A stretch of DNA of 37,873 bases, from positions 1 through 37,873 of the IMG/VR virus record IMGVR_UViG_3300034954_000848, one strand, 5' to 3'. The position numbers and the translations under genes were made by a program. The notes under the pieces were generated by a model. The model saw only the letters and a list, made by a program, of their open reading frames with translations, did no database searches and was not told the DNA's origin. The stretch comes from a virus. Position 1 is the stretch's first letter; each line of letters starts with the position of its first letter. Of this stretch, positions 1 to 37,873 are shown piece by piece.

Positions 1-762
1 GATTTCGTCCGCTGGATCCAACTTGGGGGACTCTGGGCTTTTGTGGCGCTCCACGGAGCCTTCGCTCTTATCGGTTTTATGCTCAGGCAGTTTGAACTTG
101 CTCGTCTAATCGGTATCCGCCCCTACAATGCGATTGCTTTTTCAGGTCCTATTGCCGTATTTGTTAGTGTATTTCTCATCTACCCACTTGGACAATCCAG
201 TTGGTTCTTTGCGCCATCGTTTGGCGTTGCGGCGATCTTTAGATTCTTACTTTTCTTACAAGGTTTCCACAACTGGACTCTCAACCCCTTCCATATGATG
301 GGAGTTGCTGGTATACTGGGAGGAGCATTGCTTTCCGCAATTCACGGCGTTACTGTAGAAAACACACTTTATCAAGATGGTGAACAGGCAAACACATTTA
401 AGGCGTTTGATTCGACTCAAGAGGAAGAGACATACTCAATGGTTACAGCTAACAGATTCTGGTCGCAGATTTTTGGCATTGCTTTCAGTAACAAGCGTTG
501 GCTTCATTTCTTTATGCTTTTTGTTCCCGTTATGGGTCTGTGGACTAGTTCTATTGGTATTATCGGACTTGCTCTTAATCTTCGCGCATATGACTTTGTA
601 TCTCAGGAAATTCGTGCATCAGAAGACCCTGAGTTTGAAACCTTCTACACCAAGAACATTCTCTTGAATGAAGGTTTACGTGCCTGGATGGCACCAGTAG
701 ATCAACCTCATGAATCGTTTGTGTTCCCTGAGGAAGTTCTTCCCCGAGGTAATGCTCTGTGA
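1..762 (+). CDS. psbD: Photosystem II D2 protein (psbD), 3' part
   Basis: The frame is open from base 1, so the gene starts left of the window; the last 253 codons of about 352 are present. D2 binds P680 chlorophyll, pheophytin, plastoquinone QA and the non-heme iron in the thylakoid reaction centre; phage copies are thought to keep host photosynthesis running during infection. With an offset of 99, key residues fall where expected: His117 (peripheral chlorophyll, LHGAF), Tyr160 (Tyr[10 protein letters not shown]), His197 (P680 ligand, NPFHMM), His214 and His268 (non-heme iron, AIHG and RWLHFF) and Trp253 (QA pocket, NRFWSQ). The C terminus [10 protein letters not shown] is the standard one. 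I see no frameshift or intron, so the protein should be functional. The next gene overlaps its stop codon. The assignment is essentially certain. Confidence 0.98.
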
Positions 763-971
763 ATCATTATCTTGTTTTTGTATGGGGCGTATGCTTCTCT
801 CTTATTGCAGGTGGTGCTTTTGCACTGATGTGGTCTAACATTCGTGACATCAATAAAATGATGGATGAACCACCCAAACCACGTCACCCAGAGGCACCTG
901 CTCCTGGTGAAGAAGTTATGTATGTCGATCTTGCAAAAGAAAGATTAGAACAATTATATGAAGATGAATGA
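759..971 (+). CDS. Small single-pass membrane protein next to psbD
   Basis: A 70-residue protein of unknown function. It starts at GTG, overlapping the psbD TGA by four bases (GTGA), so it is probably translationally coupled to psbD and made with it. Residues 3-25 form one hydrophobic membrane segment ([22 protein letters not shown]). A polar tail follows with a proline-rich stretch ([17 protein letters not shown]) and an acidic end ([10 protein letters not shown]). Co-transcription with psbD and the membrane segment suggest a thylakoid-directed accessory protein, but this is inference from position only. A terminator follows eight bases after the stop. I do not recognise a named family. Confidence 0.8.
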
Positions 972-978
972 TTACTCG

Positions 979-1002
979 GAGGGGTTCATTCCCCTCTTTT
1001 TT
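979..1002 (+). terminator. Intrinsic terminator after psbD unit
   Basis: Six-base perfect stem GAGGGG / CCCCTC (979-984 with 991-996), loop TTCATT, then six T residues (997-1002). This is a classic rho-independent terminator closing the psbD transcription unit. Confidence 0.9.
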
Positions 1003-1003
1003 A

Positions 1004-1012
1004 TGCTATAAT
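1004..1012 (+). promoter_or_regulatory. Extended -10 promoter (TGCTATAAT)
   Basis: TGCTATAAT is a perfect TATAAT with the TGN extension. It starts two bases after the psbD terminator and about 20 bases before the ATG at 1033. No good -35 box is seen; the extended -10 would compensate. This suggests recognition by host-type sigma factor, so early or middle expression. The same nine bases occur again at 18271-18279. Confidence 0.75.
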
Positions 1013-1032
1013 TCAACTATCCTGGAGAACTA

Positions 1033-1368
1033 ATGCACGGATCACTCGACCCAGACGAAAATGTTATGGATGACTCCCTAATCACAAAAAGAAAAGCAGC
1101 AGCAGTAATGAAAACTGTTCACGAACAACTTGCAGATACCATTGCAGAGTTAGGTTGGGATTGCTATGATAATGTTGCCGTAGAAATTGGTGGCACTTCT
1201 GTTTACGAAATTGAGGGTGCTGGAACTAAGTGGGCACCAGTAAAGGGAACACGTAAATATAACAAAGATGCATTCATTGTTATCAAAAACCTTGATCGTA
1301 ATCCAACTGTTCCTTCTCAACCAAACCCTGAGTTGAAACAAGCACATCCCTACGAAGAAAAAAAATGA
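1033..1368 (+). CDS. Hypothetical protein, first gene of small early-type operon
   Basis: 111 residues, soluble, no recognised domain. The N-terminal half is charged and probably helical (LITKRKAAAVMKTVHEQLADTIAELGWDCYDN); the middle looks like beta strands (VAVEIGGTSVYEIEG); the C-terminus is proline- and lysine-rich (HPYEEKK). CTGGAG lies seven bases before the ATG as a ribosome binding site. The stop overlaps the next start (ATGA), so the two genes are coupled. It is the first gene behind the extended -10 promoter at 1004-1012. Function is unknown. Confidence 0.75.
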   Translation: MHGSLDPDENVMDDSLITKRKAAAVMKTVHEQLADTIAELGWDCYDNVAVEIGGTSVYEIEGAGTKWAPVKGTRKYNKDAFIVIKNLDRNPTVPSQPNPELKQAHPYEEKK

Positions 1369-1652
1369 ACGGTTACTTCTCAGTCTTTGATCCAACAGGT
1401 AAGAAGATTGCTGATTGTGGTGCTCTTCGTGATGCCATCAATCTTGTTGGCAGTAGAAATAAAAACTGGGATGGACACTACTATCAGTTCAAACCAGTAT
1501 ATCAAACCATAGATGTTAACTCAAAAAAATATTTTCCATCGGATGATATTGTTGTGAATATGGATGGTGGAGTTGGAGGATCATGGACTGTAGATACTGG
1601 TTCAATTCCAATAGAACCTGGTATTGGTGGTGCCGTAGAATTTACTACATAA
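1365..1652 (+). CDS. Hypothetical protein
   Basis: 95 residues, no recognised family. It starts inside the stop of the previous gene (ATGA overlap). The first 45 residues could form a small alpha/beta unit (FSVFDPTGKKIADCGALRDAINL). The C-terminal 35 residues are glycine-rich and hydrophobic (NMDGGVGGSWTVDTGSIPIEPGIGG) and predicted to be beta or disordered. It has no signal peptide or membrane segment. It is the middle gene of the three-gene unit 1033-1901; nothing in the sequence fixes a function. Confidence 0.7.
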   Translation: MNGYFSVFDPTGKKIADCGALRDAINLVGSRNKNWDGHYYQFKPVYQTIDVNSKKYFPSDDIVVNMDGGVGGSWTVDTGSIPIEPGIGGAVEFTT

Positions 1653-1670
1653 TATACTGATTTTAGAAAA

Positions 1671-1901
1671 ATGAAAAAGCAAGAAATGATTGATACCCTC
1701 ACTAAGCAGGGTCAAGATATTAGAAAAGAATTGGTTGAGATGCAGCAAACTTTTACAGTTAAGAAAGAAATGCTGACTAGAATTGAAGGTGCTCTTGAAG
1801 CACTCTCTGCTCTAGAACCAGATGAACCATCTGCACCATTGGAATCAGAAGAACTTGCTGACCATACAGCAGCTGCTGCAGCACTTGGTATTTTAAAATA
1901 A
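1671..1901 (+). CDS. Small coiled-coil protein, possible fibre chaperone (gp57A-like)
   Basis: 76 residues. Residues 3-50 are a strongly predicted amphipathic helix or coiled coil (KKQEMIDTLTKQGQDIRKEL to ALEALSAL); the rest is acidic, Pro/Ala-rich and probably disordered. It resembles the 80-aa protein at 18318-18560: both share a pattern of L..Q.Q....KEL, a lysine, a methionine, then an aliphatic residue before (E/Q)G and E.L..L. T4 gp57A, the trimerisation chaperone for tail fibres, is also about 79 residues with an N-terminal helix and acidic tail, so a similar role is plausible here, directly upstream of the fibre array. That is inference from architecture and position; sequence similarity to gp57A is not shown. 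No clear ribosome binding site is visible. Confidence 0.75.
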   Translation: MKKQEMIDTLTKQGQDIRKELVEMQQTFTVKKEMLTRIEGALEALSALEPDEPSAPLESEELADHTAAAAALGILK

Positions 1902-1916
1902 TCAATTCAAAACACG

Positions 1917-1924
1917 AATAAATA
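1917..1924 (+). promoter_or_regulatory. T4-type late promoter (AATAAATA)
   Basis: AATAAATA matches the late -10 element of T4-like cyanophages (gp55-type sigma). It lies about 50 bases before the ATG at 1975. Transcription would start about six bases downstream, inside the hairpin at 1928-1947. Confidence 0.7.
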
Positions 1925-1927
1925 AAA

Positions 1928-1953
1928 GGAGACTTACATAAGTCTCCTTTTTT
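1928..1953 (+). terminator. Intrinsic terminator between small-gene operon and fibre operon
   Basis: Nine-base perfect stem GGAGACTTA / TAAGTCTCC (1928-1936 with 1939-1947) with a two-base loop, preceded by AAAA and followed by six T residues (1948-1953). It should end the transcript of 1033-1901. It sits directly over the start region of the late promoter at 1917-1924. Confidence 0.9.
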
Positions 1954-1974
1954 GGTATATACCGAATGTAATAA

Positions 1975-3852
1975 ATGGCAACACCTTTTAGGTTAAAACG
2001 ATCTGCTGTATCTGGAAAAAGACCAGAACTGTCGGACTTACAGCTAGGAGAACTAGCGATAAATTTTCATGACGGTCATCTGTATGCTGAGAGAGACACG
2101 GGAGGTGTCGGCATCGGAACGACCGTTGCACTCTTAACTCCATGGAAAGAAAATTTTGGAGGAGGGTCTATTACCTATGTGGGTGTTGTCACAGCAACAA
2201 CATATCACGGCGATCAAGTGATCGGAACACCAACAGGTGGATCATTTAGAGCAGGAGCATTTACACCAAGCGCAAGTGATTTGACAAAAGATTCTATTGA
2301 TGAACTAAACTTCATTCTAGGAAAGTTAGTTCCAACAGCACCAGATGATATTGATGGAGTTTCTCTTTCACTGACTGGTACTGCAGGTGTTGGTAGACTT
2401 TGCCAAGGATTTACACCAACAAATAATACTGGTGGATCACTAACACCATCAGCAGGAACTCAGTATACTAGAAATACTGATGGTACAATTACCACAAATT
2501 ATATTACCGAGTATGGACCAGGTGATAGTGGAACAGTAACTGGTTTTGTTAATGCAGTTGGAGTTGGAACTACAACTCTCAATATTTCTTTTGGAATATA
2601 TGCAGTCAAATCTGATAATGGAACGTATGGAGCACTGCAAATTGCAAATGATAAGGATGCGGCAGATTCCACAAGAAATGTAGGAATCACTTCATTGTTC
2701 TATGAAGTTTATGATGCAAGATTGATTAATGCTGCATCACCTGACGGTTTTAACAAAGCATTTCTTACACACGGATCATCAACAACAGATAACGTTTTCT
2801 GGTATGAAGATCCAAGCACCGTTGGAGCACCAGTAATTTCATTTAGTGGAGTAACTGCACCCAGTAGTCCCACACTGAACTATTCATCTGGTGTTCCTCA
2901 CTATACTCAAGCAACAGCAAATAACTTCACTTATAGTGTAACAGTTACCAATGCTTCTGGTGATATGTACACTCAGAACAAATTACTGAATTCTGATGGA
3001 CAAACTGCTGGTTTCCAAAATCCAGGGCATAAAGAGTATGATGATTTCACTAGTGGAACTTTACCACCAGCAAGAAACTTTGGTGTAGGATCTGGTGCTG
3101 TTGTCAATATTGCCCAGACTCCAAGAGATTTACATCTTACACTTACATCAAATCATTTCACACGATTTGATGCTGTAACTCCATATGGTTCACACAATAA
3201 TCAGAGACTGAGTTACAATACTAACATTAATATTATGGGCACCACTGCCCGCACCAATGCGATTGATGAGGATAACATTCTTATCTCTTCACTTGGAACT
3301 GGTTCTGGAAATGCTACTAGAGTAAATGCTGGATCTACTGGTGACAACCCAACTCCAGTATATACTTCTTGGAGTGCAAACTCTTCGGTTGCTACTTATG
3401 AAGCAGTTGTAAGAGGTGCAACACTAAGGCATGATCAAACTGATTATTCTTCTGGATATCTTCCTGCTGGACCTGATTATTCTTCAGGTAGAAATGGAAC
3501 ACAATATTTCCAAGTTGAGTTGATTAGATCTAATGTATCTGAATTTAGTATTACTTATAGTGGTGCAGCTGCTGGATGTTTTGTTTGTATGCCTGATAAC
3601 TCAGCATGGACCACATCACTCTCTGGAACTAATGGTTGGGCAGATATGTTCCAAGCATACAGAGGAGCAGGTATTCCAACATCATCAGAACCAGGATGCT
3701 CTTCTGGTGGTTTGATGGATAATAATGGTGGCACATTCACTTGTGTATTTGGAACTGAATCATCATCTAATGATAGTAATAATCGTATCTTGATTAGATG
3801 GAAATTGACTTCTGGACAGTCAATTACAGGTATGTCATTCTCCGCTACATAA
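1975..3852 (+). CDS. Tail fibre-like virion protein (625 aa)
   Basis: Large beta-rich, glycine/serine/threonine-rich protein. Residues 1-60 resemble a common phage fibre head: basic start (MATPFRLKRSAVSGKRP), then DLQLGELAINFHDGHLYAERD, a motif of the type QLGELAIN..DG.LY seen at the N termini of many marine phage fibres and structural proteins. The remainder (about 100-625) shows no named domain; it is low in charge with few cysteines, fitting a trimeric beta fibre or adhesin. It is the first gene of the late four-gene unit to 12332, and the ATG is the only start near the promoter; an upstream in-frame ATG (1966) is followed at once by TAA. The virion role is inferred from family and context; the receptor is unknown. 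Confidence 0.8.
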   Translation: MATPFRLKRSAVSGKRPELSDLQLGELAINFHDGHLYAERDTGGVGIGTTVALLTPWKENFGGGSITYVGVVTATTYHGDQVIGTPTGGSFRAGAFTPSASDLTKDSIDELNFILGKLVPTAPDDIDGVSLSLTGTAGVGRLCQGFTPTNNTGGSLTPSAGTQYTRNTDGTITTNYITEYGPGDSGTVTGFVNAVGVGTTTLNISFGIYAVKSDNGTYGALQIANDKDAADSTRNVGITSLFYEVYDARLINAASPDGFNKAFLTHGSSTTDNVFWYEDPSTVGAPVISFSGVTAPSSPTLNYSSGVPHYTQATANNFTYSVTVTNASGDMYTQNKLLNSDGQTAGFQNPGHKEYDDFTSGTLPPARNFGVGSGAVVNIAQTPRDLHLTLTSNHFTRFDAVTPYGSHNNQRLSYNTNINIMGTTARTNAIDEDNILISSLGTGSGNATRVNAGSTGDNPTPVYTSWSANSSVATYEAVVRGATLRHDQTDYSSGYLPAGPDYSSGRNGTQYFQVELIRSNVSEFSITYSGAAAGCFVCMPDNSAWTTSLSGTNGWADMFQAYRGAGIPTSSEPGCSSGGLMDNNGGTFTCVFGTESSSNDSNNRILIRWKLTSGQSITGMSFSAT

Positions 3853-3872
3853 GATATCAGAGGTAAAAAATA

Positions 3873-6800
3873 GTGGCAGCATCAATAGAACAAAAACTAG
3901 ACTTTCTATTAAAGAAAATTGGTTATGTTGCGTCCAAGACGGGTATTGCTGAAGATAGTACGCTATCGGGAACTAAGAAAGCACCTTTTGGTGAAGCAAT
4001 ACCATCACCTCTGGTTGTTCCTGAGAGTAGTATTTGGGCACAGGCAAATGAGATTCCTGCAACACCACCAGGATCTAACACTTCATATGTAAGAGTATAT
4101 CTTTCTGGATCTTCTGGTCATAGAATGACCGTTGATAATACGGTTTCTGGTAATAGAACTTTTATTGCGCGATCAACATATAATGATAACTCTTCTTCAA
4201 TCCTTGGTGATTGGATTGATACTTCTTTTGGTGCAGATTATATTATAGAAGTATATAAAGGTGATCCAAATTCTGGTGGTGTAAAGTTATCTGCTGCTGG
4301 TTCTGGATCGAATGATACCTGGTTCTTTGATTACTCTTCTGGTGTTCTAAACTTCAATGGAACTGTAGTTCCTTCTGGAGTTACCTCAACTAACATTTAC
4401 ATTGTTGGTTATAGGTATATTGGTATCAAGGGTGTAGCAGTTCCTGGTGCTGGGGCAACGTTTACTCATGCAACTATCGGTGATCTTAATATCACTGGTG
4501 TCTCTACCTTTTTTGATACCACTGACAATACTTTAGGTAATGAAAATACAGGATCCGTCCAGTTGGATGGTGGTATGGGTATTGCTAAGAACCTTACGGT
4601 TAAGCAAAACCTACACGTTGGTGGATATTCGGAGTTTGTTGGTGTTGCCACATTTAAAGGTGGAACAATTAATCTGGGTGATGCTGATACTGATGATATT
4701 AATGTCAGTGGTGAGTTTATTTCCAATTTAGTTCCAGACGTTGATGATACTTATAGCTTAGGAACAGCATCTAAGCAGTGGAAAAATCTGTTTATCAATG
4801 GACATGCTGAATTAGATAACACAGTTATCTCGGGTGTTTCTACATTTTCCAGTTCACTTGATATCAATTCTGATGTTGATATTGATGGGCATACAGAATT
4901 AGATAATGTTAACATTGCTGGTGTTACTACTTTCCAGAGTAATGCATTCTTTGGTGATGCTGATTATATTCAGATGGGTGATTCCCAAGATCTTAAGATC
5001 GGACACGTTGGATCTTATAGTGTTATCTTAGATCAGGGTGAAGGAAACTTATCCATCGGTGGTGATGGATTTGTAGACATCATGAACACTGCTTTGAATG
5101 AATACAAAGCAAGGTTCACAACAAATGGTTCTGTAGAATTATATTTTGATAATGTAAACAAATTTGAAACTACTGGATATGGTGCCACAGTATTTGGCAC
5201 CTTACAATCACAACAGTTAAATGTAACTGGTGTTTCTACATTCCAAAGTCATGTTCATTTTGGTGATGATGATGAACTGAGGTTTGGTGCTAGTAATGAT
5301 TTTAAAATTTATCACGATCCAGATGATGCTCGTCTAGAGAATTCAAATGGTGATGTTAAGTTTAAGAACACCGGTAGTTATTTCTTCTTTGATGAGGATG
5401 GTGGAGAAACTCTTGCATCCTTTATTAATGATGGTGGTGTAAATCTTTACTATGGCGGAAGTAAGAAATTTGAAACTACTGGATATGGTGCCACAGTATT
5501 TGGCACCTTACAATCACAACAGTTAAATGTAACTGGAGTCTCTACATTCTCTAGTAATGTTAGTTTTAGTTCTGATATTGATTCTCACCTTATTCCTGCA
5601 AGTGATGATACTTATGACTTAGGTGCTCCTAATGATCAATGGAGAAACCTTTATATTGATGGACTTGCAAATGTTGATCAACTTCTATGTTCTACTAGTG
5701 CAGATTTCTCTAATAATGTTGAAATTGGTGGTGATTTAAAAATAGCAGATAAGATAGTTCATATTGGAGATACAAACACTGCTATCAGATTCCCTGCTGA
5801 TGATACATTTACAGTAGAGACTGCTGGCAGTGAGAGACTTCGTATAACTTCTGATGGAAAGTTAATCCATGGAGTATCATCTAGTAGTTATGACTTAACA
5901 ACTGCTGGTAATGGGTATCGTAGTCTTTTGATTGGATCAACAAGCGGATCAACAGCTGCTCTTCTTCTTGATGGTGCATCAAACGGTGATGGTACTGGTA
6001 ATGATTATGGAAGCATCGAACATAATTCGGGTGGTGAACTGCGATATAAGAACAGACAAAATGCTGGGCATGTTTTCTACACCACAAGTTCTGATACAGA
6101 AAGACTTCGTATAACTTCTTCTGGCAAGATTGGTATCAATTCAACTGCTCCTTCAGAAAGACTTGATGTTGGAGGAACTATAAAAACTGAACAGTTAAAT
6201 GTAACTGGTGTTTCTACTTTTGCTGGTACAGTTAACACTGCATCTATAGTAGCAACAGGAATCGATTTAAATGGTGATATAGATGTAGATGGACACACCA
6301 ACTTAGATAATGTAAGTGTTGCTGGCGTAACTACAACTTCTGGTTTACTTGATATTAATGCTGGCGGACAAGCAAATACTTTCAAGGTAGAGGATCTTAC
6401 AGACAACCGTGTTGTTATTGCTGGAACTGGTGGAGAACTTGAGGATGATGCTAATCTAACTTTCAATGGATCTACTCTTGCAGTTGGTGTTGATCTGGAT
6501 GTAGATGGGCATACAAACTTAGATAATGTAAGTGTTGCTGGTGTTACTACATTCACGGGTGCCATTGATGCAAATGGAAATTTAGATGTTGATGGGACTA
6601 CAGAATTAGACGTATTAAATGTTGCAGAAACTGCTACATTCTCTGCTAATATCGATGCTAATGGTGATCTTGATGTAGATGGTCACACTAACTTAGATAA
6701 TGTAAGTGTTGCAGGAGTATCAACCTTTACTGGTGCCATTGATGCTGATGGTAATGTAGATGTCGCAGGAACACTTGATGTTGATGGGCATACTGAACTT

Positions 6801-8852
6801 GATAATGTTAATATTTCTGGTATTGCAACTGCAACTGCTTTCCATACTGGAGCAGAAGGATCTGCAATTAGAGTTACTTCTAATACGATTAGTGGTCCTG
6901 CAGAGATGTTTATCGATCCAGCAGGGGTTGGTGATAACACAGGAGCACTAAGAATTAAGGGTGATCTATTTGTTGATGGCACACAGACCGTTATCAATTC
7001 AACCACTATTGAACTTGGTGATTTTATTGTTGGTATTGCAACTACTGCAACTACTGATTCTCTTGCTGATGGTGCTGGTATTAAGATTGGACCAGATAAC
7101 ACTTTCTTATATGATCATCCCAATACTTCACTTAAGTCTAGTGAAAATTTAAATCTTGCTTCTAGTAAGGTATATAAAATTGATGGAACGGATGTTCTTT
7201 CAGCAACCACGTTAGGTTCTGGTGTTGTCAACTCCTCACTCACATCACTTGGAACACTATTAGGTCTCACGGTTTCTGGGCAGACAACACTAAACACACT
7301 TGGAGTAACTGGTGTTTCTACTTTTTCTGGTGCTATTGATGCTAATGGTGACTTAGATGTAGATGGACATACCAACTTAGATAATTTAAGTGTTGCTGGT
7401 GTTTCTACATTCCAAAGTGATGTGCATTTTGGTGATGATGATAAGATTATATTTGGTGATGGAGATGACTTACAAATTTATCATGATGGTAATAACAGTT
7501 ATATAGAAGATGCTGGAGTTGGTGCCCTCATTATGAAGGGAAGCACCATTCGTTTTAGATCTACTACTAATGAAAATATAATTAGTGCTTCTCAAAATGG
7601 AGCAGTAGATCTTTATTATGATAACTCTCTTAAATTCCAGACAACTGGTTATGGTGCTACTGTTTTTGGAACTACACAAACTCAACAGTTAAATGTTACT
7701 GGTGTTTCTACAATTTTTAAAGCCAATGGTTCAGATCTTCTTCATCTGACTAGAAATACTAGTGGTGGTGGAACTGATATTGGATTTAAGTTTAATGTTA
7801 ATAATCCAAGTGCAAATTCAACAACTCTAGGAATTACTAGAATTAGTGGAAATACATCAATACTCAATATTACTGACCAAGGCGTCGTTTATCCTTCTTC
7901 TAATGGCACTGTTGATTTAGGTAGGACAAGTAATAGATTTGATAATTTCTATGTTCTTAATATTGATGCCAATGGTGATCTGGATGTTAATGGACACACT
8001 GAGTTAGATAACGTTGCAATTTCTGGTATTACAACCTTCACAGGTACAATTGATGCAAATGGTAATGTAGATGTTGCAGGAATACTTGACGTTGATGGTC
8101 ATACTGAACTTGATAATGTTAATATTTCTGGGGTCGTTACAGCAACATCTATCAATGCAACCACGTTTATTGGTAATGGTGATTTTGTTGACATCGATGT
8201 CGATGGACATACAGAATTAGATAATGTCAACATTGCTGGTGTTGTTACAGCAACCACTATTAATGCAACTACGTTTGCTGGTAACGGTGATTTTGTTGAC
8301 ATTGACGTAGATGGACATACCGATTTAGATAATGTAAGTGTTGCCGGTGTTACAACCTTTGCTGGAAGAATTGTTGGTGCCGCAACCAGCAACGTAATTC
8401 CATTCCTTTACAGTACTTTTGAAGGTCTACCCAATGCTGGAACTTATCACGGTGCATTTGCACATGTTCATAATAGAGGTAAAGGATACTTTGCACATGC
8501 TAATGCTTGGTATGAACTTGTTAACAAGGAACTGAATGGCACTGTTGGAACTGGAACTGAGAGATATGATGTTGAATATATTGATGCAGCAGGATCTAAT
8601 GTAACTGGTGTTAGCACTGCGGCAACTTCTGTAGCAGCAACACTTAATGTTGGTGCTGGTGGAACAGTTCTAAATGCATCTATTAATAACTCTAGAGTTG
8701 GTATAAATTCAACCACACCTGCCTATGCACTCGATGTTGTGGGAGATATAAATAGCTCAACGGATATTAAAGTCAATGGTGTTAGTATCGTTGTACCTGG
8801 AACACCCGCTTCTACCGATGATGTTGTCGCACTCGCAATTGCACTAGGATAA
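3873..8852 (+). CDS. Giant repeat-built tail fibre protein (1659 aa)
   Basis: Starts at GTG (AGAGG ribosome binding site at 3859-3863); an in-frame TAA at 3864 excludes longer starts. Residues 1-200 form a non-repetitive head (LLKKIGYVASKTG; SIWAQANEIPATPPG) typical of marine phage fibres, probably the virion attachment end. Residues about 300-1500 are a shaft of about 12 copies of a module near D(V/I)DGHT(N/E)LDNV.(V/I)(A/S)GV.TF, mixed with IYHD, TTGYGATVFGT and ERLRITSDG modules. Near 1510 is the motif YHGAFAHVHNRGKGYFAHAN common in phage fibre tips; the protein ends in DDVVALAIALG. It carries an exact 71-bp internal duplication. Expected: a long trimeric beta fibre on the tail. Which T4 fibre it corresponds to, if any, cannot be told by eye. 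Confidence 0.85.
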   Translation: MAASIEQKLDFLLKKIGYVASKTGIAEDSTLSGTKKAPFGEAIPSPLVVPESSIWAQANEIPATPPGSNTSYVRVYLSGSSGHRMTVDNTVSGNRTFIARSTYNDNSSSILGDWIDTSFGADYIIEVYKGDPNSGGVKLSAAGSGSNDTWFFDYSSGVLNFNGTVVPSGVTSTNIYIVGYRYIGIKGVAVPGAGATFTHATIGDLNITGVSTFFDTTDNTLGNENTGSVQLDGGMGIAKNLTVKQNLHVGGYSEFVGVATFKGGTINLGDADTDDINVSGEFISNLVPDVDDTYSLGTASKQWKNLFINGHAELDNTVISGVSTFSSSLDINSDVDIDGHTELDNVNIAGVTTFQSNAFFGDADYIQMGDSQDLKIGHVGSYSVILDQGEGNLSIGGDGFVDIMNTALNEYKARFTTNGSVELYFDNVNKFETTGYGATVFGTLQSQQLNVTGVSTFQSHVHFGDDDELRFGASNDFKIYHDPDDARLENSNGDVKFKNTGSYFFFDEDGGETLASFINDGGVNLYYGGSKKFETTGYGATVFGTLQSQQLNVTGVSTFSSNVSFSSDIDSHLIPASDDTYDLGAPNDQWRNLYIDGLANVDQLLCSTSADFSNNVEIGGDLKIADKIVHIGDTNTAIRFPADDTFTVETAGSERLRITSDGKLIHGVSSSSYDLTTAGNGYRSLLIGSTSGSTAALLLDGASNGDGTGNDYGSIEHNSGGELRYKNRQNAGHVFYTTSSDTERLRITSSGKIGINSTAPSERLDVGGTIKTEQLNVTGVSTFAGTVNTASIVATGIDLNGDIDVDGHTNLDNVSVAGVTTTSGLLDINAGGQANTFKVEDLTDNRVVIAGTGGELEDDANLTFNGSTLAVGVDLDVDGHTNLDNVSVAGVTTFTGAIDANGNLDVDGTTELDVLNVAETATFSANIDANGDLDVDGHTNLDNVSVAGVSTFTGAIDADGNVDVAGTLDVDGHTELDNVNISGIATATAFHTGAEGSAIRVTSNTISGPAEMFIDPAGVGDNTGALRIKGDLFVDGTQTVINSTTIELGDFIVGIATTATTDSLADGAGIKIGPDNTFLYDHPNTSLKSSENLNLASSKVYKIDGTDVLSATTLGSGVVNSSLTSLGTLLGLTVSGQTTLNTLGVTGVSTFSGAIDANGDLDVDGHTNLDNLSVAGVSTFQSDVHFGDDDKIIFGDGDDLQIYHDGNNSYIEDAGVGALIMKGSTIRFRSTTNENIISASQNGAVDLYYDNSLKFQTTGYGATVFGTTQTQQLNVTGVSTIFKANGSDLLHLTRNTSGGGTDIGFKFNVNNPSANSTTLGITRISGNTSILNITDQGVVYPSSNGTVDLGRTSNRFDNFYVLNIDANGDLDVNGHTELDNVAISGITTFTGTIDANGNVDVAGILDVDGHTELDNVNISGVVTATSINATTFIGNGDFVDIDVDGHTELDNVNIAGVVTATTINATTFAGNGDFVDIDVDGHTDLDNVSVAGVTTFAGRIVGAATSNVIPFLYSTFEGLPNAGTYHGAFAHVHNRGKGYFAHANAWYELVNKELNGTVGTGTERYDVEYIDAAGSNVTGVSTAATSVAATLNVGAGGTVLNASINNSRVGINSTTPAYALDVVGDINSSTDIKVNGVSIVVPGTPASTDDVVALAIALG
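5160..5230 (+). repeat. 71-bp exact direct repeat, copy 1
   Basis: Exactly repeated at 5466-5536 in the same reading frame; it encodes a module around KFETTGYGATVFGT and QLNVTG. A diverged third copy lies near 7630-7700. Identity at silent positions implies recent duplication or gene conversion. Confidence 0.9.
5466..5536 (+). repeat. 71-bp exact direct repeat, copy 2
   Basis: Second copy of 5160-5230, 306 bp (102 codons) downstream and in frame. Unequal crossing-over between the copies would remove or add exactly 102 residues without breaking the fibre frame. Confidence 0.9.
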
Positions 8853-8858
8853 TAACAG

Positions 8859-9191
8859 ATGGCAAATACATTTAAATTAAAAACAAAAGCAAATGTGGGT
8901 GTGTCCACAGTTGGCATTTACACCGCCACATCTCCTGTTACTGCAACTGTGGTTATTGGTGTTACTCTTGCTAATAAATCTGCACAGGGTATCAACGTTG
9001 GTATTGGTATTACCAGACCATCATCTGATGATATTGACTTAATGAAGAATGTTCCTGTTCCTCAAGGATCATCTCTTGAATTTATGCAAGGAAATAAACT
9101 TGTTCTTGAAGCAAACGATACTATCACTGCTAAAAGTGATGTGAATAATAGTCTTGATGTTGCTCTTACGATCATGGAGATCACCCCATAA
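8859..9191 (+). CDS. Small beta-rich virion-type protein
   Basis: 110 residues, 6 bp after the giant fibre gene and 12 bp before the next fibre. It begins MANTFKLKTKA, has no membrane segment and is a run of beta-like segments: VGIYTATSPVTATVVIGVTL, GINVGIGITRP, LVLEANDTITAK and a closing DVALTIMEITP. The pattern of a lysine-rich start, a central VIGVTLAN strand and GSSLEFMQGNKLVLE resembles a small structural protein I recall from many cyanophages. It could decorate or connect fibres or the neck, but no activity is shown by the sequence. Its place inside a late fibre operon supports a virion role. Confidence 0.75.
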   Translation: MANTFKLKTKANVGVSTVGIYTATSPVTATVVIGVTLANKSAQGINVGIGITRPSSDDIDLMKNVPVPQGSSLEFMQGNKLVLEANDTITAKSDVNNSLDVALTIMEITP

Positions 9192-9203
9192 GGATAAAAA
9201 GAT

Positions 9204-12200
9204 ATGGCACTTACTAAGGTTAGCGGCGATATATTAGATCCTGGTATAAATGTTGCAGGTATTGTTACCGCAACAGGATTTGATGGGCCTTTTACTGGTG
9301 GTTCGGGTAAAAATATAACTGCAGGTATTGTTACTTCGACGGGACTAGATGTTAATGGAAATGGTGATATCAGTGGTGATCTATCAGTTTCTGGTAATGT
9401 AAGTATTGGCGGAACGCTAACTTATGAAGACGTAACCAATATTGATTCAGTTGGTATCATCACAGCACAGAGTGATATATCAATAGCAGATAAGATTGTT
9501 CATACTGGTGATACCAATACCGCGATTAGATTCCCTGCCGCTGATACATTTACAGTAGAGACTGCTGGTAGTGAAAGAGTTCGTGTAGATTCAAGTGGAA
9601 ATGTCGGCATCGGAACTGATAATCCAGCAACAAACTTTAGGTTGGATGTTAATGGCGATTTATCACTTGGAGAACTTGGAGGATCTGATAATACCTATAT
9701 TGATCAAAAACAAAATGGAAGTCTTGAAATCATCAATAGTGGAAGAACATCTAATAACGGTAGCGTAAGGATAAACAGACACAATAATATTTCTGGAGAT
9801 ACCACTTACTTTAGAGATTTTGAAGTTTATGATGGTAAAGACAATCTTTTACTTTTAGCAGATGGTTCATCTGGAAATATCGGCATAGGAACTGATAATC
9901 CAGCATATAATCTTGAAGTTTTTGGAGACAGCGCACTAATTTCAGGATCCAGTGCTGCTAATTTGATATTAGAAGATAGAGGTGTTGCTGATTCATCAAA
10001 TCCATTTTTCTTACTATCATCTGATGGTGGCGATTTTAAGATCACTACAGCAGATAGAAACGGATCTGGAACTACTACTAATTCCACACAAAGACTTAGT
10101 ATAAATTCTGATGGTAATATTATTGTAGGTGATTTCACTACAATAGATACAAGAAATACTGGTGGCATTCATATACAACATTCCAAAGGTGTTTCATTCA
10201 GATCAAACACCTCACAGTCAGTTTCTAGAAACTGGAGAATTAGAAATGATGACTACGGATGGGGTAACTTAGACTTCTCTGTTGGAGATAGTGTAAATGA
10301 TTGGGGTGATTCTGCATCTGATGTTTTATTATCATTAACTAGTAATAGAAGAGTTGGTATTAATGCAACTGTTCCACAACAAAGACTAGATGTTGTAGGA
10401 CTTGCACATACAGTTGCTGTATTTCGTCCAGATAATAATAGTGTTTCTGCATATGGAGATGCAAGTGCTGTAAATAATCTGGTTAACTTGAGAATGCCCT
10501 ATGGATCAAATCCAGGGTCACAAACTAATAATGGGGCAAGATGGGGTATTAAATTCCAGGGAAGAAATGATGGTGCAGAATATGGCACTGATGCAGGTAA
10601 GTCTGCATCAATTTATGCTGTCTCAGAAGAAACTAATTCTGGATATAATAGAAAAGTTGGATTGTCATTCTACACATCTCCACTTGATGCTGATCAGGAA
10701 GAAAGACTTCGTATAACTTCTGATGGTAAGGTAAAGTTTGGTACAAATAATTCAACAACAGATTATTTGGAATGGGGCAGCAATCCTAGATTGTTCCTGC
10801 AAACACCAACAGGAATAAATGGATTAAGAATTTATAGTGATACTACACCATTTGAAATTGGTGGTTCTGCATCAACAAGAAAAGTATCAATGGGTGGTAA
10901 CCCAAATTATGATCTCAGTATTTCTGGTAGTTATTCATTATCTTCAGGAGGACATGATAGTTCTCCTAAAGTATTCCTTAATGCAACAAGACATAATGGT
11001 AGTACCACAGTAACTTCATTCCAGACATCAATACAAGCGGTATCTGCTTCAAATACTGCTAATGATGGTTATCTCGGTTTAGGTGCTTCTGCAACTCCAG
11101 ATGATTTGGTAATTAGACCAAGTGGAAATGTTGGTATTAATCAGAGTGATCCATCCAGAGCAAAACTACATGTAGTTGGTCCATCAACTGACACTGAGGA
11201 AATTATAGCAAAATTCAAAGGTGGTTCTGGAGGTGATTGTGAAAGTAGAATCGCATTAGTTGCTGGTTATCCAGATAATGTTAATGATACCGAGGGACAT
11301 GTTTACTTAGCCGCAAGAAGAAACGGAAACGGTAACTCATCAAGTTTCAGTGTTTATTGTTCCAATGGTGGAACAATGACTGAAAGATTTAAAGTAACTA
11401 ATGGTGGAGATCTCTATCTAAATGGTAGCAATGGATCACATAGAGTTGTTGATGAATATGCTGGTACTGTAAGTGTAACTGGAACTAACAACGAGTCATT
11501 CGCATTTGAGTTTATAGGTTCAGCATTAGCATCTGGTGGTCTTTTATATGTCTGGGGAACATCTGGTAATGTTGTTGTTAATGTTTCTGCAGAAATCCTG
11601 ATAAATCACTCTCAAGACGTTACTATTAAGAGTATGTCTGGTGCATATACTCAGGCACGAATAAGAGTAAAAACTGATGGTAACACAAGATGTGCAGTTT
11701 ATCTTGGAAGACATGCTGGTTATGGATCTGGAACTACAACATTGAATTGGAGATTTATTGCTTACGGTGGAACATATGCATATACCACAGAATCTACTAA
11801 TACTGGAACCGATCATACTCATACTACTAGTAGTGGTAGTTTTAGAATAACTGCAGCGGGTGGTGGTGGTGGTAATGTTAATGCCTCAGGTAGTAAAAAC
11901 TTCATGATTGATCATCCACTAGTTGGTCTTTCTACAACTACCAAACTTGCACATGCTGCAGTTGAGGGTCCTGAATGTAATACAATGTATCGTGGTAAAG
12001 TTGATTTGGTTGACGGAACTGCAACTGTAAATATTGACACCAACTCAAGAATGACTGAAGGAACATTTGTGGCATTAAATCAAAATGTCCAATGTTTTAC
12101 TACTAATGAAACTGGATGGACAGCAATCAAAGGTTCTGTATCTGGTAATTTACTTACTATTACTGCACAAGATAATACATGCACCGACACTATTTCTTGG

Positions 12201-12332
12201 ATGGTTGTTGGTGAAAGAAAAGATCAAGATATAATTAATAACAGAGCAACAGATTCTGAAGGTAGATTTATTCCAGAAATTACTGATGAATATGATCCAT
12301 CACAGTTTCCAACATATCCAGAAGAATCATAA
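9204..12332 (+). CDS. Tail fibre protein with C-terminal HP..EGPE domain (1042 aa)
   Basis: AAGGA precedes the ATG. The N-terminal part (1-150) has fibre modules shared across the window: GNVSIGGTLTYEDVTNIDSV (about 64-83), IVHTGDTNTAIRFPAADTF and GNVGIGTDNP repeats. The middle carries several ..GNVGI.. and ERLRITSDG units alternating with less conserved beta segments. From about residue 900, after a glycine-rich linker (AAGGGGGNVNASGS), is a domain with KNFMIDHPL, LAHAAVEGPE, MYRGKVDL and a WMVVGERKD strand, found at the C termini of phage and bacterial fibre-like exported proteins. The tail is acidic with prolines (DEYDPSQFPTYPEES). Last gene of the late unit begun at 1975; its stop codon lies inside the next late promoter. 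The exact role of the end domain is not known to me. Confidence 0.82.
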   Translation: MALTKVSGDILDPGINVAGIVTATGFDGPFTGGSGKNITAGIVTSTGLDVNGNGDISGDLSVSGNVSIGGTLTYEDVTNIDSVGIITAQSDISIADKIVHTGDTNTAIRFPAADTFTVETAGSERVRVDSSGNVGIGTDNPATNFRLDVNGDLSLGELGGSDNTYIDQKQNGSLEIINSGRTSNNGSVRINRHNNISGDTTYFRDFEVYDGKDNLLLLADGSSGNIGIGTDNPAYNLEVFGDSALISGSSAANLILEDRGVADSSNPFFLLSSDGGDFKITTADRNGSGTTTNSTQRLSINSDGNIIVGDFTTIDTRNTGGIHIQHSKGVSFRSNTSQSVSRNWRIRNDDYGWGNLDFSVGDSVNDWGDSASDVLLSLTSNRRVGINATVPQQRLDVVGLAHTVAVFRPDNNSVSAYGDASAVNNLVNLRMPYGSNPGSQTNNGARWGIKFQGRNDGAEYGTDAGKSASIYAVSEETNSGYNRKVGLSFYTSPLDADQEERLRITSDGKVKFGTNNSTTDYLEWGSNPRLFLQTPTGINGLRIYSDTTPFEIGGSASTRKVSMGGNPNYDLSISGSYSLSSGGHDSSPKVFLNATRHNGSTTVTSFQTSIQAVSASNTANDGYLGLGASATPDDLVIRPSGNVGINQSDPSRAKLHVVGPSTDTEEIIAKFKGGSGGDCESRIALVAGYPDNVNDTEGHVYLAARRNGNGNSSSFSVYCSNGGTMTERFKVTNGGDLYLNGSNGSHRVVDEYAGTVSVTGTNNESFAFEFIGSALASGGLLYVWGTSGNVVVNVSAEILINHSQDVTIKSMSGAYTQARIRVKTDGNTRCAVYLGRHAGYGSGTTTLNWRFIAYGGTYAYTTESTNTGTDHTHTTSSGSFRITAAGGGGGNVNASGSKNFMIDHPLVGLSTTTKLAHAAVEGPECNTMYRGKVDLVDGTATVNIDTNSRMTEGTFVALNQNVQCFTTNETGWTAIKGSVSGNLLTITAQDNTCTDTISWMVVGERKDQDIINNRATDSEGRFIPEITDEYDPSQFPTYPEES

Positions 12333-12355
12333 ATACAAATAAAAAGTAGATAATG
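12327..12355 (+). repeat. 29-bp duplicated late promoter/start cassette, copy 1
   Basis: From the upstream gene's penultimate codon through the promoter, leader and ATG, identical to 32934-32962. See that entry. Confidence 0.9.
12329..12335 (+). promoter_or_regulatory. Late promoter overlapping stop codon (ATAAATA)
   Basis: ATAAATA in which TAA (12330-12332) is also the stop of the preceding fibre gene. It lies 17 bp before the ATG at 12353. It is part of a 29-bp stretch repeated exactly at 32934-32962. Confidence 0.7.
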
Positions 12356-14329
12356 AGTATCCTCAACGTTAATCAGATACAACCATTAGGTGGGGGAAGT
12401 ACCATTACCGTCAGTGCTAATGATGTTAATTTTTCTGGAAATATTTCTATAGGTTCTAGTTTTGTTGGAACAGCAACAACAGCAAGTCTTGCAACCTCAG
12501 CACAAGGTCTAACTGGAACTCCAGATATTACTGTTGGGAATATTCAATCAGGTATTGTAACTGCAACTACATTTATTGGTGATGGATCTGGATTAACTGG
12601 AGTTACTGCATCTGGATCTGGTATTAACATTAAAGATAGTGGCAGCACCGTTGGTGTCGCTGCTACTATAGACTTTAGTACTAATTTAAATGTTTCTCCA
12701 GCATCTGCAGGTATTGTTACTGTTACTGTAGGTGATACTGATTTTGCTATTGCAGATAAGATTGTCCACACTGGTGATACTAATACTGCAATTAGATTCC
12801 CTGCTGCCGATACGATTACTGCAGAGACTGCTGGATCAGAAAGACTTCGTATAACTTCTGCTGGTTCGGTTGGTATTGGAACTACTAATCCAGGTGCTAA
12901 AACTCATATTGATAGTGTAACTAGCAATACTCCATTAGTTGTTGAAGCATCTCAAAATAATAGAAGTCGTATTGTATTCAGAAATAATGTTGAAACTGGA
13001 ACAGAATGTAATATAGAGTTATTTGATGATGACCTTAGATTTGTAACGAACTCTGGAGAAAGACTTCGTATAACTTCTGATGGTGCAATCTCAGTTGGCA
13101 ACGCATCTCAAATGGGTTCCAGCTATGCGAGAATATCAATCGATTGTCAGGGAAGAGATGTCCTTACTGATGTAACAGATGTTACAAAATATGGATTAGC
13201 ATTCCATAATGATCCTAATACTAACGATGCAAATGGAATAGGATTTTTCAATGATGATGGAACTAACTGTGGTGGTTATATCTTACATCAAGATAAAGGT
13301 TCTAATAACCTAGGAGATTTAATTTTCGGAACATCTGCAACTTCAAATAATCCTATAGAAAGACTTCGTATAGATTCATCTGGTCGTGTTGGTATAAACA
13401 CCAATACATTTAATGATGCCGCAGAAGCTCTGCGTGTTCAAGCACCTAGTGGTCAAAATAATACACACTTAACTATCAAGGCAGGTAGCACATCAGGTTA
13501 TAGTGTATTGAACTTTGGTGATAATGACTTTAATGAAGGTCGCATCAAATATGATCATAGTAGTAATACTATGGAATTTTTTGCGGATGATACTGGATTT
13601 ATGAAATATATAGATGATTCTACAGGTGGACGCTTCAGCGTTACTTCAACTGGAACCTATCTAACTGCAACTACTGTTGATTATTATTGTAATTTTAATA
13701 GTAGTAGAACTTATGGTCAATATATTAGTAAAAACGGTACAGGAACTTACGGACTTTTTTCTTATACACAAGGTGGAAACTCAACACAATATTCCATCTT
13801 TGGTCAGGTAGATACAAATTCTACACATTCTTCTGGTGGAGGTTTATTCTATTCAATTAACAACAACACTTATGGAATTGTTGGATATTGGAGTGGAGGA
13901 AACTCAGGTGCTTATTACACCATTTATGGTAATGGTGTTTCCCTATGTACTGGTGGTCATACAACATCTGACGCTCGTTTAAAAGATGTTCAATCTGGCA
14001 TTGGAACTGGAATTCTTGATAAGGTATGTTCTTTAGAGGCGAAGAAATATACTTGGAAAGAGAACACACAACAAAGAAGATCTGTTGGTGCAGGAACTCA
14101 GATAGGTCTTCTTGCTCAAGATGTCCTAGAGCACTTCCCAGAAGTTGTGATGGAGCATAAAAATCCAGAGATTGCAGGACATAATCCTGAAACTCTGAAT
14201 GAACAGATTGGAACTACTTATTCCATTGATTATGGAAAAATGACTGCGGTTCTCATTGAAGCAATTAAAGATCTTAAAGCAGAAAATAATGCTCTTACTG
14301 CTCGTGTTACTGCACTTGAAGGTTCATAA
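12353..14329 (+). CDS. Tail fibre with C-terminal S74 auto-processing chaperone (658 aa)
   Basis: N-terminus MSILNVNQIQPLGGGS belongs to the short (I/L).VN.I head seen on several fibres here. Residues about 90-340 contain shared modules (KIVHTGDTNTAIRFPAADT; ERLRITSAG; ERLRIDSSG). A less conserved beta region follows (about 350-530). From residue 538 comes TSDARLKDVQ, then LLAQDVLEHFPEVV, YSIDYGKMTAVLIEAIKDL and a final coiled coil (AENNALTARVTALEG): a complete peptidase_S74 (intramolecular chaperone) domain. In this family the serine of the SDxRLK motif (here Ser539), with a nearby lysine, cuts the chaperone off after the fibre trimer has folded. All key motif residues are present, so auto-cleavage just before Ser539 is expected; the mature fibre would be about 538 residues. 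It has its own late promoter. Confidence 0.92.
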   Translation: MSILNVNQIQPLGGGSTITVSANDVNFSGNISIGSSFVGTATTASLATSAQGLTGTPDITVGNIQSGIVTATTFIGDGSGLTGVTASGSGINIKDSGSTVGVAATIDFSTNLNVSPASAGIVTVTVGDTDFAIADKIVHTGDTNTAIRFPAADTITAETAGSERLRITSAGSVGIGTTNPGAKTHIDSVTSNTPLVVEASQNNRSRIVFRNNVETGTECNIELFDDDLRFVTNSGERLRITSDGAISVGNASQMGSSYARISIDCQGRDVLTDVTDVTKYGLAFHNDPNTNDANGIGFFNDDGTNCGGYILHQDKGSNNLGDLIFGTSATSNNPIERLRIDSSGRVGINTNTFNDAAEALRVQAPSGQNNTHLTIKAGSTSGYSVLNFGDNDFNEGRIKYDHSSNTMEFFADDTGFMKYIDDSTGGRFSVTSTGTYLTATTVDYYCNFNSSRTYGQYISKNGTGTYGLFSYTQGGNSTQYSIFGQVDTNSTHSSGGGLFYSINNNTYGIVGYWSGGNSGAYYTIYGNGVSLCTGGHTTSDARLKDVQSGIGTGILDKVCSLEAKKYTWKENTQQRRSVGAGTQIGLLAQDVLEHFPEVVMEHKNPEIAGHNPETLNEQIGTTYSIDYGKMTAVLIEAIKDLKAENNALTARVTALEGS

Positions 14330-14332
14330 ATA
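14326..14332 (+). promoter_or_regulatory. Late promoter overlapping stop codon (ATAAATA)
   Basis: ATAAATA with TAA (14327-14329) as the stop of the S74 fibre gene; 20 bp before the ATG at 14353. A TATAAT (14342-14347) also lies in the leader, too close to the start to be a convincing promoter. Confidence 0.7.
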
Positions 14333-14352
14333 TCTAAAAAGTATAATATAAG

Positions 14353-17028
14353 ATGGCATCGGAAATTCGTGTAAATAGTCTAACTAATAGAAGCGGTTTA
14401 AGCACAGTTAGTATTACCGATACTGGTGCCGTATTTGCTGGATTGGTAACAGCAACAACTTTTAGTGGACCTTTAACTGGTAATATAACTGGTAATGTTA
14501 CAGGAAACGTAACAGGAAATCTCACCGGTAACGTAACTGGTACAGCAACTACTGCTACTGCATTAAGTGGTTCCCCAAGTATTGCAGTTGCTGATATTAC
14601 TGCGACTGGTAATGTAAGTATTGGCGGAACGCTAACTTATGAAGACGTAACTAATATTGATTCCGTTGGTATTATTACTGCACAGAGTGATGTTCTAGTC
14701 GGTAGAAATCTTAGTGTTACTTCTGGTATATCAACGGTCAAATCACTTGATTATGCTGCGATTGATTCAACAATCTCCGATACTGCTGTTGATGTTTTTA
14801 TATACGATACCTCTAAGGACTCTGATGGTGGTGCCTGGAGATACAGAACTCAACACACTTCTTGGTATAATGAAACACTAGGGACAGCAACTAGAGGTAG
14901 TAGAAAAGAGTTTCCTGCTGTTGCCGTTATTGTTGCTGAGGCAAGTTTGGTAACCATTTATGATGGTGATGATCCAGATCTGCCATTATGGATTAGTTTC
15001 CCCACAACAAATGCTACGGGAGTTACTGCTCTCAATGGAGAACTTTGTTTATCTGCAAATGCTAGTGGTGGTCCAGCATATCATTCTTTATTGCGTATTA
15101 ATTTTATCGCAGACAATGCAATCAACCACAGAAATAATGGTAGTGCGACTGTTCAAGGTTACTTTGTTCGTACATTATCTTCGACAGACCTTGCTTTTTT
15201 AGATAATGGTGCTGTTTATTGGACTGGATTCACTAGTGAAGTTCCTAACATAGTAAATAGCACAGCTAATGACGTAGCAATGACCGTGCTACCAAATGCA
15301 CCCATTGATGAGACCACTGGACTTCCTGTTCCTACTATTGCTGTTGCGACTAATGGTGGTGTAAGTGTTATTAGAGATCATGGACCTGTTTATGATATCA
15401 CAACAACTGTAGGTAGTAATAATGAAGCAAATCATATAACATTTAATGAAGAAAAAACTAAATTATCTTGGTTAACTAGAAATGGAGCAATTTATGCTCT
15501 TGTAACGGATATACCAGATGCAGATATAACTGCTAGACAATCTGATGACGTAGTAATTTCTCTCCATACTTCATATGTTTCTGGCACTGGACATGATATT
15601 AAAATTATAAATGGTTCAAACTATAATGATTTAATTCATAGTAGAGATAATATTCTAGCATTTGCTGCTGGAGGAAGTAATTCGGGATTGCAATTAGTAG
15701 ATTATGATTATGAAAATCTTTCGGGAGATAATCAAGGAAAAGTCTGTCAAGTAACAACTTCATTCAATACAGGGTGGCAATACGGAGACATCAAAAGTGC
15801 TTTCTTATCTGATACTGTTACTACACAACCATCAGAGTTAATTACTAATGGAACTTTTGATAGTAATATTGATGGTTGGTCATCATTTAATTCAGTTTTA
15901 AGTCACCAAACAGATGCAATTAGAGTTGCTGATGATGGTTCTTGGAGTAAAGCATATCAATCATTCACCACTGTAGTTGGAAGACAATACCAAGTTAAGA
16001 TTACTATCAAAACAATTAGTGCTAATGCTGCTTTTGCATATGCTGGAGCTCAAAACCCTGCTCAACTCGGTGGAAATGATACTACTATTTTTAGTAGTAT
16101 TACTAGCACAGGTACTTATTACGGAGTATTTACTGCTACAGCAACAACATCCTACATTGAGGTAACTTCCGATAGTACGAGTTATGTTGAATATAGTGAG
16201 ATATCAGTTAAAGAAGCAGAACAAGACCGTAGTGTAGGCCGAACAGGAATCCAAGCATTCGGAACAGTCACCAAGAGTGCCGTTGCAACTGGTGCTGATC
16301 TAGTTTCTTATGGTCCTTTTAGCACTTCAAATCGTTTAAGACAACCTTACAATTCTGATCTTAACTTTGGAACTAACGATTTTAGTATTATATTATGGAT
16401 GTATAACACTGGATCAACAGTTCATCAAACTCTTGTTGGTAGAGATAGTAGAGAATTTTCTGTAGATATACTTGATGATGCAAATCATAATAGAAAATTT
16501 AGAATTTATTCTTTCGATAATGGTAATTCGTTACAAAGTTTTGATAGTAATGATGATCCATTCCCATTAAATACTTGGTCTCATGTATGTGTGAACTATA
16601 CTGGTGGTAATACCGTTGCGGTTTATGTAAATGGTGTTCTTAATAAATCTGGAACTCTGAATTATGACATTAATGATACTTCTTATGGATTAAATATTGG
16701 ATGTAGAAATACAGGTGGAACTTATGCTCATGCTGCAGATGCAACCAAATTAGCATTGGTAAGGATTTCTGGTTCAGCACCATCAGAAGAACAAATCAAA
16801 AAAATGTATCAGGACGAGAAGATGCTCTTCCAAGAGAATGCTAAGGCAACCTTACATGGTACTTCTAATGGTGTGACTGCATTAGCATTTGATGATGATA
16901 CTGATCTTCTGCACGCTGGAACTGGAGATGGTAGATCAGATTTTCAGGGACTACGTAGAATAAATAATACTACTACGGCAGTGACAACTGCTATAACGGC
17001 ACAAAACGAGTTTATAATAGAACAGTAA
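14353..17028 (+). CDS. Propeller/LamG tail fibre 1 (891 aa)
   Basis: Head MASEIRVNSLTNRSG, then six TGNx-type repeats (residues 42-65) and GNVSIGGTLTYEDVTNIDSV. From about 135 starts a block shared with the proteins at 21519 and 32960: DVFIYDTSKDSDGGAWR, HTSWYNETLGTATRG, EFPAVAVIVAE and YDGDDPDLPLW; then blade-like strands (PTIAVATNGGVSVI). About 495-620 is a carbohydrate-binding-like module (ELITNGTFDSNIDGWSSF). About 650-800 is a LamG/concanavalin-like domain (QPYNSDLNFGTNDFSIILWM; NTWSHVCVNYTGG; VYVNGVL). The last 90 residues (ENAKATLHG; VTALAFDDDTDLLHAGTG; RSDFQGLRRINNTTTAVTTA) look like a closing propeller blade. Likely a sugar-binding tail adhesin. The partner gene starts two bases after the stop. 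Ligand unknown. Confidence 0.85.
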   Translation: MASEIRVNSLTNRSGLSTVSITDTGAVFAGLVTATTFSGPLTGNITGNVTGNVTGNLTGNVTGTATTATALSGSPSIAVADITATGNVSIGGTLTYEDVTNIDSVGIITAQSDVLVGRNLSVTSGISTVKSLDYAAIDSTISDTAVDVFIYDTSKDSDGGAWRYRTQHTSWYNETLGTATRGSRKEFPAVAVIVAEASLVTIYDGDDPDLPLWISFPTTNATGVTALNGELCLSANASGGPAYHSLLRINFIADNAINHRNNGSATVQGYFVRTLSSTDLAFLDNGAVYWTGFTSEVPNIVNSTANDVAMTVLPNAPIDETTGLPVPTIAVATNGGVSVIRDHGPVYDITTTVGSNNEANHITFNEEKTKLSWLTRNGAIYALVTDIPDADITARQSDDVVISLHTSYVSGTGHDIKIINGSNYNDLIHSRDNILAFAAGGSNSGLQLVDYDYENLSGDNQGKVCQVTTSFNTGWQYGDIKSAFLSDTVTTQPSELITNGTFDSNIDGWSSFNSVLSHQTDAIRVADDGSWSKAYQSFTTVVGRQYQVKITIKTISANAAFAYAGAQNPAQLGGNDTTIFSSITSTGTYYGVFTATATTSYIEVTSDSTSYVEYSEISVKEAEQDRSVGRTGIQAFGTVTKSAVATGADLVSYGPFSTSNRLRQPYNSDLNFGTNDFSIILWMYNTGSTVHQTLVGRDSREFSVDILDDANHNRKFRIYSFDNGNSLQSFDSNDDPFPLNTWSHVCVNYTGGNTVAVYVNGVLNKSGTLNYDINDTSYGLNIGCRNTGGTYAHAADATKLALVRISGSAPSEEQIKKMYQDEKMLFQENAKATLHGTSNGVTALAFDDDTDLLHAGTGDGRSDFQGLRRINNTTTAVTTAITAQNEFIIEQ
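14476..14547 (+). repeat. Tandem 12-bp repeat, six TGNx units
   Basis: Six in-frame 12-base units near ACTGGTAATGTN, coding TGNI, TGNV, TGNV, TGNL, TGNV, TGTA at residues 42-65 of the fibre. A shorter, diverged run lies at 33632-33667 in the third propeller fibre (TGNV, TGDL, TGNL). Copy number could vary by slippage and so lengthen or shorten the shaft. Confidence 0.85.
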
Positions 17029-17029
17029 T

Positions 17030-18262
17030 ATGACACTTAGAGCAAGCAAACCTGCCTTTAATATTAGAGAAAAACTAACAGAACTTGGTCGTCGTTTTGG
17101 TCTCAAGGGTTCTGAAATTGCAGCGGCAGAGACACTTCAACAAGTAAGAGACCTTCTGAGTATTGGTCGTAAAAATATTGTGATCAATGGAGATATGCGA
17201 ATTACTCAGAGGGGAACTACTACAGTATCAGTTGGTGCTGGTGCTGCTGGTGGATATCAAATTCATGATAGATGGAGAATTAATAATGCTCAACTTGATA
17301 CTTTAACCGCAGATTATTCACATCAAGGTGGGAGTTCAAGTATTGGATTTAGAGATAGTGCAAGATTTACTTGTACAGCAGCAGAAACACTGGCAACAGG
17401 TGAAAGATTTTCTTTCGAAACTCGTCTTGAAGCAAAGGATACGGTCTTTTTAAAATGGGGATCATATGAGGCAAGACCAATAACAGTATCTTTCTGGGTA
17501 AAATCTAATCTACCTGGTAAGTATGGTGTTCATGTTCGTCATCATGATCCAGGAAATGCTTATGTATTTCCATATACTATAAACCAATCTGATGTTTGGG
17601 AATACAAAACATATACTGTTCCAGGAGATCCTTATGGAACCACAAATGATGACACTGGAATAGGATTTTGGCTTAGATTTGTACTTCAATCTGGTGATGT
17701 AGCAGCTGCTGCTGATGAAAAATGGAGCACTACTGATAGTGGTCCTAATACTACACCAGATGCTGTTGCCTGGGGATCCGTAGTAGGACATACTTGGGAA
17801 ATTACGGGAGTTCAGGTTGAAGCAGGAACCAACGCCACCGAGTTCGAACGTCGTTCTTATAGTCAAGAACTCGCATTATGTCAGAGGTATTTTCAAGGAT
17901 GGAATGCAAAGTCCTCTACTGAACGTGCAGCAACGGGAATTTTTGTTTATGATGATGAAGGAAATAGTAGTGCAAACCAAACGACAATAATTGGATCTGG
18001 TTCTGTTGTAGATGCTGACGACGCTAGAATATTTTTCAGTTTACCTGTTACTATGAGAAACAAACCCACACCAGATGGCGGTGACCTAAGATTGATAACG
18101 GGTAATGTTCTACACAATTCATCAACTACTATACAATATAATAATTCTACAATACATACATGTAGTATGATGCTTGATAATGGTGGTGGAATGACAGCAG
18201 GGCAGTGTGTTCACTTGATCATCAAAGGTAATGGATATTTTTACTTAAATGCAGAATTATAA
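17030..18262 (+). CDS. Fibre partner / receptor-binding protein 1 (410 aa)
   Basis: ATG follows the previous stop directly (TAATATG), so it is coupled. N-terminus MTLRASKPAFNIREKL is shared with the genes at 23887 and 35977. Next, GRRFGLKGSEIAAAETLQ is a helical linker also shared with 35977. From about 47 is RKNIVINGDMRITQRGTT, a start motif of a common phage fibre domain, followed by SFWVKSNLPGKYG, SDVWEYKTYTVPGDPYGT, WEITGVQVEAGTNATEFE and QELALCQRYFQ, all typical of that beta-sandwich, carbohydrate-binding-like domain (about 47-290). The last 110 residues are a variable end (ending GNGYFYLNAEL). It probably forms the distal, host-binding part joined to the preceding propeller fibre. The pairing is inferred from its recurrence three times in this window. 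Confidence 0.85.
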   Translation: MTLRASKPAFNIREKLTELGRRFGLKGSEIAAAETLQQVRDLLSIGRKNIVINGDMRITQRGTTTVSVGAGAAGGYQIHDRWRINNAQLDTLTADYSHQGGSSSIGFRDSARFTCTAAETLATGERFSFETRLEAKDTVFLKWGSYEARPITVSFWVKSNLPGKYGVHVRHHDPGNAYVFPYTINQSDVWEYKTYTVPGDPYGTTNDDTGIGFWLRFVLQSGDVAAAADEKWSTTDSGPNTTPDAVAWGSVVGHTWEITGVQVEAGTNATEFERRSYSQELALCQRYFQGWNAKSSTERAATGIFVYDDEGNSSANQTTIIGSGSVVDADDARIFFSLPVTMRNKPTPDGGDLRLITGNVLHNSSTTIQYNNSTIHTCSMMLDNGGGMTAGQCVHLIIKGNGYFYLNAEL

Positions 18263-18270
18263 TTATTTTG

Positions 18271-18279
18271 TGCTATAAT
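18271..18279 (+). promoter_or_regulatory. Extended -10 promoter (TGCTATAAT), second copy
   Basis: The same nine bases as at 1004-1012, 38 bp before the ATG at 18318. No obvious -35. It overlaps the late motif at 18278-18284 by two bases. Confidence 0.7.
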
Positions 18280-18284
18280 AAATA
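18278..18284 (+). promoter_or_regulatory. Late promoter (ATAAATA) overlapping the extended -10
   Basis: ATAAATA (AATAAATA if 18277 is included) directly follows and overlaps TGCTATAAT. The same gene, 18318-18560, could thus be served early by the host-type sigma and late by the phage sigma. Confidence 0.65.
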
Positions 18285-18317
18285 GTGAGTGTTTATTTTA
18301 TCAACCACTGAACTGAA

Positions 18318-18560
18318 ATGACTGATCAACAAAATCATCTTTCTCAAGTATTGCAACAGCAACAACAACTAGTAGAAGAGATCAAAGAACTTAATTCAAA
18401 GATCGAATCAAAGCGTCAAATGGCGTTGAAACTTCAAGGTGTAGCAGAATATCTAGATCAACTTGGTGTTAAACTTCCTGAACCAGAAGCAGAGGATGAA
18501 GTTCCTGTTGAAGTTCCCGAAGAAGCAACTGCAGCACCTGCTGAGGTAGTAGCAGACTAA
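18318..18560 (+). CDS. Small coiled-coil protein, possible fibre chaperone (second copy)
   Basis: 80 residues. Residues 3-55 form a glutamine-rich coiled coil (LSQVLQQQQQLVEEIKEL; IESKRQMALKLQGVAEYL); the C-terminal 25 are acidic with Pro/Val/Ala (PEPEAEDEVPVEVPEEA), probably disordered. It is similar in layout to 1671-1901. As for that gene, length and architecture match the T4 fibre-folding chaperone gp57A, which also has an LQG at a similar place as I remember it; homology is not demonstrated. It sits between two fibre cassettes and has both an early-type and a late promoter. It could instead be a minor virion or assembly component. Confidence 0.75.
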   Translation: MTDQQNHLSQVLQQQQQLVEEIKELNSKIESKRQMALKLQGVAEYLDQLGVKLPEPEAEDEVPVEVPEEATAAPAEVVAD

Positions 18561-18563
18561 ATA
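18557..18563 (+). promoter_or_regulatory. Late promoter variant overlapping stop codon (CTAAATA)
   Basis: CTAAATA with TAA (18558-18560) as the stop of the coiled-coil gene; 14 bp before the ATG at 18578. The CTAAATA form recurs at 19447, 24812 and 30066. Confidence 0.6.
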
Positions 18564-18577
18564 ACTAAAAAAGTGCC

Positions 18578-19450
18578 ATGCCATATATTGGTAGAGAACT
18601 AACTGCAGGAAATTATCTAAAACTAGATGATATCTCCTCGCAGTTTGATGGATCAAAAACTACATTCAATCTCACCTCGGGTGGACAAGCGTTCTTCCCT
18701 GGTTCGGCATTTGCAATATTAGTATCGGTTGCTGGTGTTATCCAGGAAGCAAATAGTGCATACGAAATAAACAATTCTCAAATTGTTTTTGCACAAGCAC
18801 CAGGAGCATCTGATGATTTCTTCTGCATTGCTCTTGGTCTTGCTTTAGGTGTTGGTGTTCCTGCAGATAGTAGTGTTGGTGTAGATCAACTTTCTCCAAC
18901 GGCAAGAGCACGTCTGAGTGGAACTGAGTATCAAAAGAATGGTACTGTTGTTGGAGCATCAGTTACCACAGTTAATTTTATTGGTGATGATAATGAATTC
19001 ACCTATAATTCTGGTACTAAAACACTTGGTGTAACAATCACAAGTGGTGTTGGCATTCAGTCGTCTGGTAGTGCCATTGGAACTGGTGTTACTCAGATTA
19101 ACTTTGTAGGAACTGGTAATACATTTTCATATAATGCATCAGAAAATACTGTAGATGTCAGTATTAATGTTGCTGCTGGTGGAACTTGGAGTAATACCAC
19201 TGCTGGAATCCACACCACAAAAATTATTGGTGTTAATACGACAGCAGCAGTAGGAACTGCAAACTCTGAAGGTGCTGTTCAGGCACATGGTAATATTGCT
19301 ATTGTTGACGGTGCTCTTACAATAGATAGCACTGTTAATAATAGCATAACAGTTCCCTCAGGAAGAAATGGATTATTGATTGGTCCAACGACCATTGCAA
19401 TAGGTGCTACTCTTGATGTTGCTCAAGGTTCCACTCTGGTCGTAGTCTAA
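18578..19450 (+). CDS. Short tail fibre-like protein with conserved head and tip (290 aa)
   Basis: Residues 1-115 match a widespread marine phage fibre head: MPYIGRELTAGNYLKLDD, SSQFDGSKTTFNLT, ILVSVAGVIQEANSAYEI, ALGLALGVGVPADSSVG. Residues 115-235 have repeated strands of the form GVTQINFVGTGNTFSYN (two copies, near 130-150 and 165-190). The last 45 (TVNNSITVPSGRNGLLIGPT to GSTLVVV) form a tip module related to the ends of the proteins at 30087 and 30323 (.VT(I/V)P...GL..G...I..G). Single-gene cassette between two CTAAATA promoters. Probably a short trimeric fibre; no enzymatic motif is seen. Confidence 0.82.
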   Translation: MPYIGRELTAGNYLKLDDISSQFDGSKTTFNLTSGGQAFFPGSAFAILVSVAGVIQEANSAYEINNSQIVFAQAPGASDDFFCIALGLALGVGVPADSSVGVDQLSPTARARLSGTEYQKNGTVVGASVTTVNFIGDDNEFTYNSGTKTLGVTITSGVGIQSSGSAIGTGVTQINFVGTGNTFSYNASENTVDVSINVAAGGTWSNTTAGIHTTKIIGVNTTAAVGTANSEGAVQAHGNIAIVDGALTIDSTVNNSITVPSGRNGLLIGPTTIAIGATLDVAQGSTLVVV

Positions 19451-19453
19451 ATA
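19447..19453 (+). promoter_or_regulatory. Late promoter variant overlapping stop codon (CTAAATA)
   Basis: CTAAATA with TAA (19448-19450) as the stop of the preceding gene; 22 bp before the ATG at 19476. AAGGA (19459-19463) in the leader may serve as ribosome binding site. Confidence 0.6.
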
Positions 19454-19475
19454 CTAAAAAGGATTATATAAAAGG

Positions 19476-21491
19476 ATGAGCACTCTCCGCGTTAGTAATA
19501 TTGAGGCAAAGGCAGATCCTTCAAGCCCTTCAGTAGACGAAAAACTTAAGGTTACTAACTCCAATGGAGACATTCTTGTTCACATTGATGGAAAGACTGC
19601 GGGTGTAACTACTGTTGGTATCAATACAACGGATAGAAGTTTTACCGTTGATGCCGCACAAAACGTAGAATTTTTAGGTATTGTCACAGCAACCAAGTTT
19701 AGTTTGTCTGGTGGTGGAGAAATCACTGGTGGAGACGGAAACTTTACTGGTATTGTAACTTCTAGTTCTGGTAATTTCACTGGTGGTCTAACTGTAGGAA
19801 CAGCAGTTACCGCAGCAACAGCAAACTTTACATCATCACTTACTGCTGCTTCAGCAAACTTTACAGGCAATGTTTCTATTGCAGGAACTTTGACCTATGA
19901 AGACGTAACAAACGTTGATTCAGTAGGTATTGCAACTGCCAGAAATGGTATTGATGTTACTGGTGGTAATATTGATCTTGTAGATGATTCTAAGATCAGA
20001 TTAGGAACTAGTGATGATTTAGAAATAGAACATGATACATCACAGTCAGAAGATGTAAATGTGATCAAATCTGCTTCAAATTTACAATTACAAATTAGGT
20101 CAGATAAATTAAGAATAATTGATACTGATGCAACTCAAGATTTAATTCATGCAGATGTTGATGGTTCTGCAAAACTTTTCTACGCAGGAAGTAAAAAACT
20201 TGAAACCACCGGAATAGGTGTCAGTGTTAGTGGTGCTATTGAGGTCACACAAGAATACCCATCCATCAGACCTACATTAGACCTAAACTTTGCGGCAACG
20301 AAAACACTAGATCGTAGAATTACTTTTACCAGAGATGGTGTTGGAACTTATGTTGATGATATGGGTATCATTAAGTATGCCTCTAATAATACTCCAAGAT
20401 TTGATCATAACCCAACAACTGGTGAGAGTCTTGGATTATTGATTGAAGAAGCAAGAACTAATTATGCAGTTTATTCTTCAGAATTTGATAATGCTGCTCA
20501 TAATAAATATGATGCAACAGTTTCGGCAAATCAAGCAGCAGCACCAGATGGAACAACTACTGCTGATTTATTATATCCAAATTCTAGTGGAACTGGTAGA
20601 GGATTAGAAGATATATACACTCTCCCATCAACAGGAATCTACACCACATCAATGTATGTAAAAGCAGCAGGACTTAGTTGGGTTCAATTATATGCGGTAA
20701 ATGGAGCTAACAGGGCATTCTTTAATGTTTCTACAGGAACAAAGGGATCACAAACAGGTGGTAGTGGATCTTTTGAAGATTATGGTATTATCGATGCTGG
20801 TAATGGTTGGTATAGAATTTATGTAACTTATGATTTAACTTCTACTAGTGGTAACGAATATTATTATCTCTATTTTGCTGGTGGTGATGGTAATGGTACT
20901 GTTACTGCAAATGGAACTGATGGTGTTTATATATGGGGATTACAAGTTGAGAAGGGTTCTTTCCGAACCTCATATATTCCAACAAGTTCAACTGTAGTGA
21001 CTCGTGCCGCAGACCTTACAAGAATCACAGGAACAAACTTCACTGATTTCTATAATCAGACTGAAGGAAGCACAGTATTTGAAGCAAAGACCTTTAAGGG
21101 TGTTGCTGGAAATGTTTACTATGGTGAAATAGGCAGAGGCAGCAGTAATAGAAATGTTATGTATCGTAACACATCATCAGGAAACGCAATTCTTTTCTAC
21201 CAATCGGGTGGATCTATTGTAGTTAATAGTTTGTCCTCTGGAGCACCCAGTCAAGTAAATACGAATGTAGTGACAGCATACGCATATAAAGAAAATGATT
21301 TTGGTGTGTTTGCTTCTGGTGGATATAGTAATACAGATACGAGTGGTAATGTTACAGATAATGCTACTTCATTCAGTATAGGTATGAATAATATAAACGA
21401 TGGTGAGCAACTAAATGGAACAATTAAAAGACTATCATACTACAACAAGAGACTGCCTAACTCTCAATTGCAGGGTCTCACGCAGCAATAA
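19476..21491 (+). CDS. Tail fibre with lectin-like C-terminal region (671 aa)
   Basis: Head MSTLRVSNIEAKADPSSP. Residues about 60-145 have shared fibre modules (GIVTATKF; three ANFT-type units; GNVSIAGTLTYEDVTNVDSV). About 165-260 is the DSKIRLGTSDDLEIEHD / KLFYAGSKKLETTGIGVSVSG shaft module. From about 315, LLIEEARTNYAVYSSEF opens a phage carbohydrate-binding-like domain that closes with YIWGLQVEKGSFRTSYIP and TVVTRAADLTRITG (about 490-515). The last part (515-671) is concanavalin-like, ending SYYNKRLPNSQLQGLTQQ, a typical end of a LamG-type domain. Probably a single-protein adhesin binding surface glycans. It has its own cassette; its stop lies inside the next late promoter. Confidence 0.85.
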   Translation: MSTLRVSNIEAKADPSSPSVDEKLKVTNSNGDILVHIDGKTAGVTTVGINTTDRSFTVDAAQNVEFLGIVTATKFSLSGGGEITGGDGNFTGIVTSSSGNFTGGLTVGTAVTAATANFTSSLTAASANFTGNVSIAGTLTYEDVTNVDSVGIATARNGIDVTGGNIDLVDDSKIRLGTSDDLEIEHDTSQSEDVNVIKSASNLQLQIRSDKLRIIDTDATQDLIHADVDGSAKLFYAGSKKLETTGIGVSVSGAIEVTQEYPSIRPTLDLNFAATKTLDRRITFTRDGVGTYVDDMGIIKYASNNTPRFDHNPTTGESLGLLIEEARTNYAVYSSEFDNAAHNKYDATVSANQAAAPDGTTTADLLYPNSSGTGRGLEDIYTLPSTGIYTTSMYVKAAGLSWVQLYAVNGANRAFFNVSTGTKGSQTGGSGSFEDYGIIDAGNGWYRIYVTYDLTSTSGNEYYYLYFAGGDGNGTVTANGTDGVYIWGLQVEKGSFRTSYIPTSSTVVTRAADLTRITGTNFTDFYNQTEGSTVFEAKTFKGVAGNVYYGEIGRGSSNRNVMYRNTSSGNAILFYQSGGSIVVNSLSSGAPSQVNTNVVTAYAYKENDFGVFASGGYSNTDTSGNVTDNATSFSIGMNNINDGEQLNGTIKRLSYYNKRLPNSQLQGLTQQ

Positions 21492-21494
21492 ATA
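21488..21494 (+). promoter_or_regulatory. Late promoter overlapping stop codon (ATAAATA)
   Basis: ATAAATA with TAA (21489-21491) as the stop of the preceding gene; 24 bp before the ATG at 21519. A strong AAGGAG (21502-21507) serves the next gene. Confidence 0.7.
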
Positions 21495-21518
21495 AGGTCA
21501 TAAGGAGTATCATAAGCA

Positions 21519-23885
21519 ATGCCTAATCTTGTCGGAATTGGTTTAAGTCAGGTGCCTACCAACAGTATGTTGGGTGGATTGGCATATCAAGATCCTGAGC
21601 ACGCTTCTATTAAGGACTTAGATCTTAAGAATCTCTCACAGATTAATTCGGAGATTGCTGATACTGCTGTCGATGTCTTCGTTTATGATACATCCAAGGA
21701 TTCAGATGGTGGTGCATGGAGAAAGAGAACCACCCATACAAGTTGGTATAATGAGACTTTAGGAACAGCAACCAGAGGAACTAGACGAGAGTTTCCTGCT
21801 GTTGCTGTTATTATTGCTGAGGTAAGTAAGGTAACCATTTATGATGGAGACGATCCAGATCTCCCAATGTGGATGGTATTTGATAGAACAACTAGTAGCA
21901 CTAATGCTGCGAATACAAATTTTTTGGCAGTTGCTAATATAAACATAGCAAATATTTTTATGTTGAACGGTATTTTATGTGTTGCATTTGCAAACGGTGG
22001 ATGGGGAGTTTCTGAAATAGGATTTGTATCTGATTCCCAAAAGTGGTGGTGGACTGCTGGTATCTATAAGCAACCAGCAAATACAATTGCTGAAAGAAAT
22101 GTTGAGGTTGCTTATTATGATGTTGATACATCAGCATCTGTACAACTTAGTAATGCCAATATACAAGATTTAGCAATGGCCGTGCAACCAAATGCAAAGG
22201 TTGATAGTGCTACTGGACTTCCTATTCCTACGATTGCTCTTGGAACTGGTGCTAACGTAAATATCATTAAATCTGATGGAACTGTTGTTGATTTAACTGG
22301 ATTCAGTCCTACTGATACAATTAATATTGATGGAAGTCATGTAGTTGGTTCTACATCATCTTCTGGAGGTAATGATTTTATATTCAGAACTCGCATTCCA
22401 TCAAGTAATGAAATATTTAATACTGGTATAATCGTAGGCACTAAAAATTACTATATGAATAGTAGTTCAGGAACTACTCCTCTTTTACGTGATATTAATC
22501 ATACCCATGTTGAATATGACTCAAAAAATAAAACTACCTATCGTGGAGGGAATGCAGGATTTGATATTATTGTAGCAGGTGAAACAATAAGTAATAATAG
22601 TTCTAAGGTTGCCGTTGCTTACGCTACTACTTCGTTTAATACTGGATATATGGTAGGAGATATCAAAGGTGCTTTCCTGTCTGATACTGATGATACGAAT
22701 CTCGTTGAGGGTGATATATTAGGTGGTAAAGGAACCTTTGATGATGCTTCTTACTGGACTGCTGGTGCTACTTGGTCTGTTAGTGGTGGAGTAGCAACTT
22801 CATCTACAGGTGGTAATAATTACTTATCAAAAAACGGAATACTTACTACTGGAGCGAGATATGTTATAAAACTTACAGTCAGTAGTTATAGTGCCGGAAC
22901 ATTATATGTTTATTGTGGAACAGGTGCTCCTGGTACTGCAAATCACTATCGGGATATTTCGGCTAATGGAACTTATACTTTTATTCTTGACGCATATAAC
23001 ACTAATTTTGGATTATATGGAGCTGGTTTTGGTGGAGTAGTGGATAATCTAACAATTTCTTCGGTGGTTGATAATGATCGTTCAGTAAATAGTAAAGATC
23101 TTGGAGTTATCGGAACAATCACTAAGAGTGCCGTTGCGACTGGTGCCGATTTAGTTGCTTATAGCTTTGGATCTAATAGTAATTATCTAGAACAACCATA
23201 TAATTCTGATTTAGATTATGGAACGGGTGATATGTACTACTCTATGTGGATATATGCGAGTTCTTCAGATAGTTTTAGTGGTTACACTTATATATTTGAA
23301 CGTAGTTCTGTTAGTGATACCAACAATCGTAGACTTGAAGCACGAATGACAACCTCTACAAAATTGGAAGTTTATGCTAATGGACAAACTATAGATAATA
23401 ACGTTCCTGTTCCAGCAGATGCTTGGTTTAAATTTGATGTTCTTAGAAGAAGTGGAGAAGCTTTTGTTTATATTAATGGAGAATATCATTCTTCAACAAC
23501 AGGGGGAGCAGCAACAGGTTCATTGACCGATACTAGTGCCACGTTAGTTATTGGGAACAGAGCATATTTTTCGCCGCGCAATTCGGCATGGCCAGCTAAC
23601 TCAAAGATTGCACTGTTTAGAACAGGAGCATCAGCACCATCAGCAGAACAAATCAAGAAGATCTATGAGGACGAGAGATTATTATTCCAAGAGAACGCTA
23701 AATGCACTCTCTATGGTTCTTCTAATACTGTAACTGCATTAGCATTTGATGAATCTACCGATAGACTTCACGTTGGAACTTCTTCTGGTCGTTCTGATTT
23801 CCAGGGACTACGCAGAATAAATAATACAACCACGGCAGTTACGACTGCTATTTCTGCTCACGATGGATTTATAATCGAACAGTAA
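21519..23885 (+). CDS. Propeller/LamG tail fibre 2 (788 aa)
   Basis: Has a different head from fibres 1 and 3: MPNLVGIGLSQVPTNSMLGG, LAYQDPEHASIKDLDLKNLS, a head I recognise from other marine phage fibres, with no shaft modules. It then joins the common block at about 45: DVFVYDTSKDSDGGAWRKR, HTSWYNETLGTATRG, EFPAVAVIIAE, YDGDDPDLPMWMVF. Blade-like strands follow (PTIALGTGANVNIIKSDGTV). About 395-525 is a carbohydrate-binding-like module (GGKGTFDDASYWTAGATWSV); about 540-700 a LamG-like domain (QPYNSDLDYGTGDMYYSMWI; VYINGEYHSSTTG). The closing block RSDFQGLRRINNTTTAVTTA ends in FIIEQ. Partner gene two bases downstream. Likely adhesin; ligand unknown. Confidence 0.85.
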   Translation: MPNLVGIGLSQVPTNSMLGGLAYQDPEHASIKDLDLKNLSQINSEIADTAVDVFVYDTSKDSDGGAWRKRTTHTSWYNETLGTATRGTRREFPAVAVIIAEVSKVTIYDGDDPDLPMWMVFDRTTSSTNAANTNFLAVANINIANIFMLNGILCVAFANGGWGVSEIGFVSDSQKWWWTAGIYKQPANTIAERNVEVAYYDVDTSASVQLSNANIQDLAMAVQPNAKVDSATGLPIPTIALGTGANVNIIKSDGTVVDLTGFSPTDTINIDGSHVVGSTSSSGGNDFIFRTRIPSSNEIFNTGIIVGTKNYYMNSSSGTTPLLRDINHTHVEYDSKNKTTYRGGNAGFDIIVAGETISNNSSKVAVAYATTSFNTGYMVGDIKGAFLSDTDDTNLVEGDILGGKGTFDDASYWTAGATWSVSGGVATSSTGGNNYLSKNGILTTGARYVIKLTVSSYSAGTLYVYCGTGAPGTANHYRDISANGTYTFILDAYNTNFGLYGAGFGGVVDNLTISSVVDNDRSVNSKDLGVIGTITKSAVATGADLVAYSFGSNSNYLEQPYNSDLDYGTGDMYYSMWIYASSSDSFSGYTYIFERSSVSDTNNRRLEARMTTSTKLEVYANGQTIDNNVPVPADAWFKFDVLRRSGEAFVYINGEYHSSTTGGAATGSLTDTSATLVIGNRAYFSPRNSAWPANSKIALFRTGASAPSAEQIKKIYEDERLLFQENAKCTLYGSSNTVTALAFDESTDRLHVGTSSGRSDFQGLRRINNTTTAVTTAISAHDGFIIEQ

Positions 23886-23886
23886 T

Positions 23887-24435
23887 ATGACAGTAAGAGC
23901 AAACAAACCTGCATTTAATATCAGGGAAAAAATAAAATCACTAGATTATTCTCATGTTCCTTATGAGAAGATGCCCCCAGGCAGTGTTATTCAATATGTA
24001 ACAAAAGCATATCATAACACTAGTGGAACTAGTAATACTAGCATGACTGCCTCTGGTAAAAAAATTACAATATATCCAAAATTTCACGATAGTTACATTA
24101 TAGTTAAATTTTTTGCATGTCAATTTGTTGACGGTACTGCAGGATCAAGACAAACAATCAGAAGAAATGGAAGTGATTTTGTAAAAGTCTTCAATGAAGG
24201 TGGTGGTCCTGAGGGATCTGCATACACCACAATTAATCAACTAGGTTTTTATGGATCTGGAAATACTGGATGGTATGGTATGGGTGCTATGATGGCAATA
24301 GATGTTGATCATAATACTCAGGGTGAAGCACTTGAATATGAAGTATATTTACAGGCGGGATCTGGTGGAAATGTATATTTCCCACCAGGAAGCGTAGATC
24401 ATACATTTGTAGAAGCATATGAGGTAAAACAATGA
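23887..24435 (+). CDS. Fibre partner 2 with a different receptor domain (182 aa)
   Basis: Coupled to the previous gene (TAATATG). The first 16 residues (MTVRANKPAFNIREKI) match the partners at 17030 and 35977. After that it diverges completely: there is no helical linker and no RKN(I/L)VING domain. Instead PPGSVIQYVTKAYHN, KKITIYPKFHDSYIIVKFFA, YEVYLQAGSGGNVYFPPGS and a closing HTFVEAYEVKQ form a compact beta domain of the GSVIQ type found at the ends of many phage fibres. This is a natural exchange of the receptor-binding end behind a constant short adaptor. Its stop overlaps the next start (ATGA). Confidence 0.82.
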   Translation: MTVRANKPAFNIREKIKSLDYSHVPYEKMPPGSVIQYVTKAYHNTSGTSNTSMTASGKKITIYPKFHDSYIIVKFFACQFVDGTAGSRQTIRRNGSDFVKVFNEGGGPEGSAYTTINQLGFYGSGNTGWYGMGAMMAIDVDHNTQGEALEYEVYLQAGSGGNVYFPPGSVDHTFVEAYEVKQ

Positions 24436-24809
24436 TCCCAAAAATATTTGAAGCAGTGCAAGCACTAAGACCTGGTGCATTTTGGTCCTTTACGGGTTCA
24501 ACTTATGCTGAAATGGAATGGTTAGAACCAGAAGGTGGTCAAACAAAACCAACCGAAGAGGAGATTGTTCAAAAAATTGCTGAGTTAACTTATAAAGAAG
24601 AAGTAGAGGTTTATAAAGAACAGCGTGCTGCTGATTATCCTCCTTATGCAGATCAGTTTGATCAAATCTTTCATGAGGGTATTGATGCTTGGAAGGCAAC
24701 AATCTTAGAAGTCAAGAGAAGATATCCAAAGCAGGTTATGGAACCCGAAGTTCTTGAGGAAAGAAAGAGACAGGCACTGGCAGATTTAGAAGCAAGTAGA
24801 GCGGAGTGA
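24432..24809 (+). CDS. XkdW-like tail/fibre assembly protein (125 aa)
   Basis: ATGA overlap with the partner gene. N-terminal half: AVQALRPGAFWSFTGSTYAE, MEWLEPEG, then KPTEEEIVQKIAEL, which follows the XkdW pattern (AL.P...W...G..Y..I.W.......PT.EEI). C-terminal half: RAADYPPYADQFDQIFHEGI, DAWKATILEVKRRYPK, the YP..(E/D)QFD..FH...W...I..(V/I)K.RYPK motif common in phage tail and fibre assembly proteins; the same motif recurs in 37080-37472. The end is a charged helix. Probably a small fibre-associated or assembly protein for this cassette; whether it stays in the virion is unknown. Confidence 0.8.
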   Translation: MIPKIFEAVQALRPGAFWSFTGSTYAEMEWLEPEGGQTKPTEEEIVQKIAELTYKEEVEVYKEQRAADYPPYADQFDQIFHEGIDAWKATILEVKRRYPKQVMEPEVLEERKRQALADLEASRAE

Positions 24810-24811
24810 AC

Positions 24812-24818
24812 CTAAATA
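24812..24818 (+). promoter_or_regulatory. Late promoter variant (CTAAATA)
   Basis: CTAAATA two bases after the TGA (24807-24809) of the preceding gene and 30 bp before the ATG at 24849. AGGA at 24833-24836 is a weak ribosome binding site. Unlike most others here it does not contain the stop codon. Confidence 0.55.
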
Positions 24819-24848
24819 ACTTTTATGATACCAGGATAAAAAAAGATA

Positions 24849-25772
24849 ATGTCAAGTAACATTAGAGTCAACAGTATCACACCTGCAGTAGGTAGTAACG
24901 TTGCGATTGGAACTGCAGGTGGAACAATTACGTTCAATTGTGATACTATTTCTGGTATTGCTACTTTTGCTAATGATATTGATATTACTCAAACATTAGA
25001 TGTTGATGGGCATACTGAGTTAGATAACGTTAATATATCTGGTGTTGTTACTGCTACTAGTTTTGTTGGACCCGTAACTGGTAATGCAAGTAGTGCAACT
25101 GTTGCAACAAATGCACAGGGTTTAACTGGGTCTCCTAGTATTACAGTTACCGATATTACAGCATCAGGAAATGTTTCTATTGCAGGAACACTTACTTATG
25201 AAGATGTAACCAACATTGATTCGGTTGGTGTTATAACTGCACGATCAGGTATTCATGTAACTGGTACAGGTGCAAATGGTAGGATTGGAATAGGGACCGA
25301 TAATCCGAGTGAGACATTGCATCTGTTTAGTAACAACCAGTCATATCTAAAAGTTCAAACAACAGGTACATATTCACCTGCTACTTTAGAACTAAAAAGT
25401 CCTTCTAACGGTAGGATTGATTTTACTCCTGGTAATACTAACGAGGCTTCTGGTCGAATAATATACACTCATAATGATGATACTATGAGTTTTTCAACAA
25501 AGCCATCTGGGGGTAATCGAACAGAAAGACTTCGTATAACTGGAATTGGTTCTGTTGGCATCTCATCAACAGCACCAAAAACAGATGTTGATATCTCACA
25601 GAAGACGGGTGCTGTAGCACTACCACAAGGCACCACAGCACAAAGACCGACTGGTTCGGCACCATACATAAGGAAGAACACCACCAATAATGCCTTAGAG
25701 TATTTTGATGGCACATCATGGGTAGAGATAATCACGGATTATTTCCCTACTGGTTCAGTAATTTTAGGTTGA
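24849..25772 (+). CDS. Tail fibre-like protein (307 aa)
   Basis: Head MSSNIRVNSITPAVGSN is the (I/L).VN.I type. Residues about 50-68 carry one copy of the DVDGHTELDNVNISGVVTA module of the giant fibre at 3873. Then come a GPVTGNASSATVATNAQGLT stretch, GNVSIAGTLTYEDVTNIDSV, GRIGIGTDNPSETLHL and ERLRITGIGSVGI. The end (about 255-307) is GAVALPQGTTAQRPTG, then APYIRKNTTNNALEYFDGTS and WVEI, a motif at many phage fibre C termini, closing with FPTGSVILG. It is the shortest of the module-built fibres and is followed 11 bp later by the 1429-aa lectin protein, so the two may form one appendage, by analogy with the propeller/partner pairs (inference). Confidence 0.82.
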   Translation: MSSNIRVNSITPAVGSNVAIGTAGGTITFNCDTISGIATFANDIDITQTLDVDGHTELDNVNISGVVTATSFVGPVTGNASSATVATNAQGLTGSPSITVTDITASGNVSIAGTLTYEDVTNIDSVGVITARSGIHVTGTGANGRIGIGTDNPSETLHLFSNNQSYLKVQTTGTYSPATLELKSPSNGRIDFTPGNTNEASGRIIYTHNDDTMSFSTKPSGGNRTERLRITGIGSVGISSTAPKTDVDISQKTGAVALPQGTTAQRPTGSAPYIRKNTTNNALEYFDGTSWVEIITDYFPTGSVILG

Positions 25773-25783
25773 GGTAAGACATA

Positions 25784-28700
25784 ATGGCACAAGAATATTT
25801 TAAGAGAACTCCAACAAGCAGTGGTAACCGTAAGATATTTACGTATGCTGGATGGTTTAAGAAAGGTAAAACCACAAATCGTTTTGATATATTTAATGCA
25901 CATAGTGGTGGTTCGCAGCAAGAAGAAATTGGATTTAGGCAAGATGCTTTACGATATTTGAGTAGTGGTTCTTCATTATATGGATTTGATACTACTAATA
26001 CGTATAGAGATCCAGTTGGTTGGTTTCATGCAGTTTTTGTTTTAAACACTACATTAGAAAGTGAAAGAAAAAGAAGTGTTCTTTACATTAATGGTGTAGA
26101 AGTTGATACAACTACAAGCAGTGGAATTGGTGCTTATGTTGCTAAAAACTTTAATAGTATTGCATTTAACGTTGTAGGTAAAGAGCATAATGTTTTAGCC
26201 AGAAAATATAGTTCTAGTAATAGAGATTATGTAGAAGGTGGAGCATTTGATATATTCTTTGTAGACGGTCAAGCACTTACACCAGACGTATTTGGTTTCT
26301 TTAAAGATGGAAAAGGATATCAATCTTCTGGAACTACAAAAGTAACTGATTTCCGTCCTGGTCAGTGGTCTCCACATTCGCCAAGAAAGATTAAATCTGA
26401 GATTGAAAGACGTGGTGGATTTGGCGTCAATGGTTTCTATCTTCCTATGAATGATAGTTCCAACTTTGGTGCTGACTTCCACTGCACTCCTAACAGTATC
26501 ATTAAACTGAAAGGGGAAGACTTACCACAACCACGTAATGGTCTTCCAACAACTTCTGATAATTACGTCAGTGAGTTGAGACCAGAAGCAGGATCACTTG
26601 GTTTTGATGGATGTGTTAAATTTGATGGAAATGATTATCTGTCTATACCAAAGACATCTTTCCAAATGCTTCATAAGTTAACATCCTCATGGACAGTGGA
26701 GGGATACATATTTAAAACATCAGATTCTCAAGGAACTTTATTTGATACTGGTGGTTCATCAGGCGCGACAATTGGAACTGCAGTTTATATTAATAGTGGT
26801 GGTGATCTTAGGTTAAGAGTAAGACAAGCAACTGGTGCAACTGTAGTATCTCAAAATTTCCCAGGATCAGTAACACTTAATAGATGGCAACATATTGCAA
26901 TATCTTATGATGGAACTTCAATAAGAGTTTTTGTTGAGGGAAAAATAATTGGAACCATATCTTATAATACACAAAGTTCTACAGATTCATCTTCAAACTT
27001 TAGTATTGGTGTATATGATGCTGCTGGTGGTGGTGGTCTTGCTGGATATTTTACTGGATTTATTTCTAATTTACGTGTAATTGATGGCACTGCACTTTAC
27101 ACTTCTAATTTCACAGTACCTACAGAAGCACTCACAAATGTAACCAACACAACACTTCTGTGCTGTAACTCATCAACTTCTGCAACTGCATCAACAGTCA
27201 CACCTGGAACAATTACTGCGAATGGTGATCCATTTGCAACCAGAAATGAACTGTCTGGTTCTATTGTTCTTGCTGTTCCTGGTGTTAATACACAACCAAC
27301 AGGATCCGAATTAGTTACTAACGGAACTTTTGATACTAATGTGTCTGGATGGACAGTTACTGATACTGGTAGTATTGTTCGCCAATCTGATGGAACAGCA
27401 AAAGTCACTAGAGGTAGTAGTGCTGAAGTTGTCTATCAAGATATCACAACGGTAGTTGGTACAACATATGAACTAAGCGTTGATATCACTGATATTGGTG
27501 GATCACATGGTCAAGTTTATGTAAAGAGCACTCCTCATAGTGGATCTTTGGATACCAATATAGGATACTCTTTCTATCCTGGAACATATAAAGGAACTTT
27601 TACTGCCGATACAACCACAACAAGAATTATATTATATGCACACCCATCTGGGTATACTTCTTATGATAATATCTCGGTAAAAGCAACAACCATACCAGAC
27701 TATCATGCAAATATAAAAGGTAGTGGAACTAATAAAACTCTTACACCATATGCTGACGCTAGTGTAAGAAATCCCCATCAAAGACATGGGAGACATGTTA
27801 ATGGTTATTATGGAAGTGCATTATCTCTTGATGGAACTGGTGATGTCCTGGAGACTGCAAGTCATGCCGATTTTAATCTTGGAAATGGTGACTATACCAT
27901 AGAGGGGTGGTATTATGATCAAGAAAGTGCTATCAATACTGGAAGTCGTTGTTACTGGGCAATAGGTGGTGTTAATACTGAAGGAACACTATCATTATTC
28001 CGAGAAAATGCGTATTTGATGCTGAGAGGTAGAAGTCCTGGTGCTGGATCATACTCAAACATAATTTATGTTAGCAATCATAATATTCCTGTTGGACAAT
28101 GGAATCATATTTGCACCGAACGTTTTAATGGTGTAACTACTGTTTACATTAATGGTGTTCCACTGTATCCTACTGAAGAAACAGCAACAGTTTCTCAAGG
28201 AGCCTTTAGTATCGGTGCTTTTAATAATAGTGGAGGTTATCCATATTATGGTTATATCCAAGACGTTCGTGTCTACAAAGGAGTAGCAAAATACAAGGGT
28301 GGTTTTGATGTTCCGAAACCATACGCACCAGAAAATGGCGATACAAATAAGGGTATTCAGACTTGGAGACAGGTTTCTGATACTTGTAAGAATAACTTTG
28401 CCACTTTTAATCCTATTTTTGGTGTAGGTAGACAAGATCAGTTGACATACAGCAATGGAAATCTAAAAGTTGTAAGTGGTGCTACCAGCGGTAGTGATAC
28501 AACTGCACTATCAACTATAGCGATTAAGGGCAAAATATATTGTGAATTTGCTTTGACAGATGATGGTCTTGGTGCTTATGTTGGTGTAATGAAATACAAT
28601 ACTGCTCTTACAAACAATGGTATTGATACCACTGGAAGTACTGATTGTTGGTTAATTCGTGGAGATAACGAGCATAAAGCTAACGGTGATGGAGGCAGTG

Positions 28701-30073
28701 GTGCTTCCTATGGTACTGGTACATGGTCTACCGGTGACATAATTATGATGGCTGTTGATATTGATAATACCTCTATTTGGTTTGGTAAAAATGGAACCTG
28801 GTATGCTTCAGGAAATCCAGCAGCAAATAGTAATGCAGCATATACTAATTTACCATCTACGGAAGATTTACTAGTTATGTGCGGTGACAACTATAGTTCT
28901 GAAACTCCAACTATTGATGTAAACTTTGGTCAGAACACAACATTTGGTGGAACAGTAACAGCAGGAACCTTCACAGACAGTAATGGTAAGGGACTGTTTA
29001 ACTATCAACCACCAACTGGTTTCCTAGCAATGTGTGAGGATAACTTACCAACTCCTACGATTGCTGATCCTGGTAAGCAGTTTAAAGCCGTAACTTATAC
29101 TGCTGATGATAGCAGTTCTATGAAAATTTCCGGTGTTGGATTCAAACCAGATTTGATCTGGTTTAAAAAGAGGACTGGTGGGTCTCAAAATCATACATTA
29201 TTTGACTCTATTAGAGGAGTACGTAGAAGATTAATGCCTAACACAAACGATGCAGAATCTACTGTATCAGGTTATTTGAGTTCATTTGATGAAAATGGTT
29301 TCTCTATTGGCGGTAACAATTTTGTTAATGATAATGGGCAAGATTATGTTGCCTGGTGTTGGAAAGCAGGTGGTGCCGCAGTATCAAACACAGATGGTTC
29401 AATCACTTCTCAAGTCTCTGCGAACCAAACTGCTGGATTTAGTGTTGTTTCTTGGACTTCGGACGGAACAAGTTTGACTGTTGGTCATGGACTTAATAAA
29501 GTTCCATCATTTATCATACAGAAACAGAGAGATGCTTCAGCAAATTGGACTGTATATCACAAAGATTTAGCTGCTACTGAAATTGTGAAACTGGATACTG
29601 ATGGAGACAAAGAAACGAGTAGTGACTTTGCAAATACACGTCCTACATCTTCGGTGTTATCTTCATTTACCACTGGTGTTAGTGGAAGAAAAGTAATTGC
29701 TTACTGTTGGGCAGAAATAGAAGGTTTCAGTAAGTTTGGAAGTTATGAGGGTAATGGAAATGCTGATGGTCCTTTTGTGTATTGTGGATTTAAACCGGCA
29801 TGGGTCATGGTGAAGAATATTGATGATAATAGTGGTAGAGATTGGGGTATTCAAGATAGTAGCAGAGCACCATCAAACCCCTGCAATAAACAATTAAAAC
29901 CAAGTCAAAGTGACATAGAAAATAGTGGAAATGCAGATAGCACATTCCAAATTGATATGTTATCAAATGGATTTAAAGTTAGAAACAATACTGGTATATG
30001 GAATAATAATGGTAATACTATAATCTTCATGGCATTTGCTGAATCACCATTCCAGACAGCGAATGCTAAATAA
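25784..30073 (+). CDS. Multi-lectin adhesin: LamG-like, SPRY and DUF7483-like domains (1429 aa)
   Basis: No fibre shaft; a string of binding domains. Residues 1-150: LamG-like (MAQEYFKRTPTSSGNRK; TYAGWFKKG; VLYINGVEVDTT). 150-260: FDIFFVDGQALTPDVFG and FYLPMNDSSNFGADF. About 270-455: second LamG (VKFDGNDYLSIP; TSSWTVEGYIF; NRWQHIAISYDG). 506-640: carbohydrate-binding-like (ELVTNGTFDTNVSGWTV). 674-850: third LamG (ALSLDGTGDVLE; DYTIEGWYY; GQWNHICTERFNGVTTVYIN). 880-1060: SPRY-like (YCEFALTDDGLGAYVGV; AVDIDNTSIWFGKNGTWY). 1095-1429: a region I match to DUF7483 of marine phages (GVGFKPDLIWFKKR; GYLSSFDENGFSIGG; VAWCWKAGG; VGHGLNKVPSFIIQK). The preceding stop and GAGGT lie close before the ATG. 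Likely a large host-surface binding protein; no catalytic motif seen. Confidence 0.85.
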   Translation: MAQEYFKRTPTSSGNRKIFTYAGWFKKGKTTNRFDIFNAHSGGSQQEEIGFRQDALRYLSSGSSLYGFDTTNTYRDPVGWFHAVFVLNTTLESERKRSVLYINGVEVDTTTSSGIGAYVAKNFNSIAFNVVGKEHNVLARKYSSSNRDYVEGGAFDIFFVDGQALTPDVFGFFKDGKGYQSSGTTKVTDFRPGQWSPHSPRKIKSEIERRGGFGVNGFYLPMNDSSNFGADFHCTPNSIIKLKGEDLPQPRNGLPTTSDNYVSELRPEAGSLGFDGCVKFDGNDYLSIPKTSFQMLHKLTSSWTVEGYIFKTSDSQGTLFDTGGSSGATIGTAVYINSGGDLRLRVRQATGATVVSQNFPGSVTLNRWQHIAISYDGTSIRVFVEGKIIGTISYNTQSSTDSSSNFSIGVYDAAGGGGLAGYFTGFISNLRVIDGTALYTSNFTVPTEALTNVTNTTLLCCNSSTSATASTVTPGTITANGDPFATRNELSGSIVLAVPGVNTQPTGSELVTNGTFDTNVSGWTVTDTGSIVRQSDGTAKVTRGSSAEVVYQDITTVVGTTYELSVDITDIGGSHGQVYVKSTPHSGSLDTNIGYSFYPGTYKGTFTADTTTTRIILYAHPSGYTSYDNISVKATTIPDYHANIKGSGTNKTLTPYADASVRNPHQRHGRHVNGYYGSALSLDGTGDVLETASHADFNLGNGDYTIEGWYYDQESAINTGSRCYWAIGGVNTEGTLSLFRENAYLMLRGRSPGAGSYSNIIYVSNHNIPVGQWNHICTERFNGVTTVYINGVPLYPTEETATVSQGAFSIGAFNNSGGYPYYGYIQDVRVYKGVAKYKGGFDVPKPYAPENGDTNKGIQTWRQVSDTCKNNFATFNPIFGVGRQDQLTYSNGNLKVVSGATSGSDTTALSTIAIKGKIYCEFALTDDGLGAYVGVMKYNTALTNNGIDTTGSTDCWLIRGDNEHKANGDGGSGASYGTGTWSTGDIIMMAVDIDNTSIWFGKNGTWYASGNPAANSNAAYTNLPSTEDLLVMCGDNYSSETPTIDVNFGQNTTFGGTVTAGTFTDSNGKGLFNYQPPTGFLAMCEDNLPTPTIADPGKQFKAVTYTADDSSSMKISGVGFKPDLIWFKKRTGGSQNHTLFDSIRGVRRRLMPNTNDAESTVSGYLSSFDENGFSIGGNNFVNDNGQDYVAWCWKAGGAAVSNTDGSITSQVSANQTAGFSVVSWTSDGTSLTVGHGLNKVPSFIIQKQRDASANWTVYHKDLAATEIVKLDTDGDKETSSDFANTRPTSSVLSSFTTGVSGRKVIAYCWAEIEGFSKFGSYEGNGNADGPFVYCGFKPAWVMVKNIDDNSGRDWGIQDSSRAPSNPCNKQLKPSQSDIENSGNADSTFQIDMLSNGFKVRNNTGIWNNNGNTIIFMAFAESPFQTANAK
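30066..30072 (+). promoter_or_regulatory. Late promoter variant overlapping end of gene (CTAAATA)
   Basis: CTAAATA over the last codons and stop (TAA 30071-30073) of the lectin protein gene; 14 bp before the ATG at 30087. Confidence 0.6.
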
Positions 30074-30086
30074 CTAAAAAACTAAG

Positions 30087-30326
30087 ATGTCTACAATCAA
30101 GGCAAATATAATTGATTCTACTACTCCGTCTACGGAGTTTAAGGATACAATCACTGCCAATGGTGATAAGCAGTGGGTAGACTCTTATGGTGTGATTAAA
30201 ACCAATCGCACCACTATTTCTGAAGATGTAACCATTCCAGCAGATACAAATGGTCTTTCATCAGGACCAATTGTTATTGCCGAAGGTAATGAAGTCACTG
30301 TGAATGGGGAGTGGGTGATCGTATGA
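30087..30326 (+). CDS. Small fibre tip-like protein, tandem copy 1 (79 aa)
   Basis: MSTIKANIIDSTTPSTEF, DTITANGDKQWVDSYGVIK, then DVTIPADTNGLSSGPIVIAE and a final VTVNGEWVIV. It consists of the short (I/L).VN.I-like fibre head joined straight to the tip module (VTIPA.TNGL..G...I..G..VTV.G.W.(I/V)), with almost no shaft. Clearly paralogous to the next gene over its whole length (shared core QWVD(S/T)YGVIK.N). It may be a minimal fibre, a capping or tip protein, or a subunit of the fibre at 30562. The stop overlaps the next start by ATGA. Confidence 0.8.
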   Translation: MSTIKANIIDSTTPSTEFKDTITANGDKQWVDSYGVIKTNRTTISEDVTIPADTNGLSSGPIVIAEGNEVTVNGEWVIV

Positions 30327-30565
30327 CAAAATTAATTGTCAATACTATTCAGACACAATCAGGAGATACTCTTGATTTTAAGGATGTTATCTCTGCTAAT
30401 AGAGTAAATCAGTGGGTTGATACATACGGAGTCATCAAGGCAAATAAACCAACAATTGATGAGAATGTGACAATCCCAGCAGGAACTAATGGACTTAGTG
30501 TTGGAACAATAACTGTAAGTGACGGATACACCGTTACAATTCAAGGAGTTTGGAGGATCATATGA
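30323..30565 (+). CDS. Small fibre tip-like protein, tandem copy 2 (80 aa)
   Basis: I place the start at ATG 30323 (ATGA overlap) rather than the in-frame GTG at 30311, because the protein then begins MTKLIVNTIQTQSGDTLDF, the standard head. Core FKDVISANRVNQWVDTYGVI, tip ENVTIPAGTNGLSVGTITVS and final VTIQGVWRII. Paralogue of 30087-30326, evidently a tandem duplication that has diverged. It is coupled again to the next gene (ATGA, with GGAGG at 30552-30556). Function as for copy 1; unknown beyond fibre association. Confidence 0.8.
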   Translation: MTKLIVNTIQTQSGDTLDFKDVISANRVNQWVDTYGVIKANKPTIDENVTIPAGTNGLSVGTITVSDGYTVTIQGVWRII

Positions 30566-32577
30566 CCAGTAAGATTGTAGTTAATAATATCGAAGCAGAT
30601 GCTGGCGTAAGTACAGTATTCTTTAATAGTGACATCGGAGCAACTGATGGAACTTTAAACGTTGATGGTAACTTAACTGTTGATGGTGTTATCACTTATG
30701 AAGATGTAACCAACGTTGATTCTGTTGGTATTGTTACTGCTCAAGCAGGAATCCATGTAACTGATGGATCGGTTGGTATCGGAACTGATAATCCTACTGA
30801 ATTATTACATTTAGCACAAGATTCTCATCTTAGAATTCTTTTAAAGAGAGGTGGTGCTTCTCCAAGTGAGGCAATTTTTGCTAACGAAGGAACTTATACA
30901 AACATTTCAAATAATTCATCTGGAGTTAAATTCTCTGTAGGTAGCACTCCCGAATCAAAGGTGGTGATTAGATCTGGAGGAGTTGGTATCGGAACTGATA
31001 ATCCAGCATCTCTTTTACATTTAGAAAATGCTGCACCAGTTTTTACTGTTAAGGCAACTAACGCATCATCTGGTCTTAGAATTAATGTAAAAGGACAATC
31101 TTCTGGGCAGTTATTCAGAGTTCAAGATGATAATACTACTAAATTTGTACTTGAAGAGAGTGGTAGAGTTGGTATCGGGACCGAGAGTCCAGTAGGAAGT
31201 CTTGAAGTTAGAGATAGTAAAGCAAACCTAATTGTTGCAAAGGATGGTTTAACAGTTAAATCAAACTCTAATTTACATACGACATATGATACTCTTCAAA
31301 TTGGTGCTGGTGGTGCATTATTAAGTTATAGCACTGCAACAGCAACAGCAGATACTCAATTTGTGCATAATGCTTACAGGTCTTCTGGAGGCACTTTTAA
31401 GTATAGATACGCAGATACTGCTGCAAGACTTAGAGTGAATAGTCCTGGTAGAACATGGATTTTTGAGAGTGCGGGAAGTGGTAATGCAGATTCAGATATA
31501 GCTTTTTCAGAACAACTTCGTATAGATTCAGGTGGTCGTATTGCACAGGGTGGAAAAACACCAACTAATCATGGTTCTCCAAATTTATTATTGTGGGGTG
31601 CAGACCCTACAATGATGATAGCATCAACTGGTTCTACTAATAATTCAAGTTTCACTGGAATCAAATTTGCTGTTGCTGGTGGTAGCACTGGTGATTACTC
31701 GAAAGCAGGTATCTTTGTTCAGAGACAAGATTCTTATAATGATCTTGATATGATCTTTGCATTTAGATCAACTAATGATGCTGCTGGAGTAGAGATATCT
31801 GATGAAAAACTTCGTATAGATTCTGATGGTAATCTTAGTGTTAATCATAATTCTCCCAATACTCGTTTATATGTTAGAGAAAGTGGTGCAACTATATCAA
31901 CTGGAAATGCTATTCTCAATTCCACACAAAAAGGAATAAGACTAGTTAATTCTAACAATGATGATACATCTCTTGGTTTATGGTTTACTACAGGAGATTC
32001 TCACCATGCAGGAATTAGTGGACAGAGAAATGATTCGGCAAATACTTGGGGAACTGATCTTAGATTCTATACACATGAAGGTGCAACCAATGATTTAACG
32101 TATGCTCGCGAGAGACATCGTATAAATCCCAATGGATTATTGATCAACCGTAAAGGCAATAATGCTGCAAACACTGGTGGAACCATCCTTGGTAGATATA
32201 AGTATACTCAACAAAATCAAGGACAAAATTATGAGCATAATATTTTAGGTCCTGATGGGAGAAATCTTACTTCTTTTCTTACTGTGAATGTATATGCTAA
32301 GATAAGAATTCAAGTAACTGGAACTGGAACAAATCCATGTTTTTGTGAGTATTACTATACTAACAATCAGAGTCTTGGTAATGCAACATTAACTCATGTA
32401 CGTGGTAATAGTACTGCTGGTTCTAATAGACCATATATGGTGTTAAATGGACAACAACCACGTTGGAAAATGAATCATACTGGTGGTTATGTTCTAGACA
32501 TTGAAGTTGCAATGTATGGTGGTAAAGGAGGATATACATATACAACTGAATATGGTAACTTTGCAGGCAATCCATAA
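30562..32577 (+). CDS. Tail fibre-like protein (671 aa)
   Basis: Start at ATG 30562 with GGAGG six bases upstream and ATGA overlap; a TTG at 30550 is in frame but not needed. Head MTSKIVVNNIEADAGVSTVF. Residues about 25-65: DGTLNVDGNLTVDGVITYED, VTNVDSVGIVTAQAGIHVT. Then repeated units of (R)VGIGT(D/E)(N/S)P..LL(H/E)L (at about 75, 145, 208) alternating with KFVLEESG-type strands, and (E)QLRIDSGGRIAQGG / KLRIDSDGNLSVN. The C-terminal 130 residues (LLINRKGNNAANTGGTILGR to YTTEYGNFAGNP) form an end domain I do not recognise. A module-built fibre; third gene in the unit from 30087. Stop lies inside the next late promoter. Confidence 0.83.
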   Translation: MTSKIVVNNIEADAGVSTVFFNSDIGATDGTLNVDGNLTVDGVITYEDVTNVDSVGIVTAQAGIHVTDGSVGIGTDNPTELLHLAQDSHLRILLKRGGASPSEAIFANEGTYTNISNNSSGVKFSVGSTPESKVVIRSGGVGIGTDNPASLLHLENAAPVFTVKATNASSGLRINVKGQSSGQLFRVQDDNTTKFVLEESGRVGIGTESPVGSLEVRDSKANLIVAKDGLTVKSNSNLHTTYDTLQIGAGGALLSYSTATATADTQFVHNAYRSSGGTFKYRYADTAARLRVNSPGRTWIFESAGSGNADSDIAFSEQLRIDSGGRIAQGGKTPTNHGSPNLLLWGADPTMMIASTGSTNNSSFTGIKFAVAGGSTGDYSKAGIFVQRQDSYNDLDMIFAFRSTNDAAGVEISDEKLRIDSDGNLSVNHNSPNTRLYVRESGATISTGNAILNSTQKGIRLVNSNNDDTSLGLWFTTGDSHHAGISGQRNDSANTWGTDLRFYTHEGATNDLTYARERHRINPNGLLINRKGNNAANTGGTILGRYKYTQQNQGQNYEHNILGPDGRNLTSFLTVNVYAKIRIQVTGTGTNPCFCEYYYTNNQSLGNATLTHVRGNSTAGSNRPYMVLNGQQPRWKMNHTGGYVLDIEVAMYGGKGGYTYTTEYGNFAGNP

Positions 32578-32580
32578 ATA
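32574..32580 (+). promoter_or_regulatory. Late promoter overlapping stop codon (ATAAATA)
   Basis: ATAAATA with TAA (32575-32577) as the stop of the preceding fibre; 23 bp before the ATG at 32604. Confidence 0.7.
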
Positions 32581-32603
32581 ATTAAATAGTATCAATAAGT
32601 ATA

Positions 32604-32939
32604 ATGGCATTAGATTATAATTTATCAGACTGGATTTGGACACAGGGTGGAGAAGATTGGGGATTTGATCCTAGGATGAGTGATGAACTCCTTCCAGAAA
32701 TTGAAAGAACTGCAAAGAATGCTCTCACGGAAGATGAGAAGAATACTATTGTTACGACACATGCATGGAAATGTGTGAGGAAGCAGAGGGATAATTTGCT
32801 TGCGGAAACTGATTGGGTTGGTGGAACTGATGTTCCAGAAGCAATCAAAACAACTTGGAACACTTATCGCCAAGCACTCAGGGATATTACAACACAAACA
32901 GATCCTGATAATATTACCTGGCCAACTAAGCCTTCATAA
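32604..32939 (+). CDS. Phage tail assembly chaperone-like protein (111 aa)
   Basis: MALDYNLSDWIWTQGGEDW is an acidic, tryptophan-rich start. The C-terminal half fits the tail assembly chaperone pattern (Phage_tail_APC type): VRKQRDNLLAETDWVGGTDV, then TTWNTYRQALRDIT, then DNITWPTKPS, that is, R(D)xLLxxTDW..... W..YRQALRDI..... I.WP.KP. Proteins with this motif assist tail or tail-fibre assembly in many Caudoviricetes. It has its own late promoter and is a one-gene cassette between two fibres, so it may serve the fibre genes around it. The family match is by motif reading; length fits. Confidence 0.82.
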   Translation: MALDYNLSDWIWTQGGEDWGFDPRMSDELLPEIERTAKNALTEDEKNTIVTTHAWKCVRKQRDNLLAETDWVGGTDVPEAIKTTWNTYRQALRDITTQTDPDNITWPTKPS

Positions 32940-32962
32940 ATACAAATAAAAAGTAGATAATG
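32934..32962 (+). repeat. 29-bp duplicated late promoter/start cassette, copy 2
   Basis: Identical over 29 bases to 12327-12355: stop codon, ATAAATA, leader containing AATAAAAAGTAG, and ATG. The genes on both sides differ between the two sites. Confidence 0.9.
32936..32942 (+). promoter_or_regulatory. Late promoter overlapping stop codon (ATAAATA)
   Basis: ATAAATA with TAA (32937-32939) as the stop of the chaperone gene; 17 bp before the ATG at 32960. Confidence 0.7.
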
Positions 32963-35900
32963 TCTGATATCCGTTTTAATCGTTGGTTACATCAATCTGG
33001 AACTGGTGGTGTTTCACAAGATTCTAGTGGACATATCGGCATAGGAACCACCGTGCCGACGATGGCACTGGACGTTCGTGGTGATGTTAATATTGGAAAT
33101 ACAATCAATATCAATAATGCTTCTGGCATTATTAGTGCGACTACTTTTACTGGAACCACTGGAACATTTAGTGGTAATGTAAGTGCCGTAGATGGAACGT
33201 TCACGGGTGACGTCACCATTGCTGGAACTCTTACCTATGAAGACGTAGCAAATATCGATGCGGTTGGTATCATTACCGCACAGAGTGATATTATCGTTGG
33301 TGGTGGTCTGACTGTTACTGGTATTTCAACCTTTAATAATGATGTAAAACTATTAGATAATGATAAGTTAAAGTTTGGTATTGGTGAGGATTTACAGATT
33401 TATCATACAGGCAATCATTCTAGAATTTATGATTCTGGTGTAGGTAAGTTACAACTAGGAAGTGATACTCAAGTTGAGATACTAAATGGTTCCTTTAGTG
33501 TTCCTATCGCACAATTTAATCCTGGTGGATCTGTAGTTCTTAGACATAATACTACCACTAGACTTGAAACTGCAAATACTGGTGCTGTTGTAACTGGTAT
33601 TCTTACTGCCACAACATTCAGTGGCAACTTAACTGGTAATGTAACAGGAGATCTAACTGGTAATCTTGCAGGCATATCATCGATTGCTGCTATCAGTTCT
33701 TCTATCTCTGCTACTGCTGGTGATATTTTTGTCTATGATACTCGCAAGGACTCTGATGGTGGTGCTTGGAGAAAGAGAACACAGCACACATCTTGGTACA
33801 ATGAGACCTTAGGAACAGCAACCAGAGGAACCAGAAAAGAGTTTCCTGCTGTTGCTGTTATTGTTGCTACATCATCTGGAGTAACCATTTATGATGGTGA
33901 TGATCCAGACCTTCCAATGTGGATGGTTTTTGAGGATACTGAAGCTGATATGATCAACACACATAATGTCAATCCAAACTCATTTTCATTATCTGCATTA
34001 AATGCAAATGTTTTAGTTGGATCTCACCATCCTAGTTATGGTGAAGCAAATGTAATAAATTTTATAAGTGATAATGGTGTATCATATTACAGTGCTCATA
34101 GTGGAGACTATAGAGGAAGCATTTCACAAAGAAATGATGCTTTATCACAAACTATTAATTCTAACTATGGGACATTGGTTAATAGTGTTGTAAAAGATGT
34201 AGCAATGACCGTGCTACCAAATGCACCAATTGATGATGCCACTGGACTTCCTGTTCCCACGATTGCCGTTGCGACTAATGGTGGTGTAAGTGTTATTAAG
34301 GATGATGGAACTGTTGTTGACCACGTAGACAGTGCAGGTGGACAATCCACACAAGTTGCCTTTACACAAGATGGTAAATTAGCACATTCTCACGATGGTC
34401 ACACTGGTATTCGTATTGATAGCTTAAGATCTTCTGATTTTACTTATGGATCAAATAAAGTAGCAAGACATAATTCAGAAGAGTTTTATATTAACTATGG
34501 TCTTATTTTATCTGGATGGTCTGGAAATGCACCAAAATTAAATACAGGTTCGTTCAACTCTGGAGGTCAAATTGTTCCTGTTCAAGATAATATATTAGCA
34601 GAAAGAGCAGATACTGGATTAAATTTACTTGCCAGAGATTTTCCAGGTTCTCCAAATAATAACAGGATTGCTTATACCACCACTTCCTACAACACTGGAT
34701 GGATGCAAGGAGACATCAAAGGTGCTTTCCTGTCTGATACTGATACTACGAATGTGACTGGAAGTGAGTTGATTACTAATACTGATTTTTCATCAGATTT
34801 ATCTGGTTGGTCTAACGGAAACCCATCTCAATTCACCAGAGTAACAACTAATGTTGGTGGAGATACCGATGGTAAATTAATGTATTATGCTGTTGATAAT
34901 AATGTTAGAACATTTCACCAGAATGTAACTTGTGTGGCAGGAGAAAAATATGTTTTATCTTTAAGAGCTTGCTCTGATACAGCAAATGCGATGGTAATTG
35001 ATATTGATGGAACCAATGTCATAACTATTGATGATAACAACAATGCTGCTTTTATTACGAAGCAGCATACATTTACTGCAGGATCGACAAGTGTTAGGAT
35101 TAGAATAGAATCTGCAGCAGCTAATAGATCATATTTTACTGATTTTTCAGTAAGACTAGCAGTAGAAGACCGCTCCGTAAACGACAACGGACTCCAAGTA
35201 TTCGGAACAATCACCAAGAGTGCCGTTGCAACTGGTGCAGACTTGGTTGCTTATAGTGGTTTTAGTGCTAGTAATTATCTACAACAACCTTATAATTCCG
35301 ATTTAGATTTTGGAACTGGTGATTTCAGTATTATGTTCTGGTATAAGGCTACTGCTGGTGATTACACTGCTCAATGCTTTTTACATAGAGGAGATGGTGG
35401 TGCCGGAACTTGGGGAAGCGGAAAAATTATTCAAATTGAATTTAATGGAACTAACATAGCAGCATTCCTAGCAGAATCAGCATTTAGTAGTTTTGATACT
35501 GTTGCTATTCCAGGTGCCACAGCAGCAACTGGTCAGTGGCAGCATTATACTTTAATAAGAAGAGCATCTTTTGTAGGTGCATATTTAAATGGTGAACTTA
35601 AAGATTCAACAATATCTAATAGAGATTTAAGTAATACATCAGCAAAAACTTGGATTGGAGAACGACCAAATAACTCTAGACCATTAGATACTACATCTTT
35701 AGCACTGTTTAGAATGAGTGCATCAGCACCATCAGATGAACAAATCAAGAAAATATACAACGATGAAAAACATCTTTACAAAGAGAACGCTAAGGCAACC
35801 TTATATGGTTCTTCTGATGCCGTGACTGCTCTGGGTTATGATGAAGACACTGAACTCTTACACGTTGGAACTTCTTCTGGACGCAGTGACTTCCAGGGAC

Positions 35901-35977
35901 TACGTAGAATAAATAACACTACGACGGCAGTAACGACTGCTATTTCTGCAAGTGACGATCTTATCGCGGAGCAATAA
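32960..35977 (+). CDS. Propeller/LamG tail fibre 3 (1005 aa)
   Basis: Head MSDIRFNRWLHQSGTGGVSQ, then GHIGIGTTVPTMALDVRGDV and shaft modules: GTLTYEDVANIDAVGIITAQ (about 91-110), KLKFGIGEDLQIYHTGNHS, ILTATTFSGNLTGNVTG. The common block begins near 250 (DIFVYDTRKDSDGGAWRKR; HTSWYNETLGTATRG; YDGDDPDLPMWMVF), with blade strands (PTIAVATNGGVSVIKDDGTV) to about 470. About 600-720: carbohydrate-binding-like (ELITNTDFSSDLSGWSNG). About 755-905: LamG-like (QPYNSDLDFGTGDFSIMFWY; GQWQHYTLIRR). Closing block VTALGYDEDTELLHVGTSSG, RSDFQGLRRINNTTTAVTTA, ending LIAEQ. Several stretches are nearly identical in DNA to fibre 1. Stop and partner start overlap (TAATG). Confidence 0.86.
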   Translation: MSDIRFNRWLHQSGTGGVSQDSSGHIGIGTTVPTMALDVRGDVNIGNTININNASGIISATTFTGTTGTFSGNVSAVDGTFTGDVTIAGTLTYEDVANIDAVGIITAQSDIIVGGGLTVTGISTFNNDVKLLDNDKLKFGIGEDLQIYHTGNHSRIYDSGVGKLQLGSDTQVEILNGSFSVPIAQFNPGGSVVLRHNTTTRLETANTGAVVTGILTATTFSGNLTGNVTGDLTGNLAGISSIAAISSSISATAGDIFVYDTRKDSDGGAWRKRTQHTSWYNETLGTATRGTRKEFPAVAVIVATSSGVTIYDGDDPDLPMWMVFEDTEADMINTHNVNPNSFSLSALNANVLVGSHHPSYGEANVINFISDNGVSYYSAHSGDYRGSISQRNDALSQTINSNYGTLVNSVVKDVAMTVLPNAPIDDATGLPVPTIAVATNGGVSVIKDDGTVVDHVDSAGGQSTQVAFTQDGKLAHSHDGHTGIRIDSLRSSDFTYGSNKVARHNSEEFYINYGLILSGWSGNAPKLNTGSFNSGGQIVPVQDNILAERADTGLNLLARDFPGSPNNNRIAYTTTSYNTGWMQGDIKGAFLSDTDTTNVTGSELITNTDFSSDLSGWSNGNPSQFTRVTTNVGGDTDGKLMYYAVDNNVRTFHQNVTCVAGEKYVLSLRACSDTANAMVIDIDGTNVITIDDNNNAAFITKQHTFTAGSTSVRIRIESAAANRSYFTDFSVRLAVEDRSVNDNGLQVFGTITKSAVATGADLVAYSGFSASNYLQQPYNSDLDFGTGDFSIMFWYKATAGDYTAQCFLHRGDGGAGTWGSGKIIQIEFNGTNIAAFLAESAFSSFDTVAIPGATAATGQWQHYTLIRRASFVGAYLNGELKDSTISNRDLSNTSAKTWIGERPNNSRPLDTTSLALFRMSASAPSDEQIKKIYNDEKHLYKENAKATLYGSSDAVTALGYDEDTELLHVGTSSGRSDFQGLRRINNTTTAVTTAISASDDLIAEQ
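33632..33667 (+). repeat. Short TGNx tandem repeat
   Basis: Three 12-base units (TGNV, TGDL, TGNL), the reduced counterpart of 14476-14547 at a matching place just before the propeller block. Confidence 0.7.
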
Positions 35978-37083
35978 TGACAGTAAGAGTTAATAAATCA
36001 TCCTTCAATATTAGAGAAAAACTTTCTGAACTAGGAAGAAAGTTTGGTCTTAAGGGTTCTGAACTTGCGGCAGCAGAGACAGTTCAAGAGGCACGAGACC
36101 TTGTAAGTGCTGGAAGAAAGAATTTAGTGATCAACGGGGCAATGGTGGTAGCCCAGAGAAATACAAGTGTATCTTCAATCAATACTACTGGTTATTACAC
36201 TACAGATAGGCATCAACTAGCATTTTCTCCGGGCGGTGCAGTTCTTACAGACTCAAGATCTACTGATTCACCAGAAGGTTTTGCCTTTTCCAAAAAATTA
36301 GAAGTAACCACCGCAGGAAGCACTGGTGGTTGGTTGTTACTTGCTTATAAGTTTGAAGGTCAAGATCTTTATTCAATTAATAAAGGAACTTCTGCAGCAA
36401 AACCATTAACTCTTTCTTTTTGGGTAAAAGCAGATCATACTGCCGATTATGTAGTCGAATTAATCGATACTGATAATGATCGTATTATAAGTTACTTATA
36501 TACCATCAACGCTGCAAATACCTGGCAAAAAGTTGAGTGGAATATTCCACCAGATACAACTGGTGCTCTTACATTAGATAACACAGAATCATTACAAATT
36601 TCTTGGTTTTTAGATCCTGGAAATACCTTTACTGGCGGAACACCTTACAGAACATCTTGGGCAGCAAGAGGATCAAATGCTAATAGAGCAGTTGGATGTG
36701 ATGATTTTCTTGATACAGTTGGAAAAGAATTTTATCTCACGGGAATTCAATTGGAGGTAGGTAATCATGCCACCGACTTTGAGCACCGTTCATATGTTGA
36801 GGAACTCGGATTATGTAGTAGATATTTCCAGAGAACAGAAAGAACCAGAGGATCAGGTAATAGAGATGCTGCTTCAAATAATTGTGCATTTTCCCATAAA
36901 CTTAGTACTACAATGAGAGATACACCTGATTGTGAATTTATTACACAAGGTTCTGATTATAACTACTCTGGTAAATCATTTACTAATATTCGACCAGATC
37001 ATGTTGGGGCATTGATCAATATTACAACTGCCGATTCTTATTGGTATTTTAATCACGGTTATACAGCGGATGCAGAATTATGA
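35977..37083 (+). CDS. Fibre partner / receptor-binding protein 3 (368 aa)
   Basis: Start overlaps the fibre stop by one base (TAATG). N-terminus MTVRVNKSSFNIREKLSELG, linker RKFGLKGSELAAAETVQEA, then RKNLVINGAMVVAQRNTSV (about 48 on): the same head, linker and domain as 17030-18262. The beta-sandwich domain continues with TLSFWVKADHTADYVVELI, NTWQKVEWNIPPDTTGAL, FYLTGIQLEVGNHATDFEHR and EELGLCSRYFQRTE. The last 85 residues differ from partner 1 apart from the closing residues (YWYFNHGYTADAEL versus YFYLNAEL), so the end is variable. Probably the distal glycan-binding subunit of fibre 3. Stop overlaps the next start (ATGA). Confidence 0.86.
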   Translation: MTVRVNKSSFNIREKLSELGRKFGLKGSELAAAETVQEARDLVSAGRKNLVINGAMVVAQRNTSVSSINTTGYYTTDRHQLAFSPGGAVLTDSRSTDSPEGFAFSKKLEVTTAGSTGGWLLLAYKFEGQDLYSINKGTSAAKPLTLSFWVKADHTADYVVELIDTDNDRIISYLYTINAANTWQKVEWNIPPDTTGALTLDNTESLQISWFLDPGNTFTGGTPYRTSWAARGSNANRAVGCDDFLDTVGKEFYLTGIQLEVGNHATDFEHRSYVEELGLCSRYFQRTERTRGSGNRDAASNNCAFSHKLSTTMRDTPDCEFITQGSDYNYSGKSFTNIRPDHVGALINITTADSYWYFNHGYTADAEL

Positions 37084-37472
37084 ATACTTATAAAATTCAC
37101 ATAAATCAATTATCAGATACTGAAACAGAGTATTTTGTTATAAGAAATACTAAAACTTGGATTCCAAGAAGTATGGGAAATAGAGCCTATCGGCAATTCA
37201 TTCAAGATGTTGCTGAACAAGGAATGAGTATTGTAGAAGGTCCTGATGTTAAATCATCTTCTTATGCTGAACTTAGAATAGCAGAGTATCCTTCACGCGA
37301 AGAACAGTTTGATATGCAGTTCCATGATCAAGTGAATGGAACTACAACTTGGAGAGATACAATTCAAGCAATTAAAGATAGGTATCCAAAGACTATTACT
37401 GGTTCAACTACAATTGGTCCAATTCCTGATTGGGTTCAAGAAGCAGTAAATGCTTATAATCCTGAATCTTAA
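37080..37472 (+). CDS. Fibre-associated / assembly-type protein (130 aa)
   Basis: ATGA overlap with the partner gene. N-terminal half: YFVIRNTKTWIPRSMGNRAY, RQFIQDVAEQGMSI, matching the (T)WIP...N..Y..F......G pattern of small phage tail proteins. C-terminal half: LRIAEYPSREEQFDMQFHDQ, TTWRDTIQAIKDRYPK, the same YP..EQFD..FH...W...I..(I/V)K.RYPK motif as 24432-24809, although the N-terminal halves differ. It ends in PDWVQEAVNAYNPES. Third gene of the cassette propeller fibre, partner, small protein, as at 21519-24809. Probably a fibre-specific assembly or adaptor protein. Confidence 0.8.
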   Translation: MNTYKIHINQLSDTETEYFVIRNTKTWIPRSMGNRAYRQFIQDVAEQGMSIVEGPDVKSSSYAELRIAEYPSREEQFDMQFHDQVNGTTTWRDTIQAIKDRYPKTITGSTTIGPIPDWVQEAVNAYNPES

Positions 37473-37518
37473 AGCTAATCTCATTCTTTAAACCCAACAA
37501 AGGTATTCTACTTAGATT

Positions 37519-37557
37519 TACATACTCTGTCAACTCCTTGACAAATCAGAGTTTGTA
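37519..37557. promoter_or_regulatory. Inverted repeat overlapping glutaredoxin promoter
   Basis: TACATACTCTG (37519-37529) pairs with CAGAGTTTGTA (37547-37557) over 11 positions with one mismatch. Inside it TGTCAA-N4-TTGACA (37528-37543) is a second perfect inverted repeat. There is no T-run after it, so it is unlikely to be a simple terminator; it covers the -35 box and most of the spacer. Confidence 0.6.
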
Positions 37558-37566
37558 TTGTAAGGT
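37538..37566 (+). promoter_or_regulatory. Sigma70-type promoter for glutaredoxin
   Basis: Perfect -35 TTGACA (37538-37543), 17-bp spacer, weak -10 TAAGGT (37561-37566); the ATG is 22 bp further. No late motif precedes this gene, so early, host-polymerase expression is likely. Confidence 0.65.
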
Positions 37567-37588
37567 GTGAACTATCTAACTATTTTTT

Positions 37589-37825
37589 ATGAAATTTTTA
37601 GTTTATTCAAAAAATGGATGCCCGTATTGTTATAAGGTAATGCAGGTGCTAGAAATGACTGGTAAGCAGTTTGTGGAGTATAAACTCGGTAGGGAGTTTA
37701 CAGGTGAGGAATTCTATGATAAATTTGGTGAGGGTTCTACATTCCCACAAGTGCTCTGTGATGATCGAAAGTTAGGAGGATGCGTTGACACAATCAAATT
37801 CCTCAGAGAACAACAAATCGTCTGA
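37589..37825 (+). CDS. grx: Glutaredoxin
   Basis: 78 residues, the usual size of small phage and bacterial dithiol glutaredoxins. The N-terminal strand KFLVYSKNG leads to the active site CPYC (Cys11-Pro-Tyr-Cys14). STFPQV carries the cis-proline (Pro53; most relatives have TVPQ). GGCVD (63-67) is the GG-x-D glutathione-binding corner. All catalytic and binding elements are present, so it should be active: glutathione-dependent disulfide reduction, in T4-like phages commonly as hydrogen donor for ribonucleotide reductase (nrdC role). Its own promoter and the lack of a late motif separate it from the fibre array. An extra Cys65 next to the GG is seen. Function is well supported; the partner reductase is outside the window. 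Confidence 0.93.
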   Translation: MKFLVYSKNGCPYCYKVMQVLEMTGKQFVEYKLGREFTGEEFYDKFGEGSTFPQVLCDDRKLGGCVDTIKFLREQQIV

Positions 37826-37873
37826 AGAAGGCATAAATAAAACCAAGGACCACCTCAATCGTGGTATTGAATT
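37785..37873 (+). CDS. Start of an overlapping hypothetical gene (cut by window edge)
   Basis: A TTG codon at 37785 is preceded at five bases by a perfect AGGAGG (37774-37779), both inside the 3' end of the glutaredoxin gene in another frame. The frame stays open to the window end and reads (M)TQSNSSENNKSSEEGINK, then TKDHLNRGIE: a hydrophilic, acidic start and then a helix. The stop of the previous frame (TAG 37773) excludes longer starts. The strong ribosome binding site is the main evidence; TTG is a rare start, and only 29 codons are visible. Not recognised. Confidence 0.45.
   Translation, partial: MTQSNSSENNKSSEEGINKTKDHLNRGIE
37833..37839 (+). promoter_or_regulatory. Late promoter motif (ATAAATA) after glutaredoxin
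   Basis: ATAAATA eight bases after the glutaredoxin stop. It may drive the next gene to the right; it also lies inside the possible overlapping gene that starts at 37785, so one of the two readings may be accidental. Confidence 0.5.

Follow-up and report, generated by a model that had tools for sequence, protein, structure and literature searches.

A tail-fibre-like gene near the start of this window (the whole stretch of virus DNA analysed here, a record of 37,873 nt) is preceded by a leader in which a T4-type late promoter motif is joined to two RNA hairpins with closely similar apical loops. In our view, held with moderate confidence, this is the leader of a late fibre gene and bears a conserved two-hairpin RNA element, together with a lineage-specific terminator at the first hairpin. 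The anatomy of the leader, its conservation, its covariation and its gene specificity are observed directly. The features on which the argument depends are these:

979-996, plus strand: upstream terminator hairpin, followed by T6, from the stricter terminator scan
1004-1012, plus strand: extended -10 promoter-like TGCTATAAT, directly after the 979-996 terminator, read from the sequence
1671-1901, plus strand: small upstream ORF, 76 aa, phrog_580 (unknown function), source of the presumed read-through RNA
1917-1924, plus strand: T4-type late promoter motif AATAAATA (consensus NATAAATA), read from the sequence
1924-1951, plus strand: hairpin 1, 12 bp including its A-U base, loop U[ACAU]A, from sequence, fold and terminator scan
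1930, plus strand: predicted late transcription start (+1), A1930, 6 nt past the last A of the motif, placed from T4 spacing
1948-1953, plus strand: U6 tract (T6) of the terminator, its last three U shared with the extended pairing of hairpin 2, from sequence and folds
1954-1963, plus strand: hairpin 2, GGU[AUAU]ACC, extended to UUUGGU/ACCGAA (1951-1966), from the fold of 1930-1980
1975-3852, plus strand: tail-fibre-like gene, 625 aa, with a conserved N-terminal domain; phrog_17885 (tail fiber) over residues 1-49, phrog_8578 over residues 78-624

The window opens within a psbD-like gene, 80% identical to the psbD of cyanomyoviruses, and its virus is therefore taken to be a T4-like cyanophage. 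Downstream of the 625-aa gene lie further large tail-fibre and baseplate-like genes; upstream are three small ORFs, at 1033-1368 (phrog_475), 1365-1652 (no phrog) and 1671-1901. No homologs of the 76-aa protein encoded by the last of these were found in viral_contigs, and no Pfam families matched for the four proteins searched. Judged from its sequence, TGCTATAAT is a probable early promoter for ORFs 1033-1901, and with the terminator before it and the ORFs behind it forms what looks like an early cassette; it is absent at 1004-1012 from the output of the consensus promoter scan.

The motif AATAAATA is a member of the NATAAATA class, which is given as a late promoter motif of cyanomyoviruses (PMC2984593, in excerpt), and it adjoins the tail-fibre-like gene. 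Because the T4 late motif spans -13 to -6 relative to the start (PMC1524935, in excerpt), +1 would fall at A1930, in the left arm of hairpin 1, which agrees with the original prediction of a late start near 1930. The same prediction had set the motif directly before a strong terminator (stem 1928-1947, T-run to 1953), and the sequence confirms it. An 8-bp, G+C-bounded stem, GGAGACTT (1928-1935) with AAGTCTCC (1940-1947), closes the loop ACAT (1936-1939) and stands directly before T6, which is the sequence form of an intrinsic terminator; A1924-A1927 are able to pair with T1948-T1951. The full hairpin (1924-1955) has an MFE of -14.5 kcal/mol (z -4.7), equalled by 1 of 200 shuffles. The stricter scan finds only two strong plus-strand terminators in the 37.9-kb window, hairpin 1 and 979-996, and a looser consensus scan reported the hairpin 1 site on the minus strand only. 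From the end of hairpin 1 to the ATG is 27 nt, and no Shine-Dalgarno sequence of the fibre gene lies within the hairpin.

Late RNA had further been predicted to be unable to form the full stem. Folding from successive starts gives MFEs of -11.3 (1928), -7.6 (1929), -4.1 (1930) and -3.6 kcal/mol (1931), so that the exact start, within 2-3 nt, decides the size of the effect. The drop from -14.5 to -4.1 kcal/mol at 1930, a loss of about 10 kcal/mol in the fold, favours this prediction, but a 6-bp stem remains; hairpin 1 is weakened, not abolished.

Across the window ATAAATA is not enriched (13 found, 14.5 expected), and all 13 copies lie on the coding (plus) strand, several of them immediately 5' of an ORF start. 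The window's other ATAAATA sites before ORFs carry no such hairpins, and we therefore rejected the notion that these are a general late-promoter feature. Further late-type ATAAATA motifs at ORF ends or starts occur at 12329, 14326, 18278, 21488, 32574, 32936 and 37833, and several overlap the preceding ORF's stop codon (e.g. TCATAAATA before 12353, 14353 and 32960). Separately, three ORF ends are near-identical (GACTACGTAGAATAAATAATACTACTACGGCAGT..., at 16960-17030, 23817-23887 and 35909-35977); they are copies of a fibre C-terminal end, each with ATAAATA in frame some 60-70 nt upstream of the ORF that follows, and perhaps constitute a recombination joint.

Although hairpin 1 had been described at the outset, hairpin 2 (1954-1963) and the conserved loops had been missed. 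In its extended form hairpin 2 borrows the last three U of the terminator and lies about 8 nt from the start codon. Its GGU-ACC bases are invariant in our leader alignment A2 (25 rows), and so is ATAAATA, the presence of which was required of every row. The predicted late leader as a whole (1930-1980) folds only mildly better than shuffles (z -1.1). In A2, the first structure alignment, an arm insertion was out of register, which gave model R1 only 3 base pairs. Built from 25 leaders, R1 served as a sequence-like probe only; all 14 of its hits, in 546 kb from 27 sources, were leaders.

Relatives were sought with the first 60 residues of the 625-aa protein and comprise the best 80 of 105 IMG/VR loci, 73 phage records (13 of them used), 12 assembly contigs and the best 80 of 519 additional viral loci. 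Cyanomyovirus leaders follow one order: ATAAATA, stem-loop, stem-loop, start codon. Cultured phages with this leader include P-SSM2 (ahead of its gene 293, L203) and S-B05. Their stem sequences vary (GGAGACUU, GCAGU, AACCCUU, AGAAGGAUU, ACACUU and others), the apical loop U[ANAU]A is nearly constant across the hairpins, and the second hairpin is mostly GGU[ANAU]ACC, 8-15 nt 5' of the start. Because stem, loop and spacing are kept across unrelated stem sequences, we rejected a chance meeting of an A-rich stretch and a terminator. Freshwater GC-rich phages have one hairpin, GCCU/GGCU[ANAU]AGGC/AGCC, about 25 nt before the start codon; it often sits within an outer helix (e.g. GCGUCC/GGACGC or CUCC/GGAG) that includes the Shine-Dalgarno sequence, with a bulge most often of 6 nt. 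Hairpins with the U[ANAU]A loop also occur where there is no T4 late promoter, in siphovirus S-CBS2 (L211), in freshwater phages and in an Azospirillum contig (L224). Of the 12 loci taken from cellular genome assemblies, only 4 show the U[ANAU]A loop. Prophage-like homologs from Limnohabitans and Microvirga (L218, L219, L220) place a hairpin with another loop (GCUU, GUUU, GAUU) in the equivalent position. In three loci (L364, L387, L425) the same two-hairpin leader, late motif included, stands before fibre genes that encode a related yet distinct N-terminus, MASPILQFKRGNF.NLPGLQAGEPALT.DKFDLYVGID.

For statistics we used the 184 leaders with at least 70 nt upstream (shorter ones were excluded), 88 of which are non-redundant (<80%). 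The strongest proximal hairpin carries the U-ANAU-A loop in 55 of these 88, against 0.16 expected from mononucleotide shuffles, which preserve single-base composition only. Leaders of other ORFs at the same loci have it in 5 of 478 cases: one is a family leader in mirror image, and the other four are 3-bp hairpins over CTAAATA. A TANATA hairpin of at least three stacked pairs is absent from 24 of the 88, among them the late-motif phages S-SCSM1, S-SKS1, ACG-2014f, Sf-CH5 and S-CAM7. Counted outward from TANATA, and with no preselection for pairing, positions one to three are Watson-Crick at 110, 107 and 92 of 145 target sites, and at 48, 62 and 43 of 161 sites in control leaders; all four pair types are present at the flanking positions. 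The covariation score, taken over 64 hairpins (57 distinct) preselected for at least three stacked pairs, is 0.80 versus 0.16 shuffled, with slid controls at or below 0.19, and both-sided changes fill 130 cells versus 47 in shuffles. Further, an outer helix of at least four pairs covering the Shine-Dalgarno sequence occurs in 22 of 66 leaders (4.7 expected).

The element is tied to one kind of gene. All 61 U[ANAU]A hairpin pairs in 2.34 Mb (44 flagged by script, 5 more on the plus strand by eye, 12 minus-strand mirrors) are at leaders of the fibre family; since most loci were chosen for the fibre gene, this result bears on the remaining sequence of those loci. Two protein-blind patterns were also searched, with the family label taken from a lenient regular expression and eight rows set by eye. 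The GC-type pattern GTCCNGCTANATAGCN7GGAC stood before the family in 41 of 41 stretches (39 by regular expression, 2 by eye). Among the matches listed, the cyano-type pattern ATAAATAN{25,50}GGTANATACCGA did so in 67 of 80 (64, plus 3 by eye); of the others listed, 3 preceded a fibre whose N-terminus is related (LQFKRG...LQAGEPAL), 9 lay in other places and 1 at the end of a contig. The DNA pattern ATAAATAAAAGGAG, tried as a probe for the arrangement, met mostly unrelated contigs among the matches listed and was excluded from the counts; the 2.34 Mb does include its loci. Rfam gave no match in the window at gathering score and only sub-threshold, chance-level hits at the leader, and a known RNA family was dismissed. 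No prior description of a two-hairpin leader was found in open-licence full text, as judged by titles and abstract starts. The two-hairpin fibre leader is seemingly a conserved RNA structure not yet catalogued.

We infer the start site, termination and translational role of the leader as follows. A gp55-type late polymerase would start at about A1930, in the 5' leader of the late tail-fibre gene. The late mRNA would then open with a short stem-loop (1930-1945), followed by a second (1951-1966), both with U[ANAU]A loops. This pair would form a cis-acting RNA element of the fibre family, acting most likely on translation initiation and perhaps on stability, and read by a putative ligand or binding protein. 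Within the window's lineage, hairpin 1 would have grown in the upstream direction past the start site and acquired U6, so that RNA arriving from upstream genes would form the complete intrinsic terminator and stop, and late-promoter RNA, devoid of the left base of the stem, would pass through. Thus, the conserved leader probably controls translation or stability of the fibre mRNA, and the insulator is plausibly a lineage-limited elaboration of it, operating as a switch in the lineage of the window. A bolder proposal is possible, if doubtful: the U[ANAU]A stem-loops may constitute a so far undescribed operator in phage RNA, recognised by a protein carried along with the fibre module, possibly the fibre N-terminal domain itself (autogenous control, with output matched to assembly); in cyanomyoviruses this operator would have been joined to a late promoter and, in certain lineages, also to a terminator completed only by read-through RNA.

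An important question is whether hairpin 1 might be a transcription insulator and nothing else, halting early read-through and letting RNA from the late promoter inside it escape. We regard this as unlikely, on the evidence of the late-motif leaders (65 non-redundant, or 66 in the orientation test, where the clustering step differs slightly), 59 of which have the hairpin. Among these 59, 43 place the closing base of the hairpin between +5 and +8, 55 have a purine (A or G) at the predicted +1, and 55 show an ANAT loop; because the hairpin begins at or after +1, the late RNA would retain it whole in many leaders. In 14 of 59 the stem reaches at least two pairs upstream of +1, and a U-run of at least 5 accompanies 8 of these 14 versus 6 of the other 45 (Fisher p = 0.002, uncorrected for phylogenetic relatedness). 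Those eight leaders show several unrelated stems (GGAGACTT, AGAGGGGT, AGAGGCTT, GGAGGGAT, GAAGGATT and TGGAGAGTT). Pairs upstream of +1 are absent from late RNA, yet they are kept with changing sequence, which argues that read-through RNA matters. The large stability gap between full and truncated hairpin 1 also speaks for an insulator, as does the terminator/early-promoter-like pair 900 bp upstream, which brackets the upstream ORFs. Insulation of early from late transcription, as originally predicted, is thus backed by the recurrence and association of crossing stem and U-run in 8 of 59 leaders. As a general function it does not hold: the remaining 51 have the hairpin without crossing stem, U-run or both, and hairpin and loop persist even where the late promoter is missing. 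Hairpin 2 and the loop, moreover, are left unexplained. An informal look at 21 leaders had favoured a link with the orientation of upstream genes, but the systematic test was null: U-runs occur in 12 of 50 leaders with co-directional upstream genes and in 2 of 7 others (p = 1.0), after 1 of 66 leaders was dropped for a short flank and 8 for want of a hairpin.

It is distinctly improbable that the element is simply a 5'-end stem-loop shielding the late fibre mRNA from 5'-end-dependent decay by RNase E/RppH. The stem does start a few nucleotides from the predicted +1 in many cyanophage leaders, T4 gene 32 mRNA is stabilised by its 5' leader (cited in PMC8948821, in excerpt), and host RNase E is altered by cyanophage infection (PMC9692554, in excerpt). 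Plain protection, however, needs no fixed loop, and here the apical loop is conserved and the stem sequence is not; further, the freshwater phages, which have no hairpin 1, carry the same loop in a single hairpin beside the Shine-Dalgarno sequence.

More improbable still is a DNA-level role, with the palindromes acting as cruciforms or recombination joints for fibre-gene swapping: fibre genes are exchanged modules, the palindromes lie exactly at the gene boundary and the counts of G-U versus A-C (12 to 2 at the third pair, 6 to 16 at the fourth) are compatible with it, but stem sequence is free to vary while the loop and the spacing from the start codon stay constant, the Shine-Dalgarno sequence is paired within the outer helix, and hairpin pairs were found only 5' of the gene and nowhere else in the 2.34 Mb.

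Comparison with known systems bears on our preferred reading of a conserved late fibre leader with an added terminator. PeSL (promoter-early stem-loop) cassettes of T4-type phages, reportedly described by Arbiol in 2010 and Comeau in 2014, are said to combine an early, host-like promoter with a terminator stem-loop and to have been proposed as recombination joints. As far as those descriptions go, our site resembles them as a promoter and terminator stem-loop composite of tens of bp between genes; unlike their early, sigma70-like promoter, the one at 1917-1953 is of late type with its start inside the stem, and the site falls outside the PeSL definition. The terminator/extended -10 pair at 979-1012, bracketing ORFs 1033-1901, is a PeSL-like arrangement. 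Mechanistically, the leader of T4 gene e (lysozyme) is the closest published logic among the sources consulted. Its long early RNA forms an inhibitory structure, and late promoters lie within the DNA for the 5' strand of that structure, so that late RNA escapes (PMC3014915, in excerpt). Here, too, the predicted late start removes the 5' strand of a structure found in the longer RNA; in gene e, however, the structure hides the ribosome site, whereas our leader has a terminator as its full structure and another hairpin beside the start codon. The gene 43 operator of T4/RB69, in which the gene's own product binds a hairpin that has -UAAC- as its conserved apical loop and lies some 40 nt 5' of the start codon (same excerpt), is similar in having such a loop upstream of a start codon. 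It differs from our leader in the loop, in having one hairpin rather than two and in belonging to a polymerase, not a fibre, gene; the binding protein in our case is only putative. The conserved structured leaders manA, wcaG and PhotoRC-II (Rfam) of T4-like cyanophages (PMC2864571, in excerpt) concern different genes and structures, and the window has no Rfam match.

If this account is true, a 50-bp leader joins a late promoter, a stop signal for read-through and a structured RNA operator, and its terminator would sort transcripts by where they start. The leader would then be common to myo- and siphophages with different hosts. Because the stems vary and the loop is fixed, its binding partner would be directly searchable. 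Further, it would place a layer of post-transcriptional control over the host-recognition fibres, which are the most exchanged of phage genes.
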